A stretch of DNA of 64,000 nt from contig JAIUOH010000010.1 in assembly GCA_020161315.1 (NCBI GenBank), forward strand, positions 1 through 64,000, read 5' to 3'. Origin of the DNA: Actinomycetota bacterium. GTDB lineage: Bacteria; Actinomycetota; Actinomycetes; Actinomycetales; Microbacteriaceae. A model generated the notes under the pieces. The model did not search any database. It saw only the letters and a program-made list of their open reading frames with translations, and was not told where the DNA came from. The position numbers were made by a program, and so were the translations under genes. Below, one piece after another: positions 1-64,000 of the stretch (positions are counted from its first letter, which is position 1; each line of letters starts with the position of its first letter).

Positions 1-109
1 GCGGATCGACTCGCTCCCACTGCTCGTTCGTGAACTGCGTAAACCTCGACCGGCGAACCATGCACTTCAGTCTGCCGAAACATCACCCACCGATATAGGA
101 GACACGCCC
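1..109. mobile_element. Right end of an inverted-repeat (MITE-like) element, cut by window edge
   Basis: The last 18 bases before the CTAG at 109-112 (GATATAGGAGACACGCCC) match the right end of the element at 60328-60547 at 15 of 18 positions. As there, the end abuts a CTAG that forms the TAG stop of the neighbouring minus-strand gene. No reading frame of note lies in 1-108. The left end is outside the window, so size and class are unknown; this is inferred from similarity to the better-preserved copy. Confidence 0.45.
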
Positions 110-1311
110 TAGTTGCCGAGCGCCTTCTGGTAGGCCTGCGTGTAGCGGTTGTCTTCTTCGGAGGTCAGCGAGCGCATGTCGAAGATGCGAGCCGACATCT
201 CTTCGTCTGGAAAGATCAGCGTGTTTGACGCGAGTTCGGGATCGATCTGCTCCATCGCCTCGCGGGCGCCAGCAACGGGTGTGACGTATTGCACATACGC
301 CGCCACCTCGGCCGCGATTTCTGGCTCGTAGTAGTAGTCGATGAGCTCGTGCACCTGCTTCGAGACCTCGGTGCTGGTCGGCATGCAGAATGAATCAATG
401 AACAGCGTCGCGCCCTCTTCGGGCACCACAAACTTCCAGACCTCTTCGCCAGCTTCTTCGTTGAGCATGGCGACGTCGCCCGACCAGGCCATACCGGCCC
501 ACACGGCCTCAGTCTGCAGGTCTTGGGTGTAAGAGTTGCCCTTGACTGTGTAAACCTGACCCGAATCGATCTGCTTCTTGACCACTTCAAGCGCGGCGAA
601 GAACTCGTCGTCACCCCAGTCACCCTCAACATCAACACCCTGCTCGAGCATGACAAGGCTGAGCGTGTCGTCTTGTTCGCTCAGCAGGCTCACCTTGCCT
701 TTGAGTGCGGGATCCCACAGATCAGAGACGTGCTGCACGCCCTTGGGGTAGAGCTGTGTGTTGTAGACGAGCCCCGTCATACCTGCCTGATACGGAATCG
801 ACCAGGTACGATCCTTGTCAAACGATGCCTTCTGCACCATTGGAATCATCTGTTCGCCCACGTTCGGCAGCAGCGAGCGGTCGAACTGCATCAACTGGTC
901 TTGCTCGAGCAGGCGCACGAGTGACGAGTCTGTGAGGCAGAAGGTGTCGTAGCCGGTGTCTTGCCCCTGTGCGAGCTGATCTTTGATTTTCGCGATGAAC
1001 GTTTTGTTGTCGTCGATGTCTTCGAAGTACTCGACGCGAATGTTGGTCGACTCCTGAAACGCGTCGAGTGAGGGGTATGCGCCGGTCTCTTCGTCGTAGT
1101 CGAGGTAGTAGGTCCAGTTCGCCCAGCGTAAGGTGCCGGCTGAGCCGTCACCCGGGCCACCGGAGCTGGCGCACGCGGCAAGCGAACCTGCGCCTACCGC
1201 GGCTGCACCAAGGCCGAGTCCCTTGAACAGGCTGCGCCTGCTGACCGAGGCGGCGCGTGCCTGCAGTATGAGGTTGCGGATCATCGGGTCGCGAGGAAGA
1301 GGGCGTGTCAC
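109..1311 (-). CDS. Polyamine-type ABC transporter substrate-binding lipoprotein (PotD-like, Tat-exported)
   Basis: A 400-residue extracellular solute-binding protein of the spermidine/putrescine (PotD/PotF) type. The N-terminus has a twin-arginine signal (SRRSLFKG at 24-31), a hydrophobic stretch and a lipobox LAAC (44-47), so the mature protein is probably a lipid-anchored receptor exported by Tat. The body (LRWANWTYYLDYD, then EYFEDIDDNKTF) fits the family. The start is GTG at 1311, preceded by AAGGAG at a good distance. A plausible minus-strand promoter has TTGACT (1370-1365) and GGATAA (1347-1342), 17 bp apart. The permeases and ATPase are not next to it; they may lie left of the window. 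Its TAG stop lies in the CTAG bordering the partial element at 1-109. Ligand identity is inferred. Confidence 0.85.
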   Translation of the reverse strand: MTRPLPRDPMIRNLILQARAASVSRRSLFKGLGLGAAAVGAGSLAACASSGGPGDGSAGTLRWANWTYYLDYDEETGAYPSLDAFQESTNIRVEYFEDIDDNKTFIAKIKDQLAQGQDTGYDTFCLTDSSLVRLLEQDQLMQFDRSLLPNVGEQMIPMVQKASFDKDRTWSIPYQAGMTGLVYNTQLYPKGVQHVSDLWDPALKGKVSLLSEQDDTLSLVMLEQGVDVEGDWGDDEFFAALEVVKKQIDSGQVYTVKGNSYTQDLQTEAVWAGMAWSGDVAMLNEEAGEEVWKFVVPEEGATLFIDSFCMPTSTEVSKQVHELIDYYYEPEIAAEVAAYVQYVTPVAGAREAMEQIDPELASNTLIFPDEEMSARIFDMRSLTSEEDNRYTQAYQKALGN

Positions 1312-1341
1312 TGCGTGCTCCTTTGCATTGGGTTGACACCT

Positions 1342-1370
1342 TATCCTTGCACACGAGCACCTCTAGTCAA
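1342..1370 (-). promoter_or_regulatory. Predicted promoter of the PotD-like gene
   Basis: On the minus strand TTGACT (1370-1365) and GGATAA (1347-1342) are separated by 17 bp, about 30 bp upstream of the GTG start at 1311. The -35 is near consensus and the -10 is weak. Confidence 0.4.
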
Positions 1371-1431
1371 TGTCATTGACAAGTTCGCTCGCCGCGGCTT
1401 GGCGAGGGAACGGGGTCCTGAGTGCGATCGG

Positions 1432-1499
1432 TATGTATACATATTTAGCGATGAATCAAGATTTGCTTGCCCAATTAAGCCTTAATGTATACGCTAAAT
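1432..1499. promoter_or_regulatory. Paired GntR/FCD-type operators upstream of the prp operon
   Basis: Two copies of ATGTATAC lie upstream of the regulator. The first is inside the perfect palindrome TATGTATACATA (1432-1443); the second has GTATAC at 1487-1492. Their GTATAC cores are 52 bp apart, about five helical turns. The flanks also mirror each other: ATTTAGCG at 1443-1450 and its exact reverse complement CGCTAAAT at 1492-1499. FadR-like GntR proteins commonly bind TnGTATACnA palindromes, so autoregulation by the adjacent regulator through a DNA loop is a reasonable inference. The distal copy overlaps a possible -10 (TATACG) just before the gene. Confidence 0.55.
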
Positions 1500-1515
1500 G
1501 AGTAGGGAGGTGCCT

Positions 1516-2202
1516 ATGCGCGCGAGTGATCGAGCCTACGCAGCGCTGCTCGAAGAAATTCAGAGCGGCGTGCTCGCGCCCGGCACAGTTATTGGCGAGG
1601 TCGAGCAGTCGACCAGGCTCGGCGTGAGCCGCACCCCACTTCGCGAGGCGATCGCTCGGCTCGTGGCAGACGGCCTCGTTCGACAGCAGTCAGCCAGGAT
1701 GCTCGTAGTCTCTGGATTCGACGCTGATGACATACGCCGCCTCTTCGAAGCTCGCCGCTCGTTTGAAGAAACCGCGGCAAGGCTCGCCGTTTCGCGCGGC
1801 GACCGGGCCGTGTTTGCCGAGCTGGCAGACGCATTCGACCAAGCGCACCCCGAGCGAGGGGCGCTCGCCGCAGACTCCTATTACGAGCTGATTCAGCAGT
1901 TCGACGCCGCAGTAGATGCCGCAGTCGACAACGTGTATCTGGTGCAGGCCCTGCGAAACACCCGCACCCACCTGGCCAGGGCACGCAGGCTCGCGCGCGA
2001 CAATGAAGCCCGACTGGTCGCATCGGTCTCAGAACACGCACTCATCGCGCGCGCTATCGCAGACGGCGACGCCGAGCTAGCGGCACACGCCACCCATGTG
2101 CATTTGCACCACGCACTTCGGTCGATCCTCGCCTCTATTGCGGCAGATGCGCCCGAAACCGAAACTAAACGTACCAACCGCCTCTCGAAGGGATCATCAT
2201 GA
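1516..2202 (+). CDS. GntR-family transcriptional regulator (FCD/FadR subfamily), likely prp operon regulator
   Basis: A 228-residue regulator with an N-terminal winged helix ([14 protein letters not shown] is the recognition-helix signature) and a C-terminal all-helical FCD ligand-binding domain. ATG 1516 is chosen because GGGAGG sits 6 nt before it; an in-frame ATG at 1498 has no ribosome site and overlaps the predicted operator. The stop overlaps the prpD start (ATGA, 2199-2202), so regulator and pathway are co-transcribed. FCD regulators usually sense small carboxylates, so propionyl-CoA-derived acids such as 2-methylcitrate are candidate ligands; this is inferred from context only. Confidence 0.88.
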
Positions 2203-3722
2203 CCATCAAGCACCACGTGCGCGTATACAAGAGCGAAGAAGAGCTGCCGCGCGAGGACCAGCTCGCTTGGAAGATCGCCGAGGTCGCCGTCGACCCTGTT
2301 GAGGTCGAGGCAGACGTCACAGACATGATCATCAACCGCATTATTGACAACGCCTCGGTGGCCGCAGCTTCGCTGAACCGCGGGCCCATTGTCGCGGCGC
2401 GCGCGCAGTCACTCTCACACCCCGTGTCGACCGGGGGAGCGGGCAGCTCTATCTTTGGTCTTGACGCCGAGCGCACCAGCCCAGAGTGGGCAGCCTGGGC
2501 AAACGGTGTAGCGGTGCGTGAGCTCGACTACCACGACACCTTTCTGGCGGCCGAGTACTCGCACCCGGGCGACAATATTCCACCGATTCTTGCGGTTGCG
2601 CAGCACGTAGGCGCTGACGGTCGCGCGCTCGTGCGCGGCATCGCGACGGGATACGAGGTTCAGATGGATCTGGTGCGCTCGATCTGCCTGCACAAGCACA
2701 AGATCGACCACGTGGCGCACATCGGCCCGTCGGCGGCAGCTGGCATCGGCACGCTGCTCGGCCTCGACACCGAGACCATTTACCAGGCAGTGTCGCAAGG
2801 CCTGCACACGACCACCGCGACCCGCCAGTCGCGCAAGGGCGAGATTTCGACGTGGAAGGCGCACGCCCCGGCCTTCGCTGGCAAGATGGCGGTAGAAGCG
2901 GTGGATCGCGCGATGCGCGGTCAGACCTCGCCCTCGCCGATCTACGAAGGCGAAGACGGTGTGATCGCGTGGATGCTCGACGGCCCGAACGCGAGCTACG
3001 AGGTGCCGCTGCCGGCGCCTGGCGAGGCAAAGCGCGCCATTCTCGACTCGTACACGAAGGAACACTCGGCCGAGTACCAAGCCCAAGCCTGGATTGACCT
3101 CGCGCGCAAACTGCACGGCGAGCACCCCGAGCTTGTCGACCCCGCAAACGTGAAGTCGATCGTGCTGCACACGAGCCACCACACCCACTATGTGATCGGC
3201 TCGGGCGCGGGCGACCCGCAGAAGTACGACCCGAAGGCGTCGCGCGAGACCCTTGACCACTCGATTCCGTACATCTTCGCGGTCGCACTGCAAGACGGCG
3301 GCTGGCACCACGTCGACTCGTACACGCCGGAGCGCGCGGGCAGGGCAGACACGGTCGAGCTGTGGCACAAGGTGACCACCGCAGAAGACGCCGAGTGGAC
3401 CCGCCGCTACCACTCAGAAGACCCTGACGAGAAGGCCTTCGGTGGTCGTGTCGAGATCGAGCTGGTCGATGGCACCAAAATTATTGACGAGATTGCGGTC
3501 GCTGACGCGCACCCGCTCGGCGCCCGCCCATTCGCCCGCGCTGATTACATTCGCAAGTTCCGCATGCTGGCCGAGCCCGTGCTCGAGGCCGCAGAGATTG
3601 AACGTTTCCTGGCCCTCGTGCAGCGCCTTCCCGAGCTAGGCGCAGACGAGGTGCGCGAGCTGAACATCGTCGCCGCGCCTGGCGTGATCGATCTCGCATC
3701 GGCACCGAAGGGCCTCTTCTAA
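2199..3722 (+). CDS. prpD: 2-methylcitrate dehydratase PrpD
   Basis: A 507-residue MmgE/PrpD-family enzyme. In the 2-methylcitrate cycle it dehydrates 2-methylcitrate to 2-methyl-cis-aconitate. The family core is recognisable, with the conserved RELDYHDTF and [10 protein letters not shown] region in the N-terminal half and [11 protein letters not shown] near the C-terminus; length is normal. It overlaps the upstream regulator by 4 nt and shares one base with prpB (TAATG), so the operon is tightly coupled. The assignment as PrpD, rather than another MmgE/PrpD dehydratase, rests mainly on adjacency to prpB and prpC. Confidence 0.93.
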
Positions 3723-4621
3723 TGCTGTACTCGTCTGCAAGCGCCGCTGAGAAGCGCGCGCGTTTTCGTGAGGATCTCTCAAGCGGGCGCCTGCTGCACA
3801 TGCCGGGCGCGTTCAACCCGCTCTCGGCCCGACTCATCGAGCGCAAGGGCTTCGACGGGGTCTACATCTCGGGGGCGGTACTCTCGGCAGATCTTGGCTT
3901 GCCCGACATCGGTCTTACGACCCTGACCGAGGTTGCATCGCGCGGTGCACAGATCGCGCGCACCACCGAGCTGCCGACGCTTATTGACGCAGACACCGGC
4001 TTCGGTGAGCCGATGAATGCGGCGCGCACGGTGCAAGAAATGGAGAATGCGGGGGTTTCGGGTCTACACATTGAAGACCAGGTCAACCCAAAACGCTGCG
4101 GCCACCTCGACGGCAAAGAGGTTGTCGGCCTCGACGTTGCACTGCGCCGCATACGCGCGGCAGTCGAGGGGCGCCGCGATCCTAATTTCTTGATCATGGC
4201 GCGCACCGACGTGCGTGCGGTTGAGGGGCTCGAAGCAGCAAAGGATCGGGCCAAAGCCCTCGCCGACGCGGGCGCCGACGCGATCTTTCCTGAGGCCATG
4301 CGCACGCTCGAGGAATTCGAAGCGATTCGTAGCGCGGTCGACGTGCCGGTGCTCGCGAACATGACCGAGTTCGGTAAGAGCGAGCTCTTCACGACCTCGC
4401 AGCTCGCGAGCGTGGGCGTCAACATGGTGATCTGGCCGGTGTCGCTGCTGCGCATCGCGATGGGCGCGGCTGAGCGGGCTCTCGACACGCTGAACGAGCA
4501 GGGCACGCTCACGAGCCAGCTCGGCAACATGCAGCATCGTGCTGAGCTCTACGAGTTGATCAGCTACGAGGACTACGCTGGCTTCGACTCAAACATCTAT
4601 ACCTTCAACGTCGAGCGGTAG
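3722..4621 (+). CDS. prpB: Methylisocitrate lyase PrpB
   Basis: A 299-residue member of the isocitrate lyase/PEP mutase superfamily. It cleaves 2-methylisocitrate to pyruvate and succinate in the cytoplasm. The metal-binding region DADTGFG (89-95) and catalytic loop KRCGH (124-128), whose cysteine is the general acid/base in the family, are intact. It begins in the prpD stop and is followed 9 nt later by prpC. Succinate enters the TCA cycle and pyruvate central metabolism. Confidence 0.95.
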   Translation: MLYSSASAAEKRARFREDLSSGRLLHMPGAFNPLSARLIERKGFDGVYISGAVLSADLGLPDIGLTTLTEVASRGAQIARTTELPTLIDADTGFGEPMNAARTVQEMENAGVSGLHIEDQVNPKRCGHLDGKEVVGLDVALRRIRAAVEGRRDPNFLIMARTDVRAVEGLEAAKDRAKALADAGADAIFPEAMRTLEEFEAIRSAVDVPVLANMTEFGKSELFTTSQLASVGVNMVIWPVSLLRIAMGAAERALDTLNEQGTLTSQLGNMQHRAELYELISYEDYAGFDSNIYTFNVER

Positions 4622-4630
4622 GAGCACATC

Positions 4631-5752
4631 GTGACCGAAACAGAGATCAGAAAGGGCCTCGCCGGGGTGGTGGTCGATGAGACCGCGATTTCGAAGGTGA
4701 ACCCTGAGACCAATTCGCTGCTTTATCGGGGCTACCCCGTGCAGGAGCTTGCAGCGACCCAGTCGTTCGAAGCGGTGGCGTACCTGCTCTGGCATGGCGA
4801 GTTGCCGACGCCAGAGCAACTTGAGGAGTTCGAGCGAACTGAGCGCGGATGGCGACCACTCGACGCGCGCACGCTTGCGCTGCTCGACACGATGCCGGTA
4901 GGCGCGCACCCCATGGATATCGTGCGTACGGTGGTGAGCCAGCTCGGCACCTTCGACGAGTCGCTGCACTTGCCCGGTGGCTGGACGAACCGTGACTATG
5001 ATTTCGGCCGCGCACTCTATCTCTTTGCGCAGCTGCCGACCGTGGTCGCCGCGGTGCAGCGCCGCCGCAGGGGGCTCGAGCCGATCCCGCCGCGGGCCGA
5101 CCTCGATTACTCGCGCAACTTTCTGTGGATGACCTTTGGAGAGCTGCCGTCGGAGGCCGCGGTTGACGTGTTTCGCGTCTCGATGGTGCTTTACGCCGAG
5201 CACTCGTTCAACGCCTCGACCTTTACCGCGCGCGTCATCGCATCGACCACCTCTGACCTGTACTCGGCAGTAGTTGGTGCGATTGGTGCGCTCAAGGGGC
5301 CGCTGCACGGCGGCGCGAACGAGGCCGTGATGCATATTTTCGACGAGATCGGCACAGCGTCTGAGGTTGTGCCGTGGCTCGACAGGGCCCTCGCCGAGAA
5401 GCGAAAGATCATGGGTTTCGGCCACCGTGTATACAAGAAGGGCGACTCGCGCGTGCCGACAATGAAGGCGGCGCTCGATGTGCTGCTTGAGGAGTCGGGC
5501 GATATGCAGCTTGCAGAGCTGTATGCCGGGCTAGAGCGTGAGTTCGTTGAGCGTAAGGGAATCTACCCGAACCTCGACTACCCCTCGGGGCCGGCGTACC
5601 GCCTGCTCGGCTTTGACACCGAGATCTTTACCCCACTGTTTATCGCTTCGCGGGTCACGGGATGGACCGCGCATGTGATGGAGCAGGCAGCGTCGAATGC
5701 TCTCATCAGGCCGCTGTCGGCCTACAACGGAGTTGACGAGCGCCACGTGTGA
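4631..5752 (+). CDS. prpC: 2-methylcitrate synthase PrpC (citrate synthase family)
   Basis: A 373-residue short, type II-like citrate synthase. It condenses propionyl-CoA with oxaloacetate to 2-methylcitrate. Signatures present are HSFNAS (191-196), LHGGAN (225-230, catalytic histidine) and GFGHRVYK (262-269, second catalytic histidine), with the conserved aspartate expected in NLDYPSG. The GTG start is preceded by GGAG. Last gene of prpDBC; a REP-like hairpin follows directly. Many actinobacterial PrpC proteins also accept acetyl-CoA, so some citrate synthase activity is possible. Confidence 0.94.
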   Translation: MTETEIRKGLAGVVVDETAISKVNPETNSLLYRGYPVQELAATQSFEAVAYLLWHGELPTPEQLEEFERTERGWRPLDARTLALLDTMPVGAHPMDIVRTVVSQLGTFDESLHLPGGWTNRDYDFGRALYLFAQLPTVVAAVQRRRRGLEPIPPRADLDYSRNFLWMTFGELPSEAAVDVFRVSMVLYAEHSFNASTFTARVIASTTSDLYSAVVGAIGALKGPLHGGANEAVMHIFDEIGTASEVVPWLDRALAEKRKIMGFGHRVYKKGDSRVPTMKAALDVLLEESGDMQLAELYAGLEREFVERKGIYPNLDYPSGPAYRLLGFDTEIFTPLFIASRVTGWTAHVMEQAASNALIRPLSAYNGVDERHV

Positions 5753-5761
5753 GTACGGTTC

Positions 5762-5827
5762 ATCTCGACAGGCTCGAGAACGTCTATCGAGCCTGTCGAT
5801 CTGCCCGCTCATCGAGCCCGTCGATAG
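5762..5827. repeat. REP-like palindromic repeat (GAGCCTGTCGA type)
   Basis: ATCTCGACAGGCTCGA (5762-5777) faces TCGAGCCTGTCGAT (5787-5800), making a strong stem, and a third half-copy (ATCGAGCCCGTCGAT) follows. Related sequences occur at 29543-29560, 46751-46793, 55742-55893 and 63135-63160. Lying after prpC, it may also end transcription of the prp operon. Confidence 0.7.
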
Positions 5828-5920
5828 GTGCCGCGAAGCGAAGTTTACTGCTTAGATAACAGCTCGTCATCATTCGTTCACTGGGTGCTGGTCTGTAGGT
5901 TTCTTACACTGCTAGGTTGT

Positions 5921-5963
5921 AGAGGTTGGAGCCCACCTCTAGGGTTCGCGCGCTCGCGCGAAC
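5921..5963 (+). promoter_or_regulatory. Double hairpin in the leader of the binding-protein gene
   Basis: Two adjacent stem-loops lie just upstream of the binding-protein start: AGAGGTTGG / CCCACCTCT (5921-5940, one mismatch) and GTTCGCGCG / CGCGCGAAC (5944-5963, perfect 9-bp arms). The second ends about 26 nt before the GTG start, upstream of the GAGAGG ribosome site. It matches no riboswitch class I recognise. It could be a 5' stabiliser or a regulatory leader. Confidence 0.4.
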
Positions 5964-5988
5964 GGGTGGGTATTTGAGAGGAATACTC

Positions 5989-7116
5989 GTGATTCGTCGT
6001 TCACTCGCCACGGTTGGTGCCGTGGCAACCATCGCAATGCTCGGCCTCACCGCCTGCAGCTCGGGTGCATCAGACTCCACCCAGGCAGACGGAAAGAGCA
6101 TCGACGCGGCAACCGCCACGAGCGCAGAAGACTTCGGTGGCTTCGACGCGCTTGTGAAGGCGGCGCAAGAGGAAGGCGAGCTCAACGTCATCGCGCTTCC
6201 CGAGAACTGGGCCAACTACGGCAAGATCATCGCGGCTTTCGAAGACGAGTACGGCATCACCGTGAACTCGGCTTCGCCCGACGTTTCGAGCGCCGAAGAG
6301 ATCCAGGCAGCCGACAACCTCAAGGGCCAAGACACAGCACCTGACGTGTTCGACCTCGGCACAGCAGTAGCGCTCGAGAGCCTCGACTACTTCGCGCCCT
6401 ACCAGGTACAGACCTGGAAGGACATTCCCGCGGAGAACAAGGAGGCTACAGGCCTCTGGGTGAATAACTACACCGGCATCATGTCAGTCGGCTACGACTC
6501 GAAGAAGTTCGATGCACCGAAGTCTCTCGACGATCTGCTCGGTGCGGAGTACAAGGGTTCGGTCGCACTGAACGGCGATCCGACCCAGGCTGGCGCGGCG
6601 TTCGCAGGCATCGGCATGGCAACGCTGCAGCGCGGCGGTGAGCTCGACGACTTCAAGCCCGGCATCGACTTCTTCGGTGAGCTGAACAAGGCAGGCAACT
6701 TCCTGACCGTTGATCCGACTCCGGCAACCATCGCCTCGGGCGAGACCCCCGTGGTGATCGACTGGTCGTTCAACAACATCGGCCAGAAGGCAGAAACGCC
6801 TGACTGGGCAAACGCTGTGCTGCCAGGTGTGGCATACGTTTCGTACTACAACGAGGCGATCAACAAGGATGCTCCTCACCCCGCGGCAGCTCGCCTGTGG
6901 CAGGAGTTTATCTTTAGCGACACCGCTCAGAACCTCTACCTCGAGGCTGGCGCCTTCCCAGTGCGTCTCGCTGCGATGGATGCAGCTGGCACCGTTGACG
7001 CCAAGGCGTTGAAGGCAGCCGGTGGCCTGCCCGAAGAGCAGGCTACCGCGACCCCTGAGCAGACCGAAGCAGCGAACACGCTGCTCGCTGCTGAGTGGCC
7101 GAAGGTGATCGGCTAA
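5989..7116 (+). CDS. ABC transporter substrate-binding lipoprotein
   Basis: A 375-residue extracellular solute-binding protein of the polyamine/iron/aminoethylphosphonate-like group. Signal peptide with lipobox LTAC (20-23), so it is probably lipid-anchored outside the membrane. GTG 5989 is preferred to an upstream in-frame start at 5926 because GAGAGG precedes it and the signal peptide then begins normally (MIRRSLATVG). It heads an importer with two permeases and an ATPase, giving a full transporter. The ligand cannot be read from the sequence; the paralogue at 109-1311 is only distantly similar. Confidence 0.88.
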   Translation: MIRRSLATVGAVATIAMLGLTACSSGASDSTQADGKSIDAATATSAEDFGGFDALVKAAQEEGELNVIALPENWANYGKIIAAFEDEYGITVNSASPDVSSAEEIQAADNLKGQDTAPDVFDLGTAVALESLDYFAPYQVQTWKDIPAENKEATGLWVNNYTGIMSVGYDSKKFDAPKSLDDLLGAEYKGSVALNGDPTQAGAAFAGIGMATLQRGGELDDFKPGIDFFGELNKAGNFLTVDPTPATIASGETPVVIDWSFNNIGQKAETPDWANAVLPGVAYVSYYNEAINKDAPHPAAARLWQEFIFSDTAQNLYLEAGAFPVRLAAMDAAGTVDAKALKAAGGLPEEQATATPEQTEAANTLLAAEWPKVIG

Positions 7117-7129
7117 TACTCATCTGAGT

Positions 7130-7172
7130 GAACGCGCCGGCCACCCCGCATGTCGGGATGGCCGGCGCGTTC
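7130..7172 (+). terminator. Intercistronic hairpin between binding protein and permease genes
   Basis: GAACGCGCCGGCCA (7130-7143) pairs with TGGCCGGCGCGTTC (7159-7172) in a very stable stem without a U-tract. Such elements after binding-protein genes often protect the upstream mRNA or partly end transcription, giving more receptor than permease. Confidence 0.6.
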
Positions 7173-7278
7173 ATGAATATCGGCCGTCAGTGCCATACTC
7201 GAAGAGAAGCTTTCGCGGGTGCGGCACAGTGCGTTTCTCGCGAGACGAAGACGTCAACCCCCACGATACGGAGAACGA

Positions 7279-8118
7279 ATGATGAAGTGGCTCGGCCTCA
7301 CGCCGTTCGCGCTCTACGTGCTCATCTTTCTCGCGGTGCCATCTGTGCTCGCGATTGGCACCGGCTTCTTTGGCGCCGATGGCTCATTCACGCTCGACAA
7401 CTTCGCAACGCTCACAGACCCGATCGTGCTTGGTTCGTTCTGGGCATCAATCTGGATTAGTGCGCTCACCGCTGCAGTCGGCGCAATTCTCGGCGGGCTG
7501 CTGAGCTTTGCCCTCACCGGCGCAAAACCCGGTGGTGCGTTGCGTCGCGTGATCGACTCGGCCTCGAGCGTGCTCGCCCAGTTCGGTGGCGTCATGCTCG
7601 CATTCGCGTTCATCGCCACCATCGGCATTCAGGGGCTTCTCACGGTTACCCTGCGCGAGAGCTTCGGCATCGATATCTTTGCAGACGGCGTGTGGCTGTA
7701 TCAGCTGCCGGGTCTTATCCTGCCGTACCTCTACTTTCAGGTGCCGCTCATGGTGATCGTGTTTCTGCCCGCAATGGAGGGGCTGCGCCGCGAGTGGGCA
7801 GAGGCCTCTGCCACGCTTGGGGGTGGCGCCTTTACTTATTGGAGCCGCATCGCTGGGCCGATCCTCGCCCCATCATTTCTCGGTGCGCTGCTGCTGCTTT
7901 TCGCGAACGCTTTCTCCTCATATGCAACCGCGGCGGCGCTCATTAGCCAGGGCGCGCAGATCGTGCCGCTACAGATTCGCTCAGCGCTCATTGCTGAGAC
8001 AGGTGCCTCGCGCGCAAACACCGCGGGTGCACTTGCGCTCGGCATGCTACTCGTCATGTTGGTTGTGATGCTTGGCTACTCGGCACTTCAGCGGCGGGCA
8101 GCGAGGTGGCAGCGATGA
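7279..8118 (+). CDS. ABC transporter permease, subunit 1
   Basis: A 279-residue inner-membrane permease with about six hydrophobic helices. The EAA loop that docks the ATPase is visible (EWAEASATLGG followed by W.RIAGPILAP). Start ATG 7279 has GGAGA 5 nt upstream; a longer in-frame extension to 7219 has neither a ribosome site nor membrane character. The stop overlaps the next permease. Family: binding-protein-dependent transport inner-membrane component. Confidence 0.9.
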   Translation: MMKWLGLTPFALYVLIFLAVPSVLAIGTGFFGADGSFTLDNFATLTDPIVLGSFWASIWISALTAAVGAILGGLLSFALTGAKPGGALRRVIDSASSVLAQFGGVMLAFAFIATIGIQGLLTVTLRESFGIDIFADGVWLYQLPGLILPYLYFQVPLMVIVFLPAMEGLRREWAEASATLGGGAFTYWSRIAGPILAPSFLGALLLLFANAFSSYATAAALISQGAQIVPLQIRSALIAETGASRANTAGALALGMLLVMLVVMLGYSALQRRAARWQR

Positions 8119-9041
8119 GTGGCACATCAAGGCCAAAGGCCCCCGCGGCGACGGTGTCAGGGCAGCCGCCAGCGTGGCTGCGCCGCACCATTTTGATTGT
8201 GATCTGCGGACTGTTTCTCGTGCCGCTGCTTGCGATGTTCGAGTTCACGCTGCGCCAGCAGGGCGGCGGTTACGGTATTGAGCACTGGGCGGCGCTTGTA
8301 GACCCAGAAAACTCGCGAATGTACCGCAACCTGGTCAAGGGCATCGGTAACTCGCTGCTGCTTGCGGTCATCACGATTGCGATCGTGTGGGTGCTGTTTC
8401 TGCCGACTATCGTGCTGGTGCACCTGCAGTTTCCGCGTCTGGCCCGCGCATTCGAGTTGCTGACTGTGTTGCCGATCGCGATCCCGGCGATCGTGCTGGT
8501 TGTGGGTCTCGCACCGCTCTACCGCATCATCGTGCAGGTGCTCGGCGGTCATATCTGGACGCTTGCGCTGGCGTATGGCATTCTCGTGCTGCCCTTTGCC
8601 TATCGCGCAATCGTGTCCGAGCTCGAGGGCATGGGCGCGAAGACGCTCGTTGAAGCCGCTCGTTCTCTCGGCGCGAGCTGGTTCACCGTGCTGTGGCGTG
8701 TGATCGTACCGGGTGTGCGGCGTGGCCTCACCAGCGCCACGCTCATTACCGCCGCTGTGGTGCTCGGCGAGTTCACGGTGTCGTCACTACTCAATCGAGT
8801 CACCATGCAGGTTGCGCTCGTCGAGGTTTCGAAGAGCGACCCCTACGCAGCCGTGATTACCTCTTTGCTTTCCCTCGTCATCGTCTTTGCGTTGCTGTTC
8901 ATTTTTGCCTCGATCCGCCCGCGCGGGCAGCGAAAGCAGCGGGGCGGTGCGGCGCAGGCACCCACTGCGACAGCCGCAATCGCGACATCTGAAATTCAAC
9001 CCGTGACTGCTACTCAGAAGGAGGTCGGCGCGAATGGCTGA
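8115..9041 (+). CDS. ABC transporter permease, subunit 2
   Basis: A 308-residue permease, partner of the preceding one, with six predicted helices and an EAA loop (LVEAARSLGASWFTVLWRV). ATG 8115 overlaps the previous stop (ATGA) and follows GAGGTGG; an in-frame GTG at 8106 is less likely. The C-terminal tail is Ala/Thr-rich and extends past the last helix. It overlaps the ATPase gene by 8 nt. Confidence 0.9.
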   Translation: MSGTSRPKAPAATVSGQPPAWLRRTILIVICGLFLVPLLAMFEFTLRQQGGGYGIEHWAALVDPENSRMYRNLVKGIGNSLLLAVITIAIVWVLFLPTIVLVHLQFPRLARAFELLTVLPIAIPAIVLVVGLAPLYRIIVQVLGGHIWTLALAYGILVLPFAYRAIVSELEGMGAKTLVEAARSLGASWFTVLWRVIVPGVRRGLTSATLITAAVVLGEFTVSSLLNRVTMQVALVEVSKSDPYAAVITSLLSLVIVFALLFIFASIRPRGQRKQRGGAAQAPTATAAIATSEIQPVTATQKEVGANG

Positions 9042-10158
9042 CACCAGCAACGCCGCTGCGGCCGCGGCCGCACAAAAGGGCACCCCGATCGTTTTTGAGA
9101 GCGTGACGAAGGCCTATGGTGATACGACCGTGTTGCACGGCATTGACCTGAGCATTGCCCCCGGTGAATTCGTCGCGCTGTTAGGCCCATCAGGCTGTGG
9201 CAAGACCACAATGCTGCGCTGTCTTGCCGGCCTTGAACAGCCGACGAGCGGGCGCATTCTGGTTGGGGGCGAAGACGTCTCGCCCGTGCCGGTGAACAAG
9301 CGGGACATGTCCGTCGTGTTTCAGGCGTACTCGCTGTTTCCGCATATGACCGTAGCTCAAAACGTGGGCTTCGGCCTTGAAATGCGAAAGGTCGGCAAAG
9401 CAGAGCGTGCCACGAGGGTCGCCGAGGCACTCGAACTCGTGGGCCTCGGCCACACCGCAGACCGCTATGCGCATCAGCTCTCGGGAGGGCAGCAGCAGCG
9501 CGTAGCGCTCGCCCGCGCCCTCGTGACGAAGCCGCGTGCTCTGCTGCTCGATGAGCCGCTTTCAGCGCTCGACGCCAAGGTGCGCGTTCGCCTGCGCGAC
9601 GAGATTAAGGCGATCCAGGTCGAGCTCGGCATCACCACCATCTTCGTGACCCACGATCAAGAGGAGGCGCTCGCGGTTGCAGACCGCGTCGCCGTGATGC
9701 GCGAGGGCGTGATTGAGCAGCTCGGCGCGCCCGAAGATCTCTATCGTCGGCCCGAGACCCCATTCGTGGCGAGCTTCATCGGTGAATCGAACAAACTCGC
9801 GGGTGTGCTCACGGGCGGCCGGGTGCGGGTGCCCGGTGCGGTCCTGCCGGTGCTGCCCGCCGCTATCTCGGCGCTTGACGAAGGCGGCAGCGCAGCGGGC
9901 ACGACCGAGGTCACTGCGTTCGTGCGGCCCGAGCAGCTGCGACTAGAAGCGCTGTCGGGCGCCGAAGGTACCGAGCAAGATGGCCTTGTCGCAACCGTGG
10001 TGTCAAGCGGATTCTTCGGTGCTCATCGCCGCACCGTGGTGCGAGCCGATTCTGGCGAGACGATCACCGTGCAGCACAGCACAGGCGAGCAGTTCGCAGC
10101 CGAGCAACAGGTCGTGCTGCGCTACTCAGGCGAAGCGGTCGCGGTCGAGGCGCGATAG
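9034..10158 (+). CDS. ABC transporter ATP-binding protein with C-terminal TOBE-like domain
   Basis: A 374-residue nucleotide-binding subunit that powers the importer. Walker A GPSGCGKT (51-58), Q-loop VVFQAYSLF, ABC signature LSGGQQQ (149-155), Walker B LLLDEP (170-175), D-loop SALD and the switch histidine (VTHDQEEAL) are all present. The last roughly 120 residues form a TOBE-like regulatory domain as in PotA/FbpC/PhnT-type ATPases. ATG preceded by AAGGAGG. Last gene of the 5989-10158 operon; substrate not determinable. Confidence 0.93.
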   Translation: MADTSNAAAAAAAQKGTPIVFESVTKAYGDTTVLHGIDLSIAPGEFVALLGPSGCGKTTMLRCLAGLEQPTSGRILVGGEDVSPVPVNKRDMSVVFQAYSLFPHMTVAQNVGFGLEMRKVGKAERATRVAEALELVGLGHTADRYAHQLSGGQQQRVALARALVTKPRALLLDEPLSALDAKVRVRLRDEIKAIQVELGITTIFVTHDQEEALAVADRVAVMREGVIEQLGAPEDLYRRPETPFVASFIGESNKLAGVLTGGRVRVPGAVLPVLPAAISALDEGGSAAGTTEVTAFVRPEQLRLEALSGAEGTEQDGLVATVVSSGFFGAHRRTVVRADSGETITVQHSTGEQFAAEQQVVLRYSGEAVAVEAR

Positions 10159-10241
10159 CGCAGGCTGCTGGATGAGGCCGACGCCGGGGGTTGCATGGCG
10201 AGTGTCGAAGCCCGGTAGCGCAGGCCCAGCGGTTCGGCTGG

Positions 10242-11480
10242 TTACATCCGCTCAGCGATCAGTGCGGTGTGCTTGCCCGCAACTCGAGTCAGAAACAGCG
10301 TCGCCGAGTTCGGGCCCTTCAGGCGGAGCCGGGTGCGTAGTGTTGCCGGGTCAACATCTGTGCCGCGCTTCTTGATCTCGAGCGTGCCAATGCCGCGCTC
10401 TGAGAGTGCGCGCTTGAGCTGTTTCTCAGAGCTCGGCAGCTGCTCGAGCACCCGAAACGCCTGCGCAAAAGGAGTGGGTGTGAGCGCGTCTGAGGTGAGA
10501 TAGGCAATGCTTTCACTCACCATGCCTGCCTCCAACTGCTCGGCAAGCAACCCAATCAGGCGAGCTCGAATCACCGCGCCATCTGGTTCGTACAGGTACT
10601 CACCAAGTGGTCGCACGTCGACATCTTCTGCGTCGGCTGCGGCAGAGAGCTCGTGCGTCTCGCTACCGCGCATCACCAGCGCCGAACGGCTGATGCCTGC
10701 GCGGGCGAGGGCGCCAAACCAGATGCCCGTCTCGACGACCTGCCCATCGAGCGACACCCACTGTGCCTCTGCGTCATCGGGCAGTAGCTCGCGATCGAGG
10801 CCGGGGCCGAGCTTTACTCCCGTGGGCATGCGCTCAGCGAGGCCGAACGCGAAGTTTAGTGAGGGGGAGTAGTCGTCAGGGTTCGCAAGTCGTTTCGTGT
10901 TGCGGTGGCCCGCCGTGCGACGCGCAGGGTCGAGAAAGGCGGCGTCGCAGCCCGCGAGCGTCGCTGCCTCTGCGTCGCCCACCACTACCCGCGCATGAGC
11001 AGCGGGGTTGCCCTCGATTGCGACACCGAGATTGTGATCGGCGATCCTTGCAGTAAAAGGATCAAGCTCAACCGCATGCACGCCGAGCCCTGTCGCGATG
11101 AACGCCATCGACTCGCTGCCGATGCCGCAGCCGAGGTCGGCGACCAGCTGACAACCAGCGTCTGCGAAGCGGCGGGCGTGCAACCGGGTCACTGAGGCGC
11201 GGCTCGCCTGCTCGAGGCCCGCCTGTGTAAACAGCATGCGCTCGGCGCTGTCACCGAACTTCGACCTGGCCTTGCGGCGCAGGTCGAGTTGAGTGAGCAG
11301 CGCCGCCACCTCGTCGCCGGGAACGCCCTGTTCTCGCAGGCGACTTCCGAGTGAGAACGCGCTAGAACCTGTGTTCAGTGCGCGCTCAAGCTCGGCAAGT
11401 CGGTCGTGGGCATCGTGCGCGAAGAGCGCCTCCCATCCGGGTGGCGTGGCGGCAGTTGCCTCGTCTGTGGGGGCGGTCAC
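10242..11480 (-). CDS. Class I SAM-dependent methyltransferase with THUMP-like C-terminal domain
   Basis: A 412-residue protein with a Rossmann methyltransferase core, SAM motif I DLGCGIG (115-121) and the acidic ribose-binding residue in VHAVELDP. Motif IV reads as DAAFLDPARR, similar to nucleic-acid N-methyltransferases. The C-terminal region resembles the THUMP-like domain of this actinobacterial family. GTG start at 11480, only 5 nt after the DUF4190 gene, so it is co-transcribed. Substrate unknown; an RNA base is a reasonable guess. Confidence 0.8.
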   Translation of the reverse strand: MTAPTDEATAATPPGWEALFAHDAHDRLAELERALNTGSSAFSLGSRLREQGVPGDEVAALLTQLDLRRKARSKFGDSAERMLFTQAGLEQASRASVTRLHARRFADAGCQLVADLGCGIGSESMAFIATGLGVHAVELDPFTARIADHNLGVAIEGNPAAHARVVVGDAEAATLAGCDAAFLDPARRTAGHRNTKRLANPDDYSPSLNFAFGLAERMPTGVKLGPGLDRELLPDDAEAQWVSLDGQVVETGIWFGALARAGISRSALVMRGSETHELSAAADAEDVDVRPLGEYLYEPDGAVIRARLIGLLAEQLEAGMVSESIAYLTSDALTPTPFAQAFRVLEQLPSSEKQLKRALSERGIGTLEIKKRGTDVDPATLRTRLRLKGPNSATLFLTRVAGKHTALIAERM

Positions 11481-11485
11481 GCCGC

Positions 11486-11839
11486 TCAGTAGATGCCTTC
11501 GGCCTGACCCATGACCGCACCCATTGACGCAAACATGAGGCCGATGAAGCCGATGTACACCACCACGAAGAGCACCGCCATCGCGAAGTAGGCGTAGCCG
11601 ATAATGAGGCCGGTCAGCGCAAGGCCGCGCCCCGCGTCACCGGTGCGCTTGATCTGCCCGAGCGCGAGGTGCCCGAACACGATAGCTGCGATTGGCGAGA
11701 GAAACGCAGTAATGATCGAGACCAGAGCGTACGTGTTCGTGTACGCGAGGGTAGTTGGTACAGGTGGGGCCACCGCCTGTGATGCATAGGGTGCCTCTTG
11801 CTGGGCCTGCTGTGGATATTCTGCTGCTGGGTATGACAT
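11486..11839 (-). CDS. DUF4190-domain membrane protein (second of a tandem pair)
   Basis: A 117-residue protein with a Pro/Gln/Ala-rich cytoplasmic N-terminus (about 35 residues) and two membrane helices separated by the family motif GHLALGQIKRTGDAGRG. It is paralogous to the neighbour at 11858-12298, sharing the LGQIK.TG..GRG(L/M)ALTGLI core. GGAGG precedes ATG 11839. DUF4190 proteins have no established biochemical role. Confidence 0.85.
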   Translation of the reverse strand: MSYPAAEYPQQAQQEAPYASQAVAPPVPTTLAYTNTYALVSIITAFLSPIAAIVFGHLALGQIKRTGDAGRGLALTGLIIGYAYFAMAVLFVVVYIGFIGLMFASMGAVMGQAEGIY

Positions 11840-11857
11840 GGGGGCCTCCGTGCGTTA

Positions 11858-12298
11858 TTAGGCGTTAGCGCCGGCTGCCGCGAGCGAAACGCCTGCGATG
11901 CCGAGAAAGATGAAGAAGAGAATGAGGCCGATGATCCAGCCGGCGATGCCGATGTAGCCCATGATGAGGCCGGTGAGTGCCATGCCGCGGCCGCCCTCGC
12001 CCGTCTGCTTGATCTGCTTGAGGCTGATGTGCCCAAGAATTACGCCGACGACGCAGAGCGAACCGAACGCAAACCAGCCGACAATCGACGAGATCATTGC
12101 GACGATGGCCATCGTGTTGGTCGTGGCGGGTGCCGGGGCAGCGACGTACCCGGGCGCTGCCGGGTATGTAGCCGTTGCCGGGTAAGCGGGCGCTGCGGGC
12201 GCCGGGTATGCGGGCGCAGCCGGCACCTCGGGAGCTAACGGTGCGGCCTCGGCGAAGTCGCCCTGTGGCTGGAAGCTCGGGTCTTGCTGATTCGACAT
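11858..12298 (-). CDS. DUF4190-domain membrane protein (first of a tandem pair)
   Basis: A 146-residue protein with a low-complexity Pro/Ala/Tyr N-terminus (repeats of YPA and AAP up to about residue 60) and two transmembrane helices around GHISLKQIKQTGEGGRG. The Pro/Ala segment is typical of actinobacterial envelope-associated proteins and could contact partners. ATG 12298 has GGAG upstream. First gene of a three-gene minus-strand unit ending with the methyltransferase. Function unknown. Confidence 0.85.
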   Translation of the reverse strand: MSNQQDPSFQPQGDFAEAAPLAPEVPAAPAYPAPAAPAYPATATYPAAPGYVAAPAPATTNTMAIVAMISSIVGWFAFGSLCVVGVILGHISLKQIKQTGEGGRGMALTGLIMGYIGIAGWIIGLILFFIFLGIAGVSLAAAGANA

Positions 12299-12433
12299 GT
12301 GTCGCTCCTGATGATTGACGGGATTTCGCCCGGATTCACTGTAATTTCAAGTATTTCATAGTGCGCCAAAGCCGGTACAGCACTTTGCGGCGGCGCCTCC
12401 GTGTTCGCTGGCCGCGATCCTCGCCCCAAATCG

Positions 12434-12460
12434 TTGGCACTCGCCTTGCGAGAGTGCCAA
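12434..12460. promoter_or_regulatory. CIRCE operator (HrcA binding site) of groES
   Basis: TTGGCACTC (12434-12442), nine bases, then GAGTGCCAA (12452-12460): a perfect 9-bp inverted repeat matching CIRCE (TTAGCACTC-N9-GAGTGCTAA) apart from one compensated change in each arm. It overlaps a likely promoter, TTGCGA (12446-12451) and TAGACT (12470-12475), spaced 18 bp, so HrcA binding would block RNA polymerase. Confidence 0.92.
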
Positions 12461-12537
12461 GACTCGCCATAGACTCGCTTACTAGGGTGCCCGTGGGGCA
12501 TCGCAGAATCGTAGCCACCTTCAGAAAGAGGTCAATC

Positions 12538-12834
12538 GTGTCGGTGAGCATTAAGCCGCTTGAAGATCGCATTGTCATTAAGCAGGTCGAGGCTGAGCAG
12601 ACCACTGCTTCGGGCCTCGTCATTCCTGACAGCGCAAAAGAGAAGCCGCAGGAGGGCGAAGTTGTTGCAGTAGGCCCCGGCCGCATCGACGACAACGGCA
12701 ACCGCGTGCCCCTCGACATCGCTGTTGGCGATCTCGTGATCTACTCGAAGTACGGCGGAACCGAGGTCAAGTACGGCGGCGAAGAACTGCTTGTGCTCTC
12801 GGCTCGCGACGTGCTCGCGGTGGTAGTGCGCTAA
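12538..12834 (+). CDS. groS: Co-chaperonin GroES
   Basis: A 98-residue 10-kDa chaperonin subunit that caps GroEL during protein folding. Conserved blocks [11 protein letters not shown] at the N-terminus and [10 protein letters not shown] are present, and length is standard. GTG 12538 is chosen because the family sequence begins there ([10 protein letters not shown]) and AAGAGG lies upstream; upstream codons run through the promoter. No groEL follows, so the cognate GroEL must be elsewhere, which is common in this phylum. Heat-shock control through CIRCE/HrcA is strongly indicated. Confidence 0.96.
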
Positions 12835-12855
12835 TCGCATTTTCTACAGGGATCA

Positions 12856-12887
12856 GGGCTGGTGCTTCGCACCGGCCCTTTTCTTTT
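12856..12887 (+). terminator. Rho-independent terminator after groES
   Basis: AGGGCTGGTGC-TTCG-CACCGGCCCT-type stem with a stable UUCG loop, followed by TTTTCTTTT. A textbook intrinsic terminator about 20 nt after groES. Confidence 0.9.
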
Positions 12888-12930
12888 GCCTACTCGATTG
12901 CGAGGGGTGCCATGGCACTAGGCTGGGTTG

Positions 12931-13878
12931 GTGAGTAACCGTCGCCTTGGCTTCATCTACGGCATTGCCGCGTACCTCTGTTGGGGCGCGTTTCCGCTCT
13001 TCTTCATGCTGCTTGCGGCGGTGGACCCGTTCGAAGCTGTGCCGTGGCGCGTCATTACCGCGCTGGGCTTCTGCCTAATCGTCGTCACTGTGATTCGCAG
13101 CTGGGCACCCGTCATGCAGATCATGCGGTCACCCCGCATGTTTGGCTGGTTCGCCCTCAGCTCGGTGCTGCTGTACATCAACTGGCAGCTGTTCGTTTTC
13201 GGCGTGGTGACGGGTCACATTATTGAGACCGCGCTCGGCTACTTCATCAACCCGCTCGTGACCATCCTGATCGGCGTGTTTGTGCGCAAGGAGCGTTTGA
13301 GTCGTGCGCAGTGGCTGGCCGTGGGCATCGCTGCCGCGGGTGTGCTTATCAGCGCGATCGCATACGGCCAGTTTCCGTTCATCGCGCTTGGGCTCGCATT
13401 TTCGTTCGGGCTCTACGGCGCTGTGCGCAAGCAGATAAGCGAAGACGTAGATGCCCTCACCGGGCTTACTGTCGAGACGATCGTCGGCGCGGTGATCGCG
13501 TTGGCACAACTGGGGCTTATCTTCGCATTGACCGGAGGCCTTGGTGCGTTCGATCACGGTACTGCTGTGACGATTCCGTTGCTGCTCAGCGGTGTCGTAA
13601 CCGCGATCCCACTTCTGCTCTTTGCTGCAGGCAACAGGCGATTGCCGCTCACTTACATGGGGTTTATACAGTTCTTTACCCCAGTACTCAGCTTCTTGAC
13701 CGGATACTTCATCTTCAACGAGCCGATGTCGGCAGCACGCTGGATCGGGTTCGTATCTGTGTGGATCGCACTTATTGTGCTGATCTGGGACATGATCGCA
13801 CGAATGCGCCGCAAACCGAGCCCCGGCGAAGACCCACACCCGGGCACAGACCAGATCGTGGTGCAGACCGGCGGTTGA
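12931..13878 (+). CDS. rarD: RarD, EamA-family transporter
   Basis: A 315-residue protein of the drug/metabolite transporter superfamily with about ten membrane helices. The opening RLGFIYGIAAYLCWGAFPLF and the NRRLPLTYMGFIQF block near helix 8 are characteristic of RarD. Substrate unproven; homologues were first linked to chloramphenicol sensitivity. Start GTG 12931: TAGGCT (12919-12924) lies 6 nt upstream with no ribosome site, indicating a leaderless mRNA. A TTG one codon earlier is possible. Confidence 0.9.
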   Translation: MSNRRLGFIYGIAAYLCWGAFPLFFMLLAAVDPFEAVPWRVITALGFCLIVVTVIRSWAPVMQIMRSPRMFGWFALSSVLLYINWQLFVFGVVTGHIIETALGYFINPLVTILIGVFVRKERLSRAQWLAVGIAAAGVLISAIAYGQFPFIALGLAFSFGLYGAVRKQISEDVDALTGLTVETIVGAVIALAQLGLIFALTGGLGAFDHGTAVTIPLLLSGVVTAIPLLLFAAGNRRLPLTYMGFIQFFTPVLSFLTGYFIFNEPMSAARWIGFVSVWIALIVLIWDMIARMRRKPSPGEDPHPGTDQIVVQTGG

Positions 13879-13928
13879 GTCGTCACCCGGCCGCCAGCCG
13901 GTGGGAATAATCGCGGCCCGCTCGCGAT

Positions 13929-15530
<1,602 letters not shown>

Positions 15531-15570
15531 TTTCTATCGAGGCAGAGACGGCCTCGGCGCTGGCGTCGCG

Positions 15571-15594
15571 GCGAGAGCCAGAAATGGCTCTCGC
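15571..15594. terminator. Hairpin with GAAA tetraloop after guaB
   Basis: GCGAGAGCCA-GAAA-TGGCTCTCGC: a perfect 10-bp stem closed by a GNRA tetraloop, 40 nt after guaB, without a strong U-tract. It could end or stabilise the guaB transcript. Confidence 0.5.
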
Positions 15595-15614
15595 TCATAG
15601 CTCCAGCGCGCACT

Positions 15615-15654
15615 CGTGCAGATGGTTGTCGAAGCACCCCGCTACAAGCGGTAA
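15615..15654 (+). pseudogene. Orphan 3' end of a second guaB allele
   Basis: These 40 bases match the last 40 of guaB (15491-15530) at 34 positions and read [12 protein letters not shown]-stop against [12 protein letters not shown]-stop. Apart from the N/R codon and the stop (TAA for TGA), differences are synonymous, so this copy diverged as part of a functional guaB before it was cut off. No guaB sequence precedes it. Confidence 0.75.
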
Positions 15655-15700
15655 CCGCCCAGCCAAGAAATCGCCCAGCCGCGCCAGATAGACTGGTCGG

Positions 15701-16822
15701 GTGAGTAACGAGATCGAGATTGGCAAGGGCAAACGAGCCCGTCGTGTCTACACCTTCGATGAGATCGGCATCGTACCGACTCGTCGCACGCGTGACCCAG
15801 AGCTGGTGTCGACCTCGTGGTCGATCGACGCGTTCCAATTCGAGATTCCCGTGCTCGGCGCACCGATGGACTCGGTCATGTCGCCCGCGACCGCAATTGC
15901 GCTCGGCAAGCTCGGCGGCCTCGGAGTGCTCAACCTCGAGGGCCTCTGGACTCGCTACGACAATCCGCAGCCGCTGCTCGACGAGCTCGCACTCTTGGGC
16001 GATGACGCAGCGGCAGTCAAGCGCATGCGTGAGCTCTACTCGGCACCCATCAAGCCCGAGCTGATTCGTGATCGCCTCGGCGAGATTCGCGACGCCGGTG
16101 TCACCGTCGCCGGCGCGCTTTCGCCGCACCACACCGCAGAGTTCAGCGACACCGTTACCAGCGCGGGCGTCGATCTCTTCGTGATCCGCGGTAACACCGT
16201 TTCTGCTGAGCACGTGTCGGTGGCCGGTCGCGAACCGCTGAACTTGAAGCAGTTCATTTACGAGCTCGACGTGCCCGTCATTGTTGGCGGCGCTGCCACC
16301 TATCAGTCGGCGCTGCACCTGATGCGCACCGGCGCAGCCGGCGTGCTTGTTGGTTTCGGCGGTGGCGCATCGTCGACCACCCGCGTGACGCTGGGCATTC
16401 GCGCACCAATGGCAAGCGCGATCGCAGATGTTGCGGGCGCGCGCACTGACTACCTCGACGAGTCTGGCGGCCGATACGTGCACGTGATCGCAGACGGCGG
16501 GCTTGGCAGCTCTGGCGACCTGATTAAGGCGATGGCCTGCGGCGCAGACGCCGTGATGCTCGGTGCTGCGCTTGCCCGCGCAACCGACGCTCCTGGCGGC
16601 GGCTGGCACTGGGGCCAAGAGGCACACCATGCCGACCTGCCTCGTGGCAAGCGCGTGCAGGTTGGCGGTGTCGCGCCGCTCAGCGAGATCATCGCTGGCC
16701 CCGCTCACGTTGCAGACGGCAGCTCGAACCTCATGGGCGCACTGCGCCGCGCTATGGCGACCACCGGATACAGCGAGCTCAAAGAGTTCCAGCGCGTCGG
16801 TGTCGTCTACGCCGAACGCTAG
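15701..16822 (+). CDS. guaB3: GuaB3-family IMP dehydrogenase-related protein
   Basis: A 373-residue TIM-barrel protein related to IMP dehydrogenase but lacking CBS domains, as in other actinobacterial GuaB3 proteins. The phosphate-binding segment ADGGLGSSGDLIKAMACGAD is clear. The usual GPGSxCTTR catalytic loop is replaced by FGGGASSTTR, with no cysteine, so ordinary IMPDH chemistry is doubtful; other GuaB3-type proteins have been linked to GMP reductase-like activity. GTG 15701 is preceded by TAGACT (15689-15694) at 6 nt and no ribosome site, suggesting a leaderless transcript. Confidence 0.88.
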   Translation: MSNEIEIGKGKRARRVYTFDEIGIVPTRRTRDPELVSTSWSIDAFQFEIPVLGAPMDSVMSPATAIALGKLGGLGVLNLEGLWTRYDNPQPLLDELALLGDDAAAVKRMRELYSAPIKPELIRDRLGEIRDAGVTVAGALSPHHTAEFSDTVTSAGVDLFVIRGNTVSAEHVSVAGREPLNLKQFIYELDVPVIVGGAATYQSALHLMRTGAAGVLVGFGGGASSTTRVTLGIRAPMASAIADVAGARTDYLDESGGRYVHVIADGGLGSSGDLIKAMACGADAVMLGAALARATDAPGGGWHWGQEAHHADLPRGKRVQVGGVAPLSEIIAGPAHVADGSSNLMGALRRAMATTGYSELKEFQRVGVVYAER

Positions 16823-16867
16823 ATCTGACTTCCCGGCGCGTAATGCCGGACAGAGGAGAAGCAAGCA

Positions 16868-18637
16868 ATGACCACCGCAAAGCTCGGACCGAGCGAGCGC
16901 GAAGCAGCAATCCAGACCCTTCGCGATCCCGAGCACGAACTTGACGTGCTCGTTATTGGCGGCGGCATTACCGGCACGGGTGCCGCGCTCGACGCGGTGA
17001 CCCGCGGTCTTTCTACGGGTCTCGTTGAGTCGCGCGACTGGGGCTTTGGCACCTCTAGCCGCTCATCGAAGCTCGTGCACGGTGGCATTCGCTATCTCGA
17101 GCAGATGAACTTTGGGCTCGTGCGCGAGGCGCTCATCGAACGAGGCCTGTTGCTGCAGCGACTCGCGCCGCACCTCGTGCACCCCGTACGTTTTCTCTAC
17201 CCGGTGACTACACCCGTGATCGAGCGCGCCTACGTGGGTGCCGGCATGATGCTTTACGATCTGTTTGCCCGTACCGGCGGCATGGCCCCTGGCGTGCCCT
17301 GGCATCAGCACATCAGCAGGCGCAGGCTCACGCGAGAGGCCCCCGGCCTGAAGCCACATGCGTTTCGCGGTGGACTGAGCTACAGCGATGCTCAGGTCGA
17401 CGATGCGCGCTACGTTGCGATGCTCGCTCGTACGGCAGCGTCGTATGGTGCGCACGTCGCGAGCCGGGTGCGCGTAGAGGGCTTCGTGAAGGTCGGTGAG
17501 CGTGTGGTCGGCGTGACCGCTCGCGACCTCATGACAGACGAGACCTTCGAGATTCGCGCGAAGCAGGTGGTGAATGCGACCGGCGTGTGGACCAACGACC
17601 TGCAGGCGCTTGTGGGGGAGCGCGCCACGTTCTCCGTGCGCGCCTCGAAGGGCATCCACCTGGTGGTGCCACGCGACCGCTTCCGTTCGAAGTACGGCCT
17701 GCTGCTGCGCACCGAGAAGAGTGTGCTGTTCGTGATTCCATGGGGCCGGCACTGGCTCATCGGTACCACCGACACCGATTGGGAGCTCGATAAGGCACAC
17801 CCCGCCGCGACCGCCGCAGACATCGACTATCTGCTCGAACACGTGAACCGAGTGTTCAAGACCCCGCTCACTCGCGACGACGTTGAAGGCGTGTATGCGG
17901 GTCTTCGGCCGCTGCTCGCTGGCGAGAGCGACGAGACCTCGAAGCTGTCGCGTGAGCACCTCGTGGCACAGCCCGTACCTGGCCTCGTTATGGTCGCCGG
18001 TGGCAAGTGGACCACCTACCGTGTGATGGCGAAAGACGCGATCGACGCGGCGGCAGATGCGCTCGACGGGCGCGTGCCGCAGTCGATTACCGCTGAGGTG
18101 CCACTGCTCGGGGCCGAAGGTTACAAGGCTGCATGGAACCGCCGCGCGCGCGTCGCCCGCGCCTTTGACGTGCACCAGACCCGCATCGAGCACCTGCTGC
18201 GTCGTTACGGTGCGCTTGCCAATGAACTGCTCGACCTCGTGAAAGAGCGCCCCGAGCTCGCCGAGCCACTGCCCGGTGCCGATGACTACCTTGGCGTCGA
18301 GGTCGTGTACGCGGCCAGTCACGAGGGTGCCCTCCACCTTGACGACGTGCTCGCACGTCGCACCCGCATCTCTATTGAAGCGTGGGATCGCGGCGTATCC
18401 GCCGCACCCGTCGCCGCGAAACTGATGGCCGAGGTGCTCGGTTGGTCAGCGCAGCGCACCGAAGATGAGGTGGCAAAGTACCTCGCGCGAGTCGAGGCCG
18501 AGATCGCGAGCCAGCAACAGCTCAGCGACGAGGCGGCCGACCGTGTGCGTTTGCTTGCGCCAGAGCCGAGTGCCGCGAAGCCCGCCGCAAAGCTGAGGCA
18601 GTCAAAGCAGGCGAAGAGTGCGGGTCGTAGCGAGTGA
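16868..18637 (+). CDS. glpD: Aerobic glycerol-3-phosphate dehydrogenase
   Basis: A 589-residue membrane-associated flavoprotein that oxidises sn-glycerol-3-phosphate to dihydroxyacetone phosphate and passes electrons to quinones. FAD-binding GGGITG (31-36) is followed by the family block SRSSKLVHGGIRYLEQ. The DAO domain and the helical C-terminal domain are both complete. GAGAAGC precedes ATG 16868. SURF1 follows with a 4-nt overlap, placing two respiratory functions in one unit. Confidence 0.95.
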   Translation: MTTAKLGPSEREAAIQTLRDPEHELDVLVIGGGITGTGAALDAVTRGLSTGLVESRDWGFGTSSRSSKLVHGGIRYLEQMNFGLVREALIERGLLLQRLAPHLVHPVRFLYPVTTPVIERAYVGAGMMLYDLFARTGGMAPGVPWHQHISRRRLTREAPGLKPHAFRGGLSYSDAQVDDARYVAMLARTAASYGAHVASRVRVEGFVKVGERVVGVTARDLMTDETFEIRAKQVVNATGVWTNDLQALVGERATFSVRASKGIHLVVPRDRFRSKYGLLLRTEKSVLFVIPWGRHWLIGTTDTDWELDKAHPAATAADIDYLLEHVNRVFKTPLTRDDVEGVYAGLRPLLAGESDETSKLSREHLVAQPVPGLVMVAGGKWTTYRVMAKDAIDAAADALDGRVPQSITAEVPLLGAEGYKAAWNRRARVARAFDVHQTRIEHLLRRYGALANELLDLVKERPELAEPLPGADDYLGVEVVYAASHEGALHLDDVLARRTRISIEAWDRGVSAAPVAAKLMAEVLGWSAQRTEDEVAKYLARVEAEIASQQQLSDEAADRVRLLAPEPSAAKPAAKLRQSKQAKSAGRSE

Positions 18638-19491
18638 CTGAGGTACCCAAGCGCCGGGCACGCCCGTCATACGAGGGCGCCCCCACGCTCGGAGCGGTGA
18701 TGCGCATGCCGAAATGGATCGGTGCGCTCTTGCTCGCGCTGCTCGTGGCTGGCGGCTTCGCATGGCTAGGGCAGTGGCAGCTGGGGCACGCAATCACTCA
18801 GAACAGTGAAAGCAGCGTCGACGAGCTGGCCGTGCGTGCCCTGAACGAGGTAACAGCGCCCGGAAAGCCTGTCACCGACGAGACCGCTGGGTACGTGTTC
18901 GACGTCTCGGGGTCGTTCGTGGCCGGCGACTTTGCTGTTGTCGAGCAGCGTCGCAACGGTGACACCGACGGCGCGTGGGTGGTCGGGCATCTTGACGCGC
19001 AGGGATCGCCGTCGGGTGGCCTTGCGGTTGCGATCGGCTGGGCACCAAATGAGGCGTCAGCGCGCGATGCTCTGTCTGAGATCGAGCAGCGGTTTGCGGG
19101 CGAAAAGCTTTCTCTCGAGGGGCGCTACATGCCCGGTGATGCTCCTGTCGTGCCGGGTCCAGAGGCCGATCCCGCTGTGCTGTTGAGCATGGCGCCGTCG
19201 CAACTCGTGAATCTCTGGCAGCCGTTCGAGGGCGGCTCGTATGCTGGTTTCCTGGTCATGCACCCGGGCGAGCTGCTGAGCGCCGATGTGCTGCACGCGG
19301 CAGGTCTCGAAGTGATCGATTCTGTGCCGCCGTTGCCGATCGGGGCAATCAATTGGCTCAACCTGTTCTATGCGGTTGAGTGGGTAGTGTTTGCGGGCTT
19401 TGCGATCTTCTTCTGGTATCGGCTGGTGCGTGACGACTGGGAGAAGATTCACGAGCTGCAGTTGCTTGCGGCGGCTGAGACCGCACCCTAA
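18634..19491 (+). CDS. SURF1-family cytochrome c oxidase assembly protein
   Basis: A 285-residue protein with the SURF1 plan: one transmembrane helix near the N-terminus (WIGALLLALLVAGGFAWLG), a roughly 170-residue external domain and a second helix near the C-terminus (WVVFAGFAIFFWYRLVRD). The family motif in the first helix, LGQWQ, is present. SURF1 helps insert heme a into subunit I of aa3-type oxidases. The GTG start overlaps the glpD stop (GTGA). About 40 residues precede the first helix, a little longer than usual. Confidence 0.9.
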   Translation: MTEVPKRRARPSYEGAPTLGAVMRMPKWIGALLLALLVAGGFAWLGQWQLGHAITQNSESSVDELAVRALNEVTAPGKPVTDETAGYVFDVSGSFVAGDFAVVEQRRNGDTDGAWVVGHLDAQGSPSGGLAVAIGWAPNEASARDALSEIEQRFAGEKLSLEGRYMPGDAPVVPGPEADPAVLLSMAPSQLVNLWQPFEGGSYAGFLVMHPGELLSADVLHAAGLEVIDSVPPLPIGAINWLNLFYAVEWVVFAGFAIFFWYRLVRDDWEKIHELQLLAAAETAP

Positions 19492-19570
19492 CTCGAGGGG
19501 CTCGATCCCACGCCCCATGAACGCAGAATGCTGAAAGAGGCATCAGTGGGCGCGCGATAGAATGGACATC

Positions 19571-20065
19571 ATGGTTTTGCAGCCCAAGCCCGCCGACTAC
19601 CCGACCATTCGCAGAGCGCTGAGTATCTACAAAGTCACCTCGGTAATTACCGGTGTCATGCTGTTGTTGCTGTGCGCGGTGATGGTGATGAAGTATGCCT
19701 TCGGGGTGCAGCTGTTTCTGTTTACCCCAGACGGCTTTGCGAAGTTCGAGCCACTCGCGCCAGAGGGCGTCGAGGCCGACTTTGTGCCGCAGGGCTTTGA
19801 TCTCTTCAAAGCGATTTTGATTGCGCACGGCTGGTTTTACGTCGTGTACCTGATTTCGAACTTCATGCTCTGGAGCCCGATGCGCTGGTCGTTTGTGCGA
19901 TTCTTGCTGCTCGCGCTCGGCGGCGTGATCCCGTTCATGTCGTTCTTTCTTGAGGTGCGTACTGCGCGCGAGGTGAACGCATTTCTCGACTCCCACAACG
20001 GTGGATCAGCTGAGGCCTCGACTCAGCCACAGACACCCGAACCCATTACGGAAGGCAACGTATGA
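19571..20065 (+). CDS. DUF3817-domain integral membrane protein
   Basis: A 164-residue membrane protein with three hydrophobic helices and the family pattern [18 protein letters not shown] near the start. DUF3817 genes commonly lie directly upstream of guaA in actinobacteria; function is unknown. ATG 19571 is preferred to ATG 19562 because TAGAAT (19558-19563) is a -10 box 7 nt before it and overlaps the earlier ATG, implying a leaderless mRNA. The stop overlaps guaA (ATGA). Confidence 0.88.
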
Positions 20066-21639
20066 ACGCCACACAGGCGCATCGCCCCGTGCTCGTCGTC
20101 GATTTTGGTGCGCAGTACGCGCAGCTGATCGCACGCCGAGTTCGCGAGGCAGGCGTGTACTCGGAGCTGGTGCCGCACACCATCACCGCTGCAGAGGTTC
20201 GCGAGAAGAACCCGCTCGGCATCGTGATGTCGGGTGGCCCCTCGTCGGTCTACGAAGAGGGTGCCCCGCAGTTTGACGCCGAGATTTTCGAGCTTGGCGT
20301 GCCCATGCTCGGCATCTGCTACGGCTTCCAGGTGATGGCGCACACCCTTGGCGGCACGGTGGGAAACACCGGCGACCGCGAGTACGGTGCGATAGAGGCG
20401 ACTGTGCTCGGTGACGGTGGCGCGATTCTTGGCGGCCAGCCCGAGACGCAGAACGTCTGGATGAGCCACGGCGACGCCGTGCAACAGGCGCCCGAGGGCT
20501 TCGACGTGTACGCGAGCACCGAGCTGACCCCCGTCGCGGCATTTGGCTCGCCGGCGCGGGGGCTCTACGGCGTGCAGTGGCACCCCGAGGTGAAGCACTC
20601 TGACCACGGTCAGCGCGTGCTCGAGAACTTCTTGCACCATGTCGCCGAGATTCCTGCTGACTGGACCGCCGGCAATGTGATTGCCGAGCAGATCGAGGCG
20701 ATTCGCGCGCAAGTGGGTAACGCCCGCGTGATCTCGGCGCTCTCGGGCGGTGTTGACTCGGCAGTGTCGACAGCGCTCGTGCACAAGGCAATTGGCGACC
20801 AGCTCACCGCTGTCTTCGTTGACCACGGTCTGCTGCGCAAGGGTGAGCGCGAGCAGGTCGAGCGCGACTACGTCGCCTCGACCGGCGTGCGTTTGATCAC
20901 CGTTGACGCTGCAGACACCTTCTTGGGCCACCTCGAGGGTGTGACCGACCCTGAAGAGAAGCGCAAGATTATCGGTCGCGAGTTCATTCGCTCGTTCGAG
21001 CAGGTGCAGCGCGACCTCGTCGCCGAGGCGGCTGCCTCGGGCGAGTCGGTGAAGTTTCTGGTGCAGGGCACGCTCTACCCAGACGTGGTCGAGTCGGGTG
21101 GCGGCACCGGCACCGCGAACATCAAGAGCCACCACAACGTGGGCGGTCTGCCCGACGACCTTGACTTCGAGCTGATTGAGCCGCTGCGCGCGCTGTTCAA
21201 AGATGAGGTTCGTGCGATCGGCCGCGAGCTTGGCATTCCCGAGGCGATCGTTGGTCGTCAGCCGTTCCCCGGTCCAGGTCTCGGCATCCGCATCGTCGGT
21301 GAGGTGACCCGCGAGCGCCTTGACGTGCTGCGCGAGGCAGACGCGATTGCGCGCGCCGAGCTTACCGCCGCCGGCCTCGACAACTCGATCTGGCAGTGCC
21401 CGGTCGTGCTGCTCGCAGATGTGCGATCGGTGGGCGTGCAGGGCGACGGCCGCACCTACGGTCACCCGATCGTGCTGCGCCCGGTCTCGTCAGAAGACGC
21501 GATGACCGCCGACTGGACTCGCGTGCCCTACGACGTGCTTGCCCGCATCTCGAACAAGATCACCAACCAGGTGCCCGAGGTTAACCGAGTAGTGCTCGAT
21601 GTGACGTCGAAGCCGCCGGGAACCATCGAGTGGGAATAG
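20062..21639 (+). CDS. guaA: GMP synthase (glutamine-hydrolysing)
   Basis: A 525-residue enzyme that aminates XMP to GMP. The N-terminal class I glutaminase has the triad Cys86 (LGICYGFQ), His174 and Glu176 (WHPEV). The ATP-pyrophosphatase domain has the PP-loop SGGVDS (228-233), and the C-terminal dimerisation domain ends with the standard KPPGTIEWE. Translationally coupled to the DUF3817 gene. The final codons and stop are inside the stem of the first of two strong terminators. Confidence 0.97.
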
Positions 21640-21672
21640 AAAGAGGGGGCCTCGGCCCCCTCTTTCTATTCC
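21633..21672. terminator. guaA terminator 1 (19-bp perfect stem)
   Basis: GGAATAGAAAGAGGGGGCC (21633-21651) pairs perfectly with 21654-21672. The purine-rich left arm gives U-rich sequence in the right arm, so it should work in both directions. The guaA stop (21637-21639) is within the left arm. Confidence 0.88.
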
Positions 21673-21694
21673 GCGAGAAATGAATACTGTGTGG

Positions 21695-21720
21695 CACTCG
21701 ATCGTGCTCGCGATCGAGTG
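21695..21720. repeat. Hairpin between the two guaA terminators
   Basis: CACTCGATCG-TGCTCG-CGATCGAGTG is a perfect 10-bp inverted repeat. Its right arm runs into ATCGAGTGGGAAT, identical to the end of guaA (IEWE plus the T of the stop). Confidence 0.7.
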
Positions 21721-21729
21721 GGAATGACC

Positions 21730-21767
21730 GAATAAAAGAAGGGGGCCTCGGCCCCCTTCTTTTATTC
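21730..21767. terminator. guaA terminator 2 (18-bp perfect stem, near-duplicate of terminator 1)
   Basis: GAATAAAAGAAGGGGGCC (21730-21747) pairs perfectly with 21750-21767. The GGGGGCCTCGGCCCCC core is identical to terminator 1 and the outer arms differ by compensating changes. The remaining bases up to 21969 hold no gene I can support. Confidence 0.85.
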
Positions 21768-21969
21768 CCCCGAGTAATTGGTGCTGTGTGGTGCTCGGTC
21801 GGTCGAGTTGCTTTCCACAGGTGGTCGGCTGAACGAGTTTGAGTGACTTTTGTGAGTAACCCGGTTTGGGGTTCGATAGCCGCATATTCTGCTGATATCC
21901 ATACGCGTCGATTGAGTTGAAACACTCGATCGACCCGGTTGTTCTTGTCAGAATGGAGGTGTGATCGAG

Positions 21970-22560
21970 GTGAATCTAGAGAGTCTGCTCACTGGTGTGG
22001 CATTTGTTGCCGGCGTGCTCGCGATTCTCGCCGCTGTGTTTGGAAGCTCAGCAAAGTTGAGTCGCCGGATCGACAAACTAGACCTCAAGATTGACGGTGT
22101 TGAACTGAAGCTCATGCGTCGAATCGACAGCGTGGAGCAGAAGCTTACCGAGAAGATCGACGGCGTGGAGGCAAAGCTCACGCATCGAATCGACAGCGTG
22201 GAGCAGAAGCTTACCGAGAAAATCGACGGTGTAGAGGCGAAGCTCACCGAGAAGATCGAGGGTGTGGAGCACAGACTCTCGGCGAGAGATGACACGTTCG
22301 ACCAAAAGGCCACTGCAAGAAGCGATGCCCTCGAAAGAAAGCTCGACCGTTACTACGCAGAGTTCGTCGAGTTTCGTCTCGAGACGAAGGAATCGTTTGG
22401 TCGCGTCGAGGCGCAGCTTGCGAGGCACGACGAGCGGCTCGGTTTATGGGAACGATACGTCTGGGCGAGAAGTGGCTTCGGGCCTGAGCCGCAGCCAAGT
22501 TTGGCGCTTGTCGGGACTGACCGATCCGATCCGCAGTCGGCCATGCCGGACGGCAGCTGA
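21970..22560 (+). CDS. Membrane-anchored hendecad-repeat coiled-coil protein
   Basis: A 196-residue protein of unrecognised function. A hydrophobic N-terminal helix (SLLTGVAFVAGVLAILAAVF) is followed by about six 11-residue repeats of the form (K/R)ID(G/S)VE.KL.., then a charged tail. An 11-residue period predicts a straight or slightly right-handed coiled coil, so it probably oligomerises at the membrane. The DNA repeat unit is 66 bp (two hendecads), nearly identical in two copies at 22115-22246. GTG 21970 is chosen over GTG 21961 because GGAGGT at 21955-21960 is well spaced only for the former. Confidence 0.6.
   Translation: MNLESLLTGVAFVAGVLAILAAVFGSSAKLSRRIDKLDLKIDGVELKLMRRIDSVEQKLTEKIDGVEAKLTHRIDSVEQKLTEKIDGVEAKLTEKIEGVEHRLSARDDTFDQKATARSDALERKLDRYYAEFVEFRLETKESFGRVEAQLARHDERLGLWERYVWARSGFGPEPQPSLALVGTDRSDPQSAMPDGS
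22115..22246 (+). repeat. 66-bp tandem repeat inside the coiled-coil gene
   Basis: Two nearly identical 66-bp units each encode RIDSVEQKLTE-KIDGVEAKLT(H/E). Few synonymous differences separate them, indicating recent duplication; copy number could vary between strains. Confidence 0.75.
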
Positions 22561-22591
22561 CGGTCGCCGCGAGCAACCGCTACTGCAGCAA

Positions 22592-25183
22592 TCACGGAAC
22601 TTGCGGAGCTGTCTGATCTTTGTCCCGATGAGTTCGACCATCGTGCGACAGGATCGACCGGGGGGCGATCCGCGCCTGCGCCCTCGTGATGCGCGAGGCA
22701 CTTGAGCGCATACCCTGAAGCGCGGTTTGGAGTGCTTCGAGCAGTTCTGTTGAGTCGCTGGCGGTGCGGATGTCGTCGGCAGCGGGAGAGCCGTATCGCT
22801 CAGCGCTTTGCACAGCGGCCAGCAGAAGGGCAGCTTCGAATGCAGGTGATGAGAGTGCGCCGACACTGCTCAGGTGCTCAACGATCGCAAGATCGGTCTG
22901 TGCCCGCAGACGAGAGAATCCCCGGGCGCCTCTCGCTCGCTGTAGCAAACCAAGGTCAACCGCCACATCGACGAACTCACACCAAGCATGTTCACCCGGC
23001 TTTTCGCCTCGTGTAATCGAAGCAAAGCGGTGGCGAGTGCGCAGCCGGCGAAGTATCGCGGGCGATGCGATGAGCGCCGCGGCCGCGAGCAACGATAGCG
23101 CTGTGCCAGCCACAGCTTGCCACCAATCGCCTGTTGGGGCATTGGCCTTGCTCTTCGCGTCGGGGTCCTTTGCGGCCTGTTCGTTATCGGGCCTTGCCGA
23201 GGGCGTTTGCTGCGATGGCGAATGGGATGGCGATTCTGATTCTGGCTGCGCCTCGGGAGTGGCGGGCACATCGACAAAAGTGTCGGCGCGCACGCCGGCC
23301 CCGCCGGGGGTAGGCTCGAATGGCACCCAGCCGACGCCGTCGATGAGCACTTCTGGCCAGGCGTGCAGATCTCCGCCGAGCACGACACCGTCGGCACGCG
23401 TAGACTGCACCGCATAGCCGAGTGCGATGCGTGTCGGCACGCCGAGGTGGCGCGCGAGTATCGCGAATGTTGACGCGTAATGCACACAGAATCCGCGCTT
23501 CTGTGTGAGCAGTGCGCTCATCACTGCGTACGGGTCGTTCGAGTCTGCATCCGGCTCGTATGGCGCGCTCTCGTCGTACGCGAATTCGCCACCGCGAAAG
23601 AGAGACTCGAGCGCCATGCCAATGTAGATGCGGTCCGTCGCAGCGCTGGCCATGTCAGCCTCAGACACGCCCTCGAACACCACGCTTGATCTGCGGGCAA
23701 CCTCTGCGGCGTTTTGCGCAGCTTGGTCCGCAGCATTTTTGAGTGCTTGGGGCAGTTCGCCTGGAAGCTCGAGATACTGGCGTGTTTCGACCGGAGCCGA
23801 GCGCACATCGGGGTAGGTGCGAAACGCGTCGGCGCCGAAGCCGCTCATGTCAAAGGACAGCATTTCGCGAAGCGTTGTGACTCCCATGGGCGAGAGCTGT
23901 TCGCTCGAAACCACATATTTGTCGCCTATGCGAGTGAGCTCGTGACTTGAGCTCGCGGTGTTTGCCTCTTGCGACCAGACCCACTGTGCCGGGTCGAACC
24001 GGTTTGAATCGACGGAAGTCACACCGCCGGGAGCCTGGGGGAGCGGAAGCCACGAGCTCACAAGCCCCTCAATGGTGATCTCGACGTCGCCACTTTGCGC
24101 GAGCCTGCCCATGAACGCATCTTCGAGCGCTGCTTGTGCAGCAGCGAACTCGGTGGCTTCGTCACCCGTGCGCTGCACACCGGGTATTGTTCGTGGCGTC
24201 GTCACGTTTGCGCCCCGCGAATTCTGCTCGCGCTGGGGCTGCCATACGCCGCCTTCAAAGTCTGCGAGTGTGACGAGTGTGAACCGCATGGCACGTGGCG
24301 GCCCCAGTCGATACCGAAATGCCCGTGTCTGGCTGCGCTCGCGCAGATCTTCAGCCAACGAAACAGTCAGGTCTGGCACCGTTGACGTGATGGGGCTCTG
24401 CAGAATCTGGTCGTTCCAGGTGCGGTCACGAGCCGGGGGCGCTATCGCGAACACTCCGGCAGCAAGCGCCACAGCAAGCACGGCAGATAGCAGACCTCGA
24501 CGGCGGGGGCGTGGTGCCCCAAGCCAGACGAGCGCGGCGAGAATCAAGCCAGAGAAAAGGATCGCCCACCACGGCGGCGGGGTGCCGGTGATGCCCGGGC
24601 AGATCAGCAGGAGTAGCGAGACGCACGCAGCCGACACCAGACCGCTGCCTCGCCACCGCCAAACTCCGGTGAGCAGCAGCGCGCTTAGTGATGCGATCAG
24701 CAGCACCGCGACCAGTAGCACGTCAGCAAAATACTCGGCAGGCAACGTGGGTGCGATCTCCTGCAGCGCACTGGTCACGGCCTGCGCTATCGCGTCCGAG
24801 GGGGATTGCAGCCAACTTTTGCCGCGCCCCGATAGCGCTATGAAGCCAGCGGTGCACAATATGCCCGCGATAGTGCCCACCATCCACGCCGATGCGCCGT
24901 AGCGTGGCCGCAGCTGGCCACGTGGCCGGGCCACGCCAGTGGCCATCGACCCAACCTGCCGTCGTCGGCGCAGTCGAGTTTCGGCCCGCAGCCGAAACGC
25001 ACAAGCGACACCGGTTGTCGCCGTAACGACACCGACTGATGCGGCTATCCAGGTGCCCGGCTCGAACACTGGTGAGAGCCCAAGCAATACGACAACCCAG
25101 AGTGCCAACACGATTGCCGCTTCGAGCAACAGCGGCCTGCGCACGTGACGAGTGCCGACGTCGCCGACATCGCGGCTATTCAT
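22592..25183 (-). CDS. Transglutaminase-like membrane protein (TgpA-type)
   Basis: An 863-residue protein. The N-terminal part has about six membrane helices; a large outer segment then carries a transglutaminase-like cysteine-protease fold with Cys in KRGFCVHYAST (near residue 563) and His in GGDLHAWPEV (near 607). A Pro/Ser-rich linker, a final helix (AVAGTALSLLAAAALIAS) and a cytoplasmic tail with a DUF4129-like look follow. Third gene of the moxR-DUF58-transglutaminase module; ATG 25183 overlaps the DUF58 gene by 8 nt. The natural substrate is not known. Confidence 0.9.
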   Translation of the reverse strand: MNSRDVGDVGTRHVRRPLLLEAAIVLALWVVVLLGLSPVFEPGTWIAASVGVVTATTGVACAFRLRAETRLRRRRQVGSMATGVARPRGQLRPRYGASAWMVGTIAGILCTAGFIALSGRGKSWLQSPSDAIAQAVTSALQEIAPTLPAEYFADVLLVAVLLIASLSALLLTGVWRWRGSGLVSAACVSLLLLICPGITGTPPPWWAILFSGLILAALVWLGAPRPRRRGLLSAVLAVALAAGVFAIAPPARDRTWNDQILQSPITSTVPDLTVSLAEDLRERSQTRAFRYRLGPPRAMRFTLVTLADFEGGVWQPQREQNSRGANVTTPRTIPGVQRTGDEATEFAAAQAALEDAFMGRLAQSGDVEITIEGLVSSWLPLPQAPGGVTSVDSNRFDPAQWVWSQEANTASSSHELTRIGDKYVVSSEQLSPMGVTTLREMLSFDMSGFGADAFRTYPDVRSAPVETRQYLELPGELPQALKNAADQAAQNAAEVARRSSVVFEGVSEADMASAATDRIYIGMALESLFRGGEFAYDESAPYEPDADSNDPYAVMSALLTQKRGFCVHYASTFAILARHLGVPTRIALGYAVQSTRADGVVLGGDLHAWPEVLIDGVGWVPFEPTPGGAGVRADTFVDVPATPEAQPESESPSHSPSQQTPSARPDNEQAAKDPDAKSKANAPTGDWWQAVAGTALSLLAAAALIASPAILRRLRTRHRFASITRGEKPGEHAWCEFVDVAVDLGLLQRARGARGFSRLRAQTDLAIVEHLSSVGALSSPAFEAALLLAAVQSAERYGSPAADDIRTASDSTELLEALQTALQGMRSSASRITRAQARIAPRSILSHDGRTHRDKDQTAPQVP

Positions 25184-26348
25184 GCTCTGCCAATCGCAGC
25201 AGTGGCCCGGCCTCGACTCTTGGCGCCTCAGGATGGAGCGCGATGTGCCGCCAGTTTTCGGGCAAAGACGGGTGGGTCGCGCCGACCGTGATGAGCGTGC
25301 CTACTTGGTGAATGCCCTCGAGTAGTCCGCGCGGGATCACCCCTGTGATCACCACACCTGCGTACGAATGCTGGCTCCTTGCAACCTGAGGCACCGCGGC
25401 CACCGCCGCGTGAGCAAGCTGCACTTGGGCGAGCGCGCGCAGCATCTGAGCCTCGGTCTCGCAGCGCAGCGTGGCTCCCAAACTGAGATGAAGTTCGCAC
25501 TGCAGCCCCTGCGCAATCCACTCTGCGCCGATCGCGGCCGCCGCCTTAACGGCAAGCTCGAAATCGTCGGGGTTGAGATAGCCCTCAGCCAGATCGACGA
25601 GATAGAGCGCGAATTTCGCTTGCTCGCCGTTTTCGGGAAGCCTCACCAGCAACTCGCCCTGCCGTGCACTCTGCTTCCAGTGCACCTGTTGTATGGGGTC
25701 GCCCACCTGGTACGCGCGCACGGCACCGCTTGGCGAGTCGGAACGATGGTTCTGCGCGTGCGGTGTCGCCTGGTGCGAGAGACCGGGCGCGCTCACTGCC
25801 GCCTGCAATTTTCGCCCGAGCGCACGGTCAAGCTGCGGTAGCACGAGCAGTTCAACCTGGGTTTCCTGGCGAATCCGCCAGGTTGCGAGGCCCAGCCGAT
25901 CGGCGAGCAAGATTGCCTCTGCAGCGGGCGTCAGCCGCCCTCGGCGCACACCCCAGAGCAGAACGCGCGCCGATCCACCGCCCGGTGCATACGCTCGCAG
26001 CTGCTGCGTTGCCGACTCGCTGCCGAGTCGCCACACGACGCTCGCCTCGAGCAGCCAGTCGAAGCACGTTGCGACTAGGTTGGGGAGCCGGTGCGTAACC
26101 GTCGCCGTGAGCGCGATGGTCTCACCGGCGCTTGGGGTGGTGCTCGAGGCCGCGAGAGCCACAGCGAAGCGGGCGAGCAGCGCCCCAAACGTGACCCAGC
26201 AGACTGCCAGCGTAACGAACGCGGTAAAGAGTGCCGCGAGGTACCAGATGTCTCGCAGCCCAATCACGAGAAAACTCGCCCATCCACAGACCGCGGCGGC
26301 GGTGAAGCAGCAGCCGCGGCGAGTGAGCGATATGGGCAATGGTGTCAT
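25176..26348 (-). CDS. DUF58 domain-containing protein
   Basis: A 390-residue protein with two adjacent N-terminal membrane helices (about residues 15-65) and a cytoplasmic DUF58 region. The hallmark block is GDPIQQVHWKQSARQGELLV, which in this family precedes a vWA-like fold. It lies between a MoxR ATPase and a transglutaminase protein, starting in the moxR stop (ATGA), the usual arrangement. MoxR/DUF58 pairs are thought to act as chaperones or assembly factors; a specific client is unknown. Confidence 0.92.
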   Translation of the reverse strand: MTPLPISLTRRGCCFTAAAVCGWASFLVIGLRDIWYLAALFTAFVTLAVCWVTFGALLARFAVALAASSTTPSAGETIALTATVTHRLPNLVATCFDWLLEASVVWRLGSESATQQLRAYAPGGGSARVLLWGVRRGRLTPAAEAILLADRLGLATWRIRQETQVELLVLPQLDRALGRKLQAAVSAPGLSHQATPHAQNHRSDSPSGAVRAYQVGDPIQQVHWKQSARQGELLVRLPENGEQAKFALYLVDLAEGYLNPDDFELAVKAAAAIGAEWIAQGLQCELHLSLGATLRCETEAQMLRALAQVQLAHAAVAAVPQVARSQHSYAGVVITGVIPRGLLEGIHQVGTLITVGATHPSLPENWRHIALHPEAPRVEAGPLLRLAEHE

Positions 26349-27346
26349 TGTGTCTGAGTGCTAGCCACGATCTCAGACACCGTATCTACTGCGGCCGTGT
26401 GTGCCTCGCGAATTGAGGCGAAATGCCCGCGCATAGCGAGACGGTGCGGCAGTACGGTGGCGGCAAGGTTTGCGACATCATCAGGCGAGACAAACTGTTG
26501 GCCGCGAAATGCAGCCCGCGCCCGGGCCATTTGGGTTAAGTGCAGCGTGGCGCGAGGGCTCGCCCCGAGTGAGACGGACGGGTGTGTGCGCGTCGCTGAG
26601 ACGATGTCGACCGCGTATCGGGCGACGGCCTCTGACAGATGCACGCGCGAGACCAGATGCTGTGCGGCAAGCACCTCGTCTACGCCTGCAGCTGCGGTGA
26701 CGAGCGAGAGCGGGTCTACTGAACCGCGGGCGGTGAGCATCGAGACCTCTGCCTGCGCCGCGGGGTAACCGAGAGAGATGCGGGTCATGAAGCGGTCACG
26801 CTGTGCCTCTGGGAGTGCGAAGGTGCCCTCCATGTCACCGGGATTCTGGGTGGCGAGCACAATAAAGGGCTGGGGTAGGTGATGCGTGTGCCCGTCGATC
26901 GTGACTGCGCCCTCTGCCATCGCCTCAAGCAGGGCAGACTGCGTGCGAGGCGTCGCCCGGTTGACCTCGTCGCCAACCACGACGTTTGCGAATATCGGGC
27001 CGGGGTGAAAACGAAACGCGTGGTGATCTTGGTCGTAGATCGAGAGCCCCGTCATGTCGGTTGGCAGCATATCTGAGGTGAACTGGATGCGAGTCATGCT
27101 GGCATCGATTGATTTTGCAAGCGCGGTAGCGAGGGTGGTCTTACCCACGCCGGGCACGTCTTCGATGAGCAGGTGGCCGCGAGCAAACAGTGTGGTGACG
27201 GCGAGTTCGATGGCTTCGGGTGCGCCGTTCAGCACCCGCCCAAGCGAGACCGCAATACGTCTGGCGATCTCGCGTATCGCCACGAAATCATGGTCGCTCA
27301 GCCCGCTCGAGCCCTCGACCTCAACGTTGAACTGTGTGCCAGTCAT
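26345..27346 (-). CDS. MoxR-family AAA+ ATPase
   Basis: A 333-residue AAA+ protein: Walker A GVGKT (66-70), Walker B with GDEVNRATP, and the MoxR-type lid at the C-terminus. Known MoxR proteins remodel or assist maturation of partner complexes, here probably the DUF58 and transglutaminase products translated from the same mRNA. ATG 27346 has no ribosome site but TAGCCT lies 6 nt upstream on the minus strand (27358-27353), matching the leaderless pattern of this window. Confidence 0.93.
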   Translation of the reverse strand: MTGTQFNVEVEGSSGLSDHDFVAIREIARRIAVSLGRVLNGAPEAIELAVTTLFARGHLLIEDVPGVGKTTLATALAKSIDASMTRIQFTSDMLPTDMTGLSIYDQDHHAFRFHPGPIFANVVVGDEVNRATPRTQSALLEAMAEGAVTIDGHTHHLPQPFIVLATQNPGDMEGTFALPEAQRDRFMTRISLGYPAAQAEVSMLTARGSVDPLSLVTAAAGVDEVLAAQHLVSRVHLSEAVARYAVDIVSATRTHPSVSLGASPRATLHLTQMARARAAFRGQQFVSPDDVANLAATVLPHRLAMRGHFASIREAHTAAVDTVSEIVASTQTQ

Positions 27347-27400
27347 AGCTCCAGGCTATCTGGACGCGTGAAGAAAAAGACAGAGCTATCGTCTACGCGG

Positions 27401-27446
27401 GGCAAACAAACAGCCGGTGGCGAGGCGTGAGCCTTGCCACCGGCTG
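27401..27446 (-). terminator. Terminator of the YccA-like gene
   Basis: CAGCCGGTGGC (27411-27421) pairs with GCCACCGGCTG (27436-27446), with an inner AGGC/GCCT stem. On the minus strand it is followed by TTTGTTTG, giving an intrinsic terminator between the YccA-like gene and moxR. Confidence 0.85.
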
Positions 27447-27469
27447 TGATCTCTGTAGAGGATCAGAAA

Positions 27470-28315
27470 TTAGTCACCGCGCAGAATTGCGAGGATGCGC
27501 AGAATCTCAACGTAGAGCCAGATCAGCGTGACCATGAGGCCGAACGCGGCAGACCAGCCCCACTTCTCGGGTACGCGGTTCTCGACGCCGTTCTTGATGA
27601 GCTCGAAGTCCATCACGAGCGAGTAAGCGGCGAGCAGCACGGCGAGCACGCCGATTGCGACACCGAGCCAGCCGCTGCGCATGCCCCACGGGTCAGTCAC
27701 GACGCCGGTAAGCATCAGCACTACGTTGAGCAGCGAGAACACGAGGTAGCCGACCATGGCGATCATGAAGATCTTGTTCAGCTTGGGGCTCGTGCGCACC
27801 TTGCCGCTGCGGAACAGCAACAGGGTTGCGGCAAACACCGATAGGGTGCCGAGCACGGCCTGGGTAACGATGCCGGGGTAGATGCCCTCCATGAACATCG
27901 AGAAGCCACCGAGGAACATGCCCTGTGCTGCGGCGTAGCCGACAATCAGCGGCACGCTCGGCTGCTTCTTGAACGCGTTGACGAGGCCGAGCACGAGGCC
28001 AACGATGGCGCCCGGAATCATCAGAATCGGCATCCACCACCCGAGTGCCGCGCCCGCGACAACAAGAATGAACAGGAACACCGTCTTGCTGATGGTGTTC
28101 TCGTAGGTCATCGGCTGGTCGCTGCCAACCACTGGAGGCTGCTGGCCGAAGCCCGCGTGCGTTGCAGCGTTGACCGCGGCTGCCGAGGTAGCTGCACCGT
28201 CGACACCGGGGCGCTGCAGGTTTGCGGCAGGCTGATCGTAGATGCGGTTCAACTCCTCAGCGGTGAGGGTTTTTCCGTTCAGAGCCGGATTATTCGAAAG
28301 AGCTGGATTACTCAT
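27470..28315 (-). CDS. Bax inhibitor-1/YccA family membrane protein
   Basis: A 281-residue protein: a roughly 80-residue soluble N-terminus and seven membrane helices of the BI-1/YccA (UPF0005) family. The C-terminal WSAAFGLMVTLIWLYVEILR with an acidic residue in the last helix is typical. Bacterial homologues include Ca2+-leak channels and modulators of the FtsH protease; the role here is inferred only from the family. AAAGGA precedes ATG 28315. Single-gene unit with its own terminator. Confidence 0.92.
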   Translation of the reverse strand: MSNPALSNNPALNGKTLTAEELNRIYDQPAANLQRPGVDGAATSAAAVNAATHAGFGQQPPVVGSDQPMTYENTISKTVFLFILVVAGAALGWWMPILMIPGAIVGLVLGLVNAFKKQPSVPLIVGYAAAQGMFLGGFSMFMEGIYPGIVTQAVLGTLSVFAATLLLFRSGKVRTSPKLNKIFMIAMVGYLVFSLLNVVLMLTGVVTDPWGMRSGWLGVAIGVLAVLLAAYSLVMDFELIKNGVENRVPEKWGWSAAFGLMVTLIWLYVEILRILAILRGD

Positions 28316-28482
28316 GGCACGGGATCCTTTGCGGGTCAGGTACGTGCCTCAATCCTAGTGATTCGGCTAGAGAGTTGGCTGAATTTCTGCGCAGGATCGT
28401 GCGCGTTCGCCGAGAGCGGTCTCTGCACTTTGTGCGGCGGCCGTTCACGATTTCGAAACCAGCGTGCCCTAGAGTTGCGTAA

Positions 28483-29496
28483 ATGACGTCGACCTCACCC
28501 TCGCGGCCCCTGCTGATCGGTCACCGTGGAGCATCCGGGTATCGCCCAGAGCACACTGCTTCGGCGTATTTGCTTGCGTTTGAACAGGGCGTCGATGCGG
28601 TCGAACCCGACCTGGTGGTCTCGAGCGACGGCGTCGTTGTGATTCGCCACGAGAACGAGATTTCAGGCACAACAGACGTGGCCAATCACCCAGAGTTTGC
28701 CGATCGCCGCACCACGAAAGTGGTTGACGGGGTGACGCTCGACGGCTGGTTCACTGAAGACTTCACGTGGGCTGAGCTTGCAACTCTGCGCTGTCGGGAG
28801 CGCGTGCCCGAGCTGCGGGCGGGCAACGCTGCTTTTGACGGCACCGAGCGCATGTTGCGCCTGCACGACCTGTTGCAACTCGTTGACGAATGGAATGCGG
28901 CGCACGACAAGCCTGTTGGTCTCGTCATCGAGCTAAAGCATGTGGACTTTCTGCTTAGGCAAGGGCACGATCTTGTTGCGCTCATGCTCACCGAGCTTGC
29001 GGAGCGCGGCTGGGATCAAAGACCGGAGCTGCTCACAATCGAGTGCTTCGAGATCGACCCGCTCGACAGGCTTCGTGAGATGGGTACCCCCGCCAGGCTC
29101 ATTTTTTTGATGGAGAGCGCGGGATCGCCGCCCGATCAGATCTCGAAGTTTGGCGCAGAAGCGCACGAGTATGCGTGGTACCGCAGCGACGCCGGTCTCG
29201 ATGCTCTCGTGGGGCGCGTGCACGGCATCAGCCTCTCGAAGCGAGACCTTTTGGTGGTGAACGAGCGGCGGCACGCGATTGGTGTGCAAGACATCGTCGC
29301 GCGCGCGCACGCCAGAGGGCTGCTCGTGTTTACCTGGACGCTGCGCCCGGAGAACGGCTTTTTGGTGCCAGGTTTTCGCTCTGGCGCACACCGCGCCGAG
29401 TGGGGCGGTTGGCGTGATGAGTGGCGGCTAATCCTCTCAACCGGACTCGACGGGGTGTTTCTTGACCACCCCGACCTGCTTAACGAGGTGCTCTAG
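28483..29496 (+). CDS. Glycerophosphodiester phosphodiesterase
   Basis: A 337-residue GDPD-family TIM-barrel enzyme that hydrolyses glycerophosphodiesters to glycerol-3-phosphate and an alcohol. The catalytic signature GHRGASGYRPEHT (13-25) has both His/Arg and metal-binding Glu, and the second block is EPDLVVSSDGVVVIRH. No signal peptide, so it is probably cytoplasmic (UgpQ-like). Its product can feed GlpD. ATG 28483 follows TAGAGT (28470-28475) by 7 nt without a ribosome site, a leaderless arrangement. Confidence 0.92.
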   Translation: MTSTSPSRPLLIGHRGASGYRPEHTASAYLLAFEQGVDAVEPDLVVSSDGVVVIRHENEISGTTDVANHPEFADRRTTKVVDGVTLDGWFTEDFTWAELATLRCRERVPELRAGNAAFDGTERMLRLHDLLQLVDEWNAAHDKPVGLVIELKHVDFLLRQGHDLVALMLTELAERGWDQRPELLTIECFEIDPLDRLREMGTPARLIFLMESAGSPPDQISKFGAEAHEYAWYRSDAGLDALVGRVHGISLSKRDLLVVNERRHAIGVQDIVARAHARGLLVFTWTLRPENGFLVPGFRSGAHRAEWGGWRDEWRLILSTGLDGVFLDHPDLLNEVL

Positions 29497-29542
29497 TCGT
29501 TCGCTCCCTGCGCCGACCGTGCATCGTTCCCGAAGCTTCGTT

Positions 29543-29560
29543 CCCTGAGCCTGTCGAAGA
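29543..29560. repeat. REP-like half element (CCCTGAGCCTGTCGAAG)
   Basis: A single arm of the window's REP-like repeat family, in the 79-bp gap between the convergent phosphodiesterase and asparaginase genes. A short CGAAGCTTCG palindrome precedes it. Confidence 0.6.
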
Positions 29561-29575
29561 GAGCGAAGCCCTCAC

Positions 29576-30586
29576 CTATTGACGCTCGCCGACGATATTG
29601 CTCGTCATGAACTCTCGAAGCGCAGCCCCATCAAGCCCGGCGTCGATGCCGAACGCAAGCTTCGCAAGGGCAGCCTCGGCGGTCATGTCGCCGCCGGCGA
29701 TGACCCCCGTGTCTGCCAGCTCGCTGCCGACCGCGTAGCGGCCCGGGTCGACGCTGCCGGTTGCGCACTGCGTGATCGCGACCACGGGCATCACCCCGCA
29801 GATCTCGCGCAGCACATCTGCCATTCCAGGCCGCGCCATCGGCGCGTTGCCGCTGCCGTAGCACTCGAGCACGAGCCCATCGGGGCCGCCGCCCACGGCC
29901 GCGCGCAGATCCTCGGCTACAACACCCGGCACAAAGCGAAACGCGAGTGTGCGGGCGGGGGTGACCCGGTCTGAACCGCTCAGCAGTTTCTTTGGTACGC
30001 CGATTGGTGTCGGCCCGAGGTCGCGCTCTGCGCGAAATGCGCGCAGCTCTTCTGCCTGTGCCTTGGTCGCGCGTATCGCCGGAATCAGTGCGCCGCCGAA
30101 TGCGATGCACGCGGGGGCATCGTCGCCGGCCTTGACCGCGGCCCTGATCGCGAGCGAGAGGTTCGCGTGCGCATCGCTGCTGGGTGCACCGTGCGCGAGC
30201 TGGCTGCCGGTGAGCACCACCGGTACGCCGAGGCCGTCAAACTCGAAGGCGATGCGTGCGCCGGTGTAGGCGAGGGTGTCGGTGCCGTGCGTAATCACGA
30301 CCCCGCTCGGGCGCTTGGTGCGCACCCTGGCGCGCACGGCGCGTGCGATGCGTGCGCCCGTCTCAGCGTCGGCGTTTGCGCTATCGATTGCGGGGCTGAG
30401 GTGGTTGATGCGGTAGTCGATGCCGAGTGGCTCACAGATGCGCTGCACCATGTGATCGAGTGCTTCTTCGAATCCGGGGTCGGGGGCGAGGCCGCGGTCG
30501 GTTTCGCGCATCCCGATGGTGCCGCCGGTGGCGAAGATGAGCACTTCTGGGCGCGCTGCTGGGGGTGCCGAGGCTGAGTGACGCAT
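29576..30586 (-). CDS. Asparaginase
   Basis: A 336-residue L-asparaginase/glutaminase-family enzyme. The two active-site threonine blocks are present, TGGTIGM near residue 20 and THGTDTLAYTGARI near residue 97. No signal peptide, so it is probably a cytoplasmic type I-like enzyme producing aspartate and ammonia. ATG 30586 is preceded on the minus strand by CAGAAT at 6 nt and no ribosome site. Divergent from pcrA across about 90 bp. Confidence 0.9.
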   Translation of the reverse strand: MRHSASAPPAARPEVLIFATGGTIGMRETDRGLAPDPGFEEALDHMVQRICEPLGIDYRINHLSPAIDSANADAETGARIARAVRARVRTKRPSGVVITHGTDTLAYTGARIAFEFDGLGVPVVLTGSQLAHGAPSSDAHANLSLAIRAAVKAGDDAPACIAFGGALIPAIRATKAQAEELRAFRAERDLGPTPIGVPKKLLSGSDRVTPARTLAFRFVPGVVAEDLRAAVGGGPDGLVLECYGSGNAPMARPGMADVLREICGVMPVVAITQCATGSVDPGRYAVGSELADTGVIAGGDMTAEAALAKLAFGIDAGLDGAALREFMTSNIVGERQ

Positions 30587-30676
30587 GCCTCTATTCTGTC
30601 GTGTGTTCGCCGTGCGCGTGTGGCCGCAGCGATCCCGCGCACATAAATGTCAGTAGTCGCTTCTAGACTTGAAGCG

Positions 30677-33385
30677 ATGAACGATTTCGTGCTCCTTGAC
30701 CCCTCGGGGGTTCCGCTCGGGCAGCCCGCGGGTGAAGACCCGCTGGTTGCTGGGTTGAACCCGCAGCAGCGTCGTGCCGTTGAGGCACGTGGCCAGGCGC
30801 TGTTGATTGTTGCGGGCGCGGGATCAGGCAAGACCCGCGTACTTACTCACCGCATTGCGCAGCTAATTCGGGGCAGAGAAGCCTGGCCGAGCCAGATTCT
30901 CGCGATCACGTTTACGAATAAGGCTGCGGCCGAGATGCGTGAGCGCGTCGAAGATCTGCTCGGTGGCGACGTTGCCAGCGGCATGTGGATATCGACGTTT
31001 CACTCGGCATGCGTGCGAATTTTGCGGCGCGAGGCTGAGCGCTTTGGCTATGTCTCTGGTTTTACGATCTATGACTCTGCAGACTCGCGGGCGCTGCTGA
31101 AGCGCATTATCAAAGAGAGCGAGGCCGATAGCTACGGCTTTACCCCGGCAAACACCGGCTCGAAGATCTCGCGGTTGAAGAACGAGCTGCAAGATGCCGC
31201 GAGCTACCGCGCGGCTGCAAACGAGAGCGACCCGCGCGAGCGCATCTTTGTTGAGATTTTTCACGAGTATGAGCAGCAGCTGCGGCGCGCAAATGCCTTC
31301 GACTTCGATGACCTCATCGGGCAGACCGTGCACCTGTTTCGGGCGCACCCTGACGTGGCTGCCATCTACCAGCGACGTTTTCGGCACATTCTGGTTGACG
31401 AGTACCAAGACACGAACCACGCGCAGTACTCGCTCATTCGTGAGCTCACGCGCGGCGTTGACGCGGCCGATGTTGACCGACTCGTGCCGCCGGCGCGCGA
31501 GTTCGAGGTTGACGGTACTGGGCGTATTCCGGGTGCATCGCTTACCGTGGTCGGCGATAGCGACCAGTCGATCTACGCGTTCCGCGGGGCCGATATTCGC
31601 AACATTGTCGAGTTCGAGCGTGACTTCACGGGCGCCGAGGTAGTGAAGCTCGAGCAGAACTATCGCTCGACGCAAAACATCCTTTCGGCCGCAAACGCTG
31701 TGATCGGTAACAACTTTGACAGGCAAGAGAAGAACCTTTTCACCACCTCGGGCGACGGTGCGAAGCTTGTCGGCTTCACCGGGTACTCGCAGCACGACGA
31801 AGCACGCTTCGTGGCCGAAGAGATTGAAGATCTGCACCGTGCGGGCACGGCCTATGGTGACATCGCGGTGTTCTATCGCACCAACTCGCAGACCCGTGCA
31901 CTCGAAGAACTGCTGATTCGCGGGGCGATTCCGTATCGCGTGCTCGGTGGCACAAAATTCTACGAGCGGGCCGAGATCAAAGACGCGATGTCGTACCTCA
32001 CGAGCCTCGCAAACCCTTACGACCCAATTGCGTGGTCGCGCCTCATTGGGGTGCCCAAACGTGGCATCGGACCAATGGCCGAGGCGCAGCTCGCGCACTT
32101 TCAAGAGACCCAGGGCATCTCGTTTCACGACGCGATGTTGCGAGCCGATGAGGTGCCGTTCGGCCCAAAGGTGCGCGACGCGGTGAAGCAGCTCGGCGAG
32201 CTGCTGCTGCGGGCAACCCGCATGGCGATTGGCGGCGGGCCTACCGACATCAGCTACGACCCGCTCACCGGTGAAGTGCGCGACGAGGGCAGCCCAGGTG
32301 GCGGCTCGAGCGGTGCCGACGACGAGACGCGCAAGAAGCCAGCTCCCGTGGCAGACGTGCTGAAGCTCATTCTCGACGAGACCGAGATGATCGAGAAGCT
32401 GCGGGCAAAGCGAGACCCGCAAGATGAGGCACGCGCCGAGAACCTCGAAGAGCTCGTTTCTGTGGCGCGTGAGTTTGATGTGCGCAACCCCGGTGCTGGC
32501 TTGCTCGAGTTTCTCACCGAAGTGAGTCTGGTCGCCGCGGCAGACGACCTCGACGATCAGAGCGGCACGGTCTCGCTCATGACACTGCACACCGCGAAGG
32601 GCCTTGAATTCAACACGGTCTTCTTGACCGGTGTTGAAGAGGGGCTGATTCCACACCAGATGTCGGTCGATGAGGTCGGCGGCATTAGTGAGGAGCGCCG
32701 GCTCATGTATGTGGGCATCACGCGCGCCCGCGAACGCCTGTATTTGACGCTTGCGAGCACCAGGTCAACCTTCGGTGACATCAACGTCGCGATGCCCTCG
32801 CGTTTCTTGCAAGAGATTCCCGATGAGCTCGTTGAATGGCGGCAGTCGCCGGGTGAGGTGACCGGCACGGCCCGCTTGGGTCAAAACGCATCGCGTTTTG
32901 GCGCGGGACGTGCTGACGCTACTGCGTCAGGTGGTACCGAGTCGCAACGAGTCGCATCGCGCGCGTTGAACGCCCGGGGTGGCTCGGGCAGCTACGGTTC
33001 GCGCGGTGGCGCATCGAGGCGCCCGGTCGACTCGAATGTGAGCTTTGGTTCGTCTGGCGGCCGCATGTCTGGCAGCGCCGCAGTGAGTGAGCCCGCGAGC
33101 GGTGGCATGCAGTCGGCACTGGATCAGTGGCGTGAGCGCAAGCGTCTCGCAAAAGAGGCGCAAAAGAACGGCGGCGGGTTTCCGAACATGGTCGGCTCGA
33201 GCGTGCGTGACAACGGCGACCTCGAACTCGTGCCAGGCGATCGCATTCGCCACGACGACTACGGCGAGGGTCGGGTCACTGCGGTCACTGGCGAAGGCTC
33301 GAAGCGCATCGCGCACGCGGTGTTCGATTCGGTCGGCGACCGCAAATTGCTTATTAAGCTCTCGCCGATTGAGAAGGTTGAGTAG
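30677..33385 (+). CDS. pcrA: ATP-dependent DNA helicase UvrD/PcrA
   Basis: A 902-residue SF1A helicase for nucleotide excision repair and clearing of replication or recombination intermediates. Motifs: Walker A AGAGSGKT (46-53), TFTNKAAAEMRERV (Ia), LVDEYQDTN (II), GDSDQSIYAFRGAD (III), QNYRST (IV), TLHTAKGLEF (V) and the VI region with YVGITRARERLY. The C-terminal PcrA-type Tudor-like domain begins near PGDRIRHDDYGEGRV. Start ATG 30677: TAGACT (30664-30669) sits 7 nt upstream, ruling out the earlier ATG at 30647, which would lie upstream of the -10. A Gly/Ser-rich linker precedes the tail. Confidence 0.96.
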   Translation: MNDFVLLDPSGVPLGQPAGEDPLVAGLNPQQRRAVEARGQALLIVAGAGSGKTRVLTHRIAQLIRGREAWPSQILAITFTNKAAAEMRERVEDLLGGDVASGMWISTFHSACVRILRREAERFGYVSGFTIYDSADSRALLKRIIKESEADSYGFTPANTGSKISRLKNELQDAASYRAAANESDPRERIFVEIFHEYEQQLRRANAFDFDDLIGQTVHLFRAHPDVAAIYQRRFRHILVDEYQDTNHAQYSLIRELTRGVDAADVDRLVPPAREFEVDGTGRIPGASLTVVGDSDQSIYAFRGADIRNIVEFERDFTGAEVVKLEQNYRSTQNILSAANAVIGNNFDRQEKNLFTTSGDGAKLVGFTGYSQHDEARFVAEEIEDLHRAGTAYGDIAVFYRTNSQTRALEELLIRGAIPYRVLGGTKFYERAEIKDAMSYLTSLANPYDPIAWSRLIGVPKRGIGPMAEAQLAHFQETQGISFHDAMLRADEVPFGPKVRDAVKQLGELLLRATRMAIGGGPTDISYDPLTGEVRDEGSPGGGSSGADDETRKKPAPVADVLKLILDETEMIEKLRAKRDPQDEARAENLEELVSVAREFDVRNPGAGLLEFLTEVSLVAAADDLDDQSGTVSLMTLHTAKGLEFNTVFLTGVEEGLIPHQMSVDEVGGISEERRLMYVGITRARERLYLTLASTRSTFGDINVAMPSRFLQEIPDELVEWRQSPGEVTGTARLGQNASRFGAGRADATASGGTESQRVASRALNARGGSGSYGSRGGASRRPVDSNVSFGSSGGRMSGSAAVSEPASGGMQSALDQWRERKRLAKEAQKNGGGFPNMVGSSVRDNGDLELVPGDRIRHDDYGEGRVTAVTGEGSKRIAHAVFDSVGDRKLLIKLSPIEKVE

Positions 33386-33417
33386 CGGCCGCCCTTGTGG
33401 TGTTGCCGGTGTGCTGC

Positions 33418-34086
33418 TCAGGCCCGCCCGCGGCTCTGCCGCTGCGCTTCGATGTGAATGTGTGCGTTGATCTCTTCTGTCGTGATCTCGCCGCTGGGCA
33501 CCGGGGTCTGTGCTGACGTCGCGCGCAGCCCGTCGATCACGATTGCGAGCTGCCGAGAGATCACGTGCGATCGCGCGGGCTCTGGGAGCAGCCCGTACTC
33601 GCCGATGCGAAACGCGGCCATAGTGGCGTCGTTCACCTCGACGTCTTCTCGCAGCATGCCCTCCGCGTGTGCGCGTGCAGCGATGCTCTTGAGCGCGGCA
33701 TCCCACTGCGGGCCGAGCTCGTAATCGGGGTTGAGGTACGCCATCTTGCGGTAGATTACCGGAATCGCGGGGTGTGCTCCGATGGTGTGCGCAATGCCCG
33801 TGATTGCGGTCACGAGGGCATCCCACCCCGTGGGCCGAGCGAGCGATTGCTGAGCGACCTCTTCGAAGTGTGCCATGAGCGTCTCGTGTAGCGCTTCGAT
33901 TACTGCTTCCATGCTGCCGAAGCGTCGATACAGCGTAGCGCTGCTCACTCCCGCGGTTTCAGCGAGCGTCGACATTGTTGGCTCTGGCAATTGCACTTCG
34001 AAGAGCGACTCTGCGGCCTCGAGAATGCGTGCCCTGCTGCGGGTGACTTCAACGCGTTCAGCGCGCTGCCGCTTCGAGTTCGCCAT
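33418..34086 (-). CDS. TetR-family transcriptional regulator, divergent from the giant surface-protein gene
   Basis: A 222-residue regulator with an N-terminal TetR helix-turn-helix (TRSRARILEAAESLFEV, then AETAGVSSATLYRRFGSMEA) and an all-helical ligand domain. ATG 34086 is chosen: TACTAT lies 7 nt upstream on the minus strand (34099-34094) without a ribosome site, and the HTH then starts at the usual distance from the N-terminus. The perfect palindrome at 34134-34161 between this gene and its neighbour is the obvious operator candidate. Ligand unknown. Confidence 0.9.
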   Translation of the reverse strand: MANSKRQRAERVEVTRSRARILEAAESLFEVQLPEPTMSTLAETAGVSSATLYRRFGSMEAVIEALHETLMAHFEEVAQQSLARPTGWDALVTAITGIAHTIGAHPAIPVIYRKMAYLNPDYELGPQWDAALKSIAARAHAEGMLREDVEVNDATMAAFRIGEYGLLPEPARSHVISRQLAIVIDGLRATSAQTPVPSGEITTEEINAHIHIEAQRQSRGRA

Positions 34087-34109
34087 GACCTTAATAGTAG
34101 CGATGAGAG

Positions 34110-34138
34110 TTGAAGTGTGACGGTAATACAAATACTAT
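34110..34138 (+). promoter_or_regulatory. Promoter of the giant surface-protein gene
   Basis: TTGAAG (34110-34115), 17 bp, TACTAT (34133-34138): the best sigma-70-type promoter in the divergent region. Transcription should start near 34145, inside the palindrome, so the in-frame GTG at 34139 cannot be the translation start. Confidence 0.7.
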
Positions 34139-34161
34139 GTGGGGAGAAATCCCCACATAGT
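34134..34161. promoter_or_regulatory. Perfect 11-bp inverted repeat, candidate TetR operator
   Basis: ACTATGTGGGG-AGAAAT-CCCCACATAGT: 11-bp arms without mismatch and a 6-bp spacer. It begins in the -10 box and covers the predicted start site of the giant gene, and lies 35 bp upstream of the TetR -10. Position and symmetry suit a TetR dimer that represses the giant gene. Confidence 0.7.
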
Positions 34162-34195
34162 GGGGCTGTTGATGCTGACCGGGGGGCCCATCATC

Positions 34196-37100
34196 ATGAC
34201 AAAACGCAATGACGCGACGCCGCGCAACCTTCTTGCGCTCGTTTCGCGAGACACGCTTCGCGGTTTTGCTTCGCAGTGGTGGCGTATGCTGCTCGTGCAG
34301 TTGCTCGCCCTTCTCGCGGTGTCGATTCCGGTGATAGCAGTCACTGCTGGTGTCGTGCTCGGCAAAGACGGCATCATGAGGTTTCTCGCCGCAAACCCAC
34401 TGCAGGCCGAAGGGCGCCTCGCAGGGGTCGGCATCGCAGTCGCGCTCGGGGCGGTGCTCCTGTCATTGCCGTTTCTCGTTGCTGCGCTGATTGCGATCGC
34501 AACGCTGGTAGATCCTGGCGTTGACAGGGGCAAAGATCGCAGCGCACGCTTCCGGCCAGCCCTGCGAACTGGGGTGATGCGCTTGTTCCCGGCTGGAGCT
34601 GCGCTACTTGTCGCGATTGCGCTTTGCTTCGGGGCGCTTATCGTGTCGCCGTTCCTGGTGCTCGCCGGACTGTTGGGATTGCTCGTCACCTCGGTATTGC
34701 GTCTTGCGAGGCCAGAACTCGCGAAGCGTCATGCCTGGGCAAACCCCGCGCGCTGGGGATTTATTGCCATTCCGTTCGCGGTCGCCCTGCGCCAGGTGGC
34801 GACTGCTTTTCTGTTGTTTCCGGTTGCGGTGTTTGAGGGCAGCAGCCCCCGCCGCGTCTGGGGCGCCGCAATGACGCTCGCAAAGCATCGACGGGTGCTG
34901 ATCCTTGTTGTAGCAGGCATCGCAACGCTGCTCAGCGTCGCGCTGGTCAGCTTCGGCGCGCTACTCGGGACCAGCATCGGTAGCGGCATTGCGTTGACGC
35001 TAGTTGGCACTCTTGTCGAGTTCATCGCGATTCCATTGCCGACCGTGGTCGCGGTCATGCTCTATCGAAGGCTCGGCGGCGAGGGCGCGTTGTCTAGGCC
35101 ATCGAAGGTGCCAGCACGCGCGCCGGGTAGTGACGCTGCGACGCGAGTCGGGAAGGTATCGCCAGCGTACGCGCGACTCGCTGCGGTGACCGCTGCGGCG
35201 ATCGCGATCAGCGGCATCGTGCTGCCGCCAGCTGCGGCGGTGGCCGTCGCGGGAAACTCCTACACAGTGACCTCTAATGCCGACGCGCTTGACGCCGGCG
35301 TGATCGCGGCTCAGCAGGCCAGCTGTGCGATGGCGGGAGGTGACTGCACGCTGCGGGGCGCTCTGCGCGCGGCGCAAGCGGCGGCAGAGGCAGGTGCCGA
35401 GGGCGCACGAATTTCGTTCGCGTCAGGCATGACCATTTCGGTTGCTGGGCCGCTCACGTTCAGCCCCGCAGAAACCCCGGCGCTCGTGAGCGGCGCGGTG
35501 CTCGAAATCGACGGTGGTGGCCAGGGCGTTGTGCTCGACGGTGCCATCTCGACGCAGATCATGCTCGTCACGAGTGAGTTCTGGAACCTGCGGGTCGCAG
35601 GCCTTACGATGCAGAACGGGTGGGCGCAAGACGGTGCGGCACTGCTTGCGGGGGTGAATCAGACCTCTCTTGACCGAGTGGTCTTCGAAAACAACACCGC
35701 TTCGACAAGCGCAGGCGCGGTGTTCGGGCGTGCACTGACGGTGACACGCAGCACCTTCATCAACAACCGTGCTCGGTACTACGGAGCGTTGGCATCCGGT
35801 GGCGCGATTCGCGCGACGGGTGCCGTGAGTGTCGAGAACTCGACGTTCTCGCAGAACGCGGTCGGCGATGAGTTTTCGGGAGCGATTGACCGTGGGGCAG
35901 ACGTCTACAGTGACGGGCCGCTCACCGTGCGTAGCAGTACGTTCTCGAATTATGAGCGCGGCTCTCTGAGTACGGCGTCGACGCAGGCGACAGTGACGAA
36001 CTCGATCTTCACCACGAACTGGGGAAGCGGTGGGTCGGCTTGCCGCGGCCCGGTCGCATTCAGCGGTGGCAACAACATCATGCCGAACGGGGACACGACG
36101 TGCCCGGGAACGCAGGGCACCCAGACTGCGTTTCAGGTCTTGTCGGTACTCGACACGACGGGCGCCGTGCCGGTGTTTCCGCTTAACCCGTCGGCGGGCA
36201 ACCCGGCGATGCAGCGCGGCGCAGATTGCCCGGCCGAAGACGCACTTGGCCGCACGCGCCCCGCGCAGGGGTGCGACCTCGGATCTGCCGAGACTGAAGG
36301 CGGCACGTCGCTGACCCTCGAAACGGTGCCTGACGCCGCCCAATTCGGCCGGGTCGCGCTTCGCGCAACGGTGACGAGCGTGTCAGGTGCGGTGCCGACG
36401 GGCGAGGTGAACTTCGTGGTCGATGGCGGCGCTGGCCAGACGGTTTCGTTAGCTGCGGTGCCGGGCGTCGCGGGAGCTGCTCGGGCCGAGCTGAGCGTAG
36501 ACCTCGCGGGGATCGGGGTCTCGCACGCGGTGACGGCCGCGTACGTGCCAGACGGGGTGCTGCGCCCGAGCGACGCCAGCACCGACTACACCCCGCAACC
36601 GCTACGGCGCGATGTCTCGCTCGACTGCTTTGGCGGCGAGGCGCACACGACCGCGGGCTGCACGAGTGCCGACTGGAACATCGTAGACAGTGCCTCGATT
36701 GACCTGGCTGCGACGCTTGCCCCAGACAGCGAGCCGGGCACCATCACGCTCACGAGCGACGAGGCGGGCCAGCATGAGATCGCCGCCCCCGTAGCGGTCG
36801 ACCAGCAGAACCGCACCGCCGAGTTTACGCTGAGCGGAACCGACCTCGGGCTCGGCGCACATTCGATCTACGCCGCCTACCGCAGCGACAGCCAGGAGTA
36901 CGTGGGGTTGTCGCCGCTGCGCACCGTCACCGTGCTGCGCACCCCAACGGTGACGCTCTCGATGCCAGGCGGCAGCGGTCAGTACGGCGACCAGGTGGCT
37001 GGGCTCGCAACAGTGGCAGTGACGGGCGCGCAAGGGGCCGCGACCCCCACCGGGTCGGTCACGGTGCGGGGCCAGAGCGCGCAGCTCGACGCCACCGGCA

Positions 37101-40100
37101 CCGCCCACCTTGACCTCAGCCTGTTGCCGGGGGGCGACCAGCAGCTCACGGCCAGCTACACGGGCGATAGCGTCTACGGTGCAGCCGAGTCGAACCTCGT
37201 GACCTACCGCACCACCCAGACGAGTAGCAGCATTGCAATCGAAAGCGTTGACCCTGCGGGCGCGCGGTTCGGTGACGCGATCTCGGCCACGATCAGGGTG
37301 GGTGCTGACACTCCAAGCACGGCCGATCCGTTCGGCACGGTTACCGTGGTGGCCGACGCCGGTACCCCGGCAGAACGAACTTTTGACCCGGTGAGCATCA
37401 CGCCAGACGCCACGCGTGACGGCAGTGTCATGGTGACTGCCCCGATTGCCGCGGGTGTGCTCACCGGCGGCGAACACGAACTGACCGCGACGTTCACCCC
37501 CACCACCGCGAGTTTCGCCGCCTCCTCGACGGTCGCTCCATTCGGTGTCGAAATCGCCGCGGCTGCGACCACCACTTCGCTCGCCGCCAGCGCCGATCAC
37601 GCAGCGTTCGGCGAACAAGTAACGCTCACCGCAACCGTCACGGGCCCCGGCCTCGGGGGCGCTGGTGCGCAAACGGTCGCGTTCGCCGCGGGCAGTCGTG
37701 CGCTCGGCACCGCGACTACCTCGCCGTGCGGCGGTGATCCGAATTGCGCGGTCGCGACGCTGATCGTTGATGCCGAAACGGTCGGACTCGGTGCGGTCGA
37801 CCTCACCGCCTCGCTCGAGGCATCTCCCAACTATGCCGCCTCGAGAGGCGAAATCGCGGGATACGCGGTGGCAAAGGCGACACCGACCGTCACGATGCAG
37901 GCGCCCGGTGCACTTTTCTACCAGGATCATGACCAGATCAGCGTGCACATTGAGGCCGCAGGGTACCTGCCCGCCGACGGGGCAGAAGTGGTGCTCGAGG
38001 CCAGGGCCGCAGGCGGCGCACCGATCCCACTCGGCAGCGTACATCTCACCAACGGATCGAAAACCATGCCGCTCAACCCGGCCGCCCTTGGGCTGCTGCC
38101 GGGAAGCTACACGCTGACGGCAAGTTTCGCTGGCAACGATAGCTTCGAAGCTGGATCCGCAACCACGACGCTTGAGGTGCGCGCCGCCGCGACCCGGGTG
38201 AGCTGGGATTCGAGCGCACTCCCCGGCGCAGCGGCGTTTGGCGATTCGGTCACCGTGCCGGTTACCGTGACCAACACTTCGACCGGCGAGCGCCCCGAAG
38301 GGGAGGTCGTGCTCACCTGGAACGGCGTCGAGCTCGGACGTTCGACGCTCGGCGACGCGCACGACGCAAGCGGTGCGAGCCGCACTGTCACGGTGCGAGC
38401 AACGTTCGGCGCCCAACTCACCGTTCCCACGGACGGCAGACTCACTGCCGAGTTCGTGCCCGCGGCTGGCTTCGCCGTCTCGAAACTGAGCGAGGCCGCC
38501 CCCGACGACCGCAAGGTGATCGTGCTGCAGCCGGTGCCCGCCGCGGTCGATCTGCAGCTGACTGCCGTGCTCGGCCAGGCGCTCGCCGCCGAGGCGACGG
38601 TGACCGCCGGCCCAGCTGACCTCGGCATCGTGCCGCGCGGCTACGTCACGTTCACCCTGAATAGGAGCGGCCTCGGCCTGCAAGAGCTCGGCCCGGTGGC
38701 GCTCGTCGATGGGCGCGTGTCGCTCGCCGAGGCCCTGACCGCGAACCACCTCGACCCGGTGCTGGTCGATCTCGCGGGTACCTGGTCGGTGCGCGCAACC
38801 TATCAAACGGGAAACCTCGACCCGCGCATCGTCGCGCAGCTGCCCGCGAGCACCGCGCTGAAGTCGGTGAATATCACCGCTGGCTCGTCAGGCGTCACCG
38901 CGGCGGCGCCGAATAGCATCGAGCTCGGGCAAACCCTCAGGGTGACGGCAAGCGTGGTGGGCGCAGTGACCCCCACCGGTCGCGTGCGGGTCGAGCGCTG
39001 GGATGGAGCCGGCTATCAGACCGTCAGTGACGAGACAGATCTTGCACACGGGGACGCCTCGATCGTGGTGAACGGCTCGCTGCCGCTCGGCACCCAGCAG
39101 CTGCGGGTGCACTATGTCGGCAACGGCACACTGGCCGCAGCGAACTCAGCGCCCTTTGAGGTCTCGGTGCAGCCCGCAAGCAGCACCGTCACGGTCACGA
39201 GCGTGAACTCGCCCTACCCAGCGATCATCGGTGGCAAAGCCGGCTACACCGCGACGGTCACCTCGGCGCTCGGTGCCCCAGCTGGCTATGTGACCTTCTT
39301 CCGCGACAGCACTCAGATCGGGCAGGCGACCCTTGCGCCCGAACTCGGTGGCGGCAGTGCGTCGGCGTCGATCCTCGTGCCCGTAGGCGAAGCGTGGTCG
39401 GGCGACATCGTTGCGCGAGTCACTTCTGGTCAGGCCAACATCGTCGGCGGCGAGGGCAGGCTCGCGCATCGCTGGCAGCAGGCTCCTGTGCTGCTCGAAT
39501 TGAACGGCCCGCTCGCGAACACCATCGGATCGCCCAGCAACTACTTCGTGACGGCGCAGCTTGACTGGCACCAGTTTCAGTACCTGCCCGAACTCCTGCG
39601 GCCCGCCGCTCCCAGCGGCACCGTCACCATCAGCGACGGCTCGGGGGCGGTCTGTCACGCGAATCTCGTCGACCAGGGTGGGCAACTGAGCCGTGGCAGC
39701 TGCAACCTGAGCTTCGACGGCGTCGGCCAGCACTCGGTCACCGCAGAGTTCGCTGGTGACCACAGCTATGAACCCGAAACCTCTGCGGCGCTGATCACTA
39801 CGGTCAGCAAGGGCACGCCAACCCTGACACTGACAGCGCCAGAAGAGCCGTGGCGGGGGCTCACCAGTATCCCCGTGAGCTGGAACGTCGTTGGCCCAGA
39901 TCAGGGTGGCACGGTCACGGTGACCAGGGGCACACAGACCGTGTGCAGTTCGGCGTCGATGTCGGGTTCGTGCGAGGTGCCGATTCCGGCCTTCGACCGC
40001 TCGCAGTTTGGTGCGCGATTGCTGCTGCAGTACAGCGGTACCCCGAACTGGAACTATGTCGATAAGAGCGTCACCGGCTCGATTGATGCCTGCGTTCCGT

Positions 40101-42961
40101 ACCTCGAACCCGTGGCGCTGCCTGTTGGCTCTGCAACGGTCACGGTTAGCCCGGGCCAGACGACCTGCGGCAGCGGCGAGGCCGCTGGCTTCTACGTGTC
40201 AGATCGAATCGTGTTCTCGGCGACGCCCGAGCCCGGCAGGCGCATAACCGGGTTCTCGGGTGCCCCCGTGGGCGAATATGGCGATCGCTTTCCGTACCCC
40301 AAGGAGTCGATCAGCTTCGGCTCGAACGGCTCGGCCTGGATGATCGCCTCACCGACGGTTGTGACTGACAACGGTGTGCAGGTGCCGTTCACTGCGGCTC
40401 CGGTCACTGAGGCCGAGTGCATCACGGCGACGATTCGGGTGACCGGACTGCCCGCTGGCATGAGCGGTCGCGACGTCGTCGACTGGTTCACGAACCAGAG
40501 GTGCGGCCTGCAATCGACAAAGATCGACAACTCGAGGTGGCAGGTGCCGATTGAGGCGGGCTCGAAGCTGACGGTGCGCTATTACGGGCAGACGCTGCCC
40601 GAGCGCATGAAGTTCTACGGATGGCAGGGCGCCTTTGCAGGCGACGCCTTCGCTGATCGAGCTAGCTACACGATCGTTCCCGACAGTAACGTGATCGATG
40701 TGCCGTTCGGGCCGGTGTGCTTTACGGGCACCCCGAAGCTGGCCCAGCCGAGCGACGGTACCATTACTGTCACCCTCGCGAAGCCGAACTGCTACGACCC
40801 GCAGACGAAAACAAGCGGATGGACGTTCGGCTCGGTCGGACTCGCGACGCTCAGCGACAGCGTCGGCGAGAGCGTGCAATCGGTCAAACAGACGTATACC
40901 CTGCCGAACGGTGCCGCGCGATCGTATGACACGACGGCCTGGGTTGCTCAGAAGCCCGTCTATTTTGAGCGCTGGATCGGCGCGACCGACCAAATTCGCG
41001 ACTATGCGAGCGACACGAGCACCGATGCGAACGGCGTGCGACGATCGTCGCGAACCGTGCTGTTCAAAATCGCCGAGCGGCCCTACGACCTCAGCGCGAG
41101 CTACGGTCGATGCGCGACGCTGGGCGCCGAGGTGATTGGTGATAGCTCAGCCGGCCCGCCAGGCACCATCACGATGCAGACCGACGCGAACTGCCCGCTT
41201 GGCGCGGGATACAACGGGGAGCGTTGGTACAAGCTCGGCACACAGGTCAGCCTCAGTACGGCCGCGACGAGCGCGGTGAAGTCGAGCACTTCGCTGAAGT
41301 TTTTGGGTTGGGCAGGCGCCCCGATCGCGAAGAACCAGCTGCTGAGCCCGACGATCAGCTTTGCGCTGAATGAAGATGCTCGCGTGACCGCCTCGTACGG
41401 CACGAACGCGAACTGTAGGCCGCTCAAAGTTCAGGCGGTACCAGCGGGTGCGCTGAGCCTCGACACGAAGTTCTCGCTCGGATCGAACGCCTGTGCCGCG
41501 ATGTACGGCGACAAGTTCTACGACCAGGGCACCTCGGGCAACGGCATCACGATCGACGCGAGCGCCGCCACCACCGAGGCGCAGGGCGCCGAGACTGTCT
41601 TTGTTTGGAGCACCAACGAGCCGAACACGAACAACGAGATCAGCAAGATTTGGAGCCGCAGTAGCTCGCTCAACGAGGAGCTCTACGGGCCCTCGCAGGT
41701 GATCGCATACGCCTGCGAGTTCGTGAAAATCGACGCGGCAGTATCAGCCCCCGGCGGCACGGTGGTGGCCAGCGCGGGCGCCACCAATATGACGCGAGAC
41801 TCGAAAATCGACCGCTTCGTGCAAACGCAAGACGCGAACTGCGGCACGGGTTCAGACCCGAAATCGGGGTACGCGGGCTACGCCTGGACTGTGGGTACAG
41901 AGCTGACCCCACTTGTGGCCGCCGACCCCGCAGCGTATCGGTTTACCGGCTGGTCGGGCGATGCGAGCGGCAGCGGTGAAAGCCCGAACGCGCCCGTCAA
42001 ACTGGTCGGAGCCGGGCACACCGCGAGCGGGCAGAACTACCACTACCGGGTGACCGCAAACTTCGAGGCCATCTGTTACACGCTCTCGATACCTTCGGAC
42101 GCCGACAAGGTGGAGGTGCTGACCGCGCCGAACTGCCCGGGGGTCGACGCGTCGAAACACCAGTACCTCGGCGGCACCGCGGTCGTGCTGCACGCGGCAG
42201 ACAAGGGCGACACGCTGTTTCGAAACTGGGTGAGCGGCGTCGACGCCGTCGATGACGATCCGCACTGGGCATCCGTGATCATGGACAGCGATGCGAAAGT
42301 CGTTCCGTACTACTCGACGAAGTCGGTGGGGGAGCAGCTCAGCAGTTACGGTGCGCTTGTCGGCGACGCGATGGCGATCGCTTCGAAGAAGATGGTCGGC
42401 ATCGCCTCGGCAGCCGTGGCCGCGTACGTGAAGGTGCTGTTCTCGAAGGTCACGCTGGTGGCGCAAGGGATCAGCTACGCCGCGCAGGGGCTTGAACTGC
42501 TGGGCGTGCACGGAGCCGGCCTTGACGCTGTGAAGAACGGTGCGGCGGCGATGGAGAACATGATTGCCCTGATGTGGGCGCCGCTCGACTGCATCACCGC
42601 CTGGTCTGCGGGTGGTGAGAACACCGCGGTGTACGCGGCGCAGAATGCCATCGGTGTCGCGGTGGTCACTGCGCTGTCATCGGGTGCGCAGCAGCAGTCG
42701 CAGAGTGCGCCAGACAGCACGCTTGCGAAGCTCAAAGCCCAGGCGCAGGCGGCCAAGGCCGCGGCCACGCCGGGAACCCAAGCGGTGAAAGCGATCACTG
42801 CGGCAAAGTCGGTGTATGACGCTGCCGCAGCGGGCAATATCGGCATCGAGACCTCGGCATACGAGGCGTGGGGGTCGCAGGCCAGTCTCGACGTGTTCAG
42901 CACCTGCATGACGAACCGCGCGACGGGCACCATGGAGAGCATGTGGGCGGTCGGCGGTTAA
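34196..42961 (+). CDS. Giant membrane-anchored surface protein: polytopic membrane domain + beta-helix + Ig-like array + Cys-paired InlB-like repeats
   Basis: About 2,921 residues; no known full-length counterpart comes to mind. In order: (1) residues 20-300, five or six membrane helices resembling the membrane domain found in some GDPD proteins (SSPRRVWGAAMTLAKHRR is a typical loop); (2) a further hydrophobic helix near 335-362; (3) about 363-700, a CSLREA-type parallel beta-helix (CTLRGALRAAQ, then runs of N and S/T turns such as VENSTFSQNA); (4) about 700-1960, ten or more Ig-like domains with the recurring FGD.V...V.V and LTASYTGD pattern; (5) about 1965-2710, seven repeats each with a Cys pair and an F.GW.G motif; (6) an Ala-rich helical C-terminus. 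No signal peptidase site or LPXTG is seen, so anchoring should be by the N-terminal helices. ATG 34196 is preferred; ATG 34172 is possible. Controlled by the promoter/palindrome at 34110-34161. Function, perhaps adhesion, is inferred. Confidence 0.85.
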   Translation: MTKRNDATPRNLLALVSRDTLRGFASQWWRMLLVQLLALLAVSIPVIAVTAGVVLGKDGIMRFLAANPLQAEGRLAGVGIAVALGAVLLSLPFLVAALIAIATLVDPGVDRGKDRSARFRPALRTGVMRLFPAGAALLVAIALCFGALIVSPFLVLAGLLGLLVTSVLRLARPELAKRHAWANPARWGFIAIPFAVALRQVATAFLLFPVAVFEGSSPRRVWGAAMTLAKHRRVLILVVAGIATLLSVALVSFGALLGTSIGSGIALTLVGTLVEFIAIPLPTVVAVMLYRRLGGEGALSRPSKVPARAPGSDAATRVGKVSPAYARLAAVTAAAIAISGIVLPPAAAVAVAGNSYTVTSNADALDAGVIAAQQASCAMAGGDCTLRGALRAAQAAAEAGAEGARISFASGMTISVAGPLTFSPAETPALVSGAVLEIDGGGQGVVLDGAISTQIMLVTSEFWNLRVAGLTMQNGWAQDGAALLAGVNQTSLDRVVFENNTASTSAGAVFGRALTVTRSTFINNRARYYGALASGGAIRATGAVSVENSTFSQNAVGDEFSGAIDRGADVYSDGPLTVRSSTFSNYERGSLSTASTQATVTNSIFTTNWGSGGSACRGPVAFSGGNNIMPNGDTTCPGTQGTQTAFQVLSVLDTTGAVPVFPLNPSAGNPAMQRGADCPAEDALGRTRPAQGCDLGSAETEGGTSLTLETVPDAAQFGRVALRATVTSVSGAVPTGEVNFVVDGGAGQTVSLAAVPGVAGAARAELSVDLAGIGVSHAVTAAYVPDGVLRPSDASTDYTPQPLRRDVSLDCFGGEAHTTAGCTSADWNIVDSASIDLAATLAPDSEPGTITLTSDEAGQHEIAAPVAVDQQNRTAEFTLSGTDLGLGAHSIYAAYRSDSQEYVGLSPLRTVTVLRTPTVTLSMPGGSGQYGDQVAGLATVAVTGAQGAATPTGSVTVRGQSAQLDATGTAHLDLSLLPGGDQQLTASYTGDSVYGAAESNLVTYRTTQTSSSIAIESVDPAGARFGDAISATIRVGADTPSTADPFGTVTVVADAGTPAERTFDPVSITPDATRDGSVMVTAPIAAGVLTGGEHELTATFTPTTASFAASSTVAPFGVEIAAAATTTSLAASADHAAFGEQVTLTATVTGPGLGGAGAQTVAFAAGSRALGTATTSPCGGDPNCAVATLIVDAETVGLGAVDLTASLEASPNYAASRGEIAGYAVAKATPTVTMQAPGALFYQDHDQISVHIEAAGYLPADGAEVVLEARAAGGAPIPLGSVHLTNGSKTMPLNPAALGLLPGSYTLTASFAGNDSFEAGSATTTLEVRAAATRVSWDSSALPGAAAFGDSVTVPVTVTNTSTGERPEGEVVLTWNGVELGRSTLGDAHDASGASRTVTVRATFGAQLTVPTDGRLTAEFVPAAGFAVSKLSEAAPDDRKVIVLQPVPAAVDLQLTAVLGQALAAEATVTAGPADLGIVPRGYVTFTLNRSGLGLQELGPVALVDGRVSLAEALTANHLDPVLVDLAGTWSVRATYQTGNLDPRIVAQLPASTALKSVNITAGSSGVTAAAPNSIELGQTLRVTASVVGAVTPTGRVRVERWDGAGYQTVSDETDLAHGDASIVVNGSLPLGTQQLRVHYVGNGTLAAANSAPFEVSVQPASSTVTVTSVNSPYPAIIGGKAGYTATVTSALGAPAGYVTFFRDSTQIGQATLAPELGGGSASASILVPVGEAWSGDIVARVTSGQANIVGGEGRLAHRWQQAPVLLELNGPLANTIGSPSNYFVTAQLDWHQFQYLPELLRPAAPSGTVTISDGSGAVCHANLVDQGGQLSRGSCNLSFDGVGQHSVTAEFAGDHSYEPETSAALITTVSKGTPTLTLTAPEEPWRGLTSIPVSWNVVGPDQGGTVTVTRGTQTVCSSASMSGSCEVPIPAFDRSQFGARLLLQYSGTPNWNYVDKSVTGSIDACVPYLEPVALPVGSATVTVSPGQTTCGSGEAAGFYVSDRIVFSATPEPGRRITGFSGAPVGEYGDRFPYPKESISFGSNGSAWMIASPTVVTDNGVQVPFTAAPVTEAECITATIRVTGLPAGMSGRDVVDWFTNQRCGLQSTKIDNSRWQVPIEAGSKLTVRYYGQTLPERMKFYGWQGAFAGDAFADRASYTIVPDSNVIDVPFGPVCFTGTPKLAQPSDGTITVTLAKPNCYDPQTKTSGWTFGSVGLATLSDSVGESVQSVKQTYTLPNGAARSYDTTAWVAQKPVYFERWIGATDQIRDYASDTSTDANGVRRSSRTVLFKIAERPYDLSASYGRCATLGAEVIGDSSAGPPGTITMQTDANCPLGAGYNGERWYKLGTQVSLSTAATSAVKSSTSLKFLGWAGAPIAKNQLLSPTISFALNEDARVTASYGTNANCRPLKVQAVPAGALSLDTKFSLGSNACAAMYGDKFYDQGTSGNGITIDASAATTEAQGAETVFVWSTNEPNTNNEISKIWSRSSSLNEELYGPSQVIAYACEFVKIDAAVSAPGGTVVASAGATNMTRDSKIDRFVQTQDANCGTGSDPKSGYAGYAWTVGTELTPLVAADPAAYRFTGWSGDASGSGESPNAPVKLVGAGHTASGQNYHYRVTANFEAICYTLSIPSDADKVEVLTAPNCPGVDASKHQYLGGTAVVLHAADKGDTLFRNWVSGVDAVDDDPHWASVIMDSDAKVVPYYSTKSVGEQLSSYGALVGDAMAIASKKMVGIASAAVAAYVKVLFSKVTLVAQGISYAAQGLELLGVHGAGLDAVKNGAAAMENMIALMWAPLDCITAWSAGGENTAVYAAQNAIGVAVVTALSSGAQQQSQSAPDSTLAKLKAQAQAAKAAATPGTQAVKAITAAKSVYDAAAAGNIGIETSAYEAWGSQASLDVFSTCMTNRATGTMESMWAVGG
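40088..42325 (+). repeat. Seven Cys-paired InlB-like repeats in the giant protein
   Basis: Each unit starts with Cys, continues 25-45 residues to a second Cys (often NC, as in DANCPLG or KPNCYDP), then reaches an F.GW.G or similar motif and a closing V.A.Y/F strand. Unit starts are recognisable at CVPYLEP, CITATIRV, CFTGTPKL, CATLGAEV, CRPLKVQA, CEFVKIDA and CYTLSIPS. The units are too diverged at DNA level to be recent copies. Confidence 0.65.
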
Positions 42962-42981
42962 GAGGTCGCACGGATTGTGGC

Positions 42982-43024
42982 TGCCATGCCACTGCCGCAA
43001 CAGTCGCGCGGCAGTGGCATGGCA
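42982..43024. terminator. Long hairpin after the giant gene
   Basis: TGCCATGCCACTGCCGC (42982-42998) and its perfect 17-bp complement (43008-43024) flank a 9-nt loop, 20 nt after the stop. No clear U-tract follows, but position and stability suggest a transcript end. Confidence 0.65.
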
Positions 43025-43145
43025 CAGCGAGGGTTTCGTAAGATCGCGGTGCTACACTTGGCAACTGGTCGAGTTATCTCGACGTCGAGACATTTTTCTG
43101 CCTCGGTTCAATTCTGACCAATAGCGAAGGACAAAGGGACAGTAC

Positions 43146-44315
43146 GTGGATCTGTACGAGTACCAGGCACGAGATCTTTTCGAACAGTACGGGGTGCCGG
43201 TGCTCGCCGGTATCGTCGCGGACACTCCTGAGGAGGTGCGCGCTGCTGCCGAGAAGATCGGCGGTGTCGTCGTCGTGAAGGCTCAGGTAAAGACTGGTGG
43301 CCGCGGCAAGGCTGGCGGTGTGAAGGTTGCAAAGACCCCAGACGAGGCATACGAGGCTGCTCAGGCGATCCTCGGCCTTGATATTAAGGGCCACGTCGTC
43401 AAGCGGGTGATGGTCGCTGCTGGCGCCGACATCAAGCAGGAGTTCTACTTCTCGGTGCTGCTCGACCGAGCAAACCGCTCGTACCTCTCGCTCTGCAGCG
43501 TCGAGGGCGGCATGGAGATCGAGGTGCTCGCGGTCGAGAAGCCCGAGGCGCTCGCTCGCATCGAGGTCAACCCGATCACGGGCATCGACGCTGCGAAGGC
43601 AGAAGAGATCGCACGCGCTGCGAACTTCCCTGAAGAGCTCATCGCCAAGGTTGCGGCTGTGTTCGTGAAGCTCTACGAGGTCTACGTCGGCGAAGACGCA
43701 ACCCTCGTCGAGGTCAACCCGCTGGTGCTGACAGGTGAGGGCGAGATCATCGCGCTCGACGGCAAGGTCTCTCTCGACGAGAACGCAGACTTCCGTCAGC
43801 CGAGCCATGAGGCGCTCGCCGACAAGTCGGCTGAAGACCCGCTCGAGGCGAAGGCCAAGGCTCAAGACCTCAACTACGTGAAGCTCGACGGTGAGGTGGG
43901 TGTCATCGGTAACGGTGCTGGCCTCGTGATGTCGACCCTCGACGTTGTTGCCTACGCTGGTGAGAACCACGGCGGCGTGAAGCCCGCCAACTTCCTCGAC
44001 ATCGGCGGCGGCGCCTCGGCTGAGGTTATGGCCGCTGGTCTCGACGTCATCCTCGGTGACCCGCAGGTGAAGTCGGTGTTCGTGAACGTCTTCGGCGGCA
44101 TCACCGCGTGTGACGCAGTCGCAAACGGTATCGTGGGCGCGCTCGCCAAGCTTGGCGATGCAGCGAACAAGCCGCTCGTTGTGCGCCTCGACGGCAACAA
44201 CGTCGAAGAGGGCCGCGCAATTCTGAACGAGGCGAACCACCCGCTCGTCGTTCAGGCCGCCACCATGGACGAGGGCGCCGACAAGGCCGCCGAGCTCGCA
44301 AACGCAGCCGCCTAA
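43146..44315 (+). CDS. sucC: Succinyl-CoA ligase (ADP-forming), beta subunit
   Basis: A 389-residue beta subunit with an N-terminal ATP-grasp domain ([19 protein letters not shown], then [16 protein letters not shown]) and a C-terminal flavodoxin-like ligase domain ([12 protein letters not shown]). With SucD it interconverts succinyl-CoA and succinate in the TCA cycle with substrate-level phosphorylation. GTG 43146 after AAAGGGAC. Adjacent to sucD (30 nt) in a two-gene operon closed by a strong terminator. Confidence 0.97.
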
Positions 44316-44345
44316 GCGCACGAGACGAAGAGAGAGTTTAGAACT

Positions 44346-45248
44346 ATGTCTATCTTCCTGAACAAGGATTCAAAGGTCATCGTGCAGGGCATCACCGGCG
44401 GCGAGGGCACCAAGCACACCGCCCGCATGCTCGCCGCTGGCACGCAGATTGTGGGCGGCGTGAACGCCCGCAAGGCTGGCACTACCGTGTCGCACGTGAA
44501 CGCCGCTGGCGAGACCGTCGAACTGCCCGTGTTCGCCACGGTTGGCGAGGCGATGGCTGCTACCGGCGCTGACGTCTCGGTCGCATTCGTGCCCCCGGCC
44601 TTCACTAAGGACGCTGCGGTTGAGGCGATTGACGCTGGCATCGGCCTGCTCGTCATCATCACCGAGGGTGTGCCCGTCAAGGACTCGGCTGAGCTCTGGG
44701 CTCACGCCAAGGCCACCGGTAACAAGACCCGCATCATCGGCCCGAACTGCCCCGGCATCATCACCCCCGGTGAGGCACTCGCAGGCATCACGCCCGCGAC
44801 CATCACCGGCAAGGGCCCCATCGGCCTCGTCTCGAAGTCGGGCACCCTGACCTACCAGATGATGTACGAGCTGCGCGATCTCGGTTTCTCGACCGCGATC
44901 GGCATCGGTGGCGACCCCGTCATCGGCACCACGCACATCGACGCGCTCGCCGCGTTTGAGGCTGACCCCGAGACCAAGGCGATTGTCATGATCGGTGAGA
45001 TCGGTGGCGACGCTGAGGAGCGCGCGGCAGAGTTCATCAAGGCGAACGTGACGAAGCCCGTTGTCGGCTACGTCGCAGGCTTCACCGCTCCCGAGGGCAA
45101 GACCATGGGCCACGCAGGTGCCATCGTGTCTGGCTCGGCTGGCACCGCACAGGCGAAGAAGGAGGCCCTCGAGGCCGCCGGCGTTCGCGTGGGCAAGACG
45201 CCTACCGAGACCGCTCAGCTCCTGCGAGCAGCATTCGCTGAGCTGTAA
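44346..45248 (+). CDS. sucD: Succinyl-CoA ligase, alpha subunit
   Basis: A 300-residue alpha subunit: CoA-binding Rossmann domain near the N-terminus ([13 protein letters not shown]) and ligase domain with the phosphorylated histidine in [14 protein letters not shown] (His256). Forms the alpha-beta enzyme with SucC. GAGAGAG upstream of ATG 44346. Succinate made by PrpB joins the cycle just downstream of this step. Confidence 0.97.
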
Positions 45249-45334
45249 GCGCGCAAGCGAGTACAGGCGAATGCTGGTACTGCACACTGCGGTAGTTGCA
45301 GCCATCGCGTAATTTCTTCCTCTAAGAGGATCCC

Positions 45335-45371
45335 GTGTGGGGGTGGGTGCCACTGGCACCCACCCCCACAC
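45335..45371 (+). terminator. sucCD terminator
   Basis: GTGTGGGGGTGGGTGCCA pairs perfectly with TGGCACCCACCCCCACAC around an almost absent loop, followed by TCGTTTCTGCATTTT. Strong intrinsic terminator. Confidence 0.85.
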
Positions 45372-45513
45372 TCGTTTCTGCATTTTGCGGGCCAGATGTT
45401 CAGAGCCAGCGCGCCGGCGGAAAAGCACAAGCCGATCGAAAAGGTACACGAATTGCCCGAATTCTTGTGCCTCTTTGGCTGGTTACCGTGTTTTTGCGGA
45501 TCGGAGCTTTGCG

Positions 45514-45563
45514 GGGTTTCAACGGGTTTCAACGGGTTTCAACGCGTTGTCACGCTTTGTCAC
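45514..45563 (+). repeat. Period-10 direct repeat array before the MetE-like gene
   Basis: Three exact copies of GGGTTTCAAC (45514-45543) are followed by two related units, GCGTTGTCAC and GCTTTGTCAC, in strict 10-bp phase. One unit per helical turn places all copies on the same DNA face, as in cooperative binding sites. It ends 30 bp before the predicted -10 (TACTTG, 45593-45598). The rest of the 354-bp gap from 45249 holds only the sucCD terminator and no gene. Confidence 0.7.
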
Positions 45564-45602
45564 GAACGCTTCTCGGCGTGCGCGGCGCGCAATACTTGAG
45601 GC

Positions 45603-46739
45603 ATGACTGAGCTAGCAGCCACCCAAGCAGCCGAACCCCAAGCGATCGAAGACGGTGGTCTTCGCGCCGATCACGCATCAGCGCGAGGCGTTGCCGCACA
45701 AGCGATCGGCGCCCACCTCGTCGGCAGCGTGAACTTCGACGAGGCCGAAGCAACGATTCGCATCGCCGCAGAACAGCTTGGTGAGCACTTGAAGCGCATT
45801 CCTGACGGCGAGGTGGGGGAGCGTTGGCACTGGATTGCCTTTCAGCCCGACCGCCTCGCGCAGAGCGAGGGCATCGGCCGCGTCGGCGATCAACCCGTCG
45901 TCGTGCGCGGCGTTGATTTTCGCCCCGTGCGCCTCGAAGACGGCGTGCAGGCGGCAGACCTCGACCTGAGGCCGCTCGGCTACGCCGAAGCTGCGCTCGA
46001 GTCGTGGCAGGTTTTCTCACGTCTGAAGCAGGAGGGCGTGGTGCCCGCAGCTACGCGCTTTCAGGTTTCGCTGCCTACCCCGCTCGGTGTGGTTGGTAGC
46101 TTTGTGCGCGAAGAGGATCGCCCCTCGTTCGAGCCCGTGTATGAGGCGGCGCTGGCGCGCGAATTGCAGCAGATTCTCGATGCGATTCCGCACGAGGAAC
46201 TGGCAATTCAGTGGGATGCGGCGCTTGAGTTCGCGCACCTCGAGGGTGCTGGGTACGGCTCGCCGTCGAAGCCCTGGTTTGAGGACGTGTGGGCTGGCAC
46301 GAGCGAGCGCCTTGCCCGCCAGGTCGACCGTGTGCCCGACTCCGTAGAAGTCGGCGTGCACCTCTGTTATGGCGATGTCGCTGAGAAGCACTTTGCCGAG
46401 CCCACTGACACCGCCGTGCTCACGCGCTTCGCGAACCTGCTCGCAGAGCGTGCTGAGCGCCAGCTGACCTGGGTGCACCTGCCCGTGCCAATTGAGCGCG
46501 ATGACGAGGCGTTCTTTGCCCCGCTCGCGCAGCTCGCAATCTCGCCCGAGACCGAGCTTTACCTTGGCCTCGTGCACCGCGAAGACGGGGCAGAAGGGGC
46601 CGAACGCCGCCTTGCCGCGGCGCGTGCCCACGTGACGCGCCCATTCGGTGTCGCAACCGAGTGCGGCTTCGGGCGGGCGCCAGAGGGCGCTGCTATGTCT
46701 CTATTCGAAGCACACCGGGCGGTGGCAGCCGCCTGGTAG
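45603..46739 (+). CDS. MetE-like (cobalamin-independent methionine synthase C-terminal family) protein
   Basis: A 378-residue protein related to the zinc-dependent methyltransferase barrel of MetE/UROD-like enzymes. The barrel opening (GAHLVGSVNF), the HLCYGD motif with the zinc-ligand His/Cys pair and ATECGFGRAP with the second Cys ligand are present; the MetE N-terminal half is missing. Such short proteins transfer methyl groups from unidentified donors, so calling it a methionine synthase would go beyond the evidence. TACTTG 4 nt before the ATG and no ribosome site suggest a leaderless mRNA. Confidence 0.7.
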   Translation: MTELAATQAAEPQAIEDGGLRADHASARGVAAQAIGAHLVGSVNFDEAEATIRIAAEQLGEHLKRIPDGEVGERWHWIAFQPDRLAQSEGIGRVGDQPVVVRGVDFRPVRLEDGVQAADLDLRPLGYAEAALESWQVFSRLKQEGVVPAATRFQVSLPTPLGVVGSFVREEDRPSFEPVYEAALARELQQILDAIPHEELAIQWDAALEFAHLEGAGYGSPSKPWFEDVWAGTSERLARQVDRVPDSVEVGVHLCYGDVAEKHFAEPTDTAVLTRFANLLAERAERQLTWVHLPVPIERDDEAFFAPLAQLAISPETELYLGLVHREDGAEGAERRLAAARAHVTRPFGVATECGFGRAPEGAAMSLFEAHRAVAAAW

Positions 46740-46750
46740 TGGGCCTGGTC

Positions 46751-46793
46751 TCAACAGGCTCGACCGGCGGCCCGCTCATTGAGCTTGTCGAGA
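46751..46793. repeat. REP-like palindrome
   Basis: CTCAACAGGCTCGACC and CTCATTGAGCTTGTCGAG face each other between two convergent genes; same repeat family as 5762-5827. May serve as a bidirectional terminator. Confidence 0.6.
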
Positions 46794-46803
46794 TGAGTGG
46801 TGT

Positions 46804-47703
46804 CTACGCTAGTTCGAGCGACTCAACCACTTCAGCTACTCGGCGCCGTGCCCCGGCGTCGAGTCCCTGAATTGGTAGGGGCAGGCAGCGCTCAGACGTG
46901 AGACCGAGATGCTCGGCGACCGCAGCGATGACGCGGATGCTACCGCCATGCTCGGTGAAGAGTTGCCAGAGCGGGGCGAGCCGGTCAGACTTGGCGATCG
47001 CCTGGTCGGTCAGACCTGCTTGCGCTGCACGAGTGATTGTGAGCGCTGGCTCGGGCAGCGTGCCGCCGATCACCGAGTACCAGGCATCGCAGCCTGCGCT
47101 GAGTGCGTACGCCGCTGTGGCGTCGCCTGAGATGCCGATTGAGACCTGACCTGGCACCACAGCGCGCACCTCGGCAACCCGCTCGCGGGCCCGGGCGAGA
47201 TCTGCTGGCACGCTTGGCATCTTGATCGAGGCGATGCCGGGCAGTTCGGCGATGCGCGCGTAGAGTTCGGTTGAGAACGTGAAGCGGGTCGTGCTGGGGT
47301 TGTTGTAGAGAATGATCGGCAGTTCGGTGTGCTCGCTCACCGCGCGAAAGAGCTCGAACACATCGGTGTCGGTGAGCGGTTGGTACGAGACTGGGGCGAG
47401 CAGTACGCCCGCGGCACCCGCGGCCTCGGCATGTGCGACATTCGCAAGCACCTGCGAGGTGCGAAGTGCACCCACGCCGACGAACACCGGGGTCGATCCC
47501 GCGTACTGAACCGCGAGCCGGGCCACGCGAGCCCTCTCGGCCTCGCTCAGGTACGCGTACGATCCGGTCGAACCGAGTGCCGTGATCGAGTCGACCCCTG
47601 CGCTGGCCAAACGCTCGACGAGCGCGACGAACGCTCCCTCGTCGACCGCGTCGTTTGCGAGTGGGGTGAGCGGAAACGCGCCGAGGCCAGTAAAGAGACT
47701 CAT
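46804..47703 (-). CDS. DapA-family (dihydrodipicolinate synthase/N-acetylneuraminate lyase-like) aldolase
   Basis: A 299-residue TIM-barrel class I aldolase. Catalytic Tyr133 (ILYNNP) and Schiff-base Lys161 (IASIKMPS) fall at the positions of E. coli DapA. The GSTGS pyruvate carboxylate-binding motif is at 44-48, variant from the GTTGE of true DapA, so another keto-acid substrate is likely and lysine synthesis should not be assumed. Minus-strand TAGGCT (47715-47710) lies 6 nt before ATG 47703: leaderless, and independent of the FMO gene upstream. Confidence 0.85.
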   Translation of the reverse strand: MSLFTGLGAFPLTPLANDAVDEGAFVALVERLASAGVDSITALGSTGSYAYLSEAERARVARLAVQYAGSTPVFVGVGALRTSQVLANVAHAEAAGAAGVLLAPVSYQPLTDTDVFELFRAVSEHTELPIILYNNPSTTRFTFSTELYARIAELPGIASIKMPSVPADLARARERVAEVRAVVPGQVSIGISGDATAAYALSAGCDAWYSVIGGTLPEPALTITRAAQAGLTDQAIAKSDRLAPLWQLFTEHGGSIRVIAAVAEHLGLTSERCLPLPIQGLDAGARRRVAEVVESLELA

Positions 47704-47721
47704 GATTGCAGCCTAGCTGTT

Positions 47722-47760
47722 GCAGTCGTGCCGGGCGCGGGCCTCGCCCTGCACGACTGC
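47722..47760. terminator. Hairpin after the FMO gene
   Basis: GCAGTCGTGC (47722-47731) and GCACGACTGC (47751-47760) flank an inner GGGCG/CGCCC stem. It lies between the FMO gene and the DapA-like gene on the minus strand; no U-tract. Confidence 0.55.
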
Positions 47761-47824
47761 TCGTGCGGCAGCAGCTGCTCGATAGTCAACTGCTACCGCA
47801 CCCACGAGTCTTCGGTTGCGCTGG

Positions 47825-49204
47825 TCAGCCGCGAGACACTCCCGCATAGAAGTCAGCATCATCGAACCCTGACGGGAGCGCGATGTTGAACTCTTCTCGG
47901 GCGGCATTCGGAATGGTGTTGAGCACCATGGCCGCGTCGTACTGGTTTTCGTTTCTCGGAGTGTCGACGAACGGAAACCCGGCCTTCATATCAGGGTCAT
48001 ACTCATCAATGAAACGACGCATGTTCTCTGCGTTCTCGCCGGTAAGCGTCGCGTGCGCATCTGCCGCGGCAAAGTTTGCAAAGAAGTCGTAGACGGTCCA
48101 TCCTGCCCCGATGGCCGCGTGGATCGTGCCACCGCTGTAGAGGCCTGGCTGGCCAGGGAAGAACGTTTCGAGGTGCAGCTTCGGGTGTCCACGGCGATAC
48201 TCGACAATGCCCTCTGGCAGAAAGTCGTAGTGTACCTGATAGCCGGTCGCGAAGATGATCGTGTCGATCTGTTCCGACGATCCATCGCTGAAGTGCACGA
48301 CTGACCCATCGACGCGAGAGATATCTGGTCGACGAGAGAGTAGCCCGTGCGACAGCGCGTGCAAGATGGTGTTGCTGACGATCGGGTGTGTTTCGCCGAT
48401 TGGGCCTTCGGGCTTGGGCAGGCCGAACACCGAAAGGTCACCGACGGTCGAAAGGATCACGTCCATGAAGTCTTGCGGCTCAAGCCCGGCCATCCAGGGC
48501 CTGGGTTCAATCTGGGCCCTGCCATCGAGCAGGTCGGGCAGCGCGGCACCGAAGATCTGCTTGGGGAAGAAATAGTAGGGGCGCCTCGTAGAGAGAAACG
48601 CTGTGTCCGCATGAAAAGCCGCGTCCGAGGCGATATCGACCCCGCTGTTGCCTGCGCCGACTACGAGCACGCGTTTTCCACGTAGCTCGTCGGGCGAACG
48701 ATAGTCTTTCGCGTGAATTGCCTGGCCCGTGAACGTGCCGAGCCCCTCAATCTGGGGCATCTGAGGCTGCCATTGTGTGCCAATGGCCGAGTAGATGCCG
48801 CGGTAGTCGCGTGTCTCTCCGGTCGAGAGCTGCACCCGCCAGAATCGCCCCTCATCGGTATCAATAGGCTCTGCTGCGTCGACCGAGACACCGAATTCAC
48901 AGAGCTCTTCGAGCTGATACTCGCGCGCGAACTCTTGAATGTATGCGTACAGATCAGACCACCGCGGGTACATAGGTAGGTCATCTGGCATCGGAAACCC
49001 GACAAAGCCGCCGGCAACCCTCGACGAGATCATGCTGCACGATTCGTACATTGGTGAACCGGGGTTGTCGATGTCCCAGAGACCACCGAGCCCCGTATGG
49101 CGCTCGACGATATCAACTTCGATGCCATAGCGTGTGAATGCCCTGGCGGCGATAAGACCAGAGGGTCCGGCCCCGATGATGAGGTAGCGGGTGGGAAGAG
49201 TCAT
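47825..49204 (-). CDS. Flavin-containing monooxygenase
   Basis: A 459-residue FAD/NADPH monooxygenase. FAD Rossmann GAGPSG (11-16), FMO-identifying motif FTGQAIHAKDY (158-168), NADPH Rossmann GAGNSG (183-188) and the ATG-type motif FATGY are all present. FMOs and related Baeyer-Villiger enzymes oxygenate amines, sulfides or ketones. The gene lies downstream of an SDR and opposite a LysR regulator, suggesting an inducible catabolic step on an unidentified ketone or N/S compound. Confidence 0.9.
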   Translation of the reverse strand: MTLPTRYLIIGAGPSGLIAARAFTRYGIEVDIVERHTGLGGLWDIDNPGSPMYESCSMISSRVAGGFVGFPMPDDLPMYPRWSDLYAYIQEFAREYQLEELCEFGVSVDAAEPIDTDEGRFWRVQLSTGETRDYRGIYSAIGTQWQPQMPQIEGLGTFTGQAIHAKDYRSPDELRGKRVLVVGAGNSGVDIASDAAFHADTAFLSTRRPYYFFPKQIFGAALPDLLDGRAQIEPRPWMAGLEPQDFMDVILSTVGDLSVFGLPKPEGPIGETHPIVSNTILHALSHGLLSRRPDISRVDGSVVHFSDGSSEQIDTIIFATGYQVHYDFLPEGIVEYRRGHPKLHLETFFPGQPGLYSGGTIHAAIGAGWTVYDFFANFAAADAHATLTGENAENMRRFIDEYDPDMKAGFPFVDTPRNENQYDAAMVLNTIPNAAREEFNIALPSGFDDADFYAGVSRG

Positions 49205-49260
49205 TGTCAGTCTGCTTTCTTCGTGAGTACTTTCAGAGCGAGGATCGGGCCAGATGTCGG

Positions 49261-50040
49261 TTAGGTCAACACCGTGCCGCCGTCGACGGCAAGGGTTTGG
49301 CCGGTGATATTTTTCGCGCGATCGCTGAGGAAGAACGCAACGGCCTCGGCGATATCTTCGGGTTCTTGCGCTCGCCCCATCGGGATCGATTGGTCGACGA
49401 TTCCTGCAAAGACCTGTTCGGTAGTGAGATCTGCGAGCGAGGGATCATTCTGTTTCAGGTATGCCACGGTATTGCGCCACATATCTGTGTAGATAAACCC
49501 GGGCATGACCGTGTTCGAGCGGATGCCGGTACGTGCGCAGCCGCGTGCTACGGCGTGACTGAACTCGATGACAGCTGCCTTTGACGCCCCGTAGTGCGCG
49601 AGCATATCGTTGCCCGCGCGAGCTCCGATTGATGAGATGTTGACGATCGCTGCAGGTGGCTGCGCGGTACGAATGAAGTGCTGCGACATGAGAAAGGTGC
49701 CGCGGGTATTGACCGCGAAGACCCTGTCCCAGAGTTCGACATCGATTTCAGCGATGGGGGTGAACATTCCGATGCCCGCGGCGTTCACGAGGCCAGTGAT
49801 CGCACCCTCGCGGGCGGCGGTGTCATAGAGGCCAGCGACCTGAGCCTGATCAGAAACATCGCAGGCAGAGACAATCACTCGTGCCGAGGTGCTGCTTTCG
49901 ATGCTCTCGGCGACCTCGCTGAGACGTTCCTCTTGCAAATCAGTGAGCATCACGGTGTCGAAGTCTTCTGCGATTCTGCTTGCGATCGCGAGGCCGAGGC
50001 CGCCCGATGCTCCGGTTACGATTGCCAATTTGTTCGTCAT
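49261..50040 (-). CDS. Short-chain dehydrogenase/reductase
   Basis: A 259-residue classical SDR: cofactor motif TGASGGLG (9-16), NAAG (86-89), catalytic Ser (ISSIG, near 136), Tyr150 and Lys154 (YGASK). ATG 50040 follows AGGAGG; the longer frame to 50214 runs into the divergent promoter region. Co-directional with the FMO gene 56 nt downstream. An alcohol-to-ketone oxidation feeding an FMO or Baeyer-Villiger step is a plausible pairing, but this is inference. Confidence 0.9.
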   Translation of the reverse strand: MTNKLAIVTGASGGLGLAIASRIAEDFDTVMLTDLQEERLSEVAESIESSTSARVIVSACDVSDQAQVAGLYDTAAREGAITGLVNAAGIGMFTPIAEIDVELWDRVFAVNTRGTFLMSQHFIRTAQPPAAIVNISSIGARAGNDMLAHYGASKAAVIEFSHAVARGCARTGIRSNTVMPGFIYTDMWRNTVAYLKQNDPSLADLTTEQVFAGIVDQSIPMGRAQEPEDIAEAVAFFLSDRAKNITGQTLAVDGGTVLT

Positions 50041-50242
50041 TCGTTCCTCCTTGAACTGAAGTGTGGTGTGCCAGCAAGTCTGGGCTGAGGTGGCAGCAGC
50101 TGTACATGTCCGAAACCGTGCTGCTTCGCACGCAATCGTTAACGTCGGTATGCGCGAGACCGTCACTAGCGGCCTAGTCTGGTGATGACACTTGTTGGCC
50201 GCAGCCGGCGGCAAGGCGTCACTTTCTGCGAAGGAGGAGTGA

Positions 50243-51148
50243 GTGAGCTACGACGATGCGGTTCGTCTCGACCTTGGCATCAGGGCACTGCACGCGTTTG
50301 TTACCGTCATCGATGAGGGGCATTTTGCGCGGGCAGCACTGCGGCTCTTTGTGACGGCGCCCGCGCTCAGCCAACAGATTCGGCGTTTGGAACAGCAGGT
50401 CGGCATGAAGCTGATCGATCGCGAGGCGCATCCGGTCAGGCCGACCGCTGCCGGTGAAGCTCTGTTGCCACACGCACATCGTCTGTTGCGCGAGGCGCAG
50501 CAGACTGCACTCGATCTTGCAAGGTTTACCCGCCGCCAGGACCGAGTGCTGCGGCTGGGATTCATCAACGGTGGACCAAATAGTCTCACCACGAGCCTGC
50601 TTGCCCAGATTCAATCACCCCTTGAGCTGGTACAGCTTCAGTGGCACGAGCAGTTGAGCGAGGTGGCTTCGGGAGCAGTAGACGCAGCTTTTGTGCGCCC
50701 ACCTTTGCCCTTGCTAGACGGGCTCACTCTTGAGAAGGTGGCTGTCGAGCCTCGGGTTGTGATGGTGCATCGTGGGCACCGCTTCGCTGAACTGCCGAGT
50801 GTATCGATTGATGATCTTGACGACGAAGTGCATGTCTCGACAGACCGGGCTGCCCCGGAGTGGATCTCGTATTGGGCGGTGGATCCAAGGCCGAGCGGCA
50901 GGCCAGTGAAATGGGGGCCTCCCGTTCGCACCATGGACGAGCAGCTGCAGACCGTGGCTGCCGGTCTCGCGACCGCGATCACTGCTGCCTCGCTTGCCGA
51001 TTACCATTCGAACCCTGAGGTGGCATACGTGCCGATTGAAGGCATTGACCCCTGCTCTGTCGAGCTTTGTACGCGCACTGGTGACGACCACCCGGGCGTG
51101 CTTGAGCTTCGCCGTGTGGTTGCAGATCTGCAGCAAACGGCGCCCTAA
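50243..51148 (+). CDS. LysR-family transcriptional regulator
   Basis: A 301-residue LysR protein: N-terminal winged helix (ALHAFVTVIDEGHFARAA, then SQQIRRLEQQVG) and a periplasmic-binding-like effector domain. GTG 50243 after AAGGAGGA. Divergent from the SDR-FMO pair across 202 bp, the standard arrangement for a LysR activator and its target. Effector unknown. The intergenic region has a possible -10 (TAGTCT near 50174) for this gene. Confidence 0.9.
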   Translation: MSYDDAVRLDLGIRALHAFVTVIDEGHFARAALRLFVTAPALSQQIRRLEQQVGMKLIDREAHPVRPTAAGEALLPHAHRLLREAQQTALDLARFTRRQDRVLRLGFINGGPNSLTTSLLAQIQSPLELVQLQWHEQLSEVASGAVDAAFVRPPLPLLDGLTLEKVAVEPRVVMVHRGHRFAELPSVSIDDLDDEVHVSTDRAAPEWISYWAVDPRPSGRPVKWGPPVRTMDEQLQTVAAGLATAITAASLADYHSNPEVAYVPIEGIDPCSVELCTRTGDDHPGVLELRRVVADLQQTAP

Positions 51149-51224
51149 TGGCTCTAGGCCCAGTGATGTGCGGCGCGGATGCGGGCGTAGTCAGGTGGTT
51201 TGCGGGTTTTCTTACGCCGCGCTG

Positions 51225-51635
51225 CTACCTTGTTGCAGGCGTGCTCTCGTCGTAGAGGCGAATCAGCTCGTCGACGAAGCGTGATGCGATCTCGCGCTCG
51301 AAGGTGCTCATCGAAGCGATGAGCGCCTCGACGCCCTCGACGAGTGGTAGCACCATGTTTTGTGCCTGATCGGCTGATGCTTCGCTTGCGATCACAAGCA
51401 GCTTGCGGCCGTCGTTTGGGTGCCGTTCGCGGCGAATGTGCCCGGCGTCTTCGAGGCGGTTGAGTACGAGCGTCATCGCGGCGGTTGAGATGTCGAGCCT
51501 GTGTGCAAGCTCCGTGGGGGTGAGCGGCCCGAGCGCGATGAGGTTGTCCATTGCCTCGAGCCCGTGCGCGTCGATCGCGAGCCGCTTTGCGAGTGAGCGC
51601 TCGAAGCGCTGCTGTCGCATTGTGAGCTGTTGCAC
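51225..51635 (-). CDS. MarR-family transcriptional regulator, start lost or altered by a deletion
   Basis: About 137 residues with a MarR winged helix (LGPLTPTELAHRLDIS, AMTLVLNRLEDAGHIRRERHPNDGR, where the wing is intact) and dimerisation helices. Recognisable sequence runs upstream to about 51656 (YDDIRARVQQL), then the strand becomes the antisense of an MFS gene (from 51657). The native start therefore appears deleted. GTG 51635 or ATG 51620 could serve as a new start, but no ribosome site is seen. In intact loci MarR genes often face the exporter they repress, which fits the neighbour. Confidence 0.6.
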   Translation of the reverse strand: MQQLTMRQQRFERSLAKRLAIDAHGLEAMDNLIALGPLTPTELAHRLDISTAAMTLVLNRLEDAGHIRRERHPNDGRKLLVIASEASADQAQNMVLPLVEGVEALIASMSTFEREIASRFVDELIRLYDESTPATR

Positions 51636-51656
51636 CCGTGCCCGAATGTCGTCGTA

Positions 51657-52580
51657 TTTCTTGTGAATCTGCCCGTCGGCATCGCCGCGTTTGCGATCGC
51701 CTGGTTCATTCTGCCTCGCCGCTCGGGTGACAAGGCGATCGGCATCGACCTGCTCGGGGCCGCAATTATCGTTGCCTCGTCGGGTTCGCTCGTGCTCGCC
51801 CTGAACCTCGCGGTCGAGCAAGACTGGCCGCTGTGGACGTGGCTCTGCATCGCAGCCGGCCTGCTCGGCTTCGTGTTGTTCGCTTGGCAGCAGCAGCGCC
51901 TCACCGCGCGCGGTGGGGTGCCGCTTGTCGTCGCCGCGATCTTCAAGAAGCCCGCCTACACGCTCGGCCTTGTGGGTATTGCGCTCTTCTTCAGCGGCCT
52001 CATCGGTACGCAGCTCGTGCTGACCCTCTTCTTGCAGATGGGCAACGGCTTCAGTGCTGGCGAGGCGGGGCTCGGCAATCTGCCGATCGCGATCGGTTCG
52101 GCCGTCGGCGGCGCCATCAGCGGCGCGTTTCTCGCCGAGAAGATTGGGCGACCGATCTTTCACTTGGCGGCAATCGTGCAGTTCGCCGGTGTGGTGCTGC
52201 TTTGGTTCGAGCTGGATCACGGCACACCGTTCAGCATCTGGAGCATCGTGCCCGGCATCTTCCTCTTCGGCGCTGGCGGGGGAGCCGTGATCGCGGCGCT
52301 GTTCAGCAGCATTCTTGCCGCCGTCGATGACGCCGAGATCGGCTCGGCCTCGGGCGTGCTGACCGCGGTGCAGGCGATCGCGAGCTCGATCGGGGTTGCC
52401 GTATTCGGTTCGATCTTCATGAACTCGCTGGTGGGCGATGCCTCGCCGGGCGACGCGTTCAGGCAGACGCTCTTTGTGCAGGCCGGCCTGCTCGTAGCGT
52501 TCTTTCTCGTGGCGTTTTGGTTTCCGAAAGAACTGCGCGCCGACACCCACGGTGGCGCTGTAGTTATGCCCGGGGTCTAG
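51657..52580 (+). pseudogene. DHA2-type MFS drug exporter, N-terminal half deleted
   Basis: Homology begins abruptly at FLVNLPVG, the motif that sits about 165-180 residues into QacA/EmrB-type 14-helix exporters, and continues through eight helices to a normal C-terminus. The missing N-terminal half is not in any upstream frame, where the MarR gene lies instead. An in-frame TTG at 51630 would add nine antisense-MarR residues. Probably non-functional. The end overlaps the convergent epimerase-like gene by 17 nt. Confidence 0.8.
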
Positions 52581-53547
52581 CCCAGATCTCGCGCAGCGCG
52601 GGCTCGAGTTCGGGGTGCGCGAACTCGAAGCCCGCCGCCTCGAGTTTCTCGGGCAGCACCCAGCGGCTCTTCAGCACGAGCTCGGTCTCGGTGCGAATGC
52701 CGATCGCGCCGAGCTCCAGCATCCAACGGGGCATCGTCGGCCCAAACGGGGTGCCGAGCACGCGCCGCACGCTCGCCATGAAGCCGCGGTTGTCGACGGG
52801 GTTCGGGGCGCTCGCGTTCACCGGGCCGTGAAGTGAGGGGTCGATCTCGACGAAGTCGAGGATCCTCGCAATGTCTTCAATGTGCACCCAGCTGAACCGC
52901 TGTGCACCCCGCTTCGCACCCGGGTAGTGGGCGGTGCCTGCGGCGACGCGCCCCCGGGTGACCAGCCACCAGCCGTCGTGCTGGGCGCCGCCGAGGCACA
53001 GACGAGCGAGCCGCTTGATCGGGCCGAGCACGCCACCGTCTCCGAGCACGATCGCGCTGCGCAACGCGATGCGGCGGGTGCCCGGCAGTTCGGCCGCGAA
53101 GAGGGCCCGCTCCCACGCCTTCGCCACCTCGACCGAGAAGCCGGCCCCGATGTCGCCGGCCCCCTCGGTCATTGGGCGATCCTCGGCGTGGCGATAAATA
53201 GTGGCGGTCGACGAGTTCACCCACACGGGTGGGGGAGCGGCCGCCGCGGCGATCGCGTCAGAAAGCTGTGCCGTGGTGTCGAGGCGCGAGCGAAAGATCT
53301 CGGCGCGATTTGCCTTGTTGTAGCGGCAGTTCACACTCTTGCCAGCGAGCCCCACCACGAGGGCGGCGCCGTCGACTGCCGCTGCGATCCCACTTGCATC
53401 GCCCCAGCGCAGCTCGCTGCCGCTGCGCCCGATCGTGACCACCTCGCGACCCTGCTCGCGGTAGTGCTGCGCAAGGTAGCCGCCCATGAAGCCGCCTGCG
53501 CCGCCGAGCACGACTCGGCCAGTCTGGGGAATGATCTGATCTGTCAA
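52564..53547 (-). CDS. TIGR01777-family NAD-dependent epimerase-like protein (SDR fold, DUF1731 tail)
   Basis: A 327-residue extended SDR with the nucleotide-binding start VVLGGAGGFMGGYLAQHY and, at the C-terminus, a DUF1731-like segment (WVLPEKLEAAGFEFAHP). Family members, including SulA-like YfcH proteins, have no settled function. TTG start at 53547 overlapping the upstream DUF4166 stop (TTGA, 53544-53547) indicates translational coupling. Confidence 0.85.
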   Translation of the reverse strand: MTDQIIPQTGRVVLGGAGGFMGGYLAQHYREQGREVVTIGRSGSELRWGDASGIAAAVDGAALVVGLAGKSVNCRYNKANRAEIFRSRLDTTAQLSDAIAAAAAPPPVWVNSSTATIYRHAEDRPMTEGAGDIGAGFSVEVAKAWERALFAAELPGTRRIALRSAIVLGDGGVLGPIKRLARLCLGGAQHDGWWLVTRGRVAAGTAHYPGAKRGAQRFSWVHIEDIARILDFVEIDPSLHGPVNASAPNPVDNRGFMASVRRVLGTPFGPTMPRWMLELGAIGIRTETELVLKSRWVLPEKLEAAGFEFAHPELEPALREIWARPRA

Positions 53548-54206
53548 GACGCTGCTTTCGGTTCGGGGCGGTCGTGATCTGGTTTTTCGCGCACAATGCC
53601 GTAACTGAAGTGGCCGAGATAGCCGTAGACGCGACCTATGATCGGCGCATCAATGGTGAGTTCGACCCGCTGCAGACCGCTCACTTCGTCGTAGTGCTCA
53701 GAGAGCCGCACGGTCGGTGCGAGCAGACTCGGCACGCGAACCCTCAGTCGGCCGAGTGCGATGCCTATCTTGCGGCTCGTGAGGGCGAGGCCGCCATCTC
53801 GCACTTCGACATCGAAGACCGCGGCGACCGTGCGGGGTGTGCCGAGCCTGTCGACGACCACTCCGTCGCGCACGAGTGCAGCCGAGTCGACCATGCGCCA
53901 GGCACCGCCGGGCAACTCGATGACGCGCACCGCGGTGGCGTGACCCGCGTGGCCGCCAGTGGGCTCGGTGCGATTCACGATGCGAAAGCGGGCAGAGCGT
54001 GCGTGCGTTGCGACGATCACGCCGCGCGTCTCGAAAGCCCGCAGCAGTGGCCACAGCCAACGGCGCGGCGTGCCGAACTCGGCGAACACGCCCTCGCCAA
54101 AACCGACGTAGCCCTCAGGGATCGCGGTGAAATACCTGCGCAGCGTCGGGTGTAGTTCGTGCAGCCGCTCGCCGAGGGCTGCCTCATACGGTGAACGCAG
54201 GGGCAT
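53544..54206 (-). CDS. DUF4166 domain-containing protein
   Basis: A 220-residue protein matching the DUF4166 pattern: LHPTLRRYF near the N-terminus, followed by a beta-rich region with the (R)FRIVNRTEP segment. DUF4166 genes are often fused to or next to epimerase-like genes, as here; biochemical role unknown. Minus-strand TAGGCT (54218-54213) is 6 nt before ATG 54206 with no ribosome site: leaderless. Confidence 0.85.
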   Translation of the reverse strand: MPLRSPYEAALGERLHELHPTLRRYFTAIPEGYVGFGEGVFAEFGTPRRWLWPLLRAFETRGVIVATHARSARFRIVNRTEPTGGHAGHATAVRVIELPGGAWRMVDSAALVRDGVVVDRLGTPRTVAAVFDVEVRDGGLALTSRKIGIALGRLRVRVPSLLAPTVRLSEHYDEVSGLQRVELTIDAPIIGRVYGYLGHFSYGIVREKPDHDRPEPKAAS

Positions 54207-54249
54207 GCTCCAAGCCTACGTCGGATGCCGACGATAGACTTCTACAACG

Positions 54250-56049
54250 ATGAGAGCACTTCTGACTGCGGTGATTGCCGCGATCGAGGCGGCCGCCGTG
54301 GCACTCGCGGTGTTCGCCGTGATCGGCATACCCGCGGTGCTCATTTGGTGGCTCAGCTTCGATCTGGGCGCAGAGCCAGAAGCCCTCGCTTCGGCCATCG
54401 CCGCGCTCTGGCAGGTGGCTCACTTTGTGCCCATGCAGCTCACCGTGTCTGCGCAGGCGGCGCTTGGCCTGGGGCTGCCCGCAGCGGAGCTTGTGATGCC
54501 GTTCTCGCTCGCCCCGCTCGCGCTCACTCTTGGCACGGCTCTGCTGGCGTACCGCTCGGGTGCCCGCTTTGCGAATCGCGGCGGTGAGGGGGCCTGGGCG
54601 CTTGTCGGGGGCATCGGCGGGTTTGCGGGTGCCGCCTGGGCCACTGGGCTGCTTGCGGCGAATCTTTCGGTGTGGCCGCAGTGGGCGCGCGTCGTGGTGC
54701 CCGCCGCGGTGTACGCGATTGCGATGGTGTTCGGGTTTGTGCTGCGAGCAGCTCAAGACGACCACGAGTGGTGGCAAGGGTTCGTTCGATCGCTGCAGAA
54801 GCTTGTGGCGAACCTGGCACCTACCGGGGCCGCCGCCCTGCCTGAACGGGCTGGCGAAGCGCTTCGTCTTGCAGCAGGCGGGCTGCTCACGCTACTGATT
54901 CTTGGCGCGCTCGGCGTTGGGGTAGCAATCGTTGCTGGTTACGTTGACATCATTACCCTGAGTCAGGGTCTGCAGCTCAACGTCTTTGGCGTGCTCGCGC
55001 TGTTTGTGCTGCAATTGATGTACCTGCCTACGGCCTGGGTGTGGGCGATTTCTTGGTTCGCCGGCCCCGGATTCGCGGTGGGTGCGGCGACCTCGGTGAC
55101 ACCTTTCGACACCCTGCTTGGCCCGTTGCCGGTGCTGCCGCTCTTCGGGGCACTGCCGTCGAGCTGGGGCTGGGCCGGTGGTCTCGCCCCGGCGATTGTG
55201 GTGGTCATAGGCACTGTGTTGGGGGGTCTTGCGGGCGGGCGCCCAATGATGCGCCGTGCGTCGGCGGTAGTCGCGATCGCCGTTCCCGTGTGTGCGGCTC
55301 TGATCGTCGGCCTCGTCGTTGCGCTGTTCAGCGTGTTGGCGAGTGGCGCAATTGGGCCGGGGCGTCTCGCAGAGACTGGGCCTGTCTGGTGGCAGGTCGG
55401 TGGGTTTGTTGCGCTTGAGCTCGCATTCGGCATGAGCCTCGGAGTGTTTGCCCGTCGATTCGATGTTGCCCGCTTGCGCACGATGGTGCCGGTCAGCCTG
55501 CAACGCGACGAAGATTTGTTGCACGGTGAGCCCGGCTTGCCGCATGAGCGACTCGTGGCTTCCGATGGGTTCGGTGCGCCCGATAGCACCCTCGGCCGCG
55601 GTCGCATTGCTCTCGACGAGGATCTCATGGCCACGCAGCCGGTTGAGCCCCTGAGAGAAGCGCAGTTCGCTGATGAACAGCCCACGGTCGAGATTGAGCC
55701 GCTTGGGGCCGTCGTTGCTGATATTGATGACGATGCCGTGCACTTCGACAGGATCAGTGAACGGACAGCAGCTTCGGTTGTCGAGCCAGCGTTGGTCGAG
55801 CCTGTCGAGGTGAAACTTGAGCCTGCGCGGGTCGAGCTAGTCGAGACCAAGCTTGAGGTTGACGAGCTCGCTCATCTCGACAGGCTCGATGAGCCCGAGC
55901 CCGAGCCCGAGCCAGAACCAGCTGAGGCGGTCGACCCGCTGCTGCAAGCGTTCTCGTGGGATGCTGCCACCCCCGAAGTGCCGGCGGCAGAACCGGGCAC
56001 GCGCGACTGGCGCTCACGCATGCGCTCGAAACTGGGCCGCGAAGACTGA
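54250..56049 (+). CDS. DUF6350-family (PerM-like) polytopic membrane protein with a repeat-derived acidic tail
   Basis: A 599-residue protein with about eight to ten membrane helices over the first 410 residues, of the actinobacterial DUF6350 family, some of which are named cell division protein PerM; that role is not demonstrated here. The cytoplasmic tail (about 420-599) is acidic and low in complexity, including a PEPEPEPEP run. Within it, 55742-55893 is built from the same REP-like repeats found between genes elsewhere in this window, read in frame (VEPVEVKLEP, HLDRLDEPEP). TAGACT (54235-54240) lies 9 nt before ATG. Confidence 0.82.
   Translation: MRALLTAVIAAIEAAAVALAVFAVIGIPAVLIWWLSFDLGAEPEALASAIAALWQVAHFVPMQLTVSAQAALGLGLPAAELVMPFSLAPLALTLGTALLAYRSGARFANRGGEGAWALVGGIGGFAGAAWATGLLAANLSVWPQWARVVVPAAVYAIAMVFGFVLRAAQDDHEWWQGFVRSLQKLVANLAPTGAAALPERAGEALRLAAGGLLTLLILGALGVGVAIVAGYVDIITLSQGLQLNVFGVLALFVLQLMYLPTAWVWAISWFAGPGFAVGAATSVTPFDTLLGPLPVLPLFGALPSSWGWAGGLAPAIVVVIGTVLGGLAGGRPMMRRASAVVAIAVPVCAALIVGLVVALFSVLASGAIGPGRLAETGPVWWQVGGFVALELAFGMSLGVFARRFDVARLRTMVPVSLQRDEDLLHGEPGLPHERLVASDGFGAPDSTLGRGRIALDEDLMATQPVEPLREAQFADEQPTVEIEPLGAVVADIDDDAVHFDRISERTAASVVEPALVEPVEVKLEPARVELVETKLEVDELAHLDRLDEPEPEPEPEPAEAVDPLLQAFSWDAATPEVPAAEPGTRDWRSRMRSKLGRED
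55742..55893 (+). repeat. REP-like repeats translated inside the DUF6350 gene
   Basis: ACTTCGACAGGATCAGTGAA (55742-55761), GGTCGAGCCTGTCGAGG (near 55795), GTCGAGCTAGTCGAG and CTCATCTCGACAGGCTCGAT (from 55871) are arms of the window's REP-like family, embedded without breaking the frame. Confidence 0.65.
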
Positions 56050-56133
56050 TCGCCGCGGGGCCGTCGGCCCGCGATCCTCGTGTTACGTGCGTGCCAGCGG
56101 CACGAGCCGGAAGGTGCTATGGTTGGCGGTGCA

Positions 56134-56217
56134 ATCCACGGGGGCCCGCACGCGGCGGGCTGAGATGAAGCGCGCGAGCTTCGACCGTTCAACCTGATCT
56201 GGGTAATTCCAGCGGAG
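56134..56217 (+). promoter_or_regulatory. TPP riboswitch (THI element)
   Basis: The conserved blocks are all present: GGGGGCCCG early, CGGGCTGAGAT, GACCGTTCAACCTGATCTGG and GTAATTCCAGCGG. The closing 3' strand (CCAGCGGAG) merges with the GGAGGAAGG ribosome site of thiB, so thiamine pyrophosphate binding should block translation. A weak -10 (TATGGT, 56118-56123) precedes it. Confidence 0.95.
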
Positions 56218-56228
56218 GAAGGAACTCT

Positions 56229-57248
56229 ATGACTACGCCCGCACGCAAGCTCATGACGGGGGTCGCGCTCGTCGCGACGGCCGCTCTCGCACTGACCGGC
56301 TGCGCCTCAGGTGGCGCCGGTGGCGCCGGTGGCGACGAGAAGAGCGCAGACACTGTCACCCTGATCGTGCACGACTCGTTTCCGAATGAAGACTTCGCGA
56401 AGGCGGCAAGCAAGGCCACCGGTTATGACGTCAAGGTTGTTTCGGCGGGCGACGGCGGTGAGCTCACGAGCCAGCTGGTGCTCACGCAGAGCGCGCCGGT
56501 TGCTGACGCCTTCTTCGGCGTCGACAACGTGTATCTCTCGCGCCTCGTCGATGGTGGTGTGATCGCTGGCGAGCAGGCCGCGAAACCCGTCACGCAGAGC
56601 GCCACTTGCATCAACATCGACCCCGCGTGGTTCGCCGAGCACGGCATCGCCGAGCCCGCGAGTTACGACGACCTCGTTGACCCCGCATACGAGGGCCTCT
56701 CGGTCATTCTCGACCCGTCGACCTCGACCACTGGTGCCTCGTTCTTGATCGGCACCGTAGCGAAGTTCGGTGAAAACGGCTTTGCCGACTACTGGACGAA
56801 GCTCGCCGCAAACGACACCCGCGTTGAGCAAGGGTGGACTGAAGCCTACAACGGTCAGTTTACCCAGGGTGGTGGCGAGGGTACCTACCCGATTGTGCTC
56901 TCGTACAGCTCATCGCCGGCCTGGACCGTCACCGAAGACGGCAGCGCCACAACCACAAAGGCGCTGCTCGACACCTGCTCGTCGCAGATCGAGTATGCGG
57001 GTGTGCTTGAGGGTGCGGCAAACACCGAAGGTGCCAAGGCAGTCGTCGATTACCTGCTCTCGCAGGAGTTTCAAGACACCATTGCTGACACCATGTATGT
57101 CTACCCGGTAGACCCCGACGCTTATGTGCCCGCAGAGTGGGCTCAGTTTGCGCCGATGCCCACCGCGCCGAACGATCTCACCCCGGCCGAAATCGGCAAG
57201 GGCCGTGATGCGTGGCTGAAGAAGTGGAGCGAAGCGACAGGCTGGTGA
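56229..57248 (+). CDS. thiB: Thiamine ABC transporter substrate-binding lipoprotein ThiB
   Basis: A 339-residue extracellular binding protein with lipobox LTGC (22-25) and a Gly/Ala linker. VTLIVHDSFPNEDFAKA and the ADAFFGVDN segment are close to ThiB-type binding proteins. Directly under the TPP riboswitch and upstream of fused permease and ATPase genes, so thiamine or a phosphorylated form is the expected ligand. ATG 56229 follows GGAGGAAGG. Confidence 0.93.
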   Translation: MTTPARKLMTGVALVATAALALTGCASGGAGGAGGDEKSADTVTLIVHDSFPNEDFAKAASKATGYDVKVVSAGDGGELTSQLVLTQSAPVADAFFGVDNVYLSRLVDGGVIAGEQAAKPVTQSATCINIDPAWFAEHGIAEPASYDDLVDPAYEGLSVILDPSTSTTGASFLIGTVAKFGENGFADYWTKLAANDTRVEQGWTEAYNGQFTQGGGEGTYPIVLSYSSSPAWTVTEDGSATTTKALLDTCSSQIEYAGVLEGAANTEGAKAVVDYLLSQEFQDTIADTMYVYPVDPDAYVPAEWAQFAPMPTAPNDLTPAEIGKGRDAWLKKWSEATGW

Positions 57249-58954
57249 GTGCAGCCCGCTGGCCAGGCCGCATCGGCTGGGGGGTAGCCGCCGCGCTGCC
57301 CCTCGGCTTCTTGCTGCTGTTCTTTCTGTGGCCAGTGGTATCACTGCTTTCAGTTGGGCTTGGGCTCACCTCGATCGGTGGCGGTGCCGCACAGGTCGAT
57401 TCGGGGCGAGGATCGCCGTGGCTCGAGACATTCACGACCGTGTTTGCAGACCCCCGCACCTGGCGCGTCATCGCGCAGACGCTCGCCCAGGCGGTCAGCG
57501 GCACCGCGCTCTCACTCGTGCTCGGTCTGCCCGCGGCCTTTGTGCTCTACCGGCTGCGGTTTCGCGGAAGGGGCCTGTTGCGGGGCCTCGCTACCGTGCC
57601 GTTCGTGCTACCGACGGTGGTGGTCGGTGTCGCGTTCACCGCGCTGCTCGGCCCGGGTGCCCCGCTTGGCTGGCTCGGTCTCGACCAGAGTTTTCTCATC
57701 ATTGTGCTGGCGCTGGCTTTCTTCAACGTGACGGTGGTCGCGCGCACGGTTGGCGGGTTCTGGGCTCAGCTCGATGGGCGTGCCGAGCAAGCCGCACGCA
57801 TGCTCGGGGCCTCGCCCACGAAAGCCTTTGCGACCGTCACGCTGCCGCGGCTTACTCCCGCGATCGCGTCGTCTGCCGCGCTCGTGTTTCTCTTCTGCGC
57901 CACCTCCTTTGGCGTGGTGCTGGTGCTCGGCGGTCGCAGCTTCTCGAATATCGAGACTGAGATCTACCGTCTCACGGTGCAATACCTCGATTTGTCTTCG
58001 GCAGCGGTGCTGTCGATCGTGCAGTTCGCAATCGTGGCGGCCGTGCTCGTCGTTTCGGGCAGCCTGCGTCATCGCCTCGAGCGGGCGAACGAGATGCGTT
58101 TTGACGCGGGGCAGGCCGCGCGGGTATCGCGTGCGCACCTGCCGGCGATCCTTGTGTTTGCTGCGACCGCGCTGTTTTTGCATGCGCTGCCGATTCTTGC
58201 CCTCGTCACCAGGTCGCTACGTGACGGCGACGGCAACTTCACGCTTATCAACTACGCACGCCTCTTCGCGCCCCCCGCCGAAGCAAGGCTCAATGGCAGC
58301 GTGATCGACGCGACCGTGCTCTCGCTCGGCATTGCGCTCATCGCCACCGCAATCGCGATGGTGCTCGGGGTGCTCGTCGCCCTGGTGGCGTCGCGCAGGC
58401 CACGCAGCCGAACGCTGAGGCGAGGTATTGACGCGTTTGATGCCTTCGTCATGCTGCCGCTCGGGGTGTCTGCGGTGACGGTTGGCTTTGGCCTGTTGCT
58501 CACGATGCACCGCCCGCTCGGCATCGGGCTCGATCTGCGCACCTCGGGTGTGCTCTTGCCGGTGGCGCAGGCGCTCGTCGCGATGCCGCTCGTCGTGCGC
58601 ACCCTGTTGCCCGTATTGCGCGGGATCGACCCGCGCCAGCGCGATGCCGCCGCAATGCTCGGTGCCTCGCCGCTCAGGGTGCTCGCGACAATCGACCTGC
58701 GCGTGCTCGCGAGGCCCCTCGGCCTCGCGCTCGGCTTCGCGTTTGCGACCTCGCTCGGTGAGTTCGGGGCGAGTGCGTTTCTGGTGCGCCCCGAATCGCA
58801 GACGTTGCCGGTGATGGTCGCGCAGCTGATCTCGCGGCAGGGCGCAGAAAACTACGGCATGGCGCTCTCGGCCGCCGTGCTGCTCGGTCTGCTCACCGCA
58901 TCGGTGATGCTGGTGGCTGAGCGGTGGCGTGGAGAGGTAGCTTCAGAGATATGA
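57245..58954 (+). CDS. thiP: Thiamine ABC transporter permease ThiP (two fused permease domains)
   Basis: A 569-residue inner-membrane protein with two permease modules in tandem, about twelve helices, as usual for ThiP. Both EAA loops are present: EQAARMLGASPTKAFATV in the first half and RDAAAMLGASPLRVLATI in the second. GTG 57245 overlaps the thiB stop (GTGA). Its stop overlaps thiQ (ATGA). Confidence 0.93.
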   Translation: MSAARWPGRIGWGVAAALPLGFLLLFFLWPVVSLLSVGLGLTSIGGGAAQVDSGRGSPWLETFTTVFADPRTWRVIAQTLAQAVSGTALSLVLGLPAAFVLYRLRFRGRGLLRGLATVPFVLPTVVVGVAFTALLGPGAPLGWLGLDQSFLIIVLALAFFNVTVVARTVGGFWAQLDGRAEQAARMLGASPTKAFATVTLPRLTPAIASSAALVFLFCATSFGVVLVLGGRSFSNIETEIYRLTVQYLDLSSAAVLSIVQFAIVAAVLVVSGSLRHRLERANEMRFDAGQAARVSRAHLPAILVFAATALFLHALPILALVTRSLRDGDGNFTLINYARLFAPPAEARLNGSVIDATVLSLGIALIATAIAMVLGVLVALVASRRPRSRTLRRGIDAFDAFVMLPLGVSAVTVGFGLLLTMHRPLGIGLDLRTSGVLLPVAQALVAMPLVVRTLLPVLRGIDPRQRDAAAMLGASPLRVLATIDLRVLARPLGLALGFAFATSLGEFGASAFLVRPESQTLPVMVAQLISRQGAENYGMALSAAVLLGLLTASVMLVAERWRGEVASEI

Positions 58955-59616
58955 GCGAGGAACGCATGAACCAAGGTCTCGGGGTGCGCGGGGTGACCGT
59001 TGCCTACGGCGACGCAGCCCCTGCCGTCACCGACGCTTCGTTCGACGTCGCCCTCGGCGAGGTCGTGGCGCTCACGGGCCCGAGCGGCTGCGGCAAATCG
59101 ACGCTCCTTCGCGCGATCTCAGGGCTCGAGCCGCTCACCTCGGGCAGCGTCAGATGGGCGGGTGAAGATCTCGCCCAGGTGCCGCCACACAAGCGCGGTT
59201 TCGGGCTGATGTTTCAAGACGGCCAGCTCTTCGCCCACATGACGGTCGCGAAGAACGTCGCCTATGGGCTGAGCGCCAAGCAATTTTCGAAGGACGAGCG
59301 GCAGGGTCGCGTCGCCGAACTGCTCGAACTCGTTGGCTTGCCCGATTACGGCGGCCGTGCGGTCACCGAACTCTCGGGTGGAGAGCGGCAGCGAGTCGCG
59401 CTTGCGAGGTCGCTTGCTCCGAAACCTCGGCTCCTGCTGCTTGATGAACCGCTCTCAGCGCTCGACCGGCAGCTGCGTGAGCGCCTCGCGGGCGAGCTCG
59501 CTACACTGTTGCGCGCGACGGGCACCACCGCGATCCTTGTGACTCATGACCCGTACGAAGCCGACACGGTTGCCGATCGAGTGCTGCAGATGTGGGCGGG
59601 GCGACTCGTTTCGTGA
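58951..59616 (+). CDS. thiQ: Thiamine ABC transporter ATP-binding protein ThiQ
   Basis: A 221-residue short ATPase without a TOBE domain, typical of ThiQ. Walker A GPSGCGKS (43-50), signature LSGGERQ, Walker B LLLLDEP and the switch His (VTHDPYEAD) are intact. ATG 58951 overlaps the thiP stop; ATG 58966, with GAGG five nt upstream, is an equally possible start. Its stop overlaps the kinase gene (GTGA). Confidence 0.92.
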   Translation: MSEERMNQGLGVRGVTVAYGDAAPAVTDASFDVALGEVVALTGPSGCGKSTLLRAISGLEPLTSGSVRWAGEDLAQVPPHKRGFGLMFQDGQLFAHMTVAKNVAYGLSAKQFSKDERQGRVAELLELVGLPDYGGRAVTELSGGERQRVALARSLAPKPRLLLLDEPLSALDRQLRERLAGELATLLRATGTTAILVTHDPYEADTVADRVLQMWAGRLVS

Positions 59617-60167
59617 GTAGCGACATAGAGACACCGGCGCCGCCCGGGGTCGTGCTGGTCGACGGCAGATCCGGGTCGGGCAAGACAACGCTTGCCGCAC
59701 GCATGGCGGTCGAGTTGGGTGGCACGGGCGAGCCCGCCCAGGTGCTGCACCTTGACCTGCTGTACCCCGGATGGGATGGCCTCGCTGAGGGGTCACTTGC
59801 GGTTGCCGCGGTGTTGCGCGACGGCTGGTACTGCCCGTACAACTGGCACGCTGGCAAGTTTTCTTCGAAGAGGATCACCATCGACCCTGCGCGCCCGCTC
59901 GTGATTGAGGGCTGCGGCGCCCTGACCGAGGCGAACCTCGAGGCTGCGCGCGAGTGGGTGCTCTCGGCCGTGCCCGCGGGCGCTGGGGCGGGCAACGTGC
60001 GCGCTGTCTGGCTCGAGTGCGACGAGGCGATACGGCGCGAGCGCGCCCTCGCCCGCGATGGTGAGACGTTTGCCCCGCATTGGGAGCGCTGGGCTGCTCA
60101 AGAAGCGGTGCACTACGCGGCGCACAAGCCGTGGAGGCTTGCGAGTGAAGTGGGTGCTGCGAGCTAG
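59613..60167 (+). CDS. Small P-loop (uridine kinase-like) ATP-binding protein in the thiamine operon
   Basis: A 184-residue nucleoside/small-molecule kinase-like protein: Walker A GRSGSGKT (18-25), a DLLYPGWDG segment resembling the phosphate-acceptor region of uridine kinases, and a lid-like WLECDEAIRRERALARD. GTG 59613 overlaps the thiQ stop, so it is translated with the riboswitch-controlled importer. A role in phosphorylating imported thiamine or a precursor is an attractive but unproven inference. Its TAG stop lies in the CTAG that borders the element at 60167-60325. Confidence 0.75.
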   Translation: MSSDIETPAPPGVVLVDGRSGSGKTTLAARMAVELGGTGEPAQVLHLDLLYPGWDGLAEGSLAVAAVLRDGWYCPYNWHAGKFSSKRITIDPARPLVIEGCGALTEANLEAAREWVLSAVPAGAGAGNVRAVWLECDEAIRRERALARDGETFAPHWERWAAQEAVHYAAHKPWRLASEVGAAS

Positions 60168-60325
60168 TGTCGCGTGTCGGAAATTCGCTTACGACCTGGT
60201 GCCCCGACACGGCACCTCGCGGCAGCAGTCTCGCTCGACTTGCCACCAGCAAGCCTTCGCTTCACCTGCTTTGCGATGCACCATGTCGGAACACCATTCC
60301 GCAAGCAACTTCCGACACGCGACAC
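60167..60325. mobile_element. MITE-like element A, 159 bp, 16-bp perfect terminal inverted repeats
   Basis: Ends GTGTCGCGTGTCGGAA and TTCCGACACGCGACAC, flanked on both sides by TA within CTAG (60164-60167 and 60325-60328). No coding capacity. TA target duplication with CTAG preference is known for IS630-type transposases, so a non-autonomous IS630-like element is plausible. The first G of the element completes the TAG stop of the upstream kinase gene. Together with element B it fills the 379-bp gap between genes. Confidence 0.65.
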
Positions 60326-60327
60326 TA

Positions 60328-60547
60328 GGGTGCGTCTCCCAAATCAATCAGTGCTGCGGTGCAGCCGAAGACCGCGCTCGCTGCGTTGTCGTCGTCGGCT
60401 TCTGACGCAGTAGCGTCACCGCCTCCCACGCAGAACGCGATGCGTTCTGCGTGGTGCGGTCGGCGCCAGCAGAGCCTTCTTCCTCTGCCTTGCGATCACA
60501 ATTTTCGGCCGCATCCTCGCCACGAAACCGATTTGGGAGACGCGCCC
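60328..60547. mobile_element. MITE-like element B, 220 bp, 18-bp terminal inverted repeats
   Basis: Left end GGGTGCGTCTCCCAAATC and right end GATTTGGGAGACGCGCCC (17/18 complementary), again flanked by TA within CTAG (60325-60328 and 60547-60550). It abuts element A, sharing the middle CTAG. It contains a perfect 13-bp-arm hairpin (60426-60454). The right border is the TAG stop of the minus-strand LacI gene. The partial element at 1-109 has a very similar right end. Confidence 0.65.
60426..60454. repeat. Hairpin inside element B
   Basis: CCACGCAGAACGC-GAT-GCGTTCTGCGTGG: perfect 13-bp arms, extended by ACCGC/GCGGT outside a short bulge. It could act as a transcription barrier between the convergent genes. 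Confidence 0.7.
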
Positions 60548-61560
60548 TAGACGCGTTTACCGCGCGTCGAGTCGCGAAAATTGATCTCGATCGGCACGTT
60601 GTGACGCACGACCTCACTCGTGCTCGCTCGGTCTTCGAGTACATCGAGCATGATGCGCATGCACGCACGCCCAAACTCCCGAGGGTTGAGGTCGATCGCG
60701 GTGATGGTCGGCTCGGTGAACTGCAGGGCAGGGGAGTCAACTGCGGCGGCGACGAGCAGGTCGTTGCCGGCCGATCGCCCGTATTCTGTGGCGCTCGTCA
60801 GCACGTTGAGCACTGACCCCTCGGTGAGCGCGAGTATCGCGTCAGCAGGATCTCTTGCGCCGAGCAGGGTCTCGGTGGCGGCGACCGTTGACTCGGGTAG
60901 CGAATCGAGTCGCACCACCTCGACCCGCTCTTTGATGCCGTGTTCAGCACACCAGGCTCGATACGCGGTGGTGACTTCTTCAGCCCAGCCGAGCGAGCCC
61001 TCGGGACTGATCACCGCGGGCGCCTTGGCCCCGTTTGCGTGAAAATGATCGAGCAGCCTGAGGGTTGCGGCGGTGTGATCTGATCGCACCTCACCTCGCA
61101 CCCTGCGATACTCGGCAGGCATCTCTTCGCCACTCACGACGGGCATGCCAGCAGAGAGCAGCTGCTCGAGTGCCGGGTCGCCCGGTGCCGGGTCGATCGC
61201 GATGAGTCCGTCGGCGCGCAGGCGGGGCAGTATGGTGCCAGGTGCGGGGCTCGGAACAAGCGTCACCACCAAGCCAGCAGCCATTGCCTCGTTCACAATG
61301 CCGAAGGTTGCCTCGGCGTAGTAGCTCAGGGTAGGGGCGACAGCAGGCAGATATACCGCAATCACTCCGGTGCGAGCTGCACGAAGGTTTCTTGCGCTGA
61401 GATTGGGGCGATAGCCGAGGGCTTCGGCTGAGGCACGTACGCGCTCGCGTGTGGCTTCTGACACGCCGTTGCGCCCCGTTAAAGCAAAAGAAGCGGCGCC
61501 GCGTGACACGCCGGCGTGGTCTGCAACATCTTGCAGCGTGACGGCGCGTTTCGGTGACAT
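60547..61560 (-). CDS. LacI-family transcriptional regulator
   Basis: A 337-residue LacI/GalR protein. HTH: TLQDVADHAGVSRGAASFAL (about 8-27), hinge EALGYRPNLSARNLR, then a periplasmic-binding-like effector domain. ATG 61560 gives the standard N-terminus; the longer frame to 61677 is promoter DNA. Divergent from the APC permease, its probable target. The minus-strand TACGGT 7 nt before the ATG suggests a leaderless mRNA. Its TAG stop coincides with the border of element B. Confidence 0.92.
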   Translation of the reverse strand: MSPKRAVTLQDVADHAGVSRGAASFALTGRNGVSEATRERVRASAEALGYRPNLSARNLRAARTGVIAVYLPAVAPTLSYYAEATFGIVNEAMAAGLVVTLVPSPAPGTILPRLRADGLIAIDPAPGDPALEQLLSAGMPVVSGEEMPAEYRRVRGEVRSDHTAATLRLLDHFHANGAKAPAVISPEGSLGWAEEVTTAYRAWCAEHGIKERVEVVRLDSLPESTVAATETLLGARDPADAILALTEGSVLNVLTSATEYGRSAGNDLLVAAAVDSPALQFTEPTITAIDLNPREFGRACMRIMLDVLEDRASTSEVVRHNVPIEINFRDSTRGKRV

Positions 61561-61562
61561 GT

Positions 61563-61617
61563 AGTGAACCGTATCACTTACAAACTCGTATTTGCGCGAT
61601 GAACTATATCGGTTTAG
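61563..61617. promoter_or_regulatory. Possible LacI operator region between regulator and permease
   Basis: AGTGA-ACCGTA-TCACT is an inverted repeat next to the LacI start. Two half-site-like words, GAACCGTAT (61566-61574) and ATATCGGTTT (near 61606), face each other across about 30 bp. LacI sites are usually palindromes with a central CG, and neither is a perfect match, so this is tentative. Confidence 0.3.
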
Positions 61618-61653
61618 TATTTTTGCGAACGTCCGCTTTTCAAAGGAGAACCT

Positions 61654-63093
61654 GTGGCTCAGCAAGAAGGCGCACATCTGCGTCGCACACTCGGCCTAGT
61701 CGGCCTGATCGCATTCGGCCTCAGCTACATGGCGCTTGGCACGGTGTTCACGACCTACGGTGTGGTGAACCAGCTCACCAACGGCCACCTGCCCCTGTCA
61801 TACGTGATCGCCCTCGTGGCAATGCTCTTCACCGCGGCAAGCTACGCAGCTATGGTCAAGAAGTTTCCGGTTGCGGGGTCTGCTTACACCTACACGCAGC
61901 AGGCCTACGGCGGCATCGCCGGCTTCCTGACGGGCTGGGTGCTACTGCTCGACTACCTATTCATTCCGATGATCAACTTCATGATCCTCGGTTTCTACGT
62001 TGGCACGCAGTTTCCGAGCATCCCCTCGCAGGTGTTCGCGTTTGGTGCGCTCGTGCTGGTGCTGATCTTCAATATTCTTGGCATCAAGTTTGTGAACCGC
62101 CTCAACGGCTTCATTGTCGCCATTTCGCTCGCCTCGGTGATGATCTTCGTGATCCTCGCGGCAAAGGCGGTTATCGGTGACCCGAACGCGCCAAGCCTGC
62201 TCGAGCCCTTTATTCCTGGCGCCGAGGGCTTCAGCCCGGCGCTCTCGGGGGCTGCTGTGCTCGCGCTTTCATTCCTCGGCTTCGACGCGGTCTCGACCCT
62301 GTCTGAAGAGGCGAAGAACGCGCGCCGAGATATTCCCCGCGCCATCATGCTCACCACGCTCATCGGTGGCGGCCTGTTCATCTTCGTCTCGTGGATCGGT
62401 GCACTGGCCTACCGCCCCGAGAACTGGGCCAATATTCCGGAAGAGATGATCAACGCGGCTGGTGTCGCGCTGATCACCGAACTCGGCGGTTCGCTTGCTC
62501 CAATGCTTGAGATCTTTGTGGTCTTCGGTTCGATCGTTGGCTGCATCGGATCGGGCCTTGCCGGCCAGGTCTCAGTTGCCCGCATTCTCTACTCGATGGG
62601 CCGTGACGGCACCTTACCCAAGCCACTCGGGTTTCTCTCGAAGCGCTTCGGTACCCCGGTCGTGGCCGCAATCACCGTTTCGGTCTTCGCCCTGGCTTGC
62701 CTGTTCCTGACCCTTGAGCAGGCCGCGTTCATGATCAGCTTCGGTGCGCTCGCAGCGTTCACCATGGTCAACCTCTCGGTGATCAAGGTATACCTCTTTC
62801 CAAAGGAGGGCGGGGCAGACCGCAGCTTCAAGAGCATCCTGCTCTATGGCATCGTGCCCGCGATCGGCGTGGTGCTCTCGATTTGGCTGTGGACCTCGCT
62901 GCACCCGATGACCTGGCTGATCGGTGCGATCTGGTTTGTCATCGGCTTCGCGATTCTCGCGATCAAGACCGGTTTCTTCCGTCGCCCCGTGCCGCGCATG
63001 AACTTCGATGAGGCTGAGCCCTCGACCGAGGTCATCGACGCATATACCGACGCATACGATGAGGAGCTCGAGGCTGGCAAGCGCGAGAGCTAG
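61654..63093 (+). CDS. APC-family amino acid/amine permease
   Basis: A 479-residue amino acid-polyamine-organocation transporter with twelve predicted helices. Helix 1 contains GLIAFGLSYMALGTVF, and the FPVAGSAYTYTQQAYGG loop after helix 2 is a family hallmark, as is the FLGFDAVSTLSEEAKNARRDIPRAI block. GTG 61654 follows AAAGGAGA. The acidic C-terminal tail is cytoplasmic. Probably controlled by the divergent LacI protein; an amine or amino acid substrate is expected but not identified. Confidence 0.9.
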   Translation: MAQQEGAHLRRTLGLVGLIAFGLSYMALGTVFTTYGVVNQLTNGHLPLSYVIALVAMLFTAASYAAMVKKFPVAGSAYTYTQQAYGGIAGFLTGWVLLLDYLFIPMINFMILGFYVGTQFPSIPSQVFAFGALVLVLIFNILGIKFVNRLNGFIVAISLASVMIFVILAAKAVIGDPNAPSLLEPFIPGAEGFSPALSGAAVLALSFLGFDAVSTLSEEAKNARRDIPRAIMLTTLIGGGLFIFVSWIGALAYRPENWANIPEEMINAAGVALITELGGSLAPMLEIFVVFGSIVGCIGSGLAGQVSVARILYSMGRDGTLPKPLGFLSKRFGTPVVAAITVSVFALACLFLTLEQAAFMISFGALAAFTMVNLSVIKVYLFPKEGGADRSFKSILLYGIVPAIGVVLSIWLWTSLHPMTWLIGAIWFVIGFAILAIKTGFFRRPVPRMNFDEAEPSTEVIDAYTDAYDEELEAGKRES

Positions 63094-63117
63094 CCTCTGC
63101 GAAGTCACTTCGCCTAG

Positions 63118-63183
63118 GCAACCCCGCACACCCTTCGACAAGGGTTCTTAAGCTTGTCGAATGGCTCAGGGTGCGGGGTTGCT
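63118..63183. terminator. REP-containing bidirectional terminator between convergent transporters
   Basis: GCAACCCCGCACACCCT and AGGGTGCGGGGTTGC form a long outer stem; an inner pair, TTCGACAAG and CTTGTCGAA, belongs to the REP-like family. The stop of the minus-strand MFS gene (63166-63168) lies inside the right arm. Confidence 0.75.
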
Positions 63184-64000
63184 GCGTTCGCGGCGGTGCT
63201 TTAGGAACAGGGCTGAGCTGACAAGAAGTGCAATTGCCGCAGCTGTGCTCGCCGTCACGAATCCAGACCGCGCACCGAGTATGTCGCAGAGCCAGCCCTG
63301 CACCGGCCCGCCGATAGGCGTGCCACCGAAGAGCACCGCGAGATAGATTGCCAGTACGCGCCCGCGAAGTCGCGGTTCGCAAGTGACCTGCACATAGCTA
63401 TTGAGACTGCTCACCACGGCGACGAGAAAGAAACCAACGGGGAAGACCGCGATACCAAAGGTGAGCGGAGACGGCATTACTGCTGCGATCGCGTAGCTGA
63501 GCGAGAACAGTGCTAGTGCGATCGAGATGAAGCGAAGTCGCACCTGCTTTAGCGTCGCGGCATAGAGCGCCCCGAACATCGATCCCGCACCCAGTAGTGA
63601 CGAGAAAATGCCATAGAGCGCAACGTTGTCGCCGTCGAGTTCGAGCGTCATCGCAGATGAGATGATTGGAAAATTCATGCCAAACATTCCGACGAGAAAT
63701 GCGATGAAGAAAACGCCGAGCAAATCGCTGCGGCCGAGCAAATAGCGAACTGGACCAACGCTCTCAGTGGTGTCATCAACGCTGCCGCGCCTCGAGAGAA
63801 GCTCGTGCTGAGGGGTAATGCGCGCCAGCACGACAAAAAGCACAAGATACGCGCCGGCGTTTGCGAGAAAGACCGGGCCAGCGCCGAACACCGCGATAAG
63901 CAAGCCCGCCGCGCCGGGGCCGAGCAGCCGGGAGGCGTTGAACGAAGCCGAGTTGAGTGCGACTGCGTTTGGCACCAAAGCGGGGGCGACGAGGTCAGAA
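63166..64000 (-). CDS. MFS transporter, 5' end beyond the window
   Basis: C-terminal part (about 278 codons visible) of a major facilitator of the MFS_3/EntS-like type. The block LVPNAVALNSASFNASRLLGPG marks the middle loop and helix 5 region of that family, and the frame stays open to the window edge, so the true start is outside. Seven or so helices are visible. EntS-like carriers export siderophores or drugs; substrate here unknown. Its last codons are inside the terminator stem at 63118-63183. Confidence 0.85.
   Translation of the reverse strand, partial: SDLVAPALVPNAVALNSASFNASRLLGPGAAGLLIAVFGAGPVFLANAGAYLVLFVVLARITPQHELLSRRGSVDDTTESVGPVRYLLGRSDLLGVFFIAFLVGMFGMNFPIISSAMTLELDGDNVALYGIFSSLLGAGSMFGALYAATLKQVRLRFISIALALFSLSYAIAAVMPSPLTFGIAVFPVGFFLVAVVSSLNSYVQVTCEPRLRGRVLAIYLAVLFGGTPIGGPVQGWLCDILGARSGFVTASTAAAIALLVSSALFLKHRRERSNPAP

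What the first reader, a model, noticed from the sequence alone, without database searches (positions are those of the whole stretch)
34196..42961. Giant protein joining a multi-helix membrane domain to beta-helix, Ig-like and InlB-like arrays
One intact frame of about 2,921 codons encodes five or six N-terminal membrane helices, a further helix, a CSLREA-type beta-helix, ten or more Ig-like domains, seven Cys-paired repeats and an Ala-rich C-terminus. Large actinobacterial surface proteins normally use a signal peptide plus a C-terminal LPXTG or single helix; here an apparently polytopic domain takes the anchor position. I know of no described family with this order. Role (adhesion, cell-cell contact) is inference.
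Basis: partly seen in the sequence, partly recalled or inferred. Interest (0 to 1): 0.78.

Follow-up and report, generated by a model that had tools for sequence, protein, structure and literature searches.

The report
Giant surface protein with internal signal
A Leucobacter genome carries a giant rod-like surface protein that starts with about six membrane helices followed by what looks like a second, internal export signal; the same layout is kept in relatives from other genera, so it is a real protein family that the databases and papers searched do not describe.

Summary
The 2,921-codon frame at 34196-42961 is real, intact and conserved. I found 11 full-length members, window included (a second copy in this genome, one collinear over its whole length in a Rhodoglobus MAG, eight more), all in one family, Microbacteriaceae. 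Each has a helical N-terminal membrane domain (mostly six segments), a seventh hydrophobic segment, Ig-like domains, seven Cys-paired repeats and a helical C-terminal domain; none has an LPXTG-like motif or terminal helix. The last 20 cysteines keep one order (2+7+1 pairs) in 11 of 11, so this is a fixed rod, not an expanding adhesin array. N- and C-terminal trees give the same outer clades: the fusion is old. The membrane domain is distantly related to GPDPase_memb proteins. Best reading: the helices insert first, segment 7 starts export of a disulphide-braced rod, probably cleaved and wall-held; adhesion is inference. Structure predictions were too poor to use. Rare: 9 of 398 family genomes sampled.

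The parts
34196..42961 (+). Giant CDS, 2,921 aa
   Evidence: Open frame, conserved relatives, purifying selection
34196..35080 (+). N-terminal membrane domain (about residues 1-295), six hydrophobic segments, distant GPDPase_memb relative
   Evidence: Hydropathy; alignment of 11 members; hhalign to standalone GPDPase_memb-type proteins prob 96.3, E 1.8e-9, three controls prob 0.2-1.1
35177..35251 (+). Segment 7 (residues 328-344) and signal-peptidase-like site (AxA ending at residue 348, 350 or 352)
35252..36295 (+). Beta-helix region (about residues 353-700), starts with a Cys pair in a CSLREA-like motif
   Evidence: POMP repeat E 8.2e-5 in the window; choice-of-anchor Q in four relatives (E 5.5e-8 to 0.0011)
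36296..40045 (+). Ig-like array (about residues 701-1950); its last two domains each hold a conserved Cys pair
   Evidence: Ten Big_3_5 stretches; Cys pattern
40091..42319 (+). Seven Cys-paired, InlB-like repeats (residues 1966-2708)
   Evidence: Same seven pairs in 11 of 11 members
42320..42958 (+). C-terminal helical, Ala-rich domain with two conserved Cys and a conserved Trp (residues 2709-2921)
   Evidence: Alignment of 10 members
33418..34131 (-). Divergent TetR-type regulator (ORF limit; start codon not settled)
   Evidence: TetR_N E 5.4e-10
34134..34161 (.). Perfect 12-bp inverted repeat with 4-bp spacer between the TetR gene and the giant: operator candidate, or terminator-like hairpin on the minus strand

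Best explanation
A fixed-length, disulphide-braced exported rod carried behind its own membrane domain. Shown: the order of parts, its conservation, the paired-cysteine pattern, and the absence of a C-terminal anchor. Inferred: the N-terminal helices, a diverged GPDPase_memb-type domain, insert first through Sec with the N-terminus inside; segment 7 then acts as an internal signal peptide that starts export of about 2,570 residues; signal peptidase I cuts behind it, as it does in LtaS; the rod (beta-helix, Ig-like domains, seven Cys repeats, helical tip) folds outside, stays in or on the wall and binds something, most likely a surface or another cell. The membrane domain may stay as a partner. 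A divergent TetR regulator probably controls expression.
For: Eleven full-length members share the order. Hydropathy finds six segments before segment 7 in 8 of 11, five in one, seven in two. Loop charge fits N-in and C-out. Strict AxA near the end of segment 7 in 10 of 11 against 27 of 82 at other segments, Fisher p 3e-4; the eleventh has VFA. Cysteines behind segment 7 are even in number in 11 of 11 (20-30 each) and the last 20 keep one order. N- and C-terminal trees agree on clades L100+L080+L099 and L070+L057+L075. Precedent: LtaS is cut by SpsB behind a polytopic domain (passages of PMC10865820).
Against: The region behind segment 7 is rich in Ala: shuffling each 19-residue stretch gives AxA in 6.5 of 11 expected, 10 seen; the product of the ten per-member values is about 0.008, worked by hand, and members are related, so this is moderate evidence. 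No signal-peptide predictor was at hand and cleavage is not shown. AlphaFold2 models were poor, mean pLDDT 44.7 and 49.5. Pfam alone does not call the membrane domain: GPDPase_memb in 2 of 9 members, best E 0.15. Nothing tests adhesion.
Confidence: 0.45

Rival explanations
1. Uncleaved seven-helix anchor: the polytopic domain and segment 7 hold the giant rod in the membrane for good.
For: No C-terminal anchor in 11 of 11; domain and rod stay in one frame and share outer clades; the beta-helix of some members ends in a choice-of-anchor Q domain, a name that as I recall marks proteins whose anchors vary.
Against: Segment 7 carries a signal-peptidase-like site more often than the other segments.
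Confidence: 0.33
2. Contact device: the C-terminal domain is membrane-active and the rod presents it to a neighbouring cell.
For: The C-terminal domain holds hydrophobic helical stretches in several members (max mean hydropathy 1.58 in the window, 1.9-2.1 in L076, L077, L078, L080, L099) and is the part most alike between window and L068 (64-73% per 100 residues from 2601 to 2900).
Against: No toxin or pore-forming family matches; the domain is conserved, unlike the variable tips of polymorphic toxins (recalled).
Confidence: 0.1
3. Two products from one frame: internal starts before segment 7 make a separate secreted protein.
For: An ATG or GTG lies shortly before or within segment 7 in 11 of 11 members.
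Against: The best Shine-Dalgarno match there is 4 of 6 bases, 3 of 6 in the window (the main starts were not scored).
Confidence: 0.05
4. Dual Sec-Tat insertion, with segment 7 handled by Tat.
For: Such proteins exist (start of the abstract of PMC5449189); an RR pair lies within 30 residues before segment 7 in 6 of 11 members.
Against: The window protein has no RR there; ten disulphide pairs suggest folding outside.
Confidence: 0.03
5. Artefact: frameshift, misassembly or chance fusion.
For: The genome is a 74-contig draft with 5.29% estimated contamination.
Against: Ten independent full-length relatives and a collinear alignment under purifying selection; the contig's sucC is 96% identical to a same-genus genome.
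Confidence: 0.01

Closest known systems
LtaS (lipoteichoic acid synthase) of Staphylococcus aureus
   Same: Polytopic N-terminal domain followed by a large outside part, with a signal-peptidase site behind the last helix (passages of PMC10865820)
   Different: LtaS is an enzyme of about 70 kDa with no repeats; no sequence relation was tested; here cleavage is only predicted
GPDPase_memb (PF10110) and DUF7544 membrane proteins
   Same: Profile match over about 127 columns, including the loop motif around ..VLE..GP..A.RR.W..
   Different: The standalone relatives are 358-629-aa frames, not giants; Pfam does not call the domain here
Choice-of-anchor Q / CSLREA beta-helix proteins
   Same: Beta-helix with CSLREA-like start in 6 of 11 members, choice-of-anchor Q in four
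   Different: Starts behind six helices instead of at the N-terminus; CSLREA model below cut-off
Ig-like giant adhesins such as BAP of Acinetobacter
   Same: Long Ig-like arrays (start of the abstract of PMC4647330)
   Different: That paper calls BAP highly polymorphic; here the Cys-repeat number is fixed at seven in 11 of 11

Membership tests
LPXTG cell-wall-anchored surface protein | C-terminal LPXTG motif and helix | tested here: not met
   0 of 11 members
LPXTG cell-wall-anchored surface protein | N-terminal cleavable signal peptide | tested here: not met
   The hydrophobic segment with a signal-peptidase-like site is the last of several, at residues 305-344
GPDPase_memb (PF10110) | Match above the curated Pfam cut-off | tested here: not met
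   2 of 9 members match at all, best E 0.15
GPDPase_memb (PF10110) | Remote profile similarity | tested here: met
   hhalign prob 96.3, E 1.8e-9; single-sequence version prob 92.0; controls 0.2, 1.1, 0.4. The seven comparison proteins were drawn from weak hits of my own profile; 5 of 7 pass the Pfam cut-off on their own
Bacterial Ig-like (Big_3_5) | Match above cut-off | tested here: met
   181.3 bits against 35.5, ten stretches
CSLREA proteins (TIGR04214) | CSLREA_Nterm model above cut-off | tested here: not met
   No match in the window; best in 5 members E 0.091
Divergent InlB B-repeat (PF18998) | Match above cut-off | tested here: not met
   E 0.0028 in L057 and 0.022 in L068, below cut-off; none in the window
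LtaS-like signal-peptidase-processed polytopic protein | Cleavage behind the last helix | not testable with these tools
   Only a motif was tested: AxA 10 of 11, 6.5 expected from composition
Dual Sec-Tat membrane proteins | Twin arginine before the last helix | tested here: not met
   Window lacks RR; 6 of 11 members have it

The most novel reading that the evidence does not exclude
A new export design for giant Gram-positive surface proteins: a polytopic, lipid-handling membrane domain carries an internal signal peptide, is cut from its rod by signal peptidase, and stays as the rod's membrane partner, while the conserved, partly hydrophobic helical tip of the rod inserts into or docks on a neighbouring cell, making a cell-cell bridge of set length.
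Probability: 0.12. Interest if true: 0.85.

Novelty: new variant of a known kind. Interest (0 to 1): 0.58.

Why it matters
If right, it is an undescribed family of giant surface proteins in which a multi-helix domain and an internal signal peptide replace the usual signal peptide plus C-terminal anchor, and in which the Cys-repeat number is fixed rather than variable. It would add a second kind of protein to the LtaS type of processing and give a clean system to ask how a Gram-positive cell releases or keeps a rod of about 2,570 residues.

Tried and rejected
Rejected or empty: whole-protein search of the PDB by sequence, 0 hits, and by profile with N- and C-terminal alignments, 0 hits. AlphaFold2 of residues 2620-2921 and 1-374 with 4 and 3 sequences gave mean pLDDT 44.7 and 49.5; I ran no fold search on them because low-confidence models give meaningless matches. 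G314 (L101) was dropped as a member: its match covers only the signal region (profile positions 299-360) and it reads as a protein with an N-terminal signal peptide and a C-terminal helix with an Arg tail. Shared gene neighbours: none common to the family. A planned control alignment (A11) was dropped because that protein is not a membrane protein by its sequence. In one search one row was read in the wrong frame; the corrected alignment is. The first genome-contig scan with residues 1-668 confirmed no relative; the second, with the C-terminal profile, gave six loci, of which three (L071-L073, Acidobacteria, Flavobacteriaceae, Bacteroidetes) match only a stretch of 95-115 residues and were not counted. 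Paper searches for the family or its hosts listed nothing that describes it.

Full report
WHERE IT IS. The window is contig C72 of a 3.01-Mb, 74-contig genome. Its genus is Leucobacter: a same-genus genome (G061) holds the 3,369-base contig that the public record names 'uncultured Leucobacter sp.'. The giant lies between pcrA/uvrD (30647-33385) and sucC-sucD (43146-45248), behind a divergent TetR-type gene and a perfect 12-bp palindrome at 34134-34161. Of the 54 genus genomes searched for sucC, I fetched the pcrA-sucC region of 20; all 20 hold both genes, none holds the giant (tblastn, E 1e-5), and the gap runs from 126 to 11,393 bases with different genes. So the site is a variable slot.

The frame is intact and coding.

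IT IS A FAMILY. A profile of the C-terminal end found members in 8 of 398 family genomes; a profile of the N-terminal membrane domain matched 16 of 398, of which 8 genomes (10 places, E 1.4e-14 or better) lie in frames of 2,334-3,008 codons and 8 are weak (E 3.8e-6 to 4.8e-4; seven in frames of 694 codons or fewer, one being G314, rejected). Together 9 genomes hold a member. One named public relative is in a Rhodoglobus MAG, one in 'Micrococcales bacterium 73-13' (the same as G085). In the genus, 2 of 54 genomes have members: this one, with two copies, and G061, in fragments (a third, G013, matches at E 1e-3 in a 143-codon frame). Outside the family: of 297 genomes of the order 18 match, the window's own at E 1e-92 or better and 17 at E 2.6e-8 to 9.3e-4 in frames of 300-1,039 codons; of 346 genomes of the phylum 3 match, the own and two at about 6e-4 in short frames. 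So, in these samples, the giant form is confined to Microbacteriaceae and rare there.

MEMBERS. Eleven full-length: window; L057 (own genome, contig C25); L068; L070/L074; L075; L076; L077; L078 and L099 (one genome); L080; L100. Fragments: L056/L069 and L079. The copy in contig C25 could be a contaminant (estimated contamination 5.29%); I did not test that.

ANATOMY. Before segment 7, hydropathy finds six segments in 8 of 11, five in L078, seven in L070 and L080. Loop charges of the window fit an inside N-terminus and outside rod. A beta-helix with a CSLREA-like Cys pair follows in window, L068, L076, L077, L078 and, by reading, in L070; the other five go on without it. Behind segment 7 the number of Cys is even in 11 of 11: 30, 30, 30, 26, 26, 20, 24, 20, 20, 20, 20. 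The last 20 are 2 pairs in Ig-like domains, 7 in the repeats, 1 in the C-terminal domain, in 11 of 11; that they pair this way is inferred from spacing. A repeat's best match in another member is the repeat of the same number in 401 of 770 comparisons, and in 177 of 420 between beta-helix clade and the rest (1 in 7 by chance), while repeats within one protein are hardly alike. Thus the array is ancient and fixed.

ONE UNIT. Trees of the N-terminal 330-350 residues and of the Cys-repeat and C-terminal part both give L100+(L080+L099), fully supported, and L070+(L057+L075), supported at 87/84 in the N-terminal tree and 100/99 in the other; the branching among window, L068, L076, L077 and L078 is open in the N-terminal tree. 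Window and L068 are 29-43% identical over residues 1-400 and 64-73% over 2401-2900 apart from small dips; per-hundred values. dN/dS is about 0.4 overall and 0.25 in the C-terminal domain; dS of the N-terminal part is near saturation.

THE MEMBRANE DOMAIN. hhalign against seven standalone proteins gives prob 96.3, E 1.8e-9; five of the seven pass the GPDPase_memb cut-off. Controls: a Bax inhibitor-type protein 0.2, two other polytopic proteins (MFS-like and antiporter-like by my reading) 1.1 and 0.4. The controls were single sequences; the like-for-like test with one GPDPase_memb protein gave 92.0. Caution: the seven were picked because my own profile had hit them.

SEGMENT 7. In the window: LAAVTAAAIAISGIVLP-PAAAVAVA-GNS. 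Strict AxA occurs near its end in 10 of 11 and at 27 of 82 other hydrophobic segments of the same regions (Fisher p 3e-4); the other segments were not sorted by side of the membrane. Shuffling each stretch shows that Ala content alone would give 6.5 of 11, so the order of residues adds only moderate evidence. The looser -3/-1 rule is met in 11 of 11 but is weak. LtaS is the precedent: SpsB cuts it behind a polytopic domain (passages of PMC10865820). Twin arginine is absent in the window, and internal starts have poor ribosome sites.

CONTEXT OF RELATIVES. In 3 of 3 full-length loci of clade L057, L070, L075 the next gene, overlapping or abutting the giant's stop, encodes a 204-227-aa lipoprotein-like protein (lipobox); two of the three (L057, L070) have two-component genes just upstream. 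The window's own giant has neither.

VERDICT. A real, old, rare, undescribed family (as far as the named searches go); an architecture variant of giant surface proteins with a likely internal signal peptide. Function as an adhesion or contact rod is inference.

Noticed in passing
L057:12134-12817, L070:11455-12069, L075:11474-12124: Lipoprotein-like gene directly behind the giant in all three full-length loci of one clade; no Pfam match.
   Followed up: partly
L057:1196-4007 and L070:1337-3303: Two-component regulator genes just upstream of the giant in two of three loci of that clade.
   Followed up: partly
window 33386-43145 (pcrA-sucC gap): Variable slot in the genus: other genes, or none, in 20 of 20 fetched relatives.
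   Followed up: partly
L036:2811-4538: In G007, whose sucC is the most alike, the slot holds a 575-aa protein with bacterial TSP3 repeats and one helix near its start.
   Followed up: partly
window 34134-34161: Perfect 12-bp palindrome between the TetR gene and the giant; it also scores as a terminator-like hairpin on the minus strand.
   Followed up: partly
L101:2619-10304 (-): A 2,561-aa surface protein of usual build in another genome of the family: signal peptide at the start, helix with Arg tail at the end.
   Followed up: no
L077:2332-3312 and window 28483-29496: GDPD-type genes, 52% identical, lie beside or near the giant in these two loci; may be chance.
   Followed up: no
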